Shown piece by piece: positions 1-64,000 of a DNA stretch of 64,000 nucleotides (positions are counted from its first letter, which is position 1; each line of letters begins with the position of its first letter). The stretch is from an uncultured Saprospiraceae bacterium (lineage in GTDB: Bacteria > Bacteroidota > Bacteroidia > Chitinophagales > Saprospiraceae): assembly GCA_938015435.1 (NCBI GenBank), contig CALLPN010000016.1, positions 62,001-126,000 of the forward strand, given 5' to 3'. The notes beneath the pieces are model-generated. The model had not been told where the DNA came from and searched no databases. It worked only from the letters and a program-made list of their open reading frames with translations. The position numbers and the translations under genes are program-made.

Positions 1-3000
1 GTTTACGTCACCCACTTTGACAGCGATGAAATCTTCATTACTGTGATTAGAAGAAAGGTTAGTTATATTTCTCGTCTCATCCACAGGAAATGGTGAATTG
101 ATATCAGCGAAGGTTTGTTCAGTATCAACAAATCTCCAAGAAGTATTACTAAGTAACTCATCGTGTACTCCAAGTACTAGTTTTCTTAGCTCTACGACAT
201 CAACAGAACTAACATTATCATCTCCATTGATATCGGCAGCAATCACTTTATAAGGACTATCAAGATTAGCAAATCCTAAGATATGTCTTTGGATCAATAC
301 TAGATCTAATGTACTTACACCATTAGTATAAAGGTCATCTTTAGTTACTGATATTTGGTAATCCACACCTTCAGGAGATCCTTCAAATGCATAAGCTCCA
401 TTTACATTGGTTAGTGTAGATCTTGGAAACTCCGGAAGTAAAGCATCCACTTTAACTACAGCTTCCGAAATTCCATTTCCTTCTTCTGTCTCTACAATAC
501 CTCTCATATCAATATCACCTCCTCCAACTAATGTAAGATCTATCTCACAGAAATCAACGTTACCTTTCTCATCCCAAACATATACGTTTATTGGAGTTAC
601 ACCTGCTACGTCAAATGTCATTGCACTAGATCTTAGTTCAGCGATATAACTATTGTCGTTTTCAGGTGGCGTATTAGAGAAAGTAAATCTCAGATCTTCT
701 TGATCAGTACAATTATCAAACGCGCCTAGATCGAAATCTATAGCCCATAGCTCAGCGCCGTTAATAGCTGAAGTACTCAGAGCAACACAGTATGGTGTTG
801 GCGCTTTCTTGTCTATTACCATAAATGTAGTCGAACATGATGCTACATTTCCACATCCGTCTGTTACTTTCCATGTTACTATATGATTGAACATACTTGA
901 TTCAATAGCTTCTATTACATTAATAGATACATCTTCTCCACTCTCTGTAGGAGCAAGATATCTATCATTAATTCCGTTTCCGTTAGTATCATTATTGATA
1001 TTGCTATCGTTAGTTGGTAAGAATGAACTATACTCATAATCAACTGCACCATCACCCCAAGTATCTACAAATACTTGCCACTTTAACCAGTCGCTGGCAC
1101 AGTCTCCTGAGTCAACTGCATTGTTAGTAAGCACAGTACTTAATCTCTCACAAGTCGAACCATTATCGTTAGCATCATTACTATCATTCACTTCAAACAT
1201 TGCTGGCGCACAGTTACTAATAACTGGTGCATCTCTGTCGGTGATCTTAATAGTTTGTGCTCCTAAAAACAATCCCTCAGCACCATCAGTCGCATCATAT
1301 ACACACCAGTCAATTACTGAGAATTGTCTTAAGATCTTGAAACATGCATCACTTGCGACGCCTGTTGCCGGATCTACTTCAAAGAAGAATGTATCTACCT
1401 CTTCCGTATAACCGATAAAATCACATACTCCAGCAGTCCAAGTAGGGGCATCATAAGCAATGTCATCCGTACATGCTATTTGACCAGTTGGAGATGTGGG
1501 TAAGTCTCTTGGGAAATTTATATTCGTTTCATTAAATACTGGGTAAGGATTTTCTATATCTATACGTTGATTACAAGAGATCAATGGACTTGAACCTACT
1601 ACTGAATATGTTGCAATTACAAATCCTACTCCACATGCGTCTAGCTGCGGTGTAAATGATGCACTTACTGACTCAGTTCCACATAGGGCTAAGGTCGTTG
1701 CGTTTCCAATATTTATTGGATCTGTGTAATCCATATCGCAAGCTAATGTTACGTCAGGAGGACAAACTATACTTGAGATTGCTTTTCCTTCAACTCTCAC
1801 AGTTACCCAGGTTTCGTTGTAGTTATCTGATTCTCCTAAATCTTGTATCCCATCACCATCTGCATCTACCCAGTCTCCAAATATTCCGTTCATGTTTCCA
1901 TCATCGAATACTCTCATATGAACCGGTACTAATCCGAATTCGATTCCTGTTACTGGATCTACATCGGTAATATCTGCACAACAGAACTTAACATACTCAC
2001 CATTATCTGGATCGAAATCTGCTCTCGTTGGATTAGTATCACCAGCATGAGGAAAGTCGTCATTAGTGGCGTAAGTGCTATTACCTGAATATCCACAAGC
2101 GACAGGACTTTCTTCTCTTCTAATTTCGATCTTCACATCACTACACCCATCATACGATCCATTATCTACCGAGTTTGTAAATATTTTGGCTACTCCAATC
2201 GCATTACCATTTTCATCTAATTGTCCACTTGTAGTTAGATTCACAACTATGTTTTGTAGAGCGGTTGGTATTGGTGGCGTAGCATCAAATACATTTACTT
2301 CTACTTCTACACTAGAAGTATTTCCACAACAATCACTTGCTGTATAAGTAAATATGTTAGGTTGTCCAGGCATTGTCTTTGGAGCTCCATATACTATCCA
2401 GAATATACTTTGATTGGCTGGTGTATTAGGCGCGACTAATGTAGTTCCTGCAGGTCCACTTACTGTGTAGGTTAGATTTGCAGTACATTGGTCGTGAAGT
2501 ACAGTCGGTGCTGGCAATGAAAAATCACCAAGACAATTCCAAGGATTTACACTAACATTCAACCCTTCTGCATCGATTGTGGGAGCTTCCGTATCTACTG
2601 ATTTAATAGTCTGAACAAATGTAATAGGCAGAGCAGTCGGTGAACACCAATCTAGCACTGTCCAAGTTCTAATCACTTTAATATTTCCATTACATCCAGG
2701 CCCACATGCTGGGACCTCTTGATCTGTATAAGTTACATTGAGATTACATACTGAGCTACTTATTGGCTGAGCATAAGGTAACCCATCACAACCTGTTTCA
2801 AAGTAATGAAGGTAACCGAAAGCTATTCCTTCATGCTTTTCTATTATATCTACTGGACAATTAGGTCCTGTAGGAATATCATTAGTTGGATTGGTAGGCG
2901 CATCTGGAAATCCATCTCCATCCGTATCTATTTTATCATCAAAAAACGCTGCAATGTCTTCTGGATCAGTTCCTGTACCACAAGGTAAATCTATGGTAGC

Positions 3001-5712
3001 TGAAGGAAATGAAAATTGAGGACTAGCTGTTGTAATCGGATTTAATAAATATTCCGATACACAAGAACTAACCACTGTACCATCTGATGCTACTATTGCA
3101 TAAGTACGAGTTATAACTCTCGATCCGCATGCAACACCATCTGATACTTGATCAGAAAATGCTATGTTAGCATCTCCACAATTATCCATGACATCTGGAC
3201 CAGGTACTGAAATAAGTCCTGCTAAGATTGCATCCTCATCTACGCAAGTAAAGATACAATCCAATGTACCGGCTGCTGCTGCACCCGGAGGGCAGATCGT
3301 ACAGATTAACGATGAATTAAATTTATCTTCTACAACAATATCAGACCAACAGCTATTTCCTGTTGCTGGATCAGTAACTGTTACTGTGTAAGTACCAGGA
3401 ACTGTTATCAGATCAGAACCAAATGAGGTTGTTATAGAGAAATCATCGTAACATCCATAGTTACTTCCTTCTAAAATCATATCCGCATTAATAAGAACTT
3501 GACAATTATCGTCTAGTGAAATATTCAAATTATCATTACATGTCAAGACGGTACTTGTTGGTAGAAATTCATTTAGTATAATCTGATATTCACAAACAGT
3601 TACAGTTCCATTAGATTCAGTGATATCATAAGATACAGTTACTGGAGAATCCTCAAGACTAATAAAGTCGCCCAATGCTGGACCGGCTGTTTGAGTTACG
3701 GTTACATCTCCACAATTATCTGTTGCCGTTGGGGCTGGTATTATCATGACTTCACCACACTCGCCTGGTTCTAAGTTTATAGTTGTAGTACCTGGGCATG
3801 CAAAAACTGGAGCTTCGTCATCTCCGATTGTAATCATTAGTGATGATACACTCGGTGGACAAATAGGTCCAAGAATAGAAGAAAATGATCCAATTGCGAA
3901 AGGACTGTCTGCTGTTGCATTATCAGTACCTCCTTCTAAAGAGTTAACACCTCCAAAAGTCCAATTGTTAGCATTAAAACCACCGTCTGGACCAGTATTA
4001 TTATTACGCAATGCCCAACCATCTGTATATTCCCAAAGCATACCTGTACCATCGACACCTACATCACCATATGCATCTATAAGGTTACCATTTTCAAATA
4101 ATTCTATAACATCATCACCATTAATACTTACTGCATTAGTAATATAATCTGCTGCAAATCCAAAGAAAGATAAGAATGCAGGACCATTAGCTGTTACATA
4201 AATGTGATCTCCTGCGGATGCAGAAGAACCTGCAGGGAAGGTAAAGTTAGCTCCATTAGAAGCATTACCGTTAGCGGCTACTCCGATACCATATGCACTA
4301 AGATCGGCAATATCCGTAAGAGCGAATAACTCTACAGCTTTGGGTTGCCCTCCAGTCATAGTACCGTCAGCAATACCAGAAAGTGTCAATTGACCTGCTC
4401 CATCTAATGAATTAGTTACGGTGTATACACCGTCGTCACTCATAGAAGGATCGATCGCACCTGTTACGGCATCTAGTCCAAGACTAGGTCCGCCTGCAAC
4501 TACTTCGAAAGCATAGCTTCCATCTACTCCTGTTGTATGCATTACCATAATCGGATCAGCATTAGGACACAATGTAGTGGCCGCATAGAAAAATTCAGAA
4601 TCTCCTGCTTCTTCGAAAATAGTGACTAATATATCTTGACTTGAATTTCCACATACTGCATCCATCACAGAATATGTCAGCGTAACAGACATACCTACTT
4701 CAGCAGCATTTGGGTTATAATTTGTATTTGGTACAGCAGGGTCATCAAATGAACCCATACCTCCAGACCACATACCTACACCTGTTGCATTTAGCTGAAC
4801 TGGGTTAGCACCACAACCTAATTGGTTACCACCAGCATCTGCCGCAGTTCCTTCTGAAATTGTAATAGATACGGTTACTTCATCTGTACATCCAGACCCT
4901 CCACCTGCAGCACATCCTGCGCCTGCGTATGATCCTATTGGAAAAGGAGTCGTTGCGGTTGCATTAGTTGTCTCATTATCTAAAGCATTGATACCACTAA
5001 GATCCCACTCTGTAACATCAAATGTTGTCGAAGGACATAGAGAAGCATTATTTCTGTAAGCCCATCCATCTGAATATGCCCAATTTTCTCCAGTACCATC
5101 TGTTCCAACCACTCCGTAGACATCAATCACAGCACCGTTGCAGAATAACTCCATAGAGTCATCTCCGTTTATATTAGCTGCACCATTAGTAAAATCTGGA
5201 TTTACTCCAAAGAAAGACATGAACATTGCTGATTCAGAAGCAACTGTAATATATGTACCCGCTGTAACTGCTATTGCTGGAAAAGTAAACTCTTCTCCAT
5301 CAGATCCTCCAGCGTTATTCGCCGATCCAAATCCGTAGATACTAAGATCTGCTATATTTTGAAGAGTAAAAAACTCAATTGCTTTAGGAACTCCACCTGT
5401 AAGTGGGCCATCAATAACTCCAGTGATCAAGATCTCTGGTGCCATACCTGTCATAGTAACAGTATTAGTCACATCATAAGAACCCGCATCACTACCTGAA
5501 AGGTCTATCTCACCTGTAGCTCCATCAATATCTAATGTACCTGTACCTGTGAAAGTGTAAGTACCATCTTCTCCTGTGGTATGAGTAACGGAAGCTGTAC
5601 CTCCTGTGGTACAGAAAGCCGTAGTTCCTCCAAAAGTAAACTCGGCATCGCATTGCGCAGAAATGATACTAGCAAATAGCATCATTGAAAATAATGTAAT
5701 TATCTTATTCAT
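1..5712 (-). CDS. Giant secreted HYR/Ig-like repeat protein with lamin-tail-like N-terminal domains and a dockerin-like segment near the window edge; C-terminus truncated by the window
   Basis: Minus-strand frame open from ATG at 5712 (MNKIITLFSMMLFASIISAQCDAEF..., signal peptide) to position 1. Not in the ORF track because it has no stop inside the window. Translation of the left part (DINGDDNVSSVDVVELRKLVLG) is collinear with the 48484-58059 protein. Confidence 0.9.
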   Translation of the reverse strand, partial: MNKIITLFSMMLFASIISAQCDAEFTFGGTTAFCTTGGTASVTHTTGEDGTYTFTGTGTLDIDGATGEIDLSGSDAGSYDVTNTVTMTGMAPEILITGVIDGPLTGGVPKAIEFFTLQNIADLSIYGFGSANNAGGSDGEEFTFPAIAVTAGTYITVASESAMFMSFFGVNPDFTNGAANINGDDSMELFCNGAVIDVYGVVGTDGTGENWAYSDGWAYRNNASLCPSTTFDVTEWDLSGINALDNETTNATATTPFPIGSYAGAGCAAGGGSGCTDEVTVSITISEGTAADAGGNQLGCGANPVQLNATGVGMWSGGMGSFDDPAVPNTNYNPNAAEVGMSVTLTYSVMDAVCGNSSQDILVTIFEEAGDSEFFYAATTLCPNADPIMVMHTTGVDGSYAFEVVAGGPSLGLDAVTGAIDPSMSDDGVYTVTNSLDGAGQLTLSGIADGTMTGGQPKAVELFALTDIADLSAYGIGVAANGNASNGANFTFPAGSSASAGDHIYVTANGPAFLSFFGFAADYITNAVSINGDDVIELFENGNLIDAYGDVGVDGTGMLWEYTDGWALRNNNTGPDGGFNANNWTFGGVNSLEGGTDNATADSPFAIGSFSSILGPICPPSVSSLMITIGDDEAPVFACPGTTTINLEPGECGEVMIIPAPTATDNCGDVTVTQTAGPALGDFISLEDSPVTVSYDITESNGTVTVCEYQIILNEFLPTSTVLTCNDNLNISLDDNCQVLINADMILEGSNYGCYDDFSITTSFGSDLITVPGTYTVTVTDPATGNSCWSDIVVEDKFNSSLICTICPPGAAAAGTLDCIFTCVDEDAILAGLISVPGPDVMDNCGDANIAFSDQVSDGVACGSRVITRTYAIVASDGTVVSSCVSEYLLNPITTASPQFSFPSATIDLPCGTGTDPEDIAAFFDDKIDTDGDGFPDAPTNPTNDIPTGPNCPVDIIEKHEGIAFGYLHYFETGCDGLPYAQPISSSVCNLNVTYTDQEVPACGPGCNGNIKVIRTWTVLDWCSPTALPITFVQTIKSVDTEAPTIDAEGLNVSVNPWNCLGDFSLPAPTVLHDQCTANLTYTVSGPAGTTLVAPNTPANQSIFWIVYGAPKTMPGQPNIFTYTASDCCGNTSSVEVEVNVFDATPPIPTALQNIVVNLTTSGQLDENGNAIGVAKIFTNSVDNGSYDGCSDVKIEIRREESPVACGYSGNSTYATNDDFPHAGDTNPTRADFDPDNGEYVKFCCADITDVDPVTGIEFGLVPVHMRVFDDGNMNGIFGDWVDADGDGIQDLGESDNYNETWVTVRVEGKAISSIVCPPDVTLACDMDYTDPINIGNATTLALCGTESVSASFTPQLDACGVGFVIATYSVVGSSPLISCNQRIDIENPYPVFNETNINFPRDLPTSPTGQIACTDDIAYDAPTWTAGVCDFIGYTEEVDTFFFEVDPATGVASDACFKILRQFSVIDWCVYDATDGAEGLFLGAQTIKITDRDAPVISNCAPAMFEVNDSNDANDNGSTCERLSTVLTNNAVDSGDCASDWLKWQVFVDTWGDGAVDYEYSSFLPTNDSNINNDTNGNGINDRYLAPTESGEDVSINVIEAIESSMFNHIVTWKVTDGCGNVASCSTTFMVIDKKAPTPYCVALSTSAINGAELWAIDFDLGAFDNCTDQEDLRFTFSNTPPENDNSYIAELRSSAMTFDVAGVTPINVYVWDEKGNVDFCEIDLTLVGGGDIDMRGIVETEEGNGISEAVVKVDALLPEFPRSTLTNVNGAYAFEGSPEGVDYQISVTKDDLYTNGVSTLDLVLIQRHILGFANLDSPYKVIAADINGDDNVSSVDVVELRKLVLGVHDELLSNTSWRFVDTEQTFADINSPFPVDETRNITNLSSNHSNEDFIAVKVGDVN

Positions 5713-6057
5713 TCATTCAGGTTTTTATCAATGTCCTTAAGTCGAAAATTGATACGTTCGATTGTAATATGACAAGTGGGTAGCTTGTCTGGGTTCTATC
5801 ATTAAGCGAAATAAAAAAACTAGTTGCTATATCATTGATCGAAGTATCACAAAGGCCCCCTTATATTAACTAAATGATATTATATCATATAGAATATAAG
5901 CTACGTGGGCTTTCATACTTACTGTAAACAAGTTTTATACCAATAGCTATTATCTCACTCTTTGCAAAGTTATAAAAAATCCATATTTAAACAGCTCAGA
6001 ATGTGTCTTTTATGGTAATTCTCAAAAACAATTTTGACGCATTTACAATTCAAGTGA

Positions 6058-7053
6058 CTACTGAAGAAACTTATATTTCATATTAAAGACATATTTTTCA
6101 TTAGACTTAAGAATTGTAGATGGAAATTGCCCTTGATTTGGGCTGTCTGGCCAATGCTGTGGCTCAAAGCAAAAGGCGCCTCTAAACATGTGTGATCGCC
6201 CCGTTTTGCCCTTTTCTTTACCATCAAAATGATTGGCTGTATAGAATTGCAATCCTGGCTGGTTGCTATAGACTTGCATATGCACTTTACTATTGCTAGA
6301 TTTTGCCTCCGCTTGTAGTTGTAGATGGTCTGTTTGATTTTCGGTGATGTAGGTATGATCTATACCACCAAGCAAGTTAATTTGTGAGTGAGATTCTTTC
6401 ATTGCCTTTGCTAAAGACTTCCATCGGGTAAAGTCAAATCCCGTAAATCCTACATCTACGATATCTCCACTAGGTATTCCTTCTACATCTGTTGAAAGGA
6501 TTTGATTAGAATGGATTTGAAATAGATGTTCGCTAAGATCATAACTCGTCAACCCAGAAAGATTGAAATATGGGTGGTGCGTAAGGCTAAGTACTGTGGG
6601 TTTTGTGGAAGTAGCGGTCATACTAAGTGCTAGAGTATCCTCTGCAACTATCTCGTACCGAGCTATGGTAGTCAATTCTCCAGGAAACCCTTGATCTCCA
6701 TCTGGTGAAATATTTTGCAATTCTACGTGGATGCTTGACTTACTAATTACCTTCCAAACTGTATTATGAAAAGCTTCTTTGCCGCCATGCAAGATGTGCT
6801 TCCCATGGTTTTGATCTAATGGATAAGATACTCCATCCGACGAATATTGAGCATTAGCTATTCGATTAGCGTATCTACCAATCAGTGCACCATGATAGGG
6901 TTCGTTGGCAGTCTTATATTCATCTACAGTATCAAAACCCAAAACTATATCAACTCCATCTACCAACCATTGCATTATTCTACCACCGTAATTAGTGATA
7001 GAAATTGTCAACCTATCATTGGATATCGTTAATATTTCTTCCATCCTCAACAA
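6058..7053 (-). CDS. galM: Aldose 1-epimerase (galactose mutarotase)
   Basis: TNYGGRIMQWLVDG, GALIGRYANRIANA, HHPYFNLSG and late QPGLQFYTANHFDG motifs. Confidence 0.9.
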   Translation of the reverse strand: MLRMEEILTISNDRLTISITNYGGRIMQWLVDGVDIVLGFDTVDEYKTANEPYHGALIGRYANRIANAQYSSDGVSYPLDQNHGKHILHGGKEAFHNTVWKVISKSSIHVELQNISPDGDQGFPGELTTIARYEIVAEDTLALSMTATSTKPTVLSLTHHPYFNLSGLTSYDLSEHLFQIHSNQILSTDVEGIPSGDIVDVGFTGFDFTRWKSLAKAMKESHSQINLLGGIDHTYITENQTDHLQLQAEAKSSNSKVHMQVYSNQPGLQFYTANHFDGKEKGKTGRSHMFRGAFCFEPQHWPDSPNQGQFPSTILKSNEKYVFNMKYKFLQ

Positions 7054-7068
7054 TTTGCTATTTACTTC

Positions 7069-10000
7069 TTAAAAATCGGCTCCGACACTAAAATAGAACC
7101 TTGGGTCTTGCACTTGACCATTCTCAAGTCCCCACGCGTAATCAAACTTCACTAAGTAACCCAATACCGTAGTGCGAATGCCTGTACCATAGCCCATGAG
7201 TAATGGATTACGGAAATATCGAACATTGAGAGTAATGATATCTCCGCTATTTACCTGAACTGTATTTAATGGGTTATCATTACTCCAAGGAGAAAATCCA
7301 TGCCAAGCAGTCCCTATATCATAAAACGCTGTAAGTTGAAAATCTTTGAAGAATGCGGCACCCTTATTAGGGCCTAACAAGTATTTAAAGATTGGCAATC
7401 TTAACTCAGCATTGATTAATGCAAAAGATCCTCCGTTTCTGGCATTGGCCTTGAATCCTCTCAACTGATTAGCTGCTGTGTGAAATGCAAATCTCGTATT
7501 AACCGGAACCGTAGTTTCTTGATTAAAAGACTGAAATATCCAACCTTCAATACCTCCCAAATAGTATAGTATTTTTTCTGACCCCATGGATGCATTACCC
7601 GCTCCTCTAAATGCTAATACGGAATGACGAAGCAATGGTATATAATGCCTAAAGTCAAATCCTAAAACGGAAGTAAATCCTTCTGAAAGGCTAAAATCGA
7701 ATCCGTCAACTACTTGCAGATCAAATTTATTAATTGCCTCTAAATAAAACTTATATCTTGTTCCATTCTTGATATTTGTAGATATCTCAATCGTATTATC
7801 ATAAACGTATTCGGCTTTAATACTCAATCTTTTATCAAACGATATAGGGTCATCTAATGATTCTTCATCACTTGACTTTAGTAGGTACCTATCTAATCTT
7901 AGGCTAGTCCTGAGTCGAATGCTTCTAAATATATCAAATGGATATTTCAGCTGAAATTCGCCAAGCATTAAGTTTGTGTTTGTGCTGTATAGTTGATTGA
8001 AGCTACTTTCGTACGTCTCGCTAAATGATCGTCTGTAAAGACTGTATTTCTTATCAATCAACTTCTTTCTATCTTCGTATATCAAGAAGAACTCTGATCC
8101 ATTAAATCTAGTAGGGAGACGAAATCCACCTACCAATACATCATCTTCGAACAAGTCTTTTACGGTTGCTTGGAATAAAATACCATTGGGTGCATATTGT
8201 AATTCATTTGCGGGCTCATCAATTCCCAAAGCTGCCAAATCAATACCATCACCAGGATTATTATAATTTTCTAAACCTTCAAAAAGTACTGAGTTGTCAA
8301 ACTTGGTTGCAAAATTATCAATCCTGAATTTTTTTCTACCAGCAACAATTCTAGCTGGATTCCAATCTGTAAGTTCTTCTTCATTGAGACTATCTCCATC
8401 GATAATATCATTATGTAATGAAAGCCTACTCTCTGTAGATAATTCTATGTCTGGAAGGACCTCTGGATCAGGAAATTGACTCTGAAACATATACTCAGGT
8501 CGTAGAGTTTTATCATCACTATCTAGAAAAATAAGTGGTACCTCTTCAGTCTCACGAGCGAGTTCCTCAAGATCTTTAAAATAAGGTGTTATCGGCGGGT
8601 TTGATGATCCAATTATATTTTTATCAAATATTCGATATCCCCCATCATAATAATATGTATAAGTAGCAATGTTAGAATTAGGTCGAATCGCATGAAAAAT
8701 AATATTTCTATCTGCATTACTTTTCGGTGTCGATAAACCAGATGAAATGTCATACATATATTGATTCTGAATACCCGTTACGTTAGATAAATAGGATACT
8801 CTGCCGTCTTCTATGTATATGGGATCTTTAATATCAGACTTTGCATCAAAGATTAATTCAATTGATTTAGTTTCTAAATTTAAAAAGAATAAGTCCAAAT
8901 TTCCCTGAGGTACTATTGTATCTATATCACCTTGATCCATCCAATTTAATGGTCTATTGGATGTAAACAAGACTCCTCTATCTGGACCACGGTCGATAAC
9001 CTGTACAGATAAATCATCATGCATATCAGTAGTAAGTGGTGTGGGGATTCTCAATATAGCATCGTAGTGCAATAAGTCCGAATAACCAATCATATTAGCA
9101 GACATGACATACTCAGTATCCGTAATATAATCGATACTATACACTCTTCTTATAGCCTCAGGCAGCAACTGTTCTTCATAAGTTACATGATCGTCAATCT
9201 TATACCTGCGAAGATATCTTAGATCCCTATGTTCGTAGACCATCGAAAACTCTAGGTTCGATTCATGCCAGGCAAGACTTGGATAGGAATAATCAGTTTT
9301 TTGTAATGCATTACGATGACCGTATTTCATTATAGTTTTTTCATCACCACTTTCAACATCCCTAAGCATAACACGAAACTTACCTTGTTGATTGAATACG
9401 TATAGCAGCATACTTTCATCAGGGCTATACTTCATTTGAGATATAGGAACGTAAGATTTATTCTTAAGATCTATCTCTTGGTCCAAATCAGTAATCTCAA
9501 ATAAATCCTTTTCACCTTGATAATGGTCTTGCCAATATTTGGACCAATCCATTTGTAATTGCTCATAATTACGATTGACCACATAACTAAAACTGTTGTC
9601 TAGATTAGATGATAGTCTTGTTAGATACAGCAAATTAGAAATAGATAGTCGACCATAATTTTGATCAATATAATACCACATCGAATGCCCAGCAATTTTG
9701 GGGTGTCTCTCTGCTAATTTCTCAAAGTTAGTATACTTAGTATTACTTTCTAAAAGGTCTCTTAATTCATCATCTAACTCACTGTCCCATGGTTGAGTCG
9801 CGTAATTTACAACACCTTCTTTGTACCATTCTGGTAGCTTTAGCAATACTGCATTTTGCACTATCTCTTGTATACTAGATCCAAATAGTATGGCATTAAG
9901 GTAAACTCTGGCAATACCTTCTCTAATCTGCTCTCTAAGGTGAGCATGATTACCATCAAAATAGACAAACATTTTATTTCCTACAATCTTAGTCTTACCA

Positions 10001-10332
10001 GTGGTTGAGCCAAATATATCTTCGGTTCCAATATTAGATTGCTTAAAATCTGTTACATCTAAATAAACGATAATTTGAATCTTGTCATTCATACGATGCT
10101 CCATGATATCTTGGATATCAGTATGATCTAACTCGGCGTATTGCAGGACTGTTTTTCCAAGCAACTTGCCTTTACCGTACCAGTAGGTAACAAAATTCTC
10201 TGTCTCGTATTTATCCCAACTTTTAAAATCGTCTGTGAATTGCACACGGTTTTTCCCAAACTCAGTATTGATACTTTGAGAGAAAAGGTAGCTAGACGAT
10301 AAGATTAAAATGAGTACTATAAGCTTTCGCAT
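7069..10332 (-). CDS. Outer-membrane protein: degenerate peptidase-MA-like N-terminus, TolB/PD40-like propeller, C-terminal Omp85/surface-antigen-like beta-barrel
   Basis: Signal peptide; LPEWYKEGVVNYA (peptidase MA-like) without an HExxH; repeated blades such as SYPSLAWHESNLEFSMVYEHRDLRYLRRY; C-terminal barrel ending in F (...DPRFYFSVGADF). Confidence 0.7.
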   Translation of the reverse strand: MRKLIVLILILSSSYLFSQSINTEFGKNRVQFTDDFKSWDKYETENFVTYWYGKGKLLGKTVLQYAELDHTDIQDIMEHRMNDKIQIIVYLDVTDFKQSNIGTEDIFGSTTGKTKIVGNKMFVYFDGNHAHLREQIREGIARVYLNAILFGSSIQEIVQNAVLLKLPEWYKEGVVNYATQPWDSELDDELRDLLESNTKYTNFEKLAERHPKIAGHSMWYYIDQNYGRLSISNLLYLTRLSSNLDNSFSYVVNRNYEQLQMDWSKYWQDHYQGEKDLFEITDLDQEIDLKNKSYVPISQMKYSPDESMLLYVFNQQGKFRVMLRDVESGDEKTIMKYGHRNALQKTDYSYPSLAWHESNLEFSMVYEHRDLRYLRRYKIDDHVTYEEQLLPEAIRRVYSIDYITDTEYVMSANMIGYSDLLHYDAILRIPTPLTTDMHDDLSVQVIDRGPDRGVLFTSNRPLNWMDQGDIDTIVPQGNLDLFFLNLETKSIELIFDAKSDIKDPIYIEDGRVSYLSNVTGIQNQYMYDISSGLSTPKSNADRNIIFHAIRPNSNIATYTYYYDGGYRIFDKNIIGSSNPPITPYFKDLEELARETEEVPLIFLDSDDKTLRPEYMFQSQFPDPEVLPDIELSTESRLSLHNDIIDGDSLNEEELTDWNPARIVAGRKKFRIDNFATKFDNSVLFEGLENYNNPGDGIDLAALGIDEPANELQYAPNGILFQATVKDLFEDDVLVGGFRLPTRFNGSEFFLIYEDRKKLIDKKYSLYRRSFSETYESSFNQLYSTNTNLMLGEFQLKYPFDIFRSIRLRTSLRLDRYLLKSSDEESLDDPISFDKRLSIKAEYVYDNTIEISTNIKNGTRYKFYLEAINKFDLQVVDGFDFSLSEGFTSVLGFDFRHYIPLLRHSVLAFRGAGNASMGSEKILYYLGGIEGWIFQSFNQETTVPVNTRFAFHTAANQLRGFKANARNGGSFALINAELRLPIFKYLLGPNKGAAFFKDFQLTAFYDIGTAWHGFSPWSNDNPLNTVQVNSGDIITLNVRYFRNPLLMGYGTGIRTTVLGYLVKFDYAWGLENGQVQDPRFYFSVGADF

Positions 10333-10495
10333 ACTCCAAGATAGAAATATTACAGAAGTATATGGAGAGAATTTGGATTAGATTAATTAGTAGGACATTG
10401 AAGGCATTACTATCAGACAATTTCCTGTTATTAAATTTCCCATTCTACGACTCGGATTGTTACTGATAAGCGACTAAAAACTCGAATATATCATA

Positions 10496-12304
10496 CTAGA
10501 TTTCGTCGCCACGTAATACTCTATATCGCTTTCTTGCTTCTACAGCGAAAGTACTGCCTGAGTATTCTAAGAATAGTTTTTCATAAAGCTCTTGTGCTTT
10601 GACTTTATCTTCTAAGATATGTTCGTAGAGATCCGCCATTTCGAATAGAGCATTATCTGCTCTTATTTCCTCAGGGAATTTTTCAATGATTTGCTCATAG
10701 AATCCAATCGCTTTTTGATACTCACGCTTTTTCATATAGATCTGAGCCTTACTATAAAAAACGTCATCTTCCAGGGAGTGTTCAGGAAATTCTGATGTGA
10801 TAGAATCTAATTTAATATGAGCGTCATCAAATCGATTTTGAAAAATCAAGAGATCTGACCCTGAATACATCTTAAGAGGTACGTCTGTGGTATCCAAAGC
10901 CATATTATCCATAATGAATACTGCTTTATCTATAGCATCATTAGAAATCAACTTACTCGTCGCCCTTTTTAGGATATCAAATTGCTCTTGTGCCCATTCA
11001 AAATCACCAATGTAATAAGACAGTTTTGCATTTCGATATCTTGCCTCCTCTCCTATTGCTGCTTCTTTGAATTCTTTATCTACTTGAGAATACAACAAAG
11101 TTGATTCCCAGATATCTCCTTGTATCAATTTATAATCAGCCAAGTTGATTTTAGCTTGATTAAGTGTGTACTTCTCTACACCAGCGAATCCGATTAGCTC
11201 TTCTAATACAGCTATGGCCTCATTGATATCATTCATATATAGTGCCTGCAGTTCAGCGTACTCTTGCATCAATAGTGCCGTCTGACTATTGCGACCATAT
11301 TCCGTCATAAATGACTGATACTCTGCCTCTAACGCTTGGAGGTCTTCTTGTGTATAGCTATAATTCTTTGTAATCTTAAATCTTTTCGCTTTGAGCAAAC
11401 CTCTTTTAGCTTCTAGATAGTAGCTAGTGTTGATCCCTTTGTTCGTTGTGATGTATTCGAATCCTTTGATTGCTGTATCATAGTACTTATCATCGAGTGC
11501 TATCTCGGCAATATCGAATACTCTACCACCATTTTCTTCAAATTGTCTGTCCAAAGCTCGAGCTTGTCTAAGTGCCTTATCATATTGCTTCTGTGTAATA
11601 AATGTCCACATTAACATCTCAGGAAATATTTCCAAATCTGGTTCCTCAGTCATACGTTCGTACAACTTGGTCTGTAATAAAGTGTAGCCTTCTTCATCTA
11701 ATTCCCTTTGGAATATAGTTTTGACGTTCTTCATTCTCTTTTCAGTCTTTACAAGACTATTGAGATACTCGTCTTGCATCTTGCTCACATTACCTGTACG
11801 GCGGTACATATCCGCCAGTTGATAGCTATAGTTGTATTGTAATTCTGGTACTTCTTTGCTAGACTCATATACTTGTATTGCTAATTCATAATTACCCGAC
11901 CTAGAAAACGAGCTACCCAATTTATTAATCATATGTACATTACCATTGATATTATTTATGGCTTTTTCATACATTTCTTTAGACTTCTTTGGCATAAATT
12001 GTTTGTCGTATAATACTCCATACTGAACATACAACTGCATCTCTTTAGGTCTCTTTTTGATTTGATCTTTGATCGCGTCTTCCGCTTGTACAAAATCTTC
12101 AACCTCTAAGAGTGAAGCGATGTATCTTTCGAAGTAATAATCATTTTTACCTGTCTTATCAAACATACGCTTATAGACTTCAGCTGCTTTTTCGTACTCA
12201 CCATCACGGAAGTAGGCATTAGCTAGCTTACTATCTTGAGCCTGAGCCAAGATAGAAATCAACAGAATAAAAGCAACAAATAAGAATCTAGATAACTTCA
12301 TCAA
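10496..12304 (-). CDS. Secreted/periplasmic tetratricopeptide repeat protein
   Basis: Signal peptide; TPR units (ANAYFRDGEYEKAAEVYKRMF; KREYQKAIGFYEQIIEKFPEE). Confidence 0.85.
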   Translation of the reverse strand: MMKLSRFLFVAFILLISILAQAQDSKLANAYFRDGEYEKAAEVYKRMFDKTGKNDYYFERYIASLLEVEDFVQAEDAIKDQIKKRPKEMQLYVQYGVLYDKQFMPKKSKEMYEKAINNINGNVHMINKLGSSFSRSGNYELAIQVYESSKEVPELQYNYSYQLADMYRRTGNVSKMQDEYLNSLVKTEKRMKNVKTIFQRELDEEGYTLLQTKLYERMTEEPDLEIFPEMLMWTFITQKQYDKALRQARALDRQFEENGGRVFDIAEIALDDKYYDTAIKGFEYITTNKGINTSYYLEAKRGLLKAKRFKITKNYSYTQEDLQALEAEYQSFMTEYGRNSQTALLMQEYAELQALYMNDINEAIAVLEELIGFAGVEKYTLNQAKINLADYKLIQGDIWESTLLYSQVDKEFKEAAIGEEARYRNAKLSYYIGDFEWAQEQFDILKRATSKLISNDAIDKAVFIMDNMALDTTDVPLKMYSGSDLLIFQNRFDDAHIKLDSITSEFPEHSLEDDVFYSKAQIYMKKREYQKAIGFYEQIIEKFPEEIRADNALFEMADLYEHILEDKVKAQELYEKLFLEYSGSTFAVEARKRYRVLRGDEI

Positions 12305-12425
12305 TATTTACGTATTATAAGATTGTAATATAGCTGTATATGCTGATTACAGCAAATACTATACTTAGAACGTGATTTAAAGGGAAATTGATTCAATTAG
12401 AAGAGGAAAAAGCCTTCATAGCCCA

Positions 12426-13130
12426 TTATTGTAAGCTAGGCTCCTTGACATTGAGAATAAATCCGACTTTATAGACATTATCAATACTTACAGACGTATC
12501 TCTAGATAGTAATTTTCTGAGCTTAGAAATGAATACATCAAAGCTTCGACCATGAAAGTAATCCTTCTTGCCATAGATCATTTCTACTGCATTGTCTCTT
12601 CTCAATATTCTGTTTTTATACAAACAGAGTTGCTTCAAAACTTTACTTTCTTTCTCAGTGATTCGAATGATATCTTCTCCAAACTTAAGTTCCATACGAC
12701 TAAAATCGAAATGATACTTCCCAATTTCGAATATCGTTGGCTCGACAACATCTTTAGAAGATTGCGTTCTACGTAGGATTACGTTGAGCTTACAAAGCAG
12801 CTCTTGTTCGTCGAACGGTTTGATTAAGTAGTCTTCCGCCCCAAGATCATATCCTTTGAGTTTGTCATCCATCAACATCCGAGCCGTAACAAAGAGAAAT
12901 GGTGTACTTGGGTAAAGGTTCTTGATATGCCTTGCGACACCAAATCCGTCCAACTTAGGCATCATTACATCCAAAAGACAGATGTCAAAATTTTCCTTTT
13001 TTAGATGTTCTAATGCTGACTTACCATCTTTGGCTACGCGGACACGATAACCATTATCTTGGAGCATTTCCATCAATAGAAATCCCATATGCAAATCATC
13101 CTCAACGACTAGTAAATTGGCTTTATGCAT
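12426..13130 (-). CDS. OmpR-family response regulator
   Basis: MHKANLLVVEDD..., CLLDVMMPKLDGFGVARHIK, C-terminal winged helix. The ATG at 13130 overlaps the kinase stop (ATGCATAA), so it is preferred over the track start at 13160. Confidence 0.9.
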   Translation of the reverse strand: MHKANLLVVEDDLHMGFLLMEMLQDNGYRVRVAKDGKSALEHLKKENFDICLLDVMMPKLDGFGVARHIKNLYPSTPFLFVTARMLMDDKLKGYDLGAEDYLIKPFDEQELLCKLNVILRRTQSSKDVVEPTIFEIGKYHFDFSRMELKFGEDIIRITEKESKVLKQLCLYKNRILRRDNAVEMIYGKKDYFHGRSFDVFISKLRKLLSRDTSVSIDNVYKVGFILNVKEPSLQ

Positions 13131-14361
13131 AATGAGGAGCATTTGGTAAATGTAATTCAAATTGAGTCCCTTGATTCAAGACACTCTTGACAGATATACT
13201 TCCTTTATGTAGTTCCATTATTTTTTTGACATAAGAAAGCCCTAATCCAAAACCCTTGGTACTATATGTATCGCCTTCAGTACATCTATAAAATTTCTCG
13301 AAAAGTAATTTTTGATTTTTTTCACTTATTCCAATACCATTGTCTTCTATTCTAATTTTCGCTTTGTCTTTGAGCTTATCTATTGTGATACTTATCTCAG
13401 GAATATCTTCAGAATATTTGAGCGAGTTATCTACAATGTTTTTAATAGCGTTGGACAGATGAAATGAATCGCCAAGGACCATCATGCCGTCGCTATTATC
13501 GATTATTTTTATTAATGCTTTTTTATCTTCTATTAGAATAGATAAATTATTCACAACATCTTTTACCGTCTTAGTAAGATCTATTCTATCGTTGGAAATC
13601 ACATATTGACCACTTTCGATTGATGCCATGGTGAGCACTCTATTTACTTGTTCATTGAGCTGTTGATTTTCTTTGGCTATAATATCGACAAGCGGACTAT
13701 CAATTTTCTTATTGAGCATACTAGATGCTAATCCAATATTAGTCAGTGGTGTTTTAAATTCATGAGCCATATGATTAAAGAACTCTTTATTTCGCTCGCT
13801 TATTCTTTGTTGCTTTATCAAATAGTAATTACCATAAATTACCAATATCGCAATCAACAATAGGATCAAAACAGAAGAGCCTAACATCACTCCCATTTCT
13901 TCAAAAACGTATTCTTTTTTATTTGGAAAATTAACTGCCAGTTGATGAGACTCAGTATCCGTAACTGGTGTCAATGAACAGGAGTAAGGAATTTTTTCCG
14001 TCTTTTGTACGGAACCATTACACTCAGCAACTCCCATCTCATATGGCATATCTATATCATAGTAATTTAAAGAACTAGCTACTAGTCCTTTGACATCATC
14101 TCGCTGAATAAACGTAGAAAGCTCTTCCGAACAACAAGACTTCTTACCATCTGAAGCTGTCGAACATCTAGATTTAAATTCATTGGTTTCTTCTGTAAGT
14201 GATATCTTATCTACGGCCATGCAAAGTGCCATACTTACCTTCTGATCAAACTGCGCTTCTACTAAGGCGGTTGACTTCTGCATCCACTTGACCTGAATTA
14301 CAAACAGTGATACCAAAGCAATGGCAGAGACTAATACGAAGAAAGGTATTCTTTTACTCAA
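13123..14361 (-). CDS. Sensor histidine kinase with Cys-rich periplasmic domain
   Basis: Two TM segments; H-box FFNHMAHEFKTPLTNIGLAS; N/G boxes NAIKNIVDNSLKYS and GFGLGLSYVKKI. Confidence 0.92.
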   Translation of the reverse strand: MSKRIPFFVLVSAIALVSLFVIQVKWMQKSTALVEAQFDQKVSMALCMAVDKISLTEETNEFKSRCSTASDGKKSCCSEELSTFIQRDDVKGLVASSLNYYDIDMPYEMGVAECNGSVQKTEKIPYSCSLTPVTDTESHQLAVNFPNKKEYVFEEMGVMLGSSVLILLLIAILVIYGNYYLIKQQRISERNKEFFNHMAHEFKTPLTNIGLASSMLNKKIDSPLVDIIAKENQQLNEQVNRVLTMASIESGQYVISNDRIDLTKTVKDVVNNLSILIEDKKALIKIIDNSDGMMVLGDSFHLSNAIKNIVDNSLKYSEDIPEISITIDKLKDKAKIRIEDNGIGISEKNQKLLFEKFYRCTEGDTYSTKGFGLGLSYVKKIMELHKGSISVKSVLNQGTQFELHLPNAPHYA

Positions 14362-14562
14362 GGCGAATATGAAATTAGATTCGGTACAAATTTGAACATA
14401 ATAAGTGGTTAATGATTGATTTTTAACAGCTGCTTAACAAGTAGGTCACAAGTAGAAAACACCAATGACAAGCGTTTGCCTATACTTTTGCTATTGTAAA
14501 TCGCTCAATGGAGCACCGCATCTCAGAGGCTCTGAGAAATAAATAATACAATATTATACCTT

Positions 14563-14916
14563 ATGAAAAATGCAATCAAATTAATTACGCCAGTAGTACT
14601 CATGTTATTATTCGCAATGTCTAGTAATGCACAGACATCTTCGACTAAAGTAAAAGAAGGAAAAAAATGCGATCCTAAAGCATGCGAAGGTAAAGTTTGT
14701 GATCTCAAAAATTGTGATCCTAAATTATACAGCGTGCTTATGCCTCAATGTTGTAAAGCGTCAAAAACAGCTACAACTGAGACACCCGATTCTGACACCA
14801 ACAAGCTAACAAGAGTCGCATCAGCAAGCACAGAGCGTGCACCAATTGACTTCGCCAAAAAACCAGCTTGTGCATCTGGGCAAGCCAAAAAATGTTGCGC
14901 TAAGAAGGGCAACTAA
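14563..14916 (+). CDS. Small secreted cysteine-rich protein
   Basis: Signal peptide MKNAIKLITPVVLMLLFAMSSNAQ; 9 Cys after it including KCDPKACEGKVCDLKNCDPK and two CC pairs; followed by a good terminator. Confidence 0.8.
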   Translation: MKNAIKLITPVVLMLLFAMSSNAQTSSTKVKEGKKCDPKACEGKVCDLKNCDPKLYSVLMPQCCKASKTATTETPDSDTNKLTRVASASTERAPIDFAKKPACASGQAKKCCAKKGN

Positions 14917-14943
14917 TATCGTTAGTAAAACTTAATATCTGTT

Positions 14944-14980
14944 ATGCAGTGCTAAACCATCTTTGGCACTGCATTTTTTC
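14944..14980 (+). terminator. Intrinsic terminator of the Cys-rich protein gene
   Basis: ATGCAGTGC...GCACTGCAT then TTTTT. Confidence 0.8.
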
Positions 14981-15051
14981 TGATTTACATTAATTTTCAG
15001 TAATTGACAAATACCCTTGAAACATATGAGCTTAAAACAGTCTTGTGTCCC

Positions 15052-15163
15052 ATGAGCTTACCAATCGGAGTCCATGTGATTCTACGAATCCACATTCTCA
15101 CTCCGACTACGCGCGTTTTCTGCGAAAGCCGCCGCTAGATCACTGCGTGCTTAGGAGTCTCAT
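15052..15163. repeat. REP-like element R1a with a nested R2-type hairpin
   Basis: ATGAGCTTACCAATC ... GCTTAGGAGTCTCAT ends; interior CGGAGTccATGTG...CACATtctcACTCCG hairpin (15066-15105). Confidence 0.7.
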
Positions 15164-15214
15164 CGGACCATGTTTTACGAAAAATCGTTTATATTTATAA
15201 TAAAGAATGCACTT

Positions 15215-15852
15215 ATGGCGATTGATTACTGGCACGAATTCCTTCCTGGGCATACGTACCATGCATATAACCATGCTGTGTCTGACCAAAATATATTTAA
15301 CTCAGATTTCGACTACACAGATTTCTTAATGAAGTACAAAAAATACATATCTCCATATGTCGATACTTATGCATATTGCTTAATGCCCAATCACTTCCAC
15401 TTACTATTCAAAGTAAAGGAATATGAAAGCCTCATTGCTAAAGCAAAATTAGATCCAACCAATGCTAGTATGAATCTAATGAAATCTGAAAATTATATAA
15501 TAAATTTATTCTGTCACAATGGAAAAGAATGCTAAGTTCTTATGCCATTGCTTATAACAATAGAAATAAAAGAAGAGGGCAATTATTTTTAAAAAGAATG
15601 AAACGCGTAAGTGTCAGCGAAGAGAATAGACTTTCTTATCTGGTTGCATATTTACATCACAATCCGATTCACCACGGTTTTTGCGACAAGTATAAGTCTT
15701 GGAAATACTCTTCTTATGGGGTATATCTAAAAGCAATTGGAAGTTCGAATATAGATCTAGAATACATCTTTGAATGGTTTGGAGGGCAGAAAAAATTGCT
15801 TGAATATCATGAGGACTTTAAAGTATTGAAAGCGAGTGATGAATTGGATTAG
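15215..15852 (+). CDS. REP-associated tyrosine transposase (RAYT, Y1_Tnp/IS200-like HUH), frame-interrupted: frame 1 to 15535, frame 2 to 15852
   Basis: YCLMPNHFHLLFKV (HUH) in ORF1; ILSQWKRMLSSYAIAYNNRNKRRGQLF and YLVAYLHHNPIHHGFCDKYKSWKYSSY in the -1 frame. The two parts rejoin around A_AAT_TTA at 15502-15508. Confidence 0.85.
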
Positions 15853-15924
15853 GGAGTTCTTTGATTCTATAGGGTATAGTTGGTAAGCTACCAGCAACCT
15901 GCGTTTGAGAATTATATAATATTT

Positions 15925-15967
15925 CCCATGAGCTTACCAATCGCTGCGCGCTTAGGAGTCTCATGGG
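15925..15967 (+). repeat. REP-like hairpin R1b
   Basis: CCCATGAG CTTACCAATC GCTGCGC GCTTAGGAGT CTCATGGG; 8 bp outer stem. Confidence 0.8.
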
Positions 15968-15975
15968 GACCTCGC

Positions 15976-16015
15976 TTTCAGACTCCTAAGCGCGATAGCG
16001 ATTGGTAAGCTGAAA
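15976..16015 (-). repeat. REP-like hairpin R1c, inverted relative to R1b (BIME-like pair)
   Basis: Reverse complement reads TTTCAG CTTACCAATC GCTATCGC GCTTAGGAGT CTGAAA; 6 bp outer stem. Confidence 0.8.
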
Positions 16016-16018
16016 AAG

Positions 16019-16084
16019 CACTCCGCCTACTCGCGTTTTCTGCGAAATACGCCGCCAGATCGCTACGTACTTAGGAGCCTCAAA
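16019..16084. repeat. Partial repeat (R2 3' part plus R1 right arm)
   Basis: CACTCCGCCTACTCGCGTTTTCTGCGAAATACGCCGCCAGATCGCTACGTACTTAGGAGCCTC resembles 15099-15161. Confidence 0.6.
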
Positions 16085-16098
16085 AGAGACTGTAACTC

Positions 16099-16130
16099 AA
16101 AAAAAAAGAGTACACCATGATGATGTACTC
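16099..16130 (-). terminator. Intrinsic terminator of ileS
   Basis: Minus strand GAGTACA-tcatcatgg-TGTACTC followed by a T run. Confidence 0.85.
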
Positions 16131-16165
16131 TATCTATTAATTGTATTATCTAAAAAAAGAATCTA

Positions 16166-19100
16166 CTACCCTTTCTTTACTTCTATCGTGATCATATCGC
16201 CATCTAGAAGTTCTATTTCTTCTCCACCGTTTGACTCCATCGAAATACTATCTGCTAATACTTCTGCGGCTATGTAATCTGTATGTCCAGCCAATGCTAC
16301 TTTTACTAGATGATGATCACTGATCTTTACATTAATACGATCCGTTACTTCGAAGTCGCTATCCTTACGAAGATTTTGAATACGATTAACTAACTCTCTT
16401 GCGGCACCTTCTGCGATCAACGCATCATCTAATTGAATGTCTAATGCTACAGTTAACTCCTTATCAGAAGCTACTTGCCATCCTGGTACATCTTCTGCGA
16501 TGATCTCAAGATCTTCTAGATTGATTTCATATTTTACTTCACCTAGATCGACTAAAAAACTATTCGTCTTTTCGATCTCTGCTATAGTATCATTATCAAA
16601 TTCTTGGATGATTGCTGCGGCTGCTTTCATATCCTTACCCAACTTGCGTCCGAGTGTCTTGAAGTTCGCTTTAGCTTTCTTCTTGATGATACCTGAAGTA
16701 TCAGTGATATATTCGATATCCTTTACATTGACCTCAGCCAAAATCAAATCTTTCAATGCATCTACTTGATCTTGGAACTCTGGATTGAGCACAGGAAGTA
16801 AGATACGCTTGAGCGGCTGACGTACTCTTAGATTATCTTTTTTACGTAGAGATAATACTAATGAAGATATACGCTGCGCATAATCCATACGCTCCTCTAA
16901 TGCTTTGTCGATTGCACTCTCCACTGGCTGTGGAAAATCTACTAAATGCACAGAAGGATGAGACTCTAGATTAGAGACATCATTTAAATTTTTGTATAAC
17001 CAATCACTAAAATATGGTGATATTGGAGCCATCAATTTAGAGATGGTAGTTAGACACTCATACAATGTTTGGTAGGCTGCGATTTTGTCTTCGCTATACT
17101 CCCCTTTCCAAAATCTACGACGACATAATCTTACGTACCAGTTACTCAAATGATCATCAACGAATGACTGTATCTTACGAGCGGCTTGTGTCGGTTCGTA
17201 AGCTGCAAAATCTGCATCTACTTCTTTCTTTAACGTATTCAATAGAGATATGATCCATTTATCAATCTCCTGACGATCTGCTAATGGTATATAAGATTCA
17301 CTGTGGTTAAACTGATCGATGTTGGCATATAAGCTAAAGAACTTAAATGTCTGGAACATCGTAGCGAAAAACTTACGTCTTACTTCTTCGATTCCCGCTT
17401 CATCAAACTTAAGATTATCCCAAGGTGATGCATTACTGATCATATACCATCTAGTGGCATCTACTCCATGCTTATCTAATGTCTCAAATGGATCTACAGC
17501 ATTACCTAAACGCTTACTCATTTTCACACCATTCTTATCCAGTACGAGTCCATTAGAAACTACTGTCTTGTATGCTACATTGTCAAATACCATAGAGGCA
17601 ATCGCATGTAGTGTAAAGAACCAACCTCTTGTCTGATCGACCCCTTCAGCAATAAAATCTGCAGGGAATCTAGTGTCTAATAATTCTTTGTTTTCGAACG
17701 GGTAATGCATCTGTGCATAGGGCATCGATCCACTATCAAACCAAACATCTATCAAGTCAAGTTCACGCTTCATTTCTTGGCCATCATCAGATACTAAGAT
17801 CACCTCATCGATATATGGACGGTGAAGATCTTTAGGTACTTCTTGGCTTAGACCTAATGCTTTGTTAGCCTTATCTATTTCTGATTGCAGCTCAGCGATA
17901 GACCCTATTGAGATCTCGTCGCTGTTATCTGCAGTACGCCAGATCGGTAATGGTATACCCCAATATCTTGATCTTGAAAGATTCCAATCTTGGAGATTTT
18001 CTAACCAGTTTCCGAATCGCTTTTCTCCGGTATGAGCGGGCTTCCATTGGATCGTTTTATTGAGTTCGATCATACGATCTTTTACGGCTGTCGTACGGAT
18101 AAACCAACTATCGAGTGGGTAGTATAATATAGGCTTATCGGTCCTCCAGCAGTGCGGATAATTGTGACTATACTTCTGTACGTTGAATGCTCTATTTTGC
18201 TCCTTGAGCATGATCGAAATATCGACATCTACATTCTTATAAGCGTCGCCTTCGTCTTTGTAATCTTTGACATATCTGCCTGCAAAATCAGTAACTTCCT
18301 CAACGAATCTACCTTGCTTATCTACAAGAGTCAAAGACCCTATACCGTACTTCTTAGCAACAAACATATCATCAGCACCAAATGATGGCGCGATATGAAC
18401 GATACCTGTACCGTCAGATGTAGATACAAAATCACCACAGATTACTTTGAATGCATCCCCATCTTGTGGTTGTACATACGGTAGTAATTGCTCGTACTCT
18501 AGCATTTCAAAACTAGCCCCTTTGTACTCTCCTGTTACCTTATAGGGTATGAGTTTATCTTCTGGCTTAAAGGCTGCATAATCTGCTTCTAGTGCTGCTT
18601 CCTTAAACCACTTGCCTAATAGCTCTTTGGCAAGAATAAGATTCACTGGTAATTTGGTATAAGGATTATAGGTAGCGATACGTACGTAGTCTATCTTCTT
18701 ACCTACAGCTAGTGCTGTGTTAGATGGTAGCGTCCATGGCGTAGTCGTCCATGCTATGAAAAACACATCTCCTGCTTCATTGTCTTCGAATAGAAACTCT
18801 GATGCGGCATTCTTTTTCAACTTAAACTGAGCTACTGCAGAAGTGTCTTTTACATCTTTGTAGCATCCTGGCTGATTGAGCTCATGCGTACTCAGTCCTG
18901 TACCTGCCGCTGGTGAAAATGGCTGGACAGTATATCCTTTATACATATAGCCTTTCTTATGTAGCTGATCGAGCAGCCACCATACAGACTCTATATAATT
19001 GTTTTCGAAAGTGATGTAAGGATCATCGAGATCTACCCAATATCCCATTTTCACTGTAAGATCATCCCAAACGTCTTTGTAACGCATTACGGTTTCCTTA

Positions 19101-19462
19101 CACTTTAGGTTGTATTCGTCAACGGTGATCTTAGTACCGATGTCTTCTTTGGTGATCCCTAATTCTTTTTCGACAGATAACTCTACCGGTAATCCGTGAG
19201 TATCCCAACCGCCTTTACGCAGTACACGCTTACCTTTCATGGTGTTGAACCTACAGAAGATATCCTTTACAGTACGCGCCATTACGTGGTGGATACCTGG
19301 CATACCGTTAGCTGACGGAGGTCCTTCGTAAAATACGTAGGTATTATCCTCAGGCTTTTCGTCTATACTTCTCTGGAAGATATTCTCTGCGTCCCAAAAT
19401 GCTCTGATCTCCTTATCTATCTCAGGAAGGTTAAGTGACTTGTGGTCTTTGTATTGTGCCAT
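16166..19462 (-). CDS. ileS: Isoleucyl-tRNA synthetase
   Basis: YEGPPSANGMPGIHHVMARTVKDIFCRF (HIGH region), GWDTHGLPVE, KMSKRLGNAVDP. MAQYKDHK start (19462) preferred over 19492 because a TAnnTTTG -7 element overlaps 19490-19497. Confidence 0.97.
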   Translation of the reverse strand: MAQYKDHKSLNLPEIDKEIRAFWDAENIFQRSIDEKPEDNTYVFYEGPPSANGMPGIHHVMARTVKDIFCRFNTMKGKRVLRKGGWDTHGLPVELSVEKELGITKEDIGTKITVDEYNLKCKETVMRYKDVWDDLTVKMGYWVDLDDPYITFENNYIESVWWLLDQLHKKGYMYKGYTVQPFSPAAGTGLSTHELNQPGCYKDVKDTSAVAQFKLKKNAASEFLFEDNEAGDVFFIAWTTTPWTLPSNTALAVGKKIDYVRIATYNPYTKLPVNLILAKELLGKWFKEAALEADYAAFKPEDKLIPYKVTGEYKGASFEMLEYEQLLPYVQPQDGDAFKVICGDFVSTSDGTGIVHIAPSFGADDMFVAKKYGIGSLTLVDKQGRFVEEVTDFAGRYVKDYKDEGDAYKNVDVDISIMLKEQNRAFNVQKYSHNYPHCWRTDKPILYYPLDSWFIRTTAVKDRMIELNKTIQWKPAHTGEKRFGNWLENLQDWNLSRSRYWGIPLPIWRTADNSDEISIGSIAELQSEIDKANKALGLSQEVPKDLHRPYIDEVILVSDDGQEMKRELDLIDVWFDSGSMPYAQMHYPFENKELLDTRFPADFIAEGVDQTRGWFFTLHAIASMVFDNVAYKTVVSNGLVLDKNGVKMSKRLGNAVDPFETLDKHGVDATRWYMISNASPWDNLKFDEAGIEEVRRKFFATMFQTFKFFSLYANIDQFNHSESYIPLADRQEIDKWIISLLNTLKKEVDADFAAYEPTQAARKIQSFVDDHLSNWYVRLCRRRFWKGEYSEDKIAAYQTLYECLTTISKLMAPISPYFSDWLYKNLNDVSNLESHPSVHLVDFPQPVESAIDKALEERMDYAQRISSLVLSLRKKDNLRVRQPLKRILLPVLNPEFQDQVDALKDLILAEVNVKDIEYITDTSGIIKKKAKANFKTLGRKLGKDMKAAAAIIQEFDNDTIAEIEKTNSFLVDLGEVKYEINLEDLEIIAEDVPGWQVASDKELTVALDIQLDDALIAEGAARELVNRIQNLRKDSDFEVTDRINVKISDHHLVKVALAGHTDYIAAEVLADSISMESNGGEEIELLDGDMITIEVKKG

Positions 19463-19587
19463 ATTAGTATCTGTTGTCGAATAAGTGTGCAAAAATATAA
19501 AATCGTGGGTTGAATTATGCGAAATGTTGATTTGTCACAATTTTTGGTCAAAAATTTCGCCAAATCGAGTTCCTACATATCATCAAA

Positions 19588-19632
19588 CCCAAGGTTTTAC
19601 CTTGGGCTAAGCAAATAAAGCCCTTCAGGCTT
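19588..19632. repeat. Paired small hairpins, probably another REP-like repeat
   Basis: CCCAAGGttttaCCTTGGG (19588-19606) and AAGCCcttcaGGCTT (19618-19632). Confidence 0.5.
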
Positions 19633-19682
19633 GCCATCAAAATTGTTATAAACGACTTTTCGCTCATTAATTTGAAATTATG

Positions 19683-19734
19683 ATTTTCAGCTTACCAATC
19701 TCATTCCTACGGATGAGCTTAGGAGTCTGAAAAT
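19683..19734 (+). repeat. REP-like hairpin R1d
   Basis: ATTTTCAG CTTACCAATC TCATtcctacggATGA GCTTAGGAGT CTGAAAAT; conserved core with different complementary stems. Confidence 0.8.
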
Positions 19735-19741
19735 AAATCAT

Positions 19742-19777
19742 AAAAAAAGCTCTGAAAGAATCATCCTTCAGAGCTTT
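19742..19777 (-). terminator. Strong intrinsic terminator upstream of ileS (candidate attenuator terminator)
   Basis: Minus strand AAAGCTCTGAA ggatgattct TTCAGAGCTTT followed by T's; perfect 11 bp stem. T run only on the minus side and no annotated minus-strand gene ends here. Confidence 0.85.
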
Positions 19778-19803
19778 AGTCAATACATAACAGATTAGCA
19801 TCT

Positions 19804-19866
19804 TCAGGATCGTGGATCGCGAATAATTATAATATTGCTAATAATGATGTTTGACATTGGTAACAT
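19804..19866 (-). CDS. Putative Ile-rich leader peptide MLPMSNIIISNIIIIRDPRS (alternative start ATG at 19857)
   Basis: Codons ATG TTA CCA ATG TCA AAC ATC ATT ATT AGC AAT ATT ATA ATT ATT CGC GAT CCA CGA TCC TGA; 7 Ile of 20; upstream of the terminator and ileS on the same strand. Confidence 0.6.
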   Translation of the reverse strand: MLPMSNIIISNIIIIRDPRS

Positions 19867-19870
19867 AGTG

Positions 19871-19878
19871 CAAAGATA
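19871..19878 (-). promoter_or_regulatory. Bacteroidota -7 promoter element for the ileS leader
   Basis: Plus strand CAAAGATA = minus TATCTTTG (TAnnTTTG). No clear -33 TTG at the ideal spacing. Confidence 0.45.
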
Positions 19879-19981
19879 AGGTAAATATATGAGGCTTGTG
19901 AATTGCTATAAACTTACCGTTTCACCAAATGATATTTCTTATATTTGGTATTATCGAGAATGTTGACCTAAAAAATATCCT

Positions 19982-22111
19982 ATGAAGAATGCGATCCTCA
20001 TATCATTACTCTTTTTAACCTTCAATGGTTTTGCTCAGATTACTTGTCCAGATAACATTACTATCAACTGTGACCAAGACTATACAGATACATTAGTTAT
20101 TGGGAGTCCTATTATTGCAGATTCTATAAATGTTAATGATATAAATGTGGATTTCAATATATTGCTTAACTCTTGTAGCGCAGGGACTATATCGGTGGCT
20201 TATAGCCTTGATAGCAATGTTATTTGTACTCAGATTCTTACTGTAGAAAATCCATTCAATGCGTTAGATTCCAATACAATAGTATTTCCAAAGGATACTA
20301 TGTATGTTACTTGTAATAGACCCTATGAAAATCCGACTTGGACTGCTGCAGATTGTGAATTTGTTAGATTTAGCGAGATGATAGATACAATATCTTTAGT
20401 CTCGGATTGGGAGTTTACTTTAGAACGAACTATTACTGTGATTGATTGGTGTTTGTACAATGAAACTGGTGGTGCTGAAGGTTTGTATTCAGGATCGCAC
20501 CTCATTTCAGTGCTAGATCAAACACCTCCACTTGCAGCTTGTTTCTCTATTTTCAATTTGTCTCCGAGCGAATTTCCGCGAACGTTCGAAGCAGAATACT
20601 TTAATTGGGCTTCTTATGATGCTTGCACATACTATACTGATTTACGTTTTACATTTTCTGATATTCCTCCAGAACAAGATCCAAATTTTGATGCTTCTAT
20701 AAATTCAAGTATTCGTGAAATCCATATCACGGAGTTCGAGGAAACTCAATTATATGTAGATGTATATTGTTGGGATCCAGCAGGAAACTATGGCTATTGT
20801 ACAGTCTATTTTGCTATCATTGCGGAACAGTGCTCCAACCAGGTGGATCATCCACTAGTTGATAATCGAAACCAATGGACTATTCGAGAAACTAGCGTAT
20901 CTAAACAAAGGTTTAAACCAGAGAGCGTCTACATTCAGGGTAGACAGTATAAACAGTTAGAAATAAGCCAAGTAAATGAAGAAGAGTGGAGCGACTCTGA
21001 ACTATCTATGAGTGAATGTGATGGTCAACTTTATGGTCGAAAAAACGGTATAACTACTCTTTACTTTGATTTCAATTTAGAGGTGGGTGATACCTTATTT
21101 AGCGATCAATATATTGGAGAGGTTGATTTAAAAATCGATGCTGTTAATGATGTGACTTACTACGATGGTTCTATTAGAAAAACAGTTACTGTAGAGGCTG
21201 TAAATGGATATGGTTTTTTTGACATGATCGAAGGCATAGGGTCAACCATATTTGCTCTTACTGAATTTGAAAATGTAGGACAAATTGGTTTTGATAAGGA
21301 AGTAATTTGTTTTACCGAAGATGAAGAGATTGTTTATACAGACTTGTCCCTTTTGTCATGTATTTCATCTAATCTCCTTTGTCCTCCTAACATTACAATT
21401 AATTGCGATCAAGATTACACGGATATGCAACTTACAGGAAGTCCAAATATTCTAGGATCCTCTAATGAAGACTCAATATCCGTAATTTACTTCACCCAAT
21501 TAAATGCTTGTGGCGTTGGCTATGTCTTAGCTAGACATAAGTATGTAGATAGTACTATATGTACACAGATTATCACTATTGAAAATCCATTTCCACTATT
21601 CGCTCCAAGTGAAATCATTTTTCCTAATGATACTATGTTTACAACTTGTGAATATCAATTAGATCCACCTGAGTGGATTGGAGGCCCTTGCGACTTTATT
21701 GGTTATACTGAAGAAATAGATACAGTATCTATGGTCTCTGAATGGGAGTTGACTCTCGAAAGATCAATCACCGTAATCGATTGGTGTTTATATGACTTGA
21801 CTGATGGAGAGGAAGGTTTATTTTTTCATACCCAGCTAATTAATATCAACTGCGAGTCAGTAAATGTAGATGATCAATTGGAAGATGATGTAGTAAGCAT
21901 ATACCCGAACCCTGGCAATTCATTTCTTAATCTTAAGACAACTCTAGATGCTAATTTATCTATCCATGCTTTGGACGGTAGTCAAATGCATAGAAAAAAT
22001 ATAACAGTTGGAACACTTGAAATCAATACTCAAGATTGGACTAAAGGAATATATCTTATTACTATATCTACCAAAGAAGGTAATATAACAAAGCGATGGG
22101 TGAAACTATAG
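19982..22111 (+). CDS. Secreted T9SS type A cargo protein with Cys-rich CDFIGYTE/VIDWC modules
   Basis: Signal peptide; two DYTD...IENPF...VIDWCLYD modules; C-terminal VSIYPNPGNSFLNL...GIYLITISTKEGNITKRWVKL. Confidence 0.88.
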   Translation: MKNAILISLLFLTFNGFAQITCPDNITINCDQDYTDTLVIGSPIIADSINVNDINVDFNILLNSCSAGTISVAYSLDSNVICTQILTVENPFNALDSNTIVFPKDTMYVTCNRPYENPTWTAADCEFVRFSEMIDTISLVSDWEFTLERTITVIDWCLYNETGGAEGLYSGSHLISVLDQTPPLAACFSIFNLSPSEFPRTFEAEYFNWASYDACTYYTDLRFTFSDIPPEQDPNFDASINSSIREIHITEFEETQLYVDVYCWDPAGNYGYCTVYFAIIAEQCSNQVDHPLVDNRNQWTIRETSVSKQRFKPESVYIQGRQYKQLEISQVNEEEWSDSELSMSECDGQLYGRKNGITTLYFDFNLEVGDTLFSDQYIGEVDLKIDAVNDVTYYDGSIRKTVTVEAVNGYGFFDMIEGIGSTIFALTEFENVGQIGFDKEVICFTEDEEIVYTDLSLLSCISSNLLCPPNITINCDQDYTDMQLTGSPNILGSSNEDSISVIYFTQLNACGVGYVLARHKYVDSTICTQIITIENPFPLFAPSEIIFPNDTMFTTCEYQLDPPEWIGGPCDFIGYTEEIDTVSMVSEWELTLERSITVIDWCLYDLTDGEEGLFFHTQLININCESVNVDDQLEDDVVSIYPNPGNSFLNLKTTLDANLSIHALDGSQMHRKNITVGTLEINTQDWTKGIYLITISTKEGNITKRWVKL

Positions 22112-22385
22112 GGCGTTTACAAGACTTAAAAAAATCAAATTACTTATATTATTTTGGAAATAGCAAGATGCTGCTTTGCCAATTATCAAATAAATTTTAC
22201 GCACGATAGGTATATGAAATCTGAAGATAGCCGCTATCTAGAATGTAATCAAGTTCGTAAAACTTTACATGACGAATACAATAATCCTAGATTCCAAATT
22301 AAAAGTAAATTCTCGCAGATTTTTCCATCTAAACTTTATATATTGGTAGTGACACCGCTCCAGAATAAAAACAAAAACCAAACTA

Positions 22386-25007
22386 ATGAAGAATGTAACA
22401 TTACTTTGCCTACTCCTAATCACCTTTAATCTTTTTGCTCAAGATTGCGATCCAGAATTTAGCTACGATAAAGATAAATATTGTAGTAACGAAGGTATCA
22501 TCACACCAAACCATGATACGGGTATCGATGGCATTTACTCCTATACCACACTTATGGGTGGTATACTAACACTAGACAGTTTGACAGGAGCCATAGATCT
22601 CTCTATCAGTGAATCAGGTATCTATTCTGTTCAAAATTTTGTTAGTACGCAAATGTGCGACTTTAGTACAGTCCGACAAATAGAAGTAGTAAATGATATT
22701 ACGCCGCCTGTAATAGAGATAGATGATTTTAGTGTTAGTAGTAGTCCTTGGAATTGCGTAAGTGATTTTACTATACCAGATCCAGTCATCGTCGATGAAA
22801 GCGAATCGCAGATACCATTCACTTTAGAAGGGCCAGAAGGATTACAACTAATACCTCCAAACACTGGATCTAATACCTCCGATTTTTATCTGGTTTTTGG
22901 AGCACCAATAGGTGAATACATTTTTTCTTTTTCCGCTACTGATCCATGTGGAAATACTACTACTAAGGAGCTCACTGTAACAGTGACACATCCTATTCCT
23001 AACTTAGGTTCGAGTAGTACTTATACCGTAGAGTTGTATTTTACCAATGATATTGCAAAGATACACAGAGAGGATTTTACCAACTCTATAATTGGATGCC
23101 TTCTTGCTAAATCCGAATTAAGTCGAGACACTGATGCTTGTGACATAGATGGCAATGCAACGTTCAATGATGATGGCCACGAAAATGACGGATCAACAGA
23201 TAGTACGTCTTTGGATTACGACCCAGACGATGGAGCGTTCGTTTCTTTTTGCATTGCGGATATTAACAACATAGATGAAGATGGCATAGAATACGGTACT
23301 GTACCATTTAAATTACGATACTGGACTGATAATAATACTTCCGGACTATTCGGTGACTTTGTAGATTTGAATGGTGATGGAGACGTTACTGATGTAGGAG
23401 AATTTGACATCTTCTATGAAATTTGGAATAATGTAATAGTTAAGAAGCATCCGCAATTTAACACAGTGATATGTCCACCAGATATTACTCTTTCTTGTAG
23501 TCTAGATTATACAGACGAAAGTATTGCTGGCAAAGTAATCGTACCAGACACACTCAACAATGGTGAATACACAATAGACTATACTCCAAATCTCAATGCC
23601 TGTAATGAAGGAATCGTAACTGCAGTTTTTACAATCGGTGACATTGTCTACTGCAACCAGACGATAACGATAACCAATTTATTCCCCCCGTTCGAATTTG
23701 ATCTTTCAATGATCCCTGATATAACTATAGACTGTGGAGATACGATACCTCATCCAACTTCGATTACCGCTGGGGCATGTGATTTTATCGGATATACTTC
23801 GGAGTTAGATACGATCACAGATGAAAGCTTGGATAGTACCATGTTAATAGAAAATAGCTATACTGTAATTGATTGGTGCATATACGATAATACTAACGGA
23901 GAAGATGGCCTATATTTTGGCACTCAAAATATTCATGTAGTTGACACAATTAGTCCAAGTCCATTTTGTGTCAGTTTAACGACCTTGAATACTGAAGATT
24001 TTTCGACGACTGTTGTAGCCTCTAGCCTTCAATCCGGAGTGTTTGATGCATGTACTGATAGTGAAGATTTGCGATATACATTTTCAAGTATTCCTCCTTC
24101 GGCCGATCCGATGTTTGATGAAAACATAAACTCAAGCACTCGTATTTTTACTCATGGAAATACAATGATTGATAATGCTTCAGATACTTTACATCTCAGA
24201 ATTTACATTTGGGACCTCGCAAATAATTTTGAATCTTGTATAATTGTAGTCACGATTAATTCTCAAATTAGTTCAGTTCAATGTCCAGCGGATATCACAC
24301 TAAATTGTGATCAAGATTATACTGATATTGAAATAACTGGCGCTCCAAACATACCAGGTGTATTCGATTTTTATCCTGTTAGTTATCTTCCTCAGCTCAA
24401 TGCTTGTGGGGTAGGTAATGTAATCGCCACATTTACCAAAAAAGATAGTATCATATGTACTCAGACTATCACTCTAGAAAATCCATTCCCCTTATTTGAT
24501 CCGAACCAAATAGATTTTCCAAATGATACTATGTTTACGACTTGTGATTATCAATTAGATCCACCAGAATGGTTAGGAGGCCCTTGTGACTTCATTGGAT
24601 ATACTGAAGATATAGATACTGTATCCGTCATCTATGATTCGGAGTTTACTCTCGAAAGATCGATCACCGTAATCGATTGGTGTGTATATGATGAGACAAA
24701 TGGTGCGGAAGGTTTGTTTTTTGATACCCAACTAATAGATATCAACTGTGAGCCATCAAGTGTATCCGACAAATTGGAAGATGATGTGGTAAACCTATAC
24801 CCGAATCCTGGTTATTCGCTTCTCAATCTCACTACAACTCTAGACGCCGATGTATCTATCCATATTATGGATGGGAATCAAGTGTATAGAAAAAATATAA
24901 CTGTTGGAACACACGAAATCAATACCCAAGATTGGACCAATGGAGTATATCTCATTACTATATCTACCCAAGAAGGTAGTATCACTAAGCGATGGGTGAA
25001 ACTGTAG
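22386..25007 (+). CDS. Secreted T9SS type A cargo protein, tandem paralog of the preceding gene
   Basis: Signal peptide MKNVTLLCLLLITFNLFAQ; same modules plus EF-hand-like DLNGDGDVTDVGEFD; C-terminal VNLYPNPGYSLLNL...ITKRWVKL. Confidence 0.88.
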   Translation: MKNVTLLCLLLITFNLFAQDCDPEFSYDKDKYCSNEGIITPNHDTGIDGIYSYTTLMGGILTLDSLTGAIDLSISESGIYSVQNFVSTQMCDFSTVRQIEVVNDITPPVIEIDDFSVSSSPWNCVSDFTIPDPVIVDESESQIPFTLEGPEGLQLIPPNTGSNTSDFYLVFGAPIGEYIFSFSATDPCGNTTTKELTVTVTHPIPNLGSSSTYTVELYFTNDIAKIHREDFTNSIIGCLLAKSELSRDTDACDIDGNATFNDDGHENDGSTDSTSLDYDPDDGAFVSFCIADINNIDEDGIEYGTVPFKLRYWTDNNTSGLFGDFVDLNGDGDVTDVGEFDIFYEIWNNVIVKKHPQFNTVICPPDITLSCSLDYTDESIAGKVIVPDTLNNGEYTIDYTPNLNACNEGIVTAVFTIGDIVYCNQTITITNLFPPFEFDLSMIPDITIDCGDTIPHPTSITAGACDFIGYTSELDTITDESLDSTMLIENSYTVIDWCIYDNTNGEDGLYFGTQNIHVVDTISPSPFCVSLTTLNTEDFSTTVVASSLQSGVFDACTDSEDLRYTFSSIPPSADPMFDENINSSTRIFTHGNTMIDNASDTLHLRIYIWDLANNFESCIIVVTINSQISSVQCPADITLNCDQDYTDIEITGAPNIPGVFDFYPVSYLPQLNACGVGNVIATFTKKDSIICTQTITLENPFPLFDPNQIDFPNDTMFTTCDYQLDPPEWLGGPCDFIGYTEDIDTVSVIYDSEFTLERSITVIDWCVYDETNGAEGLFFDTQLIDINCEPSSVSDKLEDDVVNLYPNPGYSLLNLTTTLDADVSIHIMDGNQVYRKNITVGTHEINTQDWTNGVYLITISTQEGSITKRWVKL

Positions 25008-25103
25008 CATTATGAAGATCTCCATTGAAATAACGTAACAATTACGAATACTATCAACAATACCATTCTCTAAAAAGAAGTCAACTTAATAATATCTTGA
25101 ATA

Positions 25104-26645
25104 TTGATGGTAGTACAATCCATATTTAAGATATTTGCAAGTATGGGATACAAATCGACCATATCGAAGCCTTATTGTAACTGGATCGCTAGAGATACAG
25201 CTAAGTGGAGTGCTAATGCAGTTTGTGATCAAGATAAGATATTGAAGCGTCTGATCAAAAAAGCGCGTAATACTCGATTTGGAAAGGATCATCAGTTTAA
25301 TAGTATCACTGATCATACTTCGTTTGCGGCTCAAGTACCCTTAAGAGATTATGAAGAACTACGTCCCTATGTAGATATGATACTTGCCGGAGACAAAGAT
25401 GTACTTTGGCCAGGCAAACCAAAATATTTAGCCAAAACAAGTGGGACTACATCTGGTGTAAAGTACATTCCAGTTACTAAAGAAAGTATGCCTAATCATA
25501 TGAGGACGGCTACTTCTTCTTTTCTCAATATTGCGAGTCAAGCTGGAATGGAAGACGTACTCGATGGTCGAGTATTATTTTTATCAGGTTCACCCGAAAT
25601 GGAAAGCAATGCTGGTATACCGACTGGGCGTCTATCCGGCATTGTCAATCATGAAATCCCTTCATGGATCACTGCCAACAAACTACCGAGCTATGATGCC
25701 AACTGCATAGAAGAATGGGAAGATAAGCTAGAGGCAATCATCAAAGAGACAAAAGATGTGGATATGAGACTCATCGGTGGTATACCGCCATGGGTCCAGA
25801 TGTATTTCGAAAAATTGATAGAAGTGACAGGTAAAGATACTGTAATGGAAGTCTTTCCTAATCTCAAAATATTCGTCTATGGTGGAGTCAATTATGAACC
25901 CTACCGAGACACTATGGAAAAACTTATCGGTCGTCGATTACCTAGTCTTGAGACTTATCCTGCCTCTGAAGGATTTATAGCTTTCCAAGATCGACCAGAG
26001 AATGAAGGTCTACTTCTCAATACTCGCTCTGGCATTTTCTTTGAATTCGTCCCCGTAGAAGAGATGAGTAATGAACATCCAAAAAGATTGGGATTAAAAG
26101 ATGTCGAGCTCGGAAAAGACTATGCTATCATAATCAATAATAATGCAGGACTCTGGGGCTATGTCATTGGCGATAGCGTTCAGTTCGTTTCCTTAGATCC
26201 GTATCGTATTATAGTAAGTGGCCGTATTAAGCATTTTATATCCGCATTTGGAGAACATGTAATCGGCAAAGAAATAGAAGATTCGATGCTAGCTGCTTGT
26301 GCTCAATATGATGCTCAAGTAGTGGAATATACAGTGGCTCCACAAGTCAATCCTCTAGATGAAAGTATACCCTATCATGAGTGGTTTGTTGAGTTTAGTC
26401 AAGCTCCTAATGATCTGAAAGGCTTCTGCGAGTCTTTAGATTCACAGCTGAGCCAAAAGAACATTTACTATCAAGATCTTATAGAGGGGAAAATATTACG
26501 CCCCTTAGTTCTGAGAGAGATGAAAACAAACGCATTTCGCACGTATATGAAATCTCAAGGAAAGCTAGGAGGGCAAAACAAAGTACCTAGATTGAGTAAC
26601 GATAGAAAGATAGCTGATAAACTAAAATTTCTAATCAATAATTAG
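25104..26645 (+). CDS. GH3 auxin-responsive-promoter family protein (acyl-adenylate fold)
   Basis: KTSGTTSGVKYIPVTKESM, FVYGGVNYEPYRDTMEKLIG, ETYPASEGFIAFQ. Confidence 0.88.
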   Translation: MMVVQSIFKIFASMGYKSTISKPYCNWIARDTAKWSANAVCDQDKILKRLIKKARNTRFGKDHQFNSITDHTSFAAQVPLRDYEELRPYVDMILAGDKDVLWPGKPKYLAKTSGTTSGVKYIPVTKESMPNHMRTATSSFLNIASQAGMEDVLDGRVLFLSGSPEMESNAGIPTGRLSGIVNHEIPSWITANKLPSYDANCIEEWEDKLEAIIKETKDVDMRLIGGIPPWVQMYFEKLIEVTGKDTVMEVFPNLKIFVYGGVNYEPYRDTMEKLIGRRLPSLETYPASEGFIAFQDRPENEGLLLNTRSGIFFEFVPVEEMSNEHPKRLGLKDVELGKDYAIIINNNAGLWGYVIGDSVQFVSLDPYRIIVSGRIKHFISAFGEHVIGKEIEDSMLAACAQYDAQVVEYTVAPQVNPLDESIPYHEWFVEFSQAPNDLKGFCESLDSQLSQKNIYYQDLIEGKILRPLVLREMKTNAFRTYMKSQGKLGGQNKVPRLSNDRKIADKLKFLINN

Positions 26646-26647
26646 CT

Positions 26648-28141
26648 ATGGGATTAAAGTCTACATTGTTAATACCTTATGCAAAGCATTGTCTCAATAA
26701 GATACGTAAGGATCAGAAAAATGCTATTGCCGATCAGGAAAGAATCCGAAAGTCAAATGTTTCGTTTGCCAAGTCGACAGTATTTGGGAAGCAATATGGC
26801 CTAACAGAAATAAAGACCTATGAACAATACAAAACGCAGATTCCAGTACTTCATTACGAGAAAATAAAATCTCTGATGGATCGAGTATTACTGGGAGAGA
26901 AAGACATTCTCTGGCCAGGAAAACCATCCTACATTGTTGGAACCGCAGGTACTACCTCTGGAATCAAATATATACCGCTAAGTAAGCAAAGTATACCTTA
27001 CCACTTTGGTACTGCACGTAACGCTTCATTATCTTATGCCTACAGGAATAACATCTTAGATCTGTTTGATGGTAAGCTTCTGTTTCTCTCAGGATCACCA
27101 GAACTTGGAGCTACTGCCGGAGGCATCCCTACAGGTCGCCTATCTGGGATAGTCAACCATCAAGTTCCCTCATGGCTAAGAGGTGGGCAAGTACCCACTT
27201 ATGAGACCAATATCACTCCTGACTGGGAAGAGAAAGTAGACAACATAATCAAAGAAATATACAGTCAAGATCTGAGGATGATCAGCGGCATTCCCCCATG
27301 GGTTACCATGTTTATGGAGCAACTCTTAGCGTATACAGATCAAGATAATGTTATGGATGTTTTTCGTAACCTTAAGCTCTTCATATATGGAGGAATGAAC
27401 TATGAGCCTTATCGTCACAAGATGGAATCTTTGATCGGTAAGTCATTACTCTCTCTAGAGACTTATCCAGCGACAGAAGGCTTCATCGCTTTCCAAACAG
27501 ATAAAGAAGATTCTTCGCTATGGCTAAATAGCAATGCGGGTGTATTCTACGAATTCGTACCTATTGATAAAATAAATAATCCTGAGTCTGCACGTATTCC
27601 TTTAGCGGATGTAAAAGTCGGTGTGCAGTATGCGATCATGCTATCTAATAATGCTGGATTATTTTGCTCTATGATAGGTGACATTGTAGAGTTCACTTCT
27701 ATCAATCCTTATCGATTGTTAGTTAAAGGCCGAACTAAACATTTCATCTCAGCATTTGGCGAGCATGTAATCGGACAAGAAGTAGAAAAAGCATTCTCGG
27801 CAGCGATACGGAAACATCAATTAACCATAGATGACTTTACGGTAGCACCTATGATCTCTCCCAAAGATGGAGGACTCCCCTATCATGAATGGTGTATCGA
27901 AGTAAATCCAAATATAGACCTAACAGACTTTAGCCACAGTCTTGATTTGGAGATGCAAAAAGTAAATTTCCACTACAAAGAACTAGTAGGCGGAAAAGTG
28001 ATTAGACCACTACAGATTAGGAAAGTTCTTCCTGGAAGTTTCGCTAATTATCAGAAATCATTAGGGAAATTGGGAGGACAGAATAAGGTTGCTCGATTGA
28101 GCAATGATAGGGGTATTGTGGAAGGAATATCTACGTGTTGA
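26648..28141 (+). CDS. GH3 family protein, tandem paralog
   Basis: GTAGTTSGIKYIPLSKQS, FIYGGMNYEPYRHKMESLIG, ETYPATEGFIAFQ; 2 bp after the previous stop. Confidence 0.88.
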   Translation: MGLKSTLLIPYAKHCLNKIRKDQKNAIADQERIRKSNVSFAKSTVFGKQYGLTEIKTYEQYKTQIPVLHYEKIKSLMDRVLLGEKDILWPGKPSYIVGTAGTTSGIKYIPLSKQSIPYHFGTARNASLSYAYRNNILDLFDGKLLFLSGSPELGATAGGIPTGRLSGIVNHQVPSWLRGGQVPTYETNITPDWEEKVDNIIKEIYSQDLRMISGIPPWVTMFMEQLLAYTDQDNVMDVFRNLKLFIYGGMNYEPYRHKMESLIGKSLLSLETYPATEGFIAFQTDKEDSSLWLNSNAGVFYEFVPIDKINNPESARIPLADVKVGVQYAIMLSNNAGLFCSMIGDIVEFTSINPYRLLVKGRTKHFISAFGEHVIGQEVEKAFSAAIRKHQLTIDDFTVAPMISPKDGGLPYHEWCIEVNPNIDLTDFSHSLDLEMQKVNFHYKELVGGKVIRPLQIRKVLPGSFANYQKSLGKLGGQNKVARLSNDRGIVEGISTC

Positions 28142-28188
28142 TCTTAATCAATGCTTGAATTTATATACATTCTTGTAGATTCATTCTG

Positions 28189-28662
28189 CTACAATATCTT
28201 CTTCAATACTATCTTATGTTTGCATTGAATACCATCTTCGAAAATAAGGTCGCTGTAGTTATCTAAAAAATAATTTCTATATGTTTCTTCTATTTCAAAT
28301 CCAAATTTCTGATATATAGCTAGTTGTCTAATACTTGAATTTCCTGTTGCAATAATTAGACTCGTATATCCGAAAACCTTACTTACTTTCTCTGAAAATG
28401 TCAGCAATTTCACTCCAACACCCTTACTTCGAAAAGATTCTTTAACCGCAACATTAACTATTTCAATTGAAGTAGAGTTAAGCTCTTTTAATACGACTAC
28501 ACCAATTACTTCATCATCTAATATAGCTAGATAACAACTACCCAATTCGAGGTAATTCTTGATGTTTTCCATTGAAGGATCAGCAGATAATAGAAGGTCG
28601 TACGGCGTATCATACTTGTCCTTAAGCAACTCAATCTTCAGTAAATGATTCAACGTATCCAT
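28189..28662 (-). CDS. GNAT family N-acetyltransferase
   Basis: VAVKESFRSKGVGVKLLTFSEKV; IYQKFGFEIEETYRNYF. Confidence 0.85.
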   Translation of the reverse strand: MDTLNHLLKIELLKDKYDTPYDLLLSADPSMENIKNYLELGSCYLAILDDEVIGVVVLKELNSTSIEIVNVAVKESFRSKGVGVKLLTFSEKVSKVFGYTSLIIATGNSSIRQLAIYQKFGFEIEETYRNYFLDNYSDLIFEDGIQCKHKIVLKKIL

Positions 28663-28681
28663 GACTTATTGTGCTCGTAAT

Positions 28682-29647
28682 TTATATTCTTATTCTTGAT
28701 GTAATTGCCAAATGATCAGAACTGCCTCCTTCTATAACATCGGATTCCAAAAATTTCATTTTACCTCTTCCTAAAACATAATCCAAAGTTAAAAAAGGTG
28801 ATATTTTGCCTGAGTTAGGAAAATTAAAATTCCTCCAACGCAATGGATAGCTTACCGAATTTACCCAATTTATTTTTAACTTTTTGAAAATCGGTTCTGA
28901 CTGCAAGGTATTCAAATCACCGACCAATAATTGCCAGTCATAATTACGATAATTTTCTTTGGCTATTTTATTCAATTTAATAATTTGTTTCTTTCGAATA
29001 CCATAGTTATGAGCAAATAATGAAAAGCACTTATCCTTATTCTCTACTGCAATAGCAGGTGATGCCAAATGTGTATTAACTATCTGAGCTAACTTTCCAT
29101 TAACTTCTATATCCGCTATTAAAGCAAAAGGTTTATTAGATGAATTATTGAGAAATATTGGATTAGAAATTGGGTACTTAGAATAAATACCGATACCATG
29201 AGTGCCATTCAATGGCAGCAAATGTTTGTATCTATAGATAGCGCCTATTTCTTTATTTAATATTGAATTCCATTTGGGAGTTAATTCTTGAACCATCAAT
29301 AGATCTGCATTCTCTTTTTTTACAATTGAAACTACACTAGCAGTCGAATTATTCTTAAAGAATAGATTGTAAGACATAACTTTTAACTCGTCCGTGGTTT
29401 CTACACGTTTAGTATTTGTATTAGAATAAATTATCAATCCTAAATCAACTATTGTAACGACTACAATTATTGCAACACTAATTTTTAACAATTTATTTTT
29501 CGCTATAAGCTTGACTGACAGCAACACTAACACGAATTGAATAAAAGGGAATAAAAAATTCCATGCTAATCCTGTCAGTATAAATGCTTGAAAAACACCA
29601 CATATTGCAACTGACAAATAAATTCCATTGAGAAGTAGTTTTTTCAT
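28682..29647 (-). CDS. Endonuclease/exonuclease/phosphatase family protein, membrane-anchored
   Basis: N-terminal TM segments, LKVMSYNLFFKN, LLVGDLNT, GGSSDHLAI. Confidence 0.85.
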   Translation of the reverse strand: MKKLLLNGIYLSVAICGVFQAFILTGLAWNFLFPFIQFVLVLLSVKLIAKNKLLKISVAIIVVVTIVDLGLIIYSNTNTKRVETTDELKVMSYNLFFKNNSTASVVSIVKKENADLLMVQELTPKWNSILNKEIGAIYRYKHLLPLNGTHGIGIYSKYPISNPIFLNNSSNKPFALIADIEVNGKLAQIVNTHLASPAIAVENKDKCFSLFAHNYGIRKKQIIKLNKIAKENYRNYDWQLLVGDLNTLQSEPIFKKLKINWVNSVSYPLRWRNFNFPNSGKISPFLTLDYVLGRGKMKFLESDVIEGGSSDHLAITSRIRI

Positions 29648-30286
29648 TCGGATCAACTCTATTACGAAATATATTAGAGACATTAATCGTGTCTGACTAC
29701 TCTAATAACAGATATACCCCAATCATATTGCATAATGACTACCCATATAAACATAAAAACTCCCTACTGCCAATCCTTAGATCTCCACTTAATTTAAGCT
29801 ATCCTATAACCTCCAATTTTTAGCCGTTCGCCATTCAATTCTGAAATACTTCTTTCAATTGAATTGCTATTTCATCAGCGTTAAATCTTTGTAAATCTAT
29901 ATTAAACTCAATCTCCTACTGGAATTTCGAAATTTTTACACCTTTAATTTTTCGTGTGGTTGACTTGGATGATACCGTTGGGTACGAAGTTCCGCATGCA
30001 CCATATATACATTATGATATATCAAAATCAACTTCACTATCTAACACAAACATCTCTAAACCATTATCTCATTGAAACAATGCTCTCTTCAAAACGTTAC
30101 CAATTGCATTTGTGAGGTCCGAGAGAAGCCTTTAAATAAATACCAATTTGGAGCCTTAATCAATAGATGTCATATAGTAAGACTGCAATTATTAGAAATT
30201 CGTAGAATTGGTAAGTAACCTTTTATCAATGGCATTGGTTAGCCTTGGTAAAAGCCTAGCATATACATACAAGAACAGTACACAAT

Positions 30287-30327
30287 CTAAAAGCCTAAGT
30301 AATGTATTAAATTACTTAGGCTTTTAG
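30287..30327. terminator. Bidirectional terminator-like hairpin
   Basis: Perfect 16 bp inverted repeat CTAAAAGCCTAAGTAA-tgtattaaa-TTACTTAGGCTTTTAG downstream of the 30353 gene. Confidence 0.75.
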
Positions 30328-30352
30328 TCCAAAGAGAATAAATTTTTAAGGC

Positions 30353-30826
30353 CTATTTATAAATTGAAGTAATAGTATTATCAATATTCCATGCATCAAC
30401 AACCATTTTCCATTTCCCCTGATTGTTTTTCTTCCATACCGTCACTCCTTTTTCAAAGACTTCGACTTTATTTCCATTTTCGCCATCATAGCTTATTAGA
30501 ATTAGGTCTATTGAGTAGCCCAAGTCCCCTGCGGTAGAGACAAATGCTTCCTGAGGTTCCCATTTGATTTGAAAGCCCGGAATGGTTTGCAACTCTGCTA
30601 ACATTCCACCAATCTGTTCGTGTCCTTTTAATATACCTTTGTCAGGGGCTAGGACCAATGCATCTTGATCAACAAAACTAAAGAACTTTTTTGGTGTCCC
30701 AGATTTAGACCAGTTTCTATTTGCCTCCATTAATTCTTTTGAGTCTAATATTTGTTGATCGCTTGTCTGGGAAATAATTAAATTCGTAAATGCGAACGTA
30801 ATGAGCATTAAAAATATTTTTTTCAT
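30353..30826 (-). CDS. SnoaL/DUF4440-like (NTF2 fold) secreted protein
   Basis: Signal peptide; LMEANRNWSKSGTPKKFFSFVDQDALVLAPDKGILKGHEQI...; GVTVWKKNNQGKWKMVVDAWN. Confidence 0.75.
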   Translation of the reverse strand: MKKIFLMLITFAFTNLIISQTSDQQILDSKELMEANRNWSKSGTPKKFFSFVDQDALVLAPDKGILKGHEQIGGMLAELQTIPGFQIKWEPQEAFVSTAGDLGYSIDLILISYDGENGNKVEVFEKGVTVWKKNNQGKWKMVVDAWNIDNTITSIYK

Positions 30827-30996
30827 CTTACTAATTTTGCGTTTAAAATTATAATAAGCCTCTCTAACAAGTTCTTATTTAACTCGAAAAAAATCTACTT
30901 ATTAAAGTTAATATATCAATAGCAAAACTAATGTCGATTAATAAAATATGATTGCAGATATCGTCCAGATTTATGGACCGTAGGTTCAAATCGAAA

Positions 30997-31527
30997 TTAT
31001 AAATTATCGAGGTAATGAATATAGCCTTCTGAAGATTTAGCAATGAGCTCATCTGATGGTTCATACTCAGCGGCATAGAATGCATAAAGAGGTTTATAGT
31101 CCGCCTTGACATATAGAAAACTGATCTCAAAAGGACTTGTTAATTGCTCTAAAGTATACTTGTACCTTCCATCAGACATATAGTCCTCATCTTTGATACC
31201 TGCAGTTACAGCCAAAGACACTTTCTTTCCTTCTAGCTTATACCCACTTCCTTTCCCATAGGCCCATCCATGACTAAGTACTTGGTCAAGCCATTTCTTT
31301 AATAATGGTGGGCAGTTAAACCAGTAAAAGGGAAACTGGAGAACTATCTGCTCTACTGACTCCAGCAATTGATGTTCATATTCGATATCTATATCCCAAT
31401 CTGGATATTTTTTATGTAAATCGTGAACGATATATTTTTCAGGATACTTGTCTAATTCTTCTAACCATCTCTTATTTATTTTTGATTTCTCAAGATTTGG
31501 ATGTGTAACTATTATTAGTGTTTTCAT
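30997..31527 (-). CDS. NAD(P)H dehydrogenase (quinone)/flavodoxin-like fold oxidoreductase
   Basis: MKTLIIVTHPNLEKSKINKRWLEEL; IVLQFPFYWFNCPPLLKKWLDQVL; GWAYGKG. Confidence 0.88.
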   Translation of the reverse strand: MKTLIIVTHPNLEKSKINKRWLEELDKYPEKYIVHDLHKKYPDWDIDIEYEHQLLESVEQIVLQFPFYWFNCPPLLKKWLDQVLSHGWAYGKGSGYKLEGKKVSLAVTAGIKDEDYMSDGRYKYTLEQLTSPFEISFLYVKADYKPLYAFYAAEYEPSDELIAKSSEGYIHYLDNL

Positions 31528-31625
31528 AATATATTTAATCTATATGTGAATTATATGATTAACGAATCTATGGCAACATTAAAACAAGCTAATGGAATAA
31601 AAGTCCAAAATTATGGACAATGAAT

Positions 31626-32471
31626 TCAAATCAATTTTTCTGCGGCCCTATACTTCGAAGGAGGGATTCCAATTTTGTTTTTAAACAACCTAGTAAAGTA
31701 TAGCGAATCTTGAAACCCAACTTCAAAAGCGATTTCTCCAATAGACAAATCTGTTAAGGTCAAAAGCTCCTTAGCCTTTTCTAGTCTTCTATTACTGATA
31801 TAATTATTTGGACTATTATTATATTCCTTTTTAAATAACCTTTTAAAAGAAGATAAACTTAGGTTACATAATTTCGCGAGTTGATCTACCTTTAGATTTG
31901 AAAACAAATGTAGTTCTATAACTTCTCTAATTGTAATTGAATTCGATGAATACAAATCTGCTATCAACTCCACAATAGAATGAATATTCTTAGATTGAAT
32001 TAACAAAAGAATTAGTTCTTTTATTTTTAATTCTAGTAAATCGTTATTAACTAGGTTAGGATTTTGGAAATAAAATTCGAGAGACTCTATAAATTTAGAT
32101 AAAACATCACTTGATACGATGACCTCACTAGATTTGCTGCTATTCTGCTTGGTAATGATTTCTGGCAATTCGTTTGCATACATTTTCTTCAGAATATCAG
32201 GAAAGAAATGAACGACTAAAACTTCAACTTGATCATCTTCGGCATTTTTCAGCAAGTCTACAAAGTGACTTCCACATTTCAATAAAACCGCTTCGTTCCC
32301 TTGTAGTTGTTTATTGTTTTGTGATGATACCAATTTAGGGCCTATCTCTTTAAAATAGATAAAACAACCCCTATCTTGAAAAATTGCATCATAACAAAAA
32401 GGCAATTTGATGATCATTTTTTCAATTAACACCTGGCTTTTATAACTAAATGTACGTCTAGCTGTAATCAT
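31626..32471 (-). CDS. AraC family transcriptional regulator
   Basis: C-terminal two HTH motifs LAKLCNLSLSSFKRLFKKEYNNSPNNYISNRRLEKAKELL...IGEIAFEVGFQDSLYFTRLFKNKIGIPPSKYR. Confidence 0.92.
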   Translation of the reverse strand: MITARRTFSYKSQVLIEKMIIKLPFCYDAIFQDRGCFIYFKEIGPKLVSSQNNKQLQGNEAVLLKCGSHFVDLLKNAEDDQVEVLVVHFFPDILKKMYANELPEIITKQNSSKSSEVIVSSDVLSKFIESLEFYFQNPNLVNNDLLELKIKELILLLIQSKNIHSIVELIADLYSSNSITIREVIELHLFSNLKVDQLAKLCNLSLSSFKRLFKKEYNNSPNNYISNRRLEKAKELLTLTDLSIGEIAFEVGFQDSLYFTRLFKNKIGIPPSKYRAAEKLI

Positions 32472-32564
32472 TAGAATTTAGTATAGTAAAAAGTGTCATT
32501 CACTGAGCATGTTAGATACATCACCAATGAAACGTTATTAAGTATTTCGTGAAAGACTACAATA

Positions 32565-32987
32565 TTAAAATTCTTTAGGTATTGTTGTGTAAGTTTTACT
32601 TACTATCATCCATTCATTATTGATTTTTAATAAGTGCATGTAGTCTACAAAAGTGAAAGTCTGATACTCGATTTCAAGACCAACATTCGCAGCATCACCT
32701 TGTACGTTTAATGATGTAATCCTAGCAACGAATTTCGACGGTTGATTTGAATCCAAATATTCTGTAAGTGCCGCTATCGCGTTTACTTCTTTATATTCTC
32801 CATTTTCGATCCATTTCATACTAGCCGTTTCGGTAAACGCTTTTTTAATAGATTCGGAATTGTGATTAATCATTCCATCAAAATAGTGATTAATCGTATT
32901 TTCAATTGAAATAAGATTTGTATCCTGTGCTTGCATTTGGGTCATGATTACTGTGGTTAGAATTAGTGACAATAATGAAAATCTCAT
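32565..32987 (-). CDS. NTF2-like/putative lumazine-binding secreted protein
   Basis: Signal peptide; IENTINHYFDGMINHNSESIKKAFTETASMKWIENGEY. Confidence 0.75.
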   Translation of the reverse strand: MRFSLLSLILTTVIMTQMQAQDTNLISIENTINHYFDGMINHNSESIKKAFTETASMKWIENGEYKEVNAIAALTEYLDSNQPSKFVARITSLNVQGDAANVGLEIEYQTFTFVDYMHLLKINNEWMIVSKTYTTIPKEF

Positions 32988-33302
32988 ATTTAATATGTTT
33001 ATTATTAAGATATTCTGTTGTTAACGATGATTCAAATGTAAACTCAATTTCACTACTCCATATGGATTATTAGTCCAAAATTTTGGATTATTTGACCTTT
33101 GTACAACTTAGATTTTTTTGAGAATGCAATCTTTTCAAATGTCATACAATTACTCAATATTTAACACTAAACATAGAGAAATAAAAACTCTAACTAATAG
33201 ACCCCAATCCTCAATCACATCATAAGGTATAGCCTATCACTCCCAAAAATAAATCGGAAAATAATTAGTCAATAAATAACTGCAACTCAAATAATAAAGA
33301 AC

Positions 33303-36131
33303 CTACCCCAACTCCTTATCTAAATATCTAGCGGTATGGCTCTTTTTGTTTTTGGCGAGCTTCTCTGGTGTACCTGCAAATACTATTTCGCCGCCACCTT
33401 TTCCACCTTCAGGTCCTACGTCGATAATATGATCTGCTACTTTGATCACATCCATATGATGCTCTATGATCACCACAGTATTTCCTTTATCTACGAGCTT
33501 ATTAAGTACATTGATCAAATGCTGTACGTCTTGGAAGTGTAATCCAGTCGTCGGCTCATCTAATATGTAGAATGTATTTCCTGTATCTTTCTTCGATAGT
33601 TCTTCTGAAAGTTTGACACGTTGTGCTTCTCCTCCAGAGAGCGTTGTTGCTTGTTGTCCAAGAGTAATATATCCTAGACCTACACTTTCTAGTGTTTTAA
33701 TCTTACGATAGATGTTAGGTATGTTTTTGAAAAACTCTACCGCTTCGGTTACTGACATTTCTAATACGTCAGAAATAGATTTCCCTTTGAATAGAATCTC
33801 AAGTGTCTCACGATTATACCTTCGTCCATGGCACTCTTCGCAGTCTACAAGTACATCTGGAAGGAAGTTCATTTCTATGACACGCTTACCTGCTCCTCCG
33901 CAAGTTTCACACCTTCCACCTTTTACATTAAACGAAAATCTACCCATCTTATATCCACGGATCTTAGACTCTGGATGATTGGTAAATAGCTTTCTTATGT
34001 CTGTAAATACTCCGGTGTATGTAGCAGGATTAGATCTCGGTGTACGACCGATTGCTGATTGATCTATCTCTATTACTTTATCGAGATGCTCTAATCCTTT
34101 GAGGCTTTTATACGGTAATGGCTTCGCTAGACTTCTGTAAAAGTGAGTCCTGAGGATAGGATACAATGTCTCATTGATCAGACTTGATTTCCCAGATCCG
34201 GATACTCCTGTTACTAATGTCAAGGCACCTAATGGAATTTTGACAGATACATTCTGCAGATTATTTCCAGTCGCTCCTTTGAGTTCAAGGAATTTTCCGT
34301 TTCCTTTCCTTCTTTTCTCTGGGATCGCTATTTTTAACTTTCCACTAAGATAAGCAGCTGTAGTACTTTTCTTTTTGAGTATTTCTTTAGGGGTTCCCTG
34401 CTCTACTATTTCTCCACCAAATTCGCCAGCCCCAGGACCAATATCTATCAAATAGTCAGAAGCTAACATGATGTCTTTATCATGCTCAACTACGATTACT
34501 GTATTACCTATATCTGATAGATTTCTGAGTGCATTGATCAATCGATGGTTATCTCTTTCGTGAAGTCCGATACTCGGCTCATCCATGATATAAGTAATAC
34601 CCGTCAATTGCGAACCAATCTGAGTAGCCAATCTTGTTCGCTGAGATTCACCACCTGAGAGTGTACGTGTGGGTCTATCTATAGTCATATAATCTAGACC
34701 TACTTCTAGTAAAAAGCCAACCCTCATTCTGATCTCCTTAAGTACCTCTTCGGCTATTGCGTTTTGCTTTTTATTGAGATGTTTAGGCAGTTCATCGATC
34801 CATGCCGCAAGCTCATCTAAATACATATGAGCAAGTATACCGATGTGCTTATCTCCTAACTTAAAATGTAAAGATTCTTTACGCAGACGATACCCTTCGC
34901 AGCTTGAACAAGTATTGATGGTCATGAATTCTTCAGCCCATCCTCTGATCTTTTCGCTCGTACTATCTTTGTACCACCGGCTCAACATACTGAGGAGACC
35001 TTGCTCTGCCAGATTATACGAAAGGTCATGCGCAGAGTGGGTCTTTACTATAAAGCTATCGTCTCCACCATTCAACATGGTATCCAATGCCTTCTTAGGT
35101 ATATCCTTGATAGGCGTGGAGAAACTAAACTTATACTTCTTAGCTATAGCTCTCAATTGCTTGAAAGTCATATTATCTCTTACTTCTCCGAAAGGAACGA
35201 TTCCTGCTTCATTGATCGACTTGGTGTCATCTGGAATTACCTTATCCATATCCACTTCATTTACCTGACCTAATCCTTTGCAAGTAGGGCACGTTCCGTA
35301 AGGCGAATTAAATGAAAATGAATTAGGCGATGGTTCTTCGTATGATACTCCAGACTCAGGATCCATCAGTTGCTTACTGAATGGTATGATCGCATTGGCC
35401 TCTACATCATTGATCATGATAAAATCTCCTCCTAGCTTCAATGCCATCTGTAATGATGCGGCTAGTCTATCTCTTCGATCGTCATCTACTTTGAGGCGAT
35501 CTACTACAAGTTCTATATCGTGAGTCTTATATCTATCTAGCTTAAGTCCTGGCTCTAGATCTATGATCTCACCATTGACTCTCACTTTGGTATATCCTTT
35601 TTTGCGAGTACTATCAAACAGCTCTCTGTAATGCCCTTTCCTGGCGCGTACTAATGGAGCTAATACTGCGATCTTTTTCCCTCTAAAATTATCAAGTATA
35701 TGCTGTATGATCTGCTGCTCCGTGTACTTGATCATCTTCTTGCCAGATACATGAGAATAAGCCTCTCCTACCCTAGCGTATAACAGCCTCAGAAAATCAT
35801 ATATCTCGGTCGTCGTCCCTACTGTTGATCTTGGATTCCATGCTGTGGTCTTTTGCTCTATCGAAATCACTGGACTGAGTCCATCTATCTTCTCTACCTC
35901 GGGTCTATCGAGCTTACCCATAAACTGACGCGCATATGATGAGAAAGTCTCCATATATCTCCGTTGACCCTCTGCGTAGATAGTATCAAAAGCTAGTGAG
36001 GACTTACCACTACCGCTGATACCTGTGATTACCACCAACTTATTACGTGGAATTTTGACACTGATATTCTTGAGATTGTTCTCTTTGGCTCCAATGACTT
36101 CTATATATTCTTCTTCTACGACTTTTGGCAT
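33303..36131 (-). CDS. uvrA: Excinuclease ABC subunit A
   Basis: [53 protein letters not shown]; zinc-finger [33 protein letters not shown]. Confidence 0.98.
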
Positions 36132-36322
36132 GGTATCTTTCTGCTAGCATTAATGATAGACTAATCAACAAATAACGGTGATCTTAGTGAGAAAACCGTT
36201 ATGTGGTGGGTCTTAAATGTAATAGCATTTTGAAGAGATATGTTTTGACAAATGAATAGAGAATACGTAAATGGCATGACGCAATACAATAATCTTTATA
36301 TTAGTGAATCAAACAGAATACC

Positions 36323-36760
36323 ATGAGCTCTATTAACCTTCTCCAAACCAAGGATGCACTATCCGTTATAGATAACTATCCAGAGCATGTCAGTGACAAG
36401 CTTTATGTACTGCGTCAAATGATATTAGATTGTGCTGAGGAGCTAGAGTCTGTTACTCAACTAGAAGAGACATTGAAGTGGGGAGAACCAAGCTATCTGG
36501 CCAAGAAGGGAAGTACCATCAGAATAGATTGGAAACCAAAAAAACCTGAGCAATATGCTATCTACTTCAAATGTACGAGTAAGTTGGTAGAGACATTTCG
36601 AGAGATATATGGGGAGACATTTAGTTATGAAAACAATAGGGCTTTGCTATTTTCATTCGACGATATCATTCCTAAACCCGAACTCAAAGAATGTATCAAA
36701 GCGGCACTTAGATATCATGAAGTAAAAAATGAAATGAGGCTAGGTATCGCAATTGATTAG
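36323..36760 (+). CDS. DUF1801 domain protein
   Basis: LRQMILDCAEELESVTQLEETLKWGEPSYLAKKGSTIRIDWK. Confidence 0.8.
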   Translation: MSSINLLQTKDALSVIDNYPEHVSDKLYVLRQMILDCAEELESVTQLEETLKWGEPSYLAKKGSTIRIDWKPKKPEQYAIYFKCTSKLVETFREIYGETFSYENNRALLFSFDDIIPKPELKECIKAALRYHEVKNEMRLGIAID

Positions 36761-36839
36761 CACAAATTCTAATCTTTAAGTATTCAAATAATCTATTCGG
36801 TAGTCAAGTGGTAGCTTACTAATAAAAACCACTTCAAAA

Positions 36840-36870
36840 AAAGAGAAGTCTATTGCTAGACTCCTCTTTA
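36840..36870. terminator. Terminator between convergent genes
   Basis: AAAGAGaAGTCTA ttgc TAGACTcCTCTTT. Confidence 0.75.
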
Positions 36871-36899
36871 CTATAATTTTGGTCAGATCCTCTATCTAA

Positions 36900-37262
36900 T
36901 TATTGCTTCACACCCGAAAATGTAGACGCTGATGAACCTAACAGAAATCTTTCAAACGTCAATGTACTGTCTGTGATTACAAATTCCACACGTCTAGATT
37001 CAATTCCTAAAGCAGAACTCTCAAATCTAACAACACAATCATTTTGATCTAAACTAAGATTATCTAAACTGCCACCGTTAGCTGAATAGTTACCATCAGT
37101 TCCTGAAATTACAATTGTTGCATCTTCAGAACTGAAAAACCCTGTGATTTCTGTTCCTACATATGTACCCGCTAGGTTTCTTTCACAATTATCATCATCT
37201 CCTCCACAACTTGACATTCCTACAATTATAAATGTCAATAATAAAAAGTAAAAAATTTTCAT
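36900..37262 (-). CDS. Hypothetical lipoprotein
   Basis: Lipobox-like IIVGMSSCGGDDDN. Confidence 0.7.
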   Translation of the reverse strand: MKIFYFLLLTFIIVGMSSCGGDDDNCERNLAGTYVGTEITGFFSSEDATIVISGTDGNYSANGGSLDNLSLDQNDCVVRFESSALGIESRRVEFVITDSTLTFERFLLGSSASTFSGVKQ

Positions 37263-37527
37263 CTAATTAAGTTTTTAAATAGTTTATTAAAAAAACTAGA
37301 CGGCATATCCATTTTTAACCTGTTAATGGCATAAAATAATACATATGGAATTGCAGTCTAATATTGAATTCTAAATCTAAACGAATGTAATAAAACTAAA
37401 CTTAAGCTGATTAACAATTAAGTTAAAACCTCAAGGATGACATAACTTCAATAAAAAGGTAGGTATTTAGATCCCTATAGAGAGTATTATTACTTTTACG
37501 ATCGTTATAACATACATAACATTTACT

Positions 37528-38559
37528 ATGAAACGGATCCACACCACTTTACTGTTTGCGATATGCATTTTATTACTCATACAGTGCAAAGAAGACAAGA
37601 AGACTGCAAACCAAACTACTGAGCCTATACATACTACTGGTATAGAAGCAATAGATCTTCTTACGGCGGAGATAGACAAGACTCCTATGGATGCAAGTCT
37701 ATATTACGAGAGAGCTAAAGTATATATGGATAACAACGGTAACGAATACGCCGTAAAAGATGCTGAACGAGCAGTACAATTGGATTCACTGAATCCAATT
37801 TATCATCATCTGCTGAGTGATGCCTATATGGATTTTCGTCAATCAAAATTATCATTGATGACTATGATGCGAGTAGGCGCTTTGTATCCAGAGCGGACAG
37901 CGACCCAACTTAAACTGGCTGAAACTCAATACATACTTCTTCAACATGATTATGCTGTAAATACGCTTAATAAAATACTAAAATATGATCCATTGAATGC
38001 TGAAGCATATTTTATGTTAGGATTGGTATTTAATGAACATGGAGATGACAAAAAGAAAGCTAAAAATGCGTTTTTAACCGCTGTAGAAAACGATCCTGAT
38101 TTAGTAGATGCATGGCTAATATTGGGTCAGAATGCTATGGATGAAAAAGATCCATTAGCTAAGAGATACTTTGAAAATGCGATCAATGCAGAACCTAATA
38201 ATGTAAGAGCAATTCATTCATTAGCATTTTACTTACAGAACAATAAAGATGTAATCGGAGCACAAGAACTTTACAGAAAAATACATGTGCTAGATAAGAG
38301 TTATTTGCAAGCTAATCTCAATTCTGGAATACTCTATATAGAGCAAGACTCACTAGAAAAAGCATTTGAACAGTTCAACATCATCACACAAAACAATCCT
38401 GCCAATCATGTAGGTTACTACTATCGTGGAGTTGTGCATGAGCTACAAGGAAATCTTGATAAAGCTCTAGCTGACTATCAAAATAGTATGAATATCAAAC
38501 CTGATTACGAAAAAGCAGTTACTGCTACCGCAGCACTTGAAAAAGCATTGAAGAAATAG
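37528..38559 (+). CDS. TPR lipoprotein
   Basis: LLIQCKED lipobox; repeated TPR helices (AEAYFMLGLVFNEHGDDKKKAKNAFLTAVENDPDL). Confidence 0.85.
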   Translation: MKRIHTTLLFAICILLLIQCKEDKKTANQTTEPIHTTGIEAIDLLTAEIDKTPMDASLYYERAKVYMDNNGNEYAVKDAERAVQLDSLNPIYHHLLSDAYMDFRQSKLSLMTMMRVGALYPERTATQLKLAETQYILLQHDYAVNTLNKILKYDPLNAEAYFMLGLVFNEHGDDKKKAKNAFLTAVENDPDLVDAWLILGQNAMDEKDPLAKRYFENAINAEPNNVRAIHSLAFYLQNNKDVIGAQELYRKIHVLDKSYLQANLNSGILYIEQDSLEKAFEQFNIITQNNPANHVGYYYRGVVHELQGNLDKALADYQNSMNIKPDYEKAVTATAALEKALKK

Positions 38560-38626
38560 CATTCAGTGGGCAGAAATACTGAAATTAATGACATTTAAAC
38601 TATAGACTGTATTATCAGTAATATTC

Positions 38627-38685
38627 GAATTATGTCGTGGATTATGAAATTATCGTGGAGTATTGAAATTATGTGGTGGAGTATT
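38627..38685. repeat. Three degenerate tandem repeats of about 19-21 bp
   Basis: GAATTATGTCGTGGATTAT / GAAATTATCGTGGAGTATT / GAAATTATGTGGTGGAGTATT. Confidence 0.6.
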
Positions 38686-38724
38686 GCACATGTTTTTTGC
38701 AAAACACTGCCTCAATACTCAGCC

Positions 38725-38745
38725 GTGTTTTACTGTGTAAAACAC
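38725..38745. terminator. Hairpin at the end of the AI-2E transporter gene
   Basis: GTGTTTTAC tgt GTAAAACAC. Confidence 0.5.
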
Positions 38746-40010
38746 TAGATCCCTTTAGTAATACTTTGCACTACTTTAAATTCACTCAGGAACACCTTAG
38801 CTAGTACTCTTAGTACCGTATAAATAGGAATAGCTACTACCATGCCTAGGATACCTCCTATCTTGGCACCCATTAATACTACTATGAATATTTCTAGTGG
38901 GTGTGCTTTCACAGATTTAGAGAATATATTAGGCTGAAGAATAAAATTATCCAAGAGTTGCATCAACATGAAAACTCCCATTACTTTAAAAAGCAATGGT
39001 AACATCTCATCATAGAAAGGCAAAGCTAAATTAGACGAAAGTGTAATCAATACCGCAAACGATGCGCCTAATATGGGTCCTATGTAAGGAATGATATTCA
39101 TCAGAGCGGCAAAGAATCCAATCAATAATGCGTTTTTTACTCCTAGGATGCTAAGTGCGAGTGATACAAAAATGGTGATAATCATTATCTGGGCTACTAC
39201 TCCTACAAAGTATCTTATCAATAACTTCGAAGATTGATCTATTGCTGTAAATGTTTGTCCTTCGTACCTATTAGGTAATACAGAAGTGATCATATTATTA
39301 AACAATCCTTGCTCTTTCAAAAAGAAAAACGCTATGAACAAGACTGACATAATGGCCACTAATATATTACCAAAGAAACCTATAAAAGAGGAGAAAATCT
39401 TGGGTATGATCGAAGGATTTAGGTAGTTATATATTCCTTCTTGGATATCCAATAATCCATCATCTTGATTTACATTTTCTAGCTTCGTTTGTTCATGATA
39501 GATGGACTCATTATCTATATTGATCACAAGAGCAATATTGGTACCCGCCTTCGTAGAGTCACTTAATAACTCATCTAGTGGAATTACTTGAGTAGTTACT
39601 AATGGCTTGTTTTCAACCTTAGGTTCTACTACTACTTCAACGGATTTTGGAGTTTTATCTTCCATAAGACCACGCTCGACAAGCCACTGATTCCAATCAT
39701 TCATTGGCTGCTCCAGTCCTTTGATCATCTTATTATAATCGACTGTAGTTAGGTTTTTGGCTTGCTGTAATAGAGGAGGGATAAAAATCCATAACATTAG
39801 CCCTATCAGCAAAACAAATAATCCTACCGTGATTCCAGCTGCTACATTTTTACCTAGATACTTTCTAAGCTTCATCACTATAGGTGCCCCTACCATAGAG
39901 AGTACCCATGCAAGTACAACGTAAGTGACAATATCACTAAAGTAGTAAAGAAGGCCTCCTACAATAAGTAGAGGGATAAGAGCGAGAAGATATTTTTTGT
40001 CAAATTTCAA
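38745..40010 (-). CDS. AI-2E family (PerM-like) transporter
   Basis: Multiple TM helices, LPNRYEGQTFTAIDQSSKLLIRYFVGV, FAALMNIIPYIGPILGA, LDNFILQPNIFSKSVKAHPLEIFIVVLMGAKIGGILGMVVAIPIY. Confidence 0.9.
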   Translation of the reverse strand: MKFDKKYLLALIPLLIVGGLLYYFSDIVTYVVLAWVLSMVGAPIVMKLRKYLGKNVAAGITVGLFVLLIGLMLWIFIPPLLQQAKNLTTVDYNKMIKGLEQPMNDWNQWLVERGLMEDKTPKSVEVVVEPKVENKPLVTTQVIPLDELLSDSTKAGTNIALVINIDNESIYHEQTKLENVNQDDGLLDIQEGIYNYLNPSIIPKIFSSFIGFFGNILVAIMSVLFIAFFFLKEQGLFNNMITSVLPNRYEGQTFTAIDQSSKLLIRYFVGVVAQIMIITIFVSLALSILGVKNALLIGFFAALMNIIPYIGPILGASFAVLITLSSNLALPFYDEMLPLLFKVMGVFMLMQLLDNFILQPNIFSKSVKAHPLEIFIVVLMGAKIGGILGMVVAIPIYTVLRVLAKVFLSEFKVVQSITKGI

Positions 40011-40268
40011 TGCTAGCAGTTTAATTATGTATCCAAATTACATAATCTGTACCACAATAGAGTTAACGATGGATAGAAAGGTGATTATAGTAGATAAATC
40101 ATTTAAGGAAAGCCATATACAAACCATTCCAACTGATGCACAACTGACACCCTTTGTTGTAATGCTCAAGAGCAATGATAGAGAAGTATGCCCGCAAAGC
40201 TTTGAAGGTAGAAAGTTAGATTCTAACTTTTGAAAATTAGATTTAGTCCTAACCGTATCTATAAATTC

Positions 40269-40296
40269 AAAGGCCCTGTCGTAATGACAAGGCCTT
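40269..40296. terminator. Terminator downstream of the CotH-like gene
   Basis: AAAGGCCcTGTC gtaat GACAaGGCCTT. Confidence 0.75.
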
Positions 40297-40323
40297 CGTT
40301 AGAATTATATTTATTTAGAGTAA

Positions 40324-43200
40324 TTATTTAGAAATCATTACTCTAAATACTGCTTTGTCATCGTTGGCCAATATTTCTATTAAGTGCATGCCAGAGGTAA
40401 GTCCAAGTCCTTCTATATTGATTTTCTCAGTATGAGCACCAGCATTGCGCTGACCACTCATAGACTTTACGTCTGCAACTTTACTTCCTAATGTATTATA
40501 GATACTTACCTTGATATCTGAAGCTTGGGCTAAATCAAAATTAAGCACTACATAATCAATTGCAGGATTAGGAAATACTTCAAAAGTATGACCTGATTCT
40601 GTCTCAAAAGTACTTACTGGCTCAGAACTAAATACTGCTGTCAACTCTTCATCCTGAGTTAATCTAATTGTAGATAAAAAATTATTCGGCTCTGCAACTA
40701 AGGTACCGTTAGCAGTCTCCCAGTGACTAAAGTACCATTGGTCTTCATTAAATGCTCTTGCTTTAATGATATTATCCATACCATCAAAGTATTTTCCTGT
40801 CCACGGCATTTCTCTGATATCTAATGTATTGAGATCGATTTCTGCAATTCCTTCTGGCGAAGTATTGAGTGTCAGGTTGTATGATGTAGTAATATCGTCG
40901 AAGCATTCCATTCCTTCACCGATCAATTCACACCTTTGCTCTACGAACTGTCTGAGTTGCACCACATTGCTTTCCCATTCTTCCATAGTCCCTCCCCATC
41001 TTTCGATTTGCCTTGGCATCTCTGGTCTTATCTCTGCTACCATAGCATCGAGAGTAGTCAGCATATTTTCACAGCTATACACTGTATTAATTAGATCAGC
41101 TTGGCGTGAATAGTATAGTTGTCTAAATTCTTCACTTTCTTCTTGAAGTTTTAAAAATATTTTTTCATGCTCACCTATGTTACCACTTACTGAAAGAAAC
41201 TCTGATGTATTGGTTCCATATTCGGTTAAGAAATCATATCTCGCTTGACAACTATTTCCCCAGTTGCTATCACAACATCCTTCATCTTGCTGTATTACAA
41301 AGTTGAATATAGGATCACTGGATTCGTACGGACTAGTAGTACCAATCGTAGAACAACTTTCTGGGACGGTATATGGGAAGCCATCGCCACCGCCGCCTCC
41401 CCAGCCACCAAAGAACTCATCCATAAAATCAGAAATCTCATCGATATCACAAGCTTCTGCATTTGGAGATTCGTTAGGTACCCCAGTATAGTTGATATAG
41501 TATCCATAAGTGGCATCCATATCCCAAATGATATATCCCCACTTTTTATGAGATCCATCAGGATTGAGACCTCTCCACCATCCTGTATTGTAGTTGAGCC
41601 AATCTTTGGCTACTGTATTGAGATTGACCGCCATATAATCTATAAGAGATTGTACTTGATAGTTGTCTTTTACATATTGATAGTTTTCTTCTATACCCAT
41701 ATCGTTATTCTCATCCAGGATAAACTCTCTGAATTGCAACCAATCGTATAAGGCTTGATATCCTCCATACTCAGCTTCAGTCTGTCCCCATGTTGATAAG
41801 AATTGTACTTCTGGCTTTTCATGTCCATAGTACTCTTTGATATAATCATGATCTACTGGACGCTCTCTCAGTCCATAGACACCCCAGTATTCTCCATTGA
41901 GAAATACTACTACTCTTTCTACAGCTCTTACATCTACTTTCATCCCTCCATCTTGAGCGATCTGATGTACAAATTCATCTCTCACGTGCGTACTTCCGAC
42001 ATGCGACCCTCCAAGATCACCATCTTGTCTTGCTGGGTAATTATCATCTCCTGATGCTCGCAATATGATCCTTTGATATTCATCTCTATCCGAATATTCA
42101 AAAAGCTCAGTGTTGATAGCTTTATTATATCCCATCTCATCCCTACTTACCCAATCGATACTTCTATGATCTAACGCCCAACTATCTTGACCATGTCTGT
42201 TCAATGTACCAAAAGAAGATGCTTGTCTTTCTCCTGCTGCATCAAAATATTCCAACGATCCGACTGGATTAAATTGTCTCGTTTGGATCCGATCAGTTCT
42301 ATCGTTTGCCAATAATTTAATTCCGTCAGCGGCAATACTGAATACTGGAAGTGTAATATTTTCACCTATAAAAATCGTAGAGAAATCCATCTTTCCAGGC
42401 AGCAACTGTGCATCCATACTAAATGATCTTGCCTTGATTACCGTATTAGCTGACACTTCGATTGCACCAGTATACTCTGGAGAATCTTCTTTTACATTAG
42501 TAGCATCAGTAGTATATCTCAATACTGAATTAGGCTCATTATTAGTAATAGTTACGGATTGAGTTCCTTCATAGAATCCTCCAATGAGATCAATCGTAGG
42601 TGCAACCGTATATCCAGCAAATACTGAAGATCCATTATTAGATGAATTGAATGACGGTTCTGTCGTGAGCATCCATTCGTCCGCACCATCGGTCACACGA
42701 ATTCTAGAGGTCTCTATTAGCTGTACAGTATTTCTGATTTCACCATTTTGCATAGTTTCTAATATATCACTTTCGATCAGTGTCATCTCGTAAGGAACAG
42801 ATTGCATTACTTCTGCTGATGGATTAGAAAGAATCAGAGTCTCTCCTCCTTTGGTTTGCGATAATTTGAAGTTAGTGTGGTATTCTGCTGGACTATTAGA
42901 TCCACTTTTGAATACTTGGTCTCTACCCGAACAAAGAAATACTAAATGATCATTAGCTCCAATTACAACACCTGCTGGGATTTCCCATTTTTCAGGTTTA
43001 GATTCCTTATCCGAAAGGTGCCATCCAGATAAGTCTACAGATGTAGATCCAGTATTATACAATTCTATCCAATCTTCCGTCTTGTCAAATTGATCGACAT
43101 ACTTAGTTAAGTTAGAGGCCGAATACTCATTAATAACCACTTGTGCTGATACGCTTGATACGAATAGCATGGCGAGTAGTAGTGTAATATTAATCTTCAT
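40324..43200 (-). CDS. Lamin-tail plus CotH-kinase-family secreted protein with T9SS type A sorting domain
   Basis: VVINEYSASN...DWIELYNTGSTSVDLSGWHLSD (lamin tail); GTLNRHGQDSWALDHRSIDW...VFLNGEYWGVYGLRERPVDHDYIKEYYG (CotH); C-terminal FEVFPNPAIDYVVLNF. Confidence 0.9.
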   Translation of the reverse strand: MKINITLLLAMLFVSSVSAQVVINEYSASNLTKYVDQFDKTEDWIELYNTGSTSVDLSGWHLSDKESKPEKWEIPAGVVIGANDHLVFLCSGRDQVFKSGSNSPAEYHTNFKLSQTKGGETLILSNPSAEVMQSVPYEMTLIESDILETMQNGEIRNTVQLIETSRIRVTDGADEWMLTTEPSFNSSNNGSSVFAGYTVAPTIDLIGGFYEGTQSVTITNNEPNSVLRYTTDATNVKEDSPEYTGAIEVSANTVIKARSFSMDAQLLPGKMDFSTIFIGENITLPVFSIAADGIKLLANDRTDRIQTRQFNPVGSLEYFDAAGERQASSFGTLNRHGQDSWALDHRSIDWVSRDEMGYNKAINTELFEYSDRDEYQRIILRASGDDNYPARQDGDLGGSHVGSTHVRDEFVHQIAQDGGMKVDVRAVERVVVFLNGEYWGVYGLRERPVDHDYIKEYYGHEKPEVQFLSTWGQTEAEYGGYQALYDWLQFREFILDENNDMGIEENYQYVKDNYQVQSLIDYMAVNLNTVAKDWLNYNTGWWRGLNPDGSHKKWGYIIWDMDATYGYYINYTGVPNESPNAEACDIDEISDFMDEFFGGWGGGGGDGFPYTVPESCSTIGTTSPYESSDPIFNFVIQQDEGCCDSNWGNSCQARYDFLTEYGTNTSEFLSVSGNIGEHEKIFLKLQEESEEFRQLYYSRQADLINTVYSCENMLTTLDAMVAEIRPEMPRQIERWGGTMEEWESNVVQLRQFVEQRCELIGEGMECFDDITTSYNLTLNTSPEGIAEIDLNTLDIREMPWTGKYFDGMDNIIKARAFNEDQWYFSHWETANGTLVAEPNNFLSTIRLTQDEELTAVFSSEPVSTFETESGHTFEVFPNPAIDYVVLNFDLAQASDIKVSIYNTLGSKVADVKSMSGQRNAGAHTEKINIEGLGLTSGMHLIEILANDDKAVFRVMISK

Positions 43201-43466
43201 AGTAATTATGGTTTGTTCTTATATTATCTGTACAGATTGGAATCTAAATATAACTACACGGATGCACTATTGCAGACCCAAACAGAATATATATTCGCAA
43301 GAACATTCAATAAGACATTTTCAATAAAAACATGAAGGTGCTTGCAACGAAATCGAAAAAACCTAATTCTACTCCTCTATCGGTGATAAATTTACTATTA
43401 TTAAGTATCGTTTTTTTTAAAATATTAAGCTGAACTCTTAATACCTAACTCTCAAACCACTGGATT

Positions 43467-44093
43467 ATGAAATATCTATCCATCTTAATCGTACTAGTAT
43501 ACATATTGTCATCTTGTTCTACCTCAAAGAACTCATTAATAAATCAAGAAAGTAGTCTTGAAGAGCTATATCAAATGATGATCGGAAGTTACAATAGTTC
43601 GGACCAAGCAAAACTAGATTCTACCTACTATGATATCACCTTACATATGTACCCTATCTGGATTAATGATATGTCTGCAAAATGGCTTTATGTAGAGCAA
43701 ACCGTAACTGCTAATCCTTTAAAACCATATCGTCAGAGAGTATACAAACTCAAGACGAATACGGATGGAAGCATATCTAGCTACGTCTATACGCTTGATA
43801 ATCCTGAGGAATATATTGGAGCTTGGAAGATGCCGCAGCAATTTGACGTTAAAGAAAAAAGCATACTTACCATCAGGGAAGGGTGTGAAGTGGTCATGAG
43901 AAAAATGGGAAATGGGTACAAAGGATCTACTGGCAACAAAACCTGTGGAAGTACAATGAGAGGTGCGACATACGCTTCCAGTATTGTTACTCTCAATAGT
44001 AAGATGGTGAGTAGCTGGGATCAAGGCTTTAATGCCGATAATAAGCAAGTATGGGGTGCGATCGAAGGGCCTTATATCTTTAAAAAGTATTAG
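43467..44093 (+). CDS. CpcT/CpeT-like (chromophore lyase family) lipoprotein
   Basis: Lipobox LSSCSTS; LYQMMIGSYNSSDQA..., WLYVEQTVTANPLKPYRQRVYKL, GNGYKGSTGNKTCGSTMRGATYASSIVTL. Confidence 0.8.
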   Translation: MKYLSILIVLVYILSSCSTSKNSLINQESSLEELYQMMIGSYNSSDQAKLDSTYYDITLHMYPIWINDMSAKWLYVEQTVTANPLKPYRQRVYKLKTNTDGSISSYVYTLDNPEEYIGAWKMPQQFDVKEKSILTIREGCEVVMRKMGNGYKGSTGNKTCGSTMRGATYASSIVTLNSKMVSSWDQGFNADNKQVWGAIEGPYIFKKY

Positions 44094-44127
44094 ACCTATA
44101 GTCGCATTTATACCTTGACACCATTAC

Positions 44128-45090
44128 ATGAACCAATCCAAATACAAACATCTTATTGAAAAAAAAGCAACGGAACTAGGATTCTCAGGAATCTCCTTTG
44201 CTAAGGCCGAACATATGGATGCCGAAGCTCAAAGACTAGAAGAGTGGCTCGCTGGTGGCCATCATGGCACAATGGGATATATGGAGAACCACTTCGATCT
44301 AAGGACTGATCCTACTAAGCTAGTACCAGGCGCTAAGACAGTAATTAGCCTAATGTACAACTACTACACTGAGGATACTCAACATGACCCTGAAGCACCT
44401 AAGCTGGCCATGTATGCCTATGGTCGAGACTATCATAAAGTGGTAAGAAAGAGCCTTAAACATCTTATGCAATATGTTAGAGAAGAAGTGGGTGATATCA
44501 ATGGAAGAGCATTTGTTGATAGCGCTCCTATCCTCGAGCGAGATTGGGCACGTAGATCAGGCTTAGGCTGGGTTGGTAAACATTCATTATTACTCAATCC
44601 TAAGAAAGGATCTTACTTCTTCCTAGCGGAAATAATATGTGACTTGGAAATAGAACCAGATTCGCCAATCAAAGACCACTGTGGTACTTGCACAAGGTGT
44701 ATCGATGCTTGCCCAACAGATGCAATCAGCGAAGAAGGTTATGTCATGGATGGGAGTAAATGCATCTCCTATCTCACTATCGAACGAAAAGATGGTATCC
44801 CTACTGAATATAAAGACTTGATGGGCGACTATATGTTTGGTTGTGATATCTGCCAGCAGGTCTGCCCATGGAATAGATTTGCCAAACAACATACTCAACC
44901 AGACTTCCTACCCAAAGATGGTATGTTAGATATGAGTCGTAAAGATTGGATGGAAATCACCGAAGATGTCTTTGATCGTATTTTTTTCGGATCTCCTGTA
45001 AAGCGTACTGGATATGAAGGTCTTAAGAGGAATCTTAAATTTCTTGATACTTGTGATGAGTCAAGGGCTAGCGAAAAAATGAATGAATGA
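44128..45090 (+). CDS. queG: Epoxyqueuosine reductase
   Basis: CGTCTRCIDACPTDAI and CDICQQVCPWNRFA 4Fe-4S motifs; GRDYHKVVRKSLKHL. Confidence 0.95.
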   Translation: MNQSKYKHLIEKKATELGFSGISFAKAEHMDAEAQRLEEWLAGGHHGTMGYMENHFDLRTDPTKLVPGAKTVISLMYNYYTEDTQHDPEAPKLAMYAYGRDYHKVVRKSLKHLMQYVREEVGDINGRAFVDSAPILERDWARRSGLGWVGKHSLLLNPKKGSYFFLAEIICDLEIEPDSPIKDHCGTCTRCIDACPTDAISEEGYVMDGSKCISYLTIERKDGIPTEYKDLMGDYMFGCDICQQVCPWNRFAKQHTQPDFLPKDGMLDMSRKDWMEITEDVFDRIFFGSPVKRTGYEGLKRNLKFLDTCDESRASEKMNE

Positions 45091-45187
45091 AGATGTGAAT
45101 TTGAATGAATGAAGAAAGAAATGAATGGCTATTGGAGCATGACCCAAGCGCATCAATTCTTAGATGAATGACTCAAACGTAATTATA

Positions 45188-45615
45188 GAAGTCCATGTGT
45201 TTTTAAGTAAAAAAATAGGTGTTTTCATTAATATTCGTATTCTAAAATTCAATACCTACATCAGCTTTACCGACTATTACGAACAGCTGATCTACGAAAG
45301 CCACACTCTTTCTCCGACGACGCGCATTTTCATCTAAATTATTTCGCTTTTAGATCAAAGCCTTATAAAATCTGTTCGGAGTCCGTGTGTTTTCGAAACA
45401 GAAATAGGAATTTTCGCTAATGTTCGTAATCTAAAATTTAGTGCCTACATCGGCTTTATAAGACCATTACGAATATCTTGTCTGCGAAAGCCAGATTCTC
45501 GCGACGACTACGTGTGTTTCGGAGTCCATGTGTTTTTTCTACGAAAAAATCACATTCCCACTCCGACTACGCGCGTTTTCATCTAAATGCTTTCGCTTTT
45601 AGATGAAAGCCGCGC
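45188..45615. repeat. R2 repeat array (three imperfect copies starting near 45188, 45378 and 45521)
   Basis: G(G/A)AGTCC(A/G)TGTGTTTT starts; CGGAGTccATGTG...CACATtcccACTCCG hairpin (45520-45565); CATCTAAAtgctttcgctTTTAGATG hairpin (45580-45605). Confidence 0.7.
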
Positions 45616-45688
45616 TTGCTTGACAACTAGTACAAAAGCAGTTATCTTGCGGCTCCTTACAAACAAAGAACAAAAAACAACAACAGCC

Positions 45689-46549
45689 ATGATGGAAGGC
45701 ATAGACCCACAGTTATTAGAAGACTTTATATTAGACGGATTACACGAAGATATACAAGATGGAGATCATACATCACTAGCATGTATTCCTGAAGATAGCA
45801 TGAGTAAAGCGAGACTTCTTGTAAAAGATTCTGGTGTATTAGCAGGAGTTGACCTGGCGCAGATGATATTTAAACATCTCGATCCTGAAGCTACATTCGA
45901 AGTTATGATAGAGGATGGTAGTGATGTAAAATTTGGAGATGAAGCCTTCTACGTCACTTGCAAAAGCAGAGCACTTCTAATGGGAGAGCGTCTTGCACTC
46001 AATGCAATGCAGCGTATGAGTGGCATAGCTACTATGAGCAGTAGATTTATGATGGAAGTAGAAGGTACTGATGTAACTATACTTGATACACGTAAGACTA
46101 CTCCGTTACTTAGATTCTTAGAGAAATGGGCAGTACGTATCGGAGGCTGTACTAATTACAGAGACGGTCTATATGACTGGATAATGATCAAAGACAATCA
46201 TATAGATGCTGCTGGAAGTATAACAAACGCAATCACTCGAGTACACAAGTATCTTAGAGACACACAGAAAGGACTTAACATCACAGTAGAAGTACGTAAT
46301 CTAGTAGAATTACATGAAGTACTCGCTATAGGTGGTATAACGCGTATCATGCTGGATAACTTCGAACTACCTATACTAGCCGAAGCTGTACAAACTATCG
46401 GTGACAAATTTGAAGCTGAAGCGTCTGGAGGGGTAAATCTCCATACAGTCAGAAAAATTGCTAAGACGGGCGTCGGGTTTATATCTGTAGGAGCACTTAC
46501 TCACTCTGCAGGTAGTTTAGATCTTAGTCTTAAAGTGATGAAGGATTAA
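45689..46549 (+). CDS. nadC: Nicotinate-nucleotide pyrophosphorylase (carboxylating)
   Basis: ILDTRKTTPLLRFLEKWAVRIGGCTNYRDGLYDWIMIKDNH; EASGGVNLHTVRKIAKTGVGFISVGALTHS. Start revised to MMEGIDP because the track's upstream start lies inside the R2 repeat. Confidence 0.95.
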   Translation: MMEGIDPQLLEDFILDGLHEDIQDGDHTSLACIPEDSMSKARLLVKDSGVLAGVDLAQMIFKHLDPEATFEVMIEDGSDVKFGDEAFYVTCKSRALLMGERLALNAMQRMSGIATMSSRFMMEVEGTDVTILDTRKTTPLLRFLEKWAVRIGGCTNYRDGLYDWIMIKDNHIDAAGSITNAITRVHKYLRDTQKGLNITVEVRNLVELHEVLAIGGITRIMLDNFELPILAEAVQTIGDKFEAEASGGVNLHTVRKIAKTGVGFISVGALTHSAGSLDLSLKVMKD

Positions 46550-46598
46550 GTGTTATAATAAGACTTTAACGTTATTTTGAAATAATACACTCAAGCTA

Positions 46599-46628
46599 TT
46601 GCATTATAATACGAATTGTATAAATTTG
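46599..46628 (+). promoter_or_regulatory. Bacteroidota sigma(A)-type promoter of the tRNA gene
   Basis: TTG (46599-46601) - N19 - TAAATTTG (46621-46628), 20 nt upstream of the tRNA. Confidence 0.75.
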
Positions 46629-46647
46629 CAATCGCTTAAAAAAGCAT

Positions 46648-46721
46648 GGGCCTATAGCTCAGTTGGTTAGAGCATCTGACTCATAATCAGAGGGTCTGGG
46701 GTTCGAGTCCCTGTGGGCCCA
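46648..46721 (+). tRNA. tRNA with CAT anticodon (elongator Met most likely; Ile2-CAU not excluded)
   Basis: GGGCCTA acceptor, anticodon arm TCTGA-CTCATAA-TCAGA, GGTTCGAGTCC T arm, ...TGGGCCCA end. Confidence 0.93.
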
Positions 46722-46726
46722 CCCAC

Positions 46727-46765
46727 AAGCGCTTAACGCACCGTCGTTAGGCGCTTTTTTATTTT
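46727..46765 (+). terminator. Intrinsic terminator of the tRNA gene
   Basis: AAGCGCTTAACG ... CGTTAGGCGCTT then TTTT. Confidence 0.85.
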
Positions 46766-46845
46766 TGGTTGTCGTTTTTTAATAGTAGAAACATACCAAC
46801 CCAAGGTTACCTATCTAAAAATAATGGTTATAACCTACGCCTACT

Positions 46846-47328
46846 CTATTCATCATCCTCTCGCTCTAAATCCATAGGCACGTTTCTACTGAATGCCGTT
46901 TCAAACGAAATAGTTGTATTGGTTCCCTCTATCTCATCTATAGTATGTATCTGCTCGTAGATAGTGTCTCTAAGATGTCGATTGTTACGAGCGTAGATTT
47001 TCACCATGAGGGCATATCGACCAGAGATGTTTACACATTCTACGATTTCCTTAATCTTAGCAAGCTTATTCTCGACCTCACTTCTCATCTTAGAATCCGT
47101 TAGCATTATCTGGGTATACGCAGAGGTCTTGAATCCAAGCTTCCAAGGGTTCACTAAGTATTGAGCTTTGTTAATGATGCCTGACTTGGTGAGCTTTTTG
47201 ATGCGTTGATGGACCAAAGTATTTGAGATTTTCAGTTTTTTGGCCAATTGTATATATGGGATTCTAGCGTCAACTGTCAATTCATTTAGAATTCTCAGGT
47301 CCATAGGGTCAAGTTGATTATTTTTCAT
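46846..47328 (-). CDS. Lrp/AsnC family transcriptional regulator
   Basis: LDPMDLRILNELTVDARIPYIQLAKKLKISNTLVHQRIKKLTKSGII. Confidence 0.92.
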   Translation of the reverse strand: MKNNQLDPMDLRILNELTVDARIPYIQLAKKLKISNTLVHQRIKKLTKSGIINKAQYLVNPWKLGFKTSAYTQIMLTDSKMRSEVENKLAKIKEIVECVNISGRYALMVKIYARNNRHLRDTIYEQIHTIDEIEGTNTTISFETAFSRNVPMDLEREDDE

Positions 47329-47499
47329 TTATAACTACGATTGAATTATAGAATTGACTTAGTAATTATCAAATTTAATTAATAATGACTTAGCAAGGTA
47401 TTTTTTGTGGCAAAATGAACATTTTTGATTCAATTTTGCGTCATAATAGAAAATCGCAAGAAGCGCATATTAACAATAAATCATAAAACACTTTTTATT

Positions 47500-48066
47500 A
47501 TGACTATAAAGGCAATACTCTCGGTTACACTTATTTTATTCTCCGTAATTGACATCATAGGTAGCTTACCTATAATAATCAACATGAAAAAGGAAGGTAT
47601 AAAGATACAGTCCGGTCTAGCAACTATGGCTGCTGCAATTATCATGGTCGCTTTCTTATTTTTCGGAGCAGGTATTTTAAGTTTATTTCATATTGAAGTT
47701 TCTTCATTTGCATTGGCAGGAGCCCTTGTTATATTTTTCATTGGGCTTGAAATGATCCTAGGGATTCGATTTTTTAGAGACAGTCACGATGAAGGCGGAT
47801 CAGGAAGTATTGTACCTATCGCTTTCCCTCTATTGGCAGGCGCGGGTACTTTGACTACGATTATTTCTTTAAAGTCTGAGTATGACAACTTCAGCATCTT
47901 GGCTGGTATTTTGATCAATCTGATCATTGTATTTATAATCTTAAAGTCTTCCGGCTGGTTATCGACCAAAATGTCTGATCAAGTAATTTCTACTTTGAGA
48001 AAAGTATTTGGTATCTTATTGATAGCAATTGCGATACAAATGTTTAAGCAAAACATCATGCTTTAA
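47500..48066 (+). CDS. MarC family integral membrane protein
   Basis: MTIKAILSVTLILFSVIDIIGSLPIIINM...; IVPIAFPLLAGAGTLTTII. Confidence 0.9.
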   Translation: MTIKAILSVTLILFSVIDIIGSLPIIINMKKEGIKIQSGLATMAAAIIMVAFLFFGAGILSLFHIEVSSFALAGALVIFFIGLEMILGIRFFRDSHDEGGSGSIVPIAFPLLAGAGTLTTIISLKSEYDNFSILAGILINLIIVFIILKSSGWLSTKMSDQVISTLRKVFGILLIAIAIQMFKQNIML

Positions 48067-48102
48067 AAAATTACATTAACAAATAATGATAGCGCTCACA
48101 TG

Positions 48103-48131
48103 AAGAGGTTTCGAAAGGAACCTCTTTTTTT
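48103..48131 (+). terminator. Terminator of the marC-like gene
   Basis: AAGAGGTT tcgaaagg AACCTCTT then T run. Confidence 0.8.
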
Positions 48132-48410
48132 ATGGGATCACATCTCATTGTTGGAGAGCAAACTATATTTAAGCATGATATCCAACCCAAAAAAGAAGCA
48201 ACTTGCGGTAGTGACGCTTGCCAGGCTTTACTGCATATTCCTAAAATTGAAAATCTAATTCTACGGAGGCAAACTCACTTCAATGATTGAGTTTCAAGTT
48301 AACATTATTGTTACCTCAAGCTAAAAATGAATATACTCCCCAACTTTAGGACTTGACCCAAGATGAAGGCCCAATTAGTGTGTATTGGCTAGAAATACCA
48401 CAAAAAAAAT

Positions 48411-48433
48411 GAGGCTGCTTAAAAAGCAGCCTC
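48411..48433 (-). terminator. Terminator of the giant 48484-58059 gene
   Basis: GAGGCTGCTT aaa AAGCAGCCTC; T run on the minus strand. Confidence 0.85.
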
Positions 48434-48483
48434 ATAAAAACTCGCTAACCTAAAAGGTTAACTGTTTAAAATAATATCTCTGA

Positions 48484-51400
48484 TTAGTCTAAGACAATCA
48501 TCTTCTTAGTCTCACTGAAGTTTCCTGACTCTAATGTATAGTAAAGTACTCCTACTATGTTTAAGTCGCTCTTAGCAAGGCTAATTGTATTCATTCCTGC
48601 TTCGTACTCGCCGTTTACAGTTCTGATTAATTTCCCTGCTACATCTCTTACCGTTAATGTTGCTTTTCCAGCTTTCGCTAGATTGAAAGTAATAGAAGTC
48701 AATTGCTTGAATGGGTTAGGTTCGTTCTGCATCAATTGGTTAGCTAATACTACTCCATTTCCACCTCTGATTCCTAACTCAACATTAAGTATTTCTAAGC
48801 TTGATCCAACGTATACTTCTGGAGTAATTACTCTGTCTGTTACATTGATCATTTCACTGATGTTACCATCTCTAGTAGCCGTTGCTGTGATCAAGAATAA
48901 ATCATCACTGGTAGATACTGCAGTGTTAGAGTTCCATGACATTGTGATCACATTGTCACTGATTACTCCTACGTTGCTCGCTCCTACTGCGATTGACTTT
49001 CCTTGTACATCTTTAAATGTAAGTCCGTTGAACTCGATTGTCATCTGTAGTCCAGATACCGCTTTAAAGTCTTCACTGCTCACAGCTATCTCTACCTGCT
49101 CACCTGCTTCTACTGCTCTATCTGATACTTCTAATAACATTGTCGCTCCACTTCTTACTTCTGTCGTTGCTCCTGATACATTTAGAGTAGCTGTTGCATT
49201 TACATCTCCTATTTTCACTGCTACAAAGTTCTCATCTTCATTGTCTGTAGATAGATTAGAGATTGCTCTAGTCTCGTCTAAAGGCCAAGGTGAAGTTATA
49301 TCTGCAAATACTTGCCCTGCATCTATAAATCTCCATGAAGTATTACTAGTGAACTCTTCTTGTACTCCTAAGATTAGTTTTCTTAGCTCTACTACATCTA
49401 TACTACTTACGTTACTATCTCCATTAATATCTGCAGCAATCACTTTGTAAGGACTATCTAATTCTGCAAATGCTAGGATATGTCTCTGGATCAATACTAA
49501 ATCTAACGTGCTTACTCCATTAGTATGATTATCATTCTTGCTTACTGCAATCTCATAATCGATACCATTTGGATTAGAATCGAAAGCAAACTCTCCAGAT
49601 GTATTTGTCATTTGACTTCTTGGATATTCTGGAAGTGCAGCTTCAACTATTACATCTGCTAATTCAACTCCAGTACCAAGTTCTGTTGCTGTAATTCCTG
49701 CGATTCTTGATCCTGCTCCTCCTGTATCATCATTATCTATTACTGATAATGTTACTGTACAGAAATCAACATTTCCTTTCTCATCCCAAACATAGATGTT
49801 TACAGGAGTTACTCCAGCTGTACCAAATGACATCGCACTAGATCTTAGATCTGCATCATAGCTACTGTCATCTTCTGGTGCAGTACTGCTAAATGTAAAT
49901 CTTAAGTTCTCCTGCTCTGTACAGTTGTCAAATGCTCCAAGATCGAAATCTATCGCCCATAACTCTACTGGCTGTGAATCTTCCATCAATGCTGTACTTA
50001 ATGAAACACAGTATGGCGTTGGTGCTTTCTTGTCTACTACCATAAATGTAGTTGTACATGACGCTACGTTTCCACATCCGTCTGTTACTTTCCACGTTAC
50101 TATGTGATTGTTCATACTTGATCCGATTGCTTCTGTTACTGTAACTGATGCATCTTCTCCACTCATCGTTGGAGCTAAGTATCTATCTGGAATTCCGTTG
50201 CCGTTTGTATCATTGTTGATATTAGAATCGTTAGTCGGTAAGAATGAGCTATACTCATAATCTACTTCTCCATCTCCCCATGTATCAACAAATACTTGCC
50301 ACTTCAACCAGTCACTTGCACAGTCTCCTGCGTCAGATGCACTGTTAGTAAGTACTGTACTTAATCTCTCACAGATATCTCCGTTTCCGTTCGCATCATT
50401 GTTATCGTTTACAGCAAACATTAGTGGCGCACAGTTGTCTATAACTGGTGCATCTCTGTCAGTAATCTTGATAGTCTGTGATCCGAAATACAATCCATCT
50501 GTTCCGTTTGTTTCGTCATATACACACCAGTCGATTACTGTAAATCTTCTTAAAATCTTGAAACAGGCATCACTTGGTGCTCCTGTAGACTGATCTACTT
50601 CAAAGAAGAATGTATCTACCTCTTCAGTATAACCGATGAAGTCACATGCGCCTGCTGTCCATGTCGGTGAATCATATGTGATATCATCAGTACATGTGAT
50701 CTGACCTGTTGGTGATGTAGGTAAGTTCCTTGGGAATCTGATTCCTGCTGGATCAAATGCTGGGTAAGGATTCTCAATGTCTATACGTTGGTTACGTGTA
50801 ATGGCCGGGCTTGAACCTTCTACCGTATATGTTGCGATTACAAATCCTATTCCACATGCATTTAATTGTGGTGTAAACGATACGCTTACTGACTCACTTC
50901 CACATAATGCTAAGGTCACTGGATTTCCTATCAAGTTGGTATCTGTATAGTCCATATCACAGGCCAATGTTACATCTGGTGGTGCTACTAAACTTGCTAT
51001 TGCTTTTCCTTCTACTCGCACAGTTACCCATGTTTCGTTGAAGTTATCGTATTCGCCAGCATCTTGTACTCCATCTCCATTTGTATCTACCCAATCTCCA
51101 AAGATTCCGTTCATGTTACCATCATCGAATACTCTCATTCTTACTGGTACTAATCCAAATTCGATTCCTGTTACTGGATCTACATCTGTGATATCTGCAC
51201 AACAGAACTTTACATACTCACCATTATCTGGATCGTAGTCTGGTCTAGTTGGATTTGAACTTCCTGCATCTGGGAAGTCACTGTTAGTCGCATAAGTACT
51301 GTTTCCTGTGTAATCACATGCTACTGAATTTTCTTCTCTTCTGATTTCAATCTTCACATCGCTACAGCCATCATATGATCCATCATCTACTGATGTGTTA

Positions 51401-54400
51401 TACAACTTCGCAAATCCTTGTGCATTGCCATTTTCATCCAATTGTCCATTTGTCGTTAAGTTCAATACTATAAACTCACTCGCTACTGGTACTGGTGGTG
51501 TAGTGTCAAATACATTTACCGTAAGTTCTACACTTGTTGTATTTCCACAGCAATCTGATGCTGTATATGTAAATACTACTAATCCTTTAGCTGCATTGAA
51601 TACCATCCAATTTGATGTTGTATTACTTGCTGTATTAGGCGCTAGCAATGTGGTTCCGGCTGGGCCACTTACTGTGTAAGTAACTACCTCTGAACATACA
51701 TCATGTAATATCGTCGGTGCTGGTAAGCTAAATTCTCCTTGACAACTCCAAGGGTTTACGCTGACACCAAAGTCATTCGCTAATTCCATTGTTGGCGCTT
51801 CGTCATCTACTGACTTGATCACCTGTACAAATGTGAATGGTGCAGTTTCTGGATTACACCAATCTAGAATTGTCCATGTTCTTATTACTTTCACATTATT
51901 ACTTCCACATGCAGCTCCACATGCAGGGATCTCTTGATCACTAAACGTAGTGAAGAAACCACACATGTTGTTATCTACTGCTTGTAAGTGTGTATTACCG
52001 TCACATCCTAATGATGGATATGTGATATAACCAAAGCCAGTTCCTTCATTGTTTTCTATAACTGATAAACTACAATTAGGTCCTAGTGGAATATCGTTAG
52101 TAGGTGTAATATCTGTATCTGGGAATCCATCTCCGTCCGTATCTACTTTGTTGTCAAAGAATGCTTCGATCTCTTCTGGACTTGTTCCTGTTCCACATGG
52201 TAATGAAACCGTCACTGGTGGAGTTACAAAATCACTGAATTGTGCTGCGAATAATTGATATTCTGCAACGCAACTTGTCAGTACTTGTCCTCCATCTCCT
52301 ATGATACTAAATGTTCTTGTGATTACTTTACTTCCACAGATCGCTCCATCTGTAACTACATCTGTAATCGATGTTGGAAGGTTTCCATTACAATTATCCA
52401 TTGCTACTGCTGATGGTACTGGCATATCTCCTGAGAGTATTGCTGCTTCATCAAAACACTTAAACAAACACTCTATAGGAGCATCTACTAATTGTGCATC
52501 TGTATCAAGCTCTACTATATAATCTCCGAAATCTCCTGGGCCAAATGTCGTTACTACTAAGACGTACTGAACACCAGTCTCTAGCATCACATCAAATTGA
52601 CTCAATACTCCTGTTCCTCCATCATCGTTATTGATTACCATATTTGCACATGGCATCGTTGGGTCAAAACTATTTTCATAAATAGCCATAAATGAATCTC
52701 CCATAAATGTCACTACCTCAAAATCACTATCTGCACCTGTAACAACAAGGAATTCATGCGTACTATATGATACACCTATTCCTACTGCTGATGGATTACA
52801 TGCACCTGGTTGTCCAAATGGTCTTGTCCATGTTGGACTATCTGCATCGATTGTTCCTGTAAATGGAAGGTCGATCATTGTCAAAGATCCTGGAGGACAA
52901 TCTGAACAAACTAATGTTGGTGCCAATTTGTCTTCTACAGTTACCGTACTCCAACAGCTATTTCCTGAAATTGGATCCGTAATCGTAACTGAGTATGTTC
53001 CTGGTGATACGATCGTCTGTCCTACAACGCCACTGATGCTTACATCATAATCCGCGTAACAAGCATAACCTCCTCCTTCGAGGATTTGATCCGCTCCGAT
53101 AAATGCTTCACAGTTTTGATCCAGCGAAATATTTAATCCGCCATTACAAGCTAAATCTGAACTCGTTGGTGTAAATCCTACAACTACGACATCGAATGAA
53201 CACATCGTTACATTTCCTGAAGCATCTGTAATTTGGAATGTATTGGTTGTCGTACCCGGCTCAAATACTGAACCTGATGGTAAACCAGCTGTCTGTGTAA
53301 TGATATTACCATCAGCATCTGGAACCAAACTACAGTTGTCTCCTGCTATAACTTCATAATGAACGTTCTGCTCACAGTCGCCTGCTTCTAGATTTACAGT
53401 AGTCGTTCCTGGACATGTTAAGCTAGGTGCTTCATCATCCATTAATGTTACTGTAGCATCACACATAGACATGTTACCCGCTGCATCAGTTACGATAAGA
53501 GTAACTACTATGTTAGTAGATGTTTGACCGTCAATCAAATCATCACAAGTGAAATCTGCTTGTGACACAGTTAATGTGATATCCTCTGTCGTTCCATCGC
53601 AATTATCTGAACTTCCATTATCAATAAGGAATTCTGTTGCAGATACTACAAGGACTTCTTCTATTGGTGCAAACCTCCATGCTATACCAGCAGAGTAAGA
53701 TGCATTACCTTGATTATCAAATGTCTCCATTCCAACAATCACATTATTATTAGGCGCAGTTCTCAGTGGTCTTACTGACCCACCAGTTCCACCATTAGAT
53801 CCTACTATAAATCCAACGGTTGTATTTGGTGTATTACTTCCTGCTATTACTTGTGACATTGGTGCTGAGAATAGAGTAATTCTATCTATTGCACATCCGA
53901 TTCTTGATTGTGCCGCTACCAACACATCATCTCCTGTAGTCGCTATCGGCCCTAATGCCGTTACTGTATTAGCTGTTCCATTAGAACATGATACCATACT
54001 TGTAGTTCCAAGAGTACCTGTAGGTAATAATTGTCTACATATGATATTAAACTCACCCACTAGTCCACCAAAATCAGTAGATTCTAATCCTTCTATACCT
54101 GTCGCAACAAACCCAGCTGGGCAGTCACAGATAGTAGCTGCTGTAGCCACTGGTCCACAAACAGGTGATATAATATCTGAAGCCAATTGACTTGTCGCTC
54201 CTAATTCTAATCCAGCAACCATTGTACTTGTTCCACCTGTTATAGTTGCTTCGCCATTCTCATCTAAAGAAAGAGTAACGTCTTGGCAATTAGCTGTTGG
54301 CCCTTGTGAATCTTCTACGGTTACAGTAAAACTACATTCAGCTGTATTTCCTGCCTCATCTGTCACTACAAATGTATTCATTGTAGTTCCTTCTGGGAAC

Positions 54401-57400
54401 ATCGCTCCTGAAGCTAAACCTGCAGTTTGCATTGGATCACCATCAACCATACAGTTATCATCTGACATGATTACATAATCAAATGTAGCTGCACAAATTC
54501 CTGCATCAGTATCAATAGTCATATCATCAGGACATGTGATCGTTGGATTTTCATTATCCTCTACTTCCACAAGTATTGAACATACTGACTGGTTTCCATT
54601 AACGTCTGTAGCAGTGTAAGTTACTATTGTTTGTCCAACTGGATAAGTACCACTTGCATCGCCTGTACCATTGAAATCATCTGTAAATGTATCCAACAAG
54701 CAATTATCAGTTGCTACAGGATTTACAATCACTACATCTGCATCGCACTCTCCTGCAGTTGCAGGGAAAGTCATTGGGTTTATTCTTCTCAATGAAGCAT
54801 TGTCCCATATGATAGCACCCGCTTCTCCATTAAAGTTTAAGAAAATAATTACAGCTCTTACAGTTACTGCATTAGCTGGAACTTCTATACAACCTCCTAC
54901 ATTAGTCCAAACATCAGCTACTGCTGGAACAGTTTGATTAAAATCTCCTAACACAGTTCCGAAAGGACCATTAATAATACCGCCTGCAGCATCATAAAAT
55001 TCTACTTTAACTTCGCCTCTAATAGCTGTACCAACAATATCGTCACCAGACAAAGTAATTGCTTGAGCATCCATACAAAGCCATTCTCCTGCTGTAACAG
55101 CTATATCTTGCTGAACTCCAGTAACACTTCCAAACATTTTAACAGTCATGTTACCTGGTAAAGCATCTTCAAAGTTATCTCCAAATTCGTCCCAATCTGC
55201 AAAATCTGCTGGTGCAGGGAAAGCACTTGGTGCATCTATATCTGCAAAACTGCCATTCATTAATAGTTCATCCGAACTTGCACATGTCAAATCAGGTGCT
55301 ATATCATCTCCTGGACAAGGAGGGCAAACAGGACAAGGTCCTCCAATTAGAGAATCACTGCTAGAATTAGCGTCAGAAATGGTTATTGAATAAGTGGCTG
55401 CATTATCAGCAGGAACATAACCTATCAAGGTTGTACCTGTGATCGCTGCAGTTGCAGTGGCAGGTGTATATAAAACACCCGCAGCATCATATAATCCTGC
55501 AATCGCTGTTACCATATATGGTGCAACTCCAGGAGTTATTGTTATCGTTTCTTGAGCGAATGTAACGGCACCCACTGTTATTTGCGCATCACAATTACAA
55601 GGATCGCTGATTTCTATAGTAACTGCATCAGCTACCGCGCAACTCATAGTTGAGAAGAATATATTATCTAAGTAAATATCTACTGGCGTAGTACTTCCTG
55701 GTCCATTTGCAGCAAATTTCATTTGGAACACTGCATCCCAAGTCATACCTACAAAATCAGCAATGGGTAAAGATATTGTCGTCCATGTTCCTGAAGTAAA
55801 TGGTACATCTACTAAGAATTCCGGAACTCCTGTTCCCATATTGATTGGACTTACTTGTATTGTAGTATTCGCTGGATCAGCAGCAGTCCATATATCAAAG
55901 TTTAAGAATGCCATTCCTGACAAATCAGTCGTAACCAATTCTGTTCCTTGATAATTAAAGTTTGGATATGCTAACACAGGATTTCCTGTTCCTGGATCAT
56001 ACGCTGCATCCACTTGTCCAAATCCTGACTGTCCCCAGTTTGGATCATAGTTAGTAGCAATACTAGGTGCATAAAAATCTCCATATACAGAAACCACATC
56101 TCCCGCAGCACACGTAGGATCTGGTGCATTATCAGTCGGCGCTGTAGCTAATACTGAACAGTCATTAGTAGAGAAGAATATATTATCTAAATAAATGTCT
56201 ACTGGTATAATACTTCCTGGACCATTCGCTGCAAACTTCATCTGGAAGACTGCATCCCATGTCATCCCTGCAAAAGCACTAATAGGTAAAGATACCGATG
56301 TCCATACTCCTGACGCATAAGGTACAGAAACTAAAACCTCTGCAGCTCCAGTTCCCATGTTGATTGGACTCACTTGTATATCAGTAGTCGCTGGATCAGC
56401 AGCAGTCCATATATCAAAATTTAAAAACAGCATCGATGACAAATCCGTCGTAACTAATTCTGTTCCTTGGTAATTAAAATTTGGATATGCTAACACAGGA
56501 TTTCCTGTTCCTGGATCATATGCTGGGTTCACTAGTAAGTGTCCTGACTGTCCCCAGTTAGGATCATAGTTAGTTGCTATTGGTGAAGGATAAAAATCTC
56601 CATATACTGATACTACATCCGCAGCAGCACATGTAGGTTCTGGTGCATTGTCCACAGGAGCCGTAAGCGCCACTACTGCACAAGTTGTAGTTGAGAAGAA
56701 TATGTTGTCAAGGTAAATATCTATTGGTGTAGCACTACCTGGGCCATTCGCTGCAAACTTCATCTGGAAGACTGCATCCCATGTCATACCTACAAAATCA
56801 GCTATTGGTAAAGAAACTGTTGTCCACGCTCCTGTTGTAAATGGTACATCCACTAAGAATTCCGGTACTCCTGTTCCCATATTGATTGGACTTACTTGTA
56901 TTGTTGAAGTCGCTGGATCTGCTGCAGTCCATATATCAAAGTTTAAGAATGCCATTCCTGACAAATCAGTCGTAACCAATTCTGTTCCTTGATAATTAAA
57001 GTTTGGATATGCTAACACAGGATTTCCTGTTCCTGGATCATATGCTGGGTTCACTAGTAAGTGTCCTGACTGTCCCCAGTTAGGATCATAGTTAGTTGCT
57101 ATTGGTGAAGGATAAAAATCTCCATATACTGGCACTACATCCGCAGCAGCACATGTAGGTTCTGGTGCATTATCCGTAGGTGCAGTAGCAGGAGGATCTC
57201 CTGGACAAGCACCGCCTGGTATAAACGTCTGTACTGTAGATGTTGACAAACCACCCGCAAATGCAAACTTGATCGCTACATTGAAAGGGTTAGTAACATT
57301 AGCAGCTAAATATGTAATCGTAAAAGATTGACCTCCTGTTGAAGCCATCTGTAGTTCTGCAAAATTTGGATTCATTGTTTGTGCAAATGCAACAAGACCT

Positions 57401-58059
57401 ACTTGAGGATCTAACAATTCCACATTGATAGTTACATCACCATCTGCATTTGTTATAAATTCATAATCGAATCCATTTACAAAAGGGGTACCATCTGCAG
57501 TATCTGTTATATTACCTGTACAAGTAACGATTCCGCCCGTATCTTCTAAACAGTCATTAACTGCAAAATTTAACACCGGTGACGTAGACAACCCACCTGC
57601 AAATGCAAATTTGATAGCTACATTAAATGGGTCAGTAACATTCGCCGCTAAATATGTTATAGTGAACGATTGACCACCAGTAGAAGTCATTTGCATCTCT
57701 GCAAAATTTGGGTTCATGGTTTGCGCAAAAGCAACTAAACCTACTTGAGCGTCTAATAATTCAACATTGATAGTGATGTCACCATCTGCGTTCGTAATAA
57801 ATTCATAATCGAATCCATTTACAAAAGGTGTACCGTCGGCAGTATCAGTAATATTACCCGTACATGGTGTTTGAGCTGAAAGTACAGCTGGACTGAACAT
57901 TCCTAAGACCATAATCAGCATCATTGCTGCCGGCCTAAACCAAGAAGAAAATTTTGATTTTACTTTCTGCTTTTTACTTAGGTTGCTGTCATTTGGGGAT
58001 AAAGACATCAATCCATTAAGTTCTGCTTCTGCACTAGAGTGCATAATTTGCGTTAACAT
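48484..58059 (-). CDS. Giant (3191 aa) secreted multidomain protein: tandem Ig/CBM-like repeats, HYR domains, Cys-rich modules, dockerin-like and cohesin-like segments, T9SS type A sorting domain
   Basis: Hydrophobic signal segment ...MMLIMVLGMFSPAVLSAQ; HYR-like CPDDMTIDTDAGICAATFDY; DINGDSNVSSIDVVELRKLILG; C-terminal NEPNPFKQLTSITFNL...ETKKMIVLD. Confidence 0.92.
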   Translation of the reverse strand: MLTQIMHSSAEAELNGLMSLSPNDSNLSKKQKVKSKFSSWFRPAAMMLIMVLGMFSPAVLSAQTPCTGNITDTADGTPFVNGFDYEFITNADGDITINVELLDAQVGLVAFAQTMNPNFAEMQMTSTGGQSFTITYLAANVTDPFNVAIKFAFAGGLSTSPVLNFAVNDCLEDTGGIVTCTGNITDTADGTPFVNGFDYEFITNADGDVTINVELLDPQVGLVAFAQTMNPNFAELQMASTGGQSFTITYLAANVTNPFNVAIKFAFAGGLSTSTVQTFIPGGACPGDPPATAPTDNAPEPTCAAADVVPVYGDFYPSPIATNYDPNWGQSGHLLVNPAYDPGTGNPVLAYPNFNYQGTELVTTDLSGMAFLNFDIWTAADPATSTIQVSPINMGTGVPEFLVDVPFTTGAWTTVSLPIADFVGMTWDAVFQMKFAANGPGSATPIDIYLDNIFFSTTTCAVVALTAPVDNAPEPTCAAADVVSVYGDFYPSPIATNYDPNWGQSGHLLVNPAYDPGTGNPVLAYPNFNYQGTELVTTDLSSMLFLNFDIWTAADPATTDIQVSPINMGTGAAEVLVSVPYASGVWTSVSLPISAFAGMTWDAVFQMKFAANGPGSIIPVDIYLDNIFFSTNDCSVLATAPTDNAPDPTCAAGDVVSVYGDFYAPSIATNYDPNWGQSGFGQVDAAYDPGTGNPVLAYPNFNYQGTELVTTDLSGMAFLNFDIWTAADPANTTIQVSPINMGTGVPEFLVDVPFTSGTWTTISLPIADFVGMTWDAVFQMKFAANGPGSTTPVDIYLDNIFFSTMSCAVADAVTIEISDPCNCDAQITVGAVTFAQETITITPGVAPYMVTAIAGLYDAAGVLYTPATATAAITGTTLIGYVPADNAATYSITISDANSSSDSLIGGPCPVCPPCPGDDIAPDLTCASSDELLMNGSFADIDAPSAFPAPADFADWDEFGDNFEDALPGNMTVKMFGSVTGVQQDIAVTAGEWLCMDAQAITLSGDDIVGTAIRGEVKVEFYDAAGGIINGPFGTVLGDFNQTVPAVADVWTNVGGCIEVPANAVTVRAVIIFLNFNGEAGAIIWDNASLRRINPMTFPATAGECDADVVIVNPVATDNCLLDTFTDDFNGTGDASGTYPVGQTIVTYTATDVNGNQSVCSILVEVEDNENPTITCPDDMTIDTDAGICAATFDYVIMSDDNCMVDGDPMQTAGLASGAMFPEGTTMNTFVVTDEAGNTAECSFTVTVEDSQGPTANCQDVTLSLDENGEATITGGTSTMVAGLELGATSQLASDIISPVCGPVATAATICDCPAGFVATGIEGLESTDFGGLVGEFNIICRQLLPTGTLGTTSMVSCSNGTANTVTALGPIATTGDDVLVAAQSRIGCAIDRITLFSAPMSQVIAGSNTPNTTVGFIVGSNGGTGGSVRPLRTAPNNNVIVGMETFDNQGNASYSAGIAWRFAPIEEVLVVSATEFLIDNGSSDNCDGTTEDITLTVSQADFTCDDLIDGQTSTNIVVTLIVTDAAGNMSMCDATVTLMDDEAPSLTCPGTTTVNLEAGDCEQNVHYEVIAGDNCSLVPDADGNIITQTAGLPSGSVFEPGTTTNTFQITDASGNVTMCSFDVVVVGFTPTSSDLACNGGLNISLDQNCEAFIGADQILEGGGYACYADYDVSISGVVGQTIVSPGTYSVTITDPISGNSCWSTVTVEDKLAPTLVCSDCPPGSLTMIDLPFTGTIDADSPTWTRPFGQPGACNPSAVGIGVSYSTHEFLVVTGADSDFEVVTFMGDSFMAIYENSFDPTMPCANMVINNDDGGTGVLSQFDVMLETGVQYVLVVTTFGPGDFGDYIVELDTDAQLVDAPIECLFKCFDEAAILSGDMPVPSAVAMDNCNGNLPTSITDVVTDGAICGSKVITRTFSIIGDGGQVLTSCVAEYQLFAAQFSDFVTPPVTVSLPCGTGTSPEEIEAFFDNKVDTDGDGFPDTDITPTNDIPLGPNCSLSVIENNEGTGFGYITYPSLGCDGNTHLQAVDNNMCGFFTTFSDQEIPACGAACGSNNVKVIRTWTILDWCNPETAPFTFVQVIKSVDDEAPTMELANDFGVSVNPWSCQGEFSLPAPTILHDVCSEVVTYTVSGPAGTTLLAPNTASNTTSNWMVFNAAKGLVVFTYTASDCCGNTTSVELTVNVFDTTPPVPVASEFIVLNLTTNGQLDENGNAQGFAKLYNTSVDDGSYDGCSDVKIEIRREENSVACDYTGNSTYATNSDFPDAGSSNPTRPDYDPDNGEYVKFCCADITDVDPVTGIEFGLVPVRMRVFDDGNMNGIFGDWVDTNGDGVQDAGEYDNFNETWVTVRVEGKAIASLVAPPDVTLACDMDYTDTNLIGNPVTLALCGSESVSVSFTPQLNACGIGFVIATYTVEGSSPAITRNQRIDIENPYPAFDPAGIRFPRNLPTSPTGQITCTDDITYDSPTWTAGACDFIGYTEEVDTFFFEVDQSTGAPSDACFKILRRFTVIDWCVYDETNGTDGLYFGSQTIKITDRDAPVIDNCAPLMFAVNDNNDANGNGDICERLSTVLTNSASDAGDCASDWLKWQVFVDTWGDGEVDYEYSSFLPTNDSNINNDTNGNGIPDRYLAPTMSGEDASVTVTEAIGSSMNNHIVTWKVTDGCGNVASCTTTFMVVDKKAPTPYCVSLSTALMEDSQPVELWAIDFDLGAFDNCTEQENLRFTFSSTAPEDDSSYDADLRSSAMSFGTAGVTPVNIYVWDEKGNVDFCTVTLSVIDNDDTGGAGSRIAGITATELGTGVELADVIVEAALPEYPRSQMTNTSGEFAFDSNPNGIDYEIAVSKNDNHTNGVSTLDLVLIQRHILAFAELDSPYKVIAADINGDSNVSSIDVVELRKLILGVQEEFTSNTSWRFIDAGQVFADITSPWPLDETRAISNLSTDNEDENFVAVKIGDVNATATLNVSGATTEVRSGATMLLEVSDRAVEAGEQVEIAVSSEDFKAVSGLQMTIEFNGLTFKDVQGKSIAVGASNVGVISDNVITMSWNSNTAVSTSDDLFLITATATRDGNISEMINVTDRVITPEVYVGSSLEILNVELGIRGGNGVVLANQLMQNEPNPFKQLTSITFNLAKAGKATLTVRDVAGKLIRTVNGEYEAGMNTISLAKSDLNIVGVLYYTLESGNFSETKKMIVLD
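55640..57190 (-). repeat. Three tandem in-frame repeats of about 519-522 bp within the giant CDS
   Basis: gagaagaat(a/g)t(a/g)ttatc / GQSG(H/F)...YDPGTGNPVLAYPNFNYQGTELVTTDLS...LDNIFFST three times, with long near-identical DNA blocks. Confidence 0.85.
57200..57870 (-). repeat. Two tandem in-frame repeats of 342 bp within the giant CDS
   Basis: CTGNITDTADGTPFVNGFDYEFITNADGD(I/V)TINVELLD twice. Confidence 0.85.
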
Positions 58060-58351
58060 TCTTATGAGATTTAGGTTGGTTAAGTATAATTTCTTAAATC
58101 GAAACTACCATAACTCCAACCCATAAACGCTCCAAAGTCGTCTTGAGAAAGTTTAAACATCCTTGATCATTCCGAAGGGAATCAACAAGAACGTTCAGAT
58201 TTACAGGTTGGTGTAAAGTATGTTCGAGTGCAATTTAAAAAAATTACTCAAGTAACACAGCGCACATTCTTTTAATTTAATAAAGATAGTGTAGTTTTAA
58301 CACTTATTAGATATCGCCTTTATAATCGACTAGAGCTTAAACATATACATA

Positions 58352-61300
58352 ATGTCAAATATATCTTTATTCAACCATTACTACTCACGCGTACTCTTAT
58401 TCGTCTGTATTTCAGTCTTATACAGTACCACTTCTTATAGTCAAGTATTTGGTATTGGTTGTCAAGAAGAGGATGTGGCCGTGCTAGGTCTTGAGAGAAA
58501 AGATTGGAACAATCCTTCTGGAAATACTTCAATCCATAGTGAAGGAAGTATGCATAATTTCACATTGCCTAATTCACCTGGACCTTGTAAGAGGATATCA
58601 AACATCTCTATTTCCATAAATGTAATTAGCCCAGTCGACCTCACTAATTTGCCGGCAGATTGCGTGCCTACTCCTAATCCATATTATTATAATATACACA
58701 CCGGATGTGCGCCATTTCTACCTGCGTCTTGCCCAGGGGCTCAGCTCATTTCAGAGACTAATTTTCCTACGTTCGATGACCGAGTGATATCCATTAATGG
58801 AAATTTTGCGTTTGGAGATAACTTAGCCATCGATATAGTACCAGTAATGAATACATTCTGTACTAATGGTCAAAGTGCGCTATCCGCTGTACCACCGTCG
58901 GTAGTACTTGATTACGAAGTATGCGTAATCGTTACAGTTATAGATGAATTAATCACCACTCCAGTAAATATAGGTGGAACATCTCCAATCTGTCCTCTGG
59001 CTACAACAATGATTGGTGTGGGGCCATATTCAGAGTATCTATGGAGCCCTGGCGGTCAAATCACTCAAGCTATTGATGTAGGCCCTGGAACTTATAATGT
59101 AACCGTAACAGATGGAAACGGATGTACTGATACAGACGAGATAATAATTTCAGCTTTTCCTGTTTCACCAATCACTTTCAATCCAGCATCTCCATCAGTT
59201 TGTGGTGCAGGTACAGTTTCTGTTGGAGTAGTTGAAGGATATGCCATGTATGAATGGAGTAATACTCTTTCTGGTCAAACGGTCAATCTATCTCCAGGAA
59301 TGTATGACGTAACCATAACAGATGGCAATCTCTGTACTGCGGTTAATTCTGTTACAGTGGCTACGGAACCTAATCCAGATGCTGGTGGTGACAACTCCAT
59401 GACGATATGTAATAATGCCCCTTTTAATCTAACGGGCCTTCTCGGTGCCACTGCAGATGCTGGTGGCATATTTTCCAATCCATCTGGAACTGGAAATTTG
59501 TCAGGATCTATGGTTAATACTGCCGGATTAGAAGGAATGACAATCGACTATCTATATACAGTAGGTCTTCCTACTGATCCCTGTGGCCAAGCGGTCGCCA
59601 CACTTACACTTACGATAGAAGAACCATTAGAAGCTGGTGATAACAATTCAGCTACTTTATGCGACAATGCTCCAGATTTTGACTTAACCACTTTGTTGAG
59701 TGCTGATGCTGATGCAGGAGGTGCATTTTCGGATCCAGGAGGTACTGGGTCACTCACGGGTTCCATGGTCGATGTATCAGGCCTTGGAGGCCAAACGGTT
59801 AACTTCACTTATACGGTAGGTCTTCCTACTGACGCTTGTGGTACAGACCAAGCTACACTTACGCTAACTGTCAGCGAAGAATTGTTTGCCGGCGTTGACA
59901 ATTCCACTACAGTATGTGATGGAGACTTTGTAGATCTAAATACTTTACTTGATGGTAGTGCAGATGGTGGCGGTGCCTTTTCAGACCCTGCAGGTACAGG
60001 ATCTCTTGCTGGCGCAACGGTAAACACTCAAAACCTTGGAGGACAAACATTGACTTTCATATATGAAGTGGGAATTGCTACCGATCCTTGCGGTACAGAC
60101 CAAGCTACTTTAACCGTCGTTGTGGAATCATTCGTAGATGCAGGTGTAGACAATTCGACTTCTGTTTGTGCTGGAACCTCGGTTAATCTCAATACGTTAC
60201 TTGATGTTTCAGCAAGTACTGGAGGAACATTTTCAGATCCTTCTTCTACTGGAACACTAACAGGCTTTACAGTAAATACCACTGGAGAAGCTGGACAAAC
60301 TCTAAATTTCGTTTATACGGTAGGTACTGCGGGTAGTACGTGTGGCACAGACGAAGCGACACTTACAGTTATGGTAACCTCTTCTACAGAAGCAGGCGAT
60401 GACAATACGACTACGGTCTGCGAAGGAAGTACAGTAGATCTCAGTACCCTATTAGCGCTCAATGCAGATGCAGGAGGTACATATTCAGATCCAGGAGCAA
60501 CAGGCGCTCTGACCATTGATATGGTAAATACTACTGGACGTGCAGGACAAACTCTAAATTTCATTTACACTGTAGGTTCCGCTGCGGATCCTTGCGGCCA
60601 AGATCAAACAACCTTAACGGTTACTGTGGAATCATCGCTTGAGGCTGGTGATGACAATTCAGTAACATTATGTATCGGTGGCATCATTAATCTAGATACC
60701 TATCTAGCGAATGCTGACTTAGGAGGAACTTATACTGATACAGACGGAAGTGGTGGATTAAGTGGTAATATGCTTAACACAGCATCCATAACTCCTGGAC
60801 CATATACGTATCAATATGAAGTAGGAGATGGAGTGACTTGTCCATTGGACAATGCTGTTATTGAATTAATATTTAGTGGTTCACTCGATGCCAATTTCGC
60901 TATTGATACCATTGAGATTTGCTATGATATTTGTCAAGAAGTTAATTTAACTTTTACAGGAGCAGGACCATTTACTTATGACCTAGCAGTGAGCGATCAG
61001 AATGGCGTATCGCAAGCTAATACTAGTCTATCGAGTTCGGCTAATGCATTTTCCATATACTTATGTAATGATGAGTCTATGATAGAATTTTCTAACGATA
61101 CATTGAATTTCAATAATTTAGATTCTTTAGTATTGACTTTAGAAAATGTGCAAGGCGATGCCTGTAACTCAGCTTTAATAGATTCGCTGTGGATTACATC
61201 TCTACCTGCTAATGTCTTCCAATTAGATACGTCTATATGTATATTAGATACGCTGTTTATAAATGGCCTAGAACTGTTTTCTGGCAACTCTTCTTACATC

Positions 61301-64000
61301 GATACCATTCCTGGAATTGAGTGTGATAGTTTCATTAATATAAATGTTACTTTCTCTAATATTGATACGAGCTACATTGTAGAAACTATATGTGCTGGTG
61401 ATTCGGTCAATTACTTTTCCACTTGGTTTGATGAGGACTTTGCTTCGGATGAATTCCCTGTTTCCAATCCAAATGGCTGTGACAGTTTATTCATAGTAGA
61501 TATTTCGTTTTTCCCACTTACTGATTCTCTCATCAACCCAATTTTATGTGAAGGTGATTTCATTATCGTCGATGGCGTAACTTACAATGAAGCGAATCCT
61601 ATGGGTCAAGAAATTTTAGAAAATCAAGGTGCAAATGGTTGCGACAGTTTGGTCAATATAGATTTGCAATTTGGTGGAAATATAATTATTACAAGAACTG
61701 ATACACTTTGTGGCAGTGGATCGATAACTATTGGTGGAATGTCAATTGACATGACCAATAATCCGATTATGTTTGATGTACCTGGAGTTGATTGCGATAC
61801 TACATTTGATATCAACTTAACTTTTGCAGACCCTTTACCCAATAATATTGCAGGAATCTATTGCAATAATTTTGACACCTTAGTTAACGGTGTAGTATAT
61901 GATATTAATAATCCATCAGATGCAATCATTATTACAGAAGGTAGTTATCTCGGATGCGACAGTATTATTAATATTGATTTGTTTTTCCTAGCGTCCATTC
62001 AAACTTTTGTTGGTGGTACGTATTGTACTGATTTTGACACTCTAATTAATGGTGTACTATACGATCTTACCAACCCATCAGATGTTATCACCATCGAAGG
62101 AGGAAGCTTTGAAGGTTGTGATAGTATCATTACTATTGACTTAACATTTGTAGATCCCATTCCTAATAATATTATAGGAACTTTTTGTAGTGACTTTGAT
62201 ACTTTAGTCAATGGTGTAGTATATGATATCAGCAATCCATCAGCCATGGATACTATTTTTGGTGGCAGCTTTATCGGCTGTGATAGTTTGATAGTTGTTG
62301 ACCTACAATTTGACAATGGCATCATCATCAATAGGACTGATTCACTTTGTGTAGGTGGCTCCGTTGTGATCGGTGGCACCGTATTTAATGAAGCTAATAA
62401 TCCTAATCAAATAATCGTTCCTGGAATTGATTGTGATACTACATTTGATATTAACTTGACTTTCGTTACTCCAATTCCTAATAACATTTCTGGAACTTTT
62501 TGTAGTGACTTCGATACTTTAGTAAATGGAGTATTATATGACATCAATAATCCATCAGATACAGAAACTATTATAGGAGGAAGCTTCCTCGGCTGCGATA
62601 GTTTGATCGTTATAGATTTACAATTTGATAACGGCATCATTATCAACAGGACAGATTCACTTTGTGCAGGCGGCTCAGTTGTGATCGGTGGTACCGTATT
62701 TAATGAAGCTAATAATCCAAATCAAATAATCGTTCCAGGAATTGATTGTGATACTACTTTCGATATTAACTTGACATTCTTCACTTCTATTCCTAACAAT
62801 ATCTCTGGAAACTTTTGTAGTGACTTCGATACCTTGGTAAATGGAGTTTTGTATGACATCAACAATCCTTCGGATACAGAAACCATAGTAGGAGGAAACT
62901 TCCTAGGTTGTGATAGTTTGATCGTTATCGACTTATCATTCATGACTTGTGATGTAGACGTAACCGTAAGTTCTGTTGGCAACAATTGTGTCGGCGACAA
63001 TTTAGGTATGATCAATGTTGGAATTGCATCGGCGATTGCTCTTCCATATACGATTGTAATAGAAGAACAAGTCTCTGGAGTTCAATCTATGATCAATGTT
63101 ACGATGGAGCAAAACAACTATCAATTTGACAATCTTCCTACTGGAACCTATACAGTATCAGTGGTCGGAAACGACGGTACTGTACTTTATATCGAGACTA
63201 CTACGGTAGATGATTTATTTGCACCTCTATCAGGAACATGGAACTTAATTGATACTATATTTTGCAATGGCGAACTTGCACAGTTAGAATTCATTCCATC
63301 TGGAGGCTTGGCTGATTACAATTACCTTTGGAACAGTACTGATCTTGGAATCGATTCTATTATTAATCAAGTGCCTAGTGGTACATATTCCATCAGTGTC
63401 AGCGATATGAATGGATGTACTTATAATAGCTCTTTTGACATCCAAGAGGGAGTGGCTATCATGGTCAATATTACCGAGACTGATGCAACGTGTGTAGGTG
63501 TTGATGATGGCTCTATTGATGTATTAAATATACAAGGAGGCGTTGGCCCATATACTGTTTTATTTGACGGTCAAGAAATTACAGAATTTCCAATTGACTC
63601 AATAGCTTCTGGAGTGTACACTTTAGAAGTTGTAGATAGTGAGAACTGCAGTACTGGGGAAGAGCAAATAACTATTTTACCTGGAGTAGTATCTGTACTT
63701 GCGGATTATACTTTGGAATATGATATCGACGAAGGGGATACTGTAATATTAGTCGGACAGTTGTTTGAAGATAGTTTGTCATTTCAGTGGGACTCAATAC
63801 CAACACTTAGTTGTTTTGATTGCGCTGAGCCTTTAGCATTTCCTAGTACAACGAGTGGATACAATTTGGTAATCACTACCGAGTTTGGATGTATACAAAT
63901 GGTAAGTATTATCATAAATGTATCAGAAAGTCCAGAGGAACCGGAAGTAGAAGTTAACAACTCTACTCCCAATATTTTTTCTCCTAACGGAGATGGCAAT
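58352..64000 (+). CDS. Giant repeat-rich secreted protein entering a gliding-motility-associated C-terminal (T9SS type B) domain; truncated by the window
   Basis: Frame open from ATG 58352 (MSNISLFNHYYSRVLLFVCISVLYSTTSYSQ) to the edge; last residues NIFSPNGDGN are the typical start of the CHU_C/gliding-associated domain. Confidence 0.9.
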   Translation, partial: MSNISLFNHYYSRVLLFVCISVLYSTTSYSQVFGIGCQEEDVAVLGLERKDWNNPSGNTSIHSEGSMHNFTLPNSPGPCKRISNISISINVISPVDLTNLPADCVPTPNPYYYNIHTGCAPFLPASCPGAQLISETNFPTFDDRVISINGNFAFGDNLAIDIVPVMNTFCTNGQSALSAVPPSVVLDYEVCVIVTVIDELITTPVNIGGTSPICPLATTMIGVGPYSEYLWSPGGQITQAIDVGPGTYNVTVTDGNGCTDTDEIIISAFPVSPITFNPASPSVCGAGTVSVGVVEGYAMYEWSNTLSGQTVNLSPGMYDVTITDGNLCTAVNSVTVATEPNPDAGGDNSMTICNNAPFNLTGLLGATADAGGIFSNPSGTGNLSGSMVNTAGLEGMTIDYLYTVGLPTDPCGQAVATLTLTIEEPLEAGDNNSATLCDNAPDFDLTTLLSADADAGGAFSDPGGTGSLTGSMVDVSGLGGQTVNFTYTVGLPTDACGTDQATLTLTVSEELFAGVDNSTTVCDGDFVDLNTLLDGSADGGGAFSDPAGTGSLAGATVNTQNLGGQTLTFIYEVGIATDPCGTDQATLTVVVESFVDAGVDNSTSVCAGTSVNLNTLLDVSASTGGTFSDPSSTGTLTGFTVNTTGEAGQTLNFVYTVGTAGSTCGTDEATLTVMVTSSTEAGDDNTTTVCEGSTVDLSTLLALNADAGGTYSDPGATGALTIDMVNTTGRAGQTLNFIYTVGSAADPCGQDQTTLTVTVESSLEAGDDNSVTLCIGGIINLDTYLANADLGGTYTDTDGSGGLSGNMLNTASITPGPYTYQYEVGDGVTCPLDNAVIELIFSGSLDANFAIDTIEICYDICQEVNLTFTGAGPFTYDLAVSDQNGVSQANTSLSSSANAFSIYLCNDESMIEFSNDTLNFNNLDSLVLTLENVQGDACNSALIDSLWITSLPANVFQLDTSICILDTLFINGLELFSGNSSYIDTIPGIECDSFININVTFSNIDTSYIVETICAGDSVNYFSTWFDEDFASDEFPVSNPNGCDSLFIVDISFFPLTDSLINPILCEGDFIIVDGVTYNEANPMGQEILENQGANGCDSLVNIDLQFGGNIIITRTDTLCGSGSITIGGMSIDMTNNPIMFDVPGVDCDTTFDINLTFADPLPNNIAGIYCNNFDTLVNGVVYDINNPSDAIIITEGSYLGCDSIINIDLFFLASIQTFVGGTYCTDFDTLINGVLYDLTNPSDVITIEGGSFEGCDSIITIDLTFVDPIPNNIIGTFCSDFDTLVNGVVYDISNPSAMDTIFGGSFIGCDSLIVVDLQFDNGIIINRTDSLCVGGSVVIGGTVFNEANNPNQIIVPGIDCDTTFDINLTFVTPIPNNISGTFCSDFDTLVNGVLYDINNPSDTETIIGGSFLGCDSLIVIDLQFDNGIIINRTDSLCAGGSVVIGGTVFNEANNPNQIIVPGIDCDTTFDINLTFFTSIPNNISGNFCSDFDTLVNGVLYDINNPSDTETIVGGNFLGCDSLIVIDLSFMTCDVDVTVSSVGNNCVGDNLGMINVGIASAIALPYTIVIEEQVSGVQSMINVTMEQNNYQFDNLPTGTYTVSVVGNDGTVLYIETTTVDDLFAPLSGTWNLIDTIFCNGELAQLEFIPSGGLADYNYLWNSTDLGIDSIINQVPSGTYSISVSDMNGCTYNSSFDIQEGVAIMVNITETDATCVGVDDGSIDVLNIQGGVGPYTVLFDGQEITEFPIDSIASGVYTLEVVDSENCSTGEEQITILPGVVSVLADYTLEYDIDEGDTVILVGQLFEDSLSFQWDSIPTLSCFDCAEPLAFPSTTSGYNLVITTEFGCIQMVSIIINVSESPEEPEVEVNNSTPNIFSPNGDGN
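59380..60870 (+). repeat. About six tandem ~80-85-residue repeats
   Basis: (E/D)AG(D/V)(D/N)NS..(L/V)C....(D/N)L.TLL...A(D/S).GG.(F/Y)SDP.GTG.L.G..V(N/D)....GQT.(N/T)F.Y.VG...D.CG.D.ATLT(V/L).V. Confidence 0.85.
61200..62950 (+). repeat. Second repeat array; 315 bp higher-order period in its 3' half
   Basis: GTFCSDFDTLVNGVLYDINNPSDTETIIGGSFLGCDSLIVIDLQF / DSLCAGGSVVIGGTVFNEANNPNQIIVPGIDCDTTFDINLTF; copies anchored at 62177, 62492 and 62807. Confidence 0.85.

Follow-up and report, generated by a model that had tools for sequence, protein, structure and literature searches.

The window, a stretch of 64,000 nt from the genome of an uncultured Saprospiraceae bacterium (G000 in the comparisons below), carries ileS, the gene encoding isoleucyl-tRNA synthetase, on its minus strand. 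Upstream of ileS lies a leader unit composed of a promoter element, a short open reading frame (ORF) with a block of isoleucine codons, and a hairpin followed by a T run (Table 1). An initial annotation of this DNA had read the unit as a leader-peptide attenuator. The promoter element and the seven Ile codons were present where it had placed them, and its perfect 11 bp hairpin with T run was confirmed, the stem reaching 14 bp when G-U pairs are counted. The segment TGCTAAT after the leader stop was correct in sequence and slightly misplaced, lying at 19800–19794 and not at 19799–19793. As it had also noted, the terminator ends no annotated gene: no minus-strand gene precedes it, and since the upstream gene (19982–22111) is divergent, the terminator does not belong to a neighbour.

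Table 1. Features upstream of ileS in the window (P1 and P2, promoter elements; segments 1, 1′ and 2, strands of the alternative pairings).
Feature	Position	Strand	Details
P1, putative leader-transcript promoter	19871–19878	minus	TATCTTTG, Bacteroidota -7 type element (TAnnTTTG), from sequence
Leader peptide ORF	19804–19866	minus	MLPMSNIIISNIIIIRDPRS, then stop; ATG 19866, TGA 19806–19804
Ile codon block, proposed stall site	19822–19848	minus	ATC ATT ATT AGC AAT ATT ATA ATT ATT, seven Ile
Segment 1	19836–19842	minus	ATTAGCA, partner segment 1′
Segment 2, antiterminator strand	19801–19810	minus	ATCCTGAAGA, spans leader stop codon; partner 19772–19763
Segment 1′	19794–19800	minus	TGCTAAT, partner segment 1
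Terminator hairpin and T run	19742–19777	minus	hairpin 19777–19746; 5′ arm 19777–19764
P2, second promoter element near ileS	19490–19497	minus	TATTTTTG, downstream of terminator
ileS, isoleucyl-tRNA synthetase, proposed regulated gene	16166–19462	minus	ATG 19462

The leader ORF has an alternative start at ATG 19857 (peptide MSN...). If the first ATG is used, the mRNA would be nearly leaderless. The distance of 12 nt from the start of the promoter box to this ATG is also found in the congener G003 and in G009, and in G002 an upstream in-frame ATG likewise lies 12 nt from the start of the box. The unit is separated from ileS by 279 nt. The gap between terminator and P2 (19741–19498, minus strand) contains more inverted repeats, CTCAT..ATGAG and the hairpin CCCAAGGTAAAACCTTGGG, and has related sequence in G002. 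A repeat element in this gap was considered and rejected, as a 168-nt stretch of it is single-copy in the genome. Elsewhere in the window, at 15170–15852 on the plus strand, two adjoining ORFs resemble, by eye, one broken REP-associated (IS200-like) transposase.

The leader hairpin was the strongest of 12 terminator-like sites in the surrounding 20 kb, with a folding z-score of -5.7. The 125-nt unit as a whole folded with a z-score of -5.0, and none of 200 shuffles was as good. That Ile codons may arise by chance in AT-rich DNA had been raised as a caveat. However, when the leader region was shuffled 300 times with dinucleotides preserved, no shuffle gave an ORF reaching 7 Ile within 10 codons. 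The leaders before ileS in other genomes have 4–7 Ile in 10 codons, and a combined shuffle test was strongly significant, though the leaders are related to one another. One could nevertheless suppose that the unit serves mainly to insulate, by its terminator, and that an Ile-rich ORF arose simply from base composition, which would suit an AT-rich genome and a divergent neighbour gene. We consider this very unlikely, given how rarely shuffling reproduces the ORF and given that Ile codons are kept in GC-richer leaders (G009, 50% GC; G027, 45%; G004, 45%), with synonymous third-base changes across the leaders (83 ATT, 24 ATA, 14 ATC).

The size of ∼120 nt and the position of the unit would also suit a known structured RNA, namely 6S RNA (6S-Flavo), a T-box or a ribosomal protein leader, and S15-Flavobacteria gave a sub-threshold match, limited to the promoter and the AT-rich part. 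Against this, no Rfam family reached its gathering score over the leader unit. No T-box was found at the leader, and relaxing the Rfam thresholds did not bring one up either; 6S-Flavo had no match in G000 and none above the cut-off in 31 genomes. A known RNA of this kind is therefore the least probable of the explanations considered here, and we give it hardly any weight.

A comparison of the regions upstream of ileS, a check that the initial annotation had proposed, showed that the Ile-rich leader, the terminator and the promoter recur in many Saprospiraceae genera. At first inspection an Ile-rich leader ORF with a terminator was seen before ileS at about 22 Saprospiraceae loci. A covariance model of the unit (R1; match cut-off E ≤ 0.01) then matched 179 of 398 Saprospiraceae genomes and 72 of 114 genera, some of the weak matches being false. 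The next gene downstream was ileS, on the same strand, in 29 of the 30 best R1 loci; the exception, on a contig of 4.9 kb in G210, is truncated by a contig end, and the gene after it encodes a nucleotidyltransferase. Wherever ileS was located it was downstream on the same strand (60 of 60 loci). In the congener G003 the leader DNA shows 88% identity, and in G002 it is still recognisable; the gap between terminator and ileS differs. In many genera the plan recurs with other leader peptides, among them MYHNHHIIISIIIPGLIANR, MNRKSTIISIIIIGLPGNLR, MKSFRNIIINIIIRRC and MTVRIIIDGIIAGHAPCP, and a terminator follows in every case. Cultured strains that carry the leader include Flavilitoribacter nigricans DSM 23189 (L116) and Neolewinella aquimaris DSM 105137 (L120).

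The unit is absent from the congener G001 and from many members of the family. Searches with R1 of 299 genomes of the order and 398 genomes of the phylum did not find the unit before ileS outside Saprospiraceae. All matches in the order belonged to this family, and in the phylum set four genomes from outside it matched, three with an Ile-rich leader before ilvE and one with an ATT repeat. Two R1 matches, L261 (an ATT repeat) and L263, were rejected as false, as were matches on the opposite strand that overlap a leader and represent the terminator read backwards. Within G000, no leaders were seen by eye before valS, leuS, metG, thrS, serS or other class II synthetase genes. On a tree of ileS the leader trait is scattered, and at least four changes are forced by well-supported branches. 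This distribution fits an old trait that would have been lost repeatedly; horizontal spread of the unit is the other possibility.

Two alternative pairings accompany the terminator. In relatives, segment 1 within the Ile codons (TTAGCAT) pairs with the post-stop segment 1′ (TGCTAA). The initial annotation had predicted this pairing in the window, and it proved to be conserved, with a compensated variant in G036, where both strands have changed and still pair (TAACATTATT:GGTAATGTTA). It had also predicted that CTGAAGA at the leader stop competes for the 3′ arm of the terminator. What relatives show instead is a pairing of segment 2, which lies across the leader stop (typically AATCTG), with the 5′ arm (CAGATT). 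The 5′ arm is thus common to terminator and antiterminator, and the two structures are mutually exclusive, as an attenuator would demand. Pairs that covary across genomes are TCATCCG:TGGATGA, GTCCGT:ACGGAC and ACGATCTGT:ACAGATCGT. Segment 2 fits the terminator arm of its own genome better than those of other genomes, and the Ile codons fit their own post-stop segment; in neither case did any of 20,000 swap permutations reach the observed mean, with the reservation that swapping between genomes removes effects of relatedness only in part. In an alignment in which the window's own genus is misaligned at this helix, the eight-pair helix of segment 2 and the 5′ arm was paired in 74% of cells, compared with 30–44% when slid, and had 16 doubly changed cells, compared with 6.5 in shuffles. 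In the window the predicted antiterminator consists of AUCCU, a tandem G-A and AGA. It has a folding energy of -13.7 kcal/mol, against -19.5 kcal/mol for the terminator, and is weaker than the antiterminators of most relatives; segment 2 of the window, taken alone, ranks low in the swap test.

The antiterminator begins at a median distance of 15 nt from the last Ile codon, roughly at the edge of the RNA that a stalled ribosome would cover, and all but one of 21 leaders (20 of 21) have it overlapping the stop, so that a ribosome stalled at the Ile codons would leave it free and a ribosome at the stop would cover it. In constrained folding with the ribosome masked at the Ile codons, 8–13 antiterminator pairs formed in 19 of the 21 leaders, and in most leaders fewer formed with the ribosome at the stop; in some relatives the folding model formed the antiterminator also without a ribosome. 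For the window the numbers were 8 pairs with the ribosome stalled at Ile, 4 at the stop and none without a ribosome, which suggests that pairing of segments 1 and 1′ would sequester segment 2 when no ribosome stalls.

In 16 of the 22 loci the promoter motif TAnnTTTG lies no more than 50 nt before the leader ORF, where shuffling predicts 0.4. A second promoter-like element nearer ileS had been listed as a reservation about the attenuator reading, and it is both real and general: 18 of the 22 loci have the motif between terminator and ileS (1.0 expected). It also precedes ileS in 13 of 18 relatives without a leader there, a set that includes G006, G012 and G019, where a leader is present, or probably so, at a greater distance. 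P2 would permit transcription of ileS that bypasses the attenuator, which counts against the proposed control. Because P2-like elements past the terminator are frequent, the attenuator probably acts by boosting a basal supply.

This arrangement could also be taken for an independent gene for a small RNA or small peptide, complete from promoter to terminator, that acts in trans and lies beside ileS by chance. The unit from promoter through ORF to terminator is self-contained, ileS has its own P2 downstream, and the free RNA is predicted to be compactly folded. Yet the Ile codons suit the function of the next gene, and the stop-codon segment covaries with the terminator, a pairing for which a plain terminator has no need. 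Moreover, comparable leaders precede genes of Ile/Val biosynthesis: in G000, ilvD has an Ile/Val leader (MNTNFSIISIIIIVVIIQCTT, then stop) and a terminator directly upstream (L267, contig C1, about 384406–384251, minus strand), where TGAGAAG at the leader stop could pair with CTTCTCA of the terminator arm, and other families of Bacteroidota have an Ile-rich leader with terminator before ilvE (L257, L262, L260; one ilvE leader, from another family, contains IIISIVIISS). We therefore judge an independent gene to be unlikely, if somewhat less so than an insulating terminator. The ileS unit may derive from an ilv-type leader.

Taken together, the observed anatomy of the unit, its conservation and its covarying pairings comprise a leader ORF on the strand of ileS, cognate codons, a terminator, an antiterminator with covariation and a suitable geometry. 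We conclude, with a probability of roughly 0.88, that the unit is a ribosome-mediated transcription attenuator of ileS, in substance what the initial annotation had proposed. Leader and conditional stop most likely raise ileS expression when charged Ile-tRNA is low. The course of events that we infer from the sequence is as follows. RNA polymerase would start at P1, and a ribosome would follow along the leader ORF. With Ile-tRNA charged, the ribosome would reach the stop codon and cover segment 2, so that the terminator forms and a transcript of ∼120 nt is released. When charging is low, the ribosome would stall at the Ile codons and keep segment 1 off segment 1′; segment 2, left free, would pair with the emerging 5′ arm of the terminator, and polymerase would continue into ileS. 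P2, past the terminator, would supply basal ileS transcription, making the attenuator a booster and not the sole switch. Some of the readthrough in the window may be lost, because the terminator is 279 nt from ileS with the hairpin CCCAAGGTAAAACCTTGGG in between.

Leader-peptide attenuators are known from the ilv (ilvGMEDA-type), trp and his operons of E. coli. The ileS unit shares with these a leader with cognate codons, a terminator and an exclusive antiterminator that would be masked once the ribosome reaches the stop, but it would control a tRNA synthetase gene. The ileS leader draws on Ile codons alone; in the leader before ilvD in G000, Val codons occur besides those for Ile. For aminoacyl-tRNA synthetase genes, leader-peptide attenuation is known for pheST of gammaproteobacteria, and predictions exist for Streptomyces trpS and leuS (PMC1262725); these cases concern other amino acids and phyla, and the ileS unit differs in usually having a second promoter past the terminator. 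In several Actinobacteria ileS is under T-box control (PMC1262725), where, as proposed here, tRNA-Ile charging acts via the mRNA leader; a T-box binds the tRNA directly and needs no translated leader, unlike the leader ORF of the ileS unit. In the same phylum, a study on Flavobacterium psychrophilum suggests the same mechanism for amino-acid biosynthesis operons, and its passage on aminoacyl-tRNA synthetase mRNAs describes structured 5′ UTRs and names no ileS leader peptide (PMC9723704). We found no description of an ileS leader peptide in Bacteroidota in the open-access literature, where predictions in subscription papers could be missed; the initial annotation knew of none either. The principle is thus long known, and the target and the lineage appear to be new.

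In several genomes the unit occurs in extra copies. G378 has five copies in a row (L207, G378:C13), of which four precede genes for Uma2, Uma2, UPF0175/DUF3368 and VapBC and the last precedes ileS. Similar arrangements were found in G243 (L209, G243:C86) and G384 (L238, G384:C19). A copy lies with VapB in G388 (L211, G388:C172) and before an MNT nucleotidyltransferase gene in G210 (L216, G210:C29), and in G006 an Abi_C gene stands between leader and ileS (L212, G006:C58). The genes after the extra copies at these six loci, mostly adjoining ileS, also include DUF433/DUF5615 and TcmP/DUF5131. In 9 of 60 loci the gap before ileS is 400 nt or longer, and most of these gaps hold inserted genes that read in the same direction. 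One of the G378 copies has a frameshift and another has no stop codon, and some extra copies may therefore be decaying by-products of insertion. A more tentative reading, which we hold to be possible though doubtful, is that the unit serves as a portable isoleucine-starvation switch that was copied before toxin-antitoxin or defence-like genes beside ileS in several Saprospiraceae. The E. coli uORF toiL, which controls the topAI-yjhQ toxin-antitoxin operon, offers a comparable combination of leader ORF and toxin-antitoxin gene, but works by translation and Rho termination in antibiotic sensing, where an amino acid is proposed for the ileS-type leader (PMC12121999).

An attenuator before ileS would widen the range of leader-peptide attenuation by a synthetase gene and a whole family, in a phylum in which direct evidence is thin. 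With its promoter, codons and pairing geometry the ileS leader supplies a model that can be searched for and tested. If the extra copies do act as portable switches, VapBC, UPF0175/DUF3368, Uma2, DUF433/DUF5615, MNT, TcmP/DUF5131 and Abi_C would be switched on by low charged Ile-tRNA, for example in starvation or phage attack. The tandem copies pose the testable question whether accessory genes can borrow an amino-acid attenuator to sense stress.
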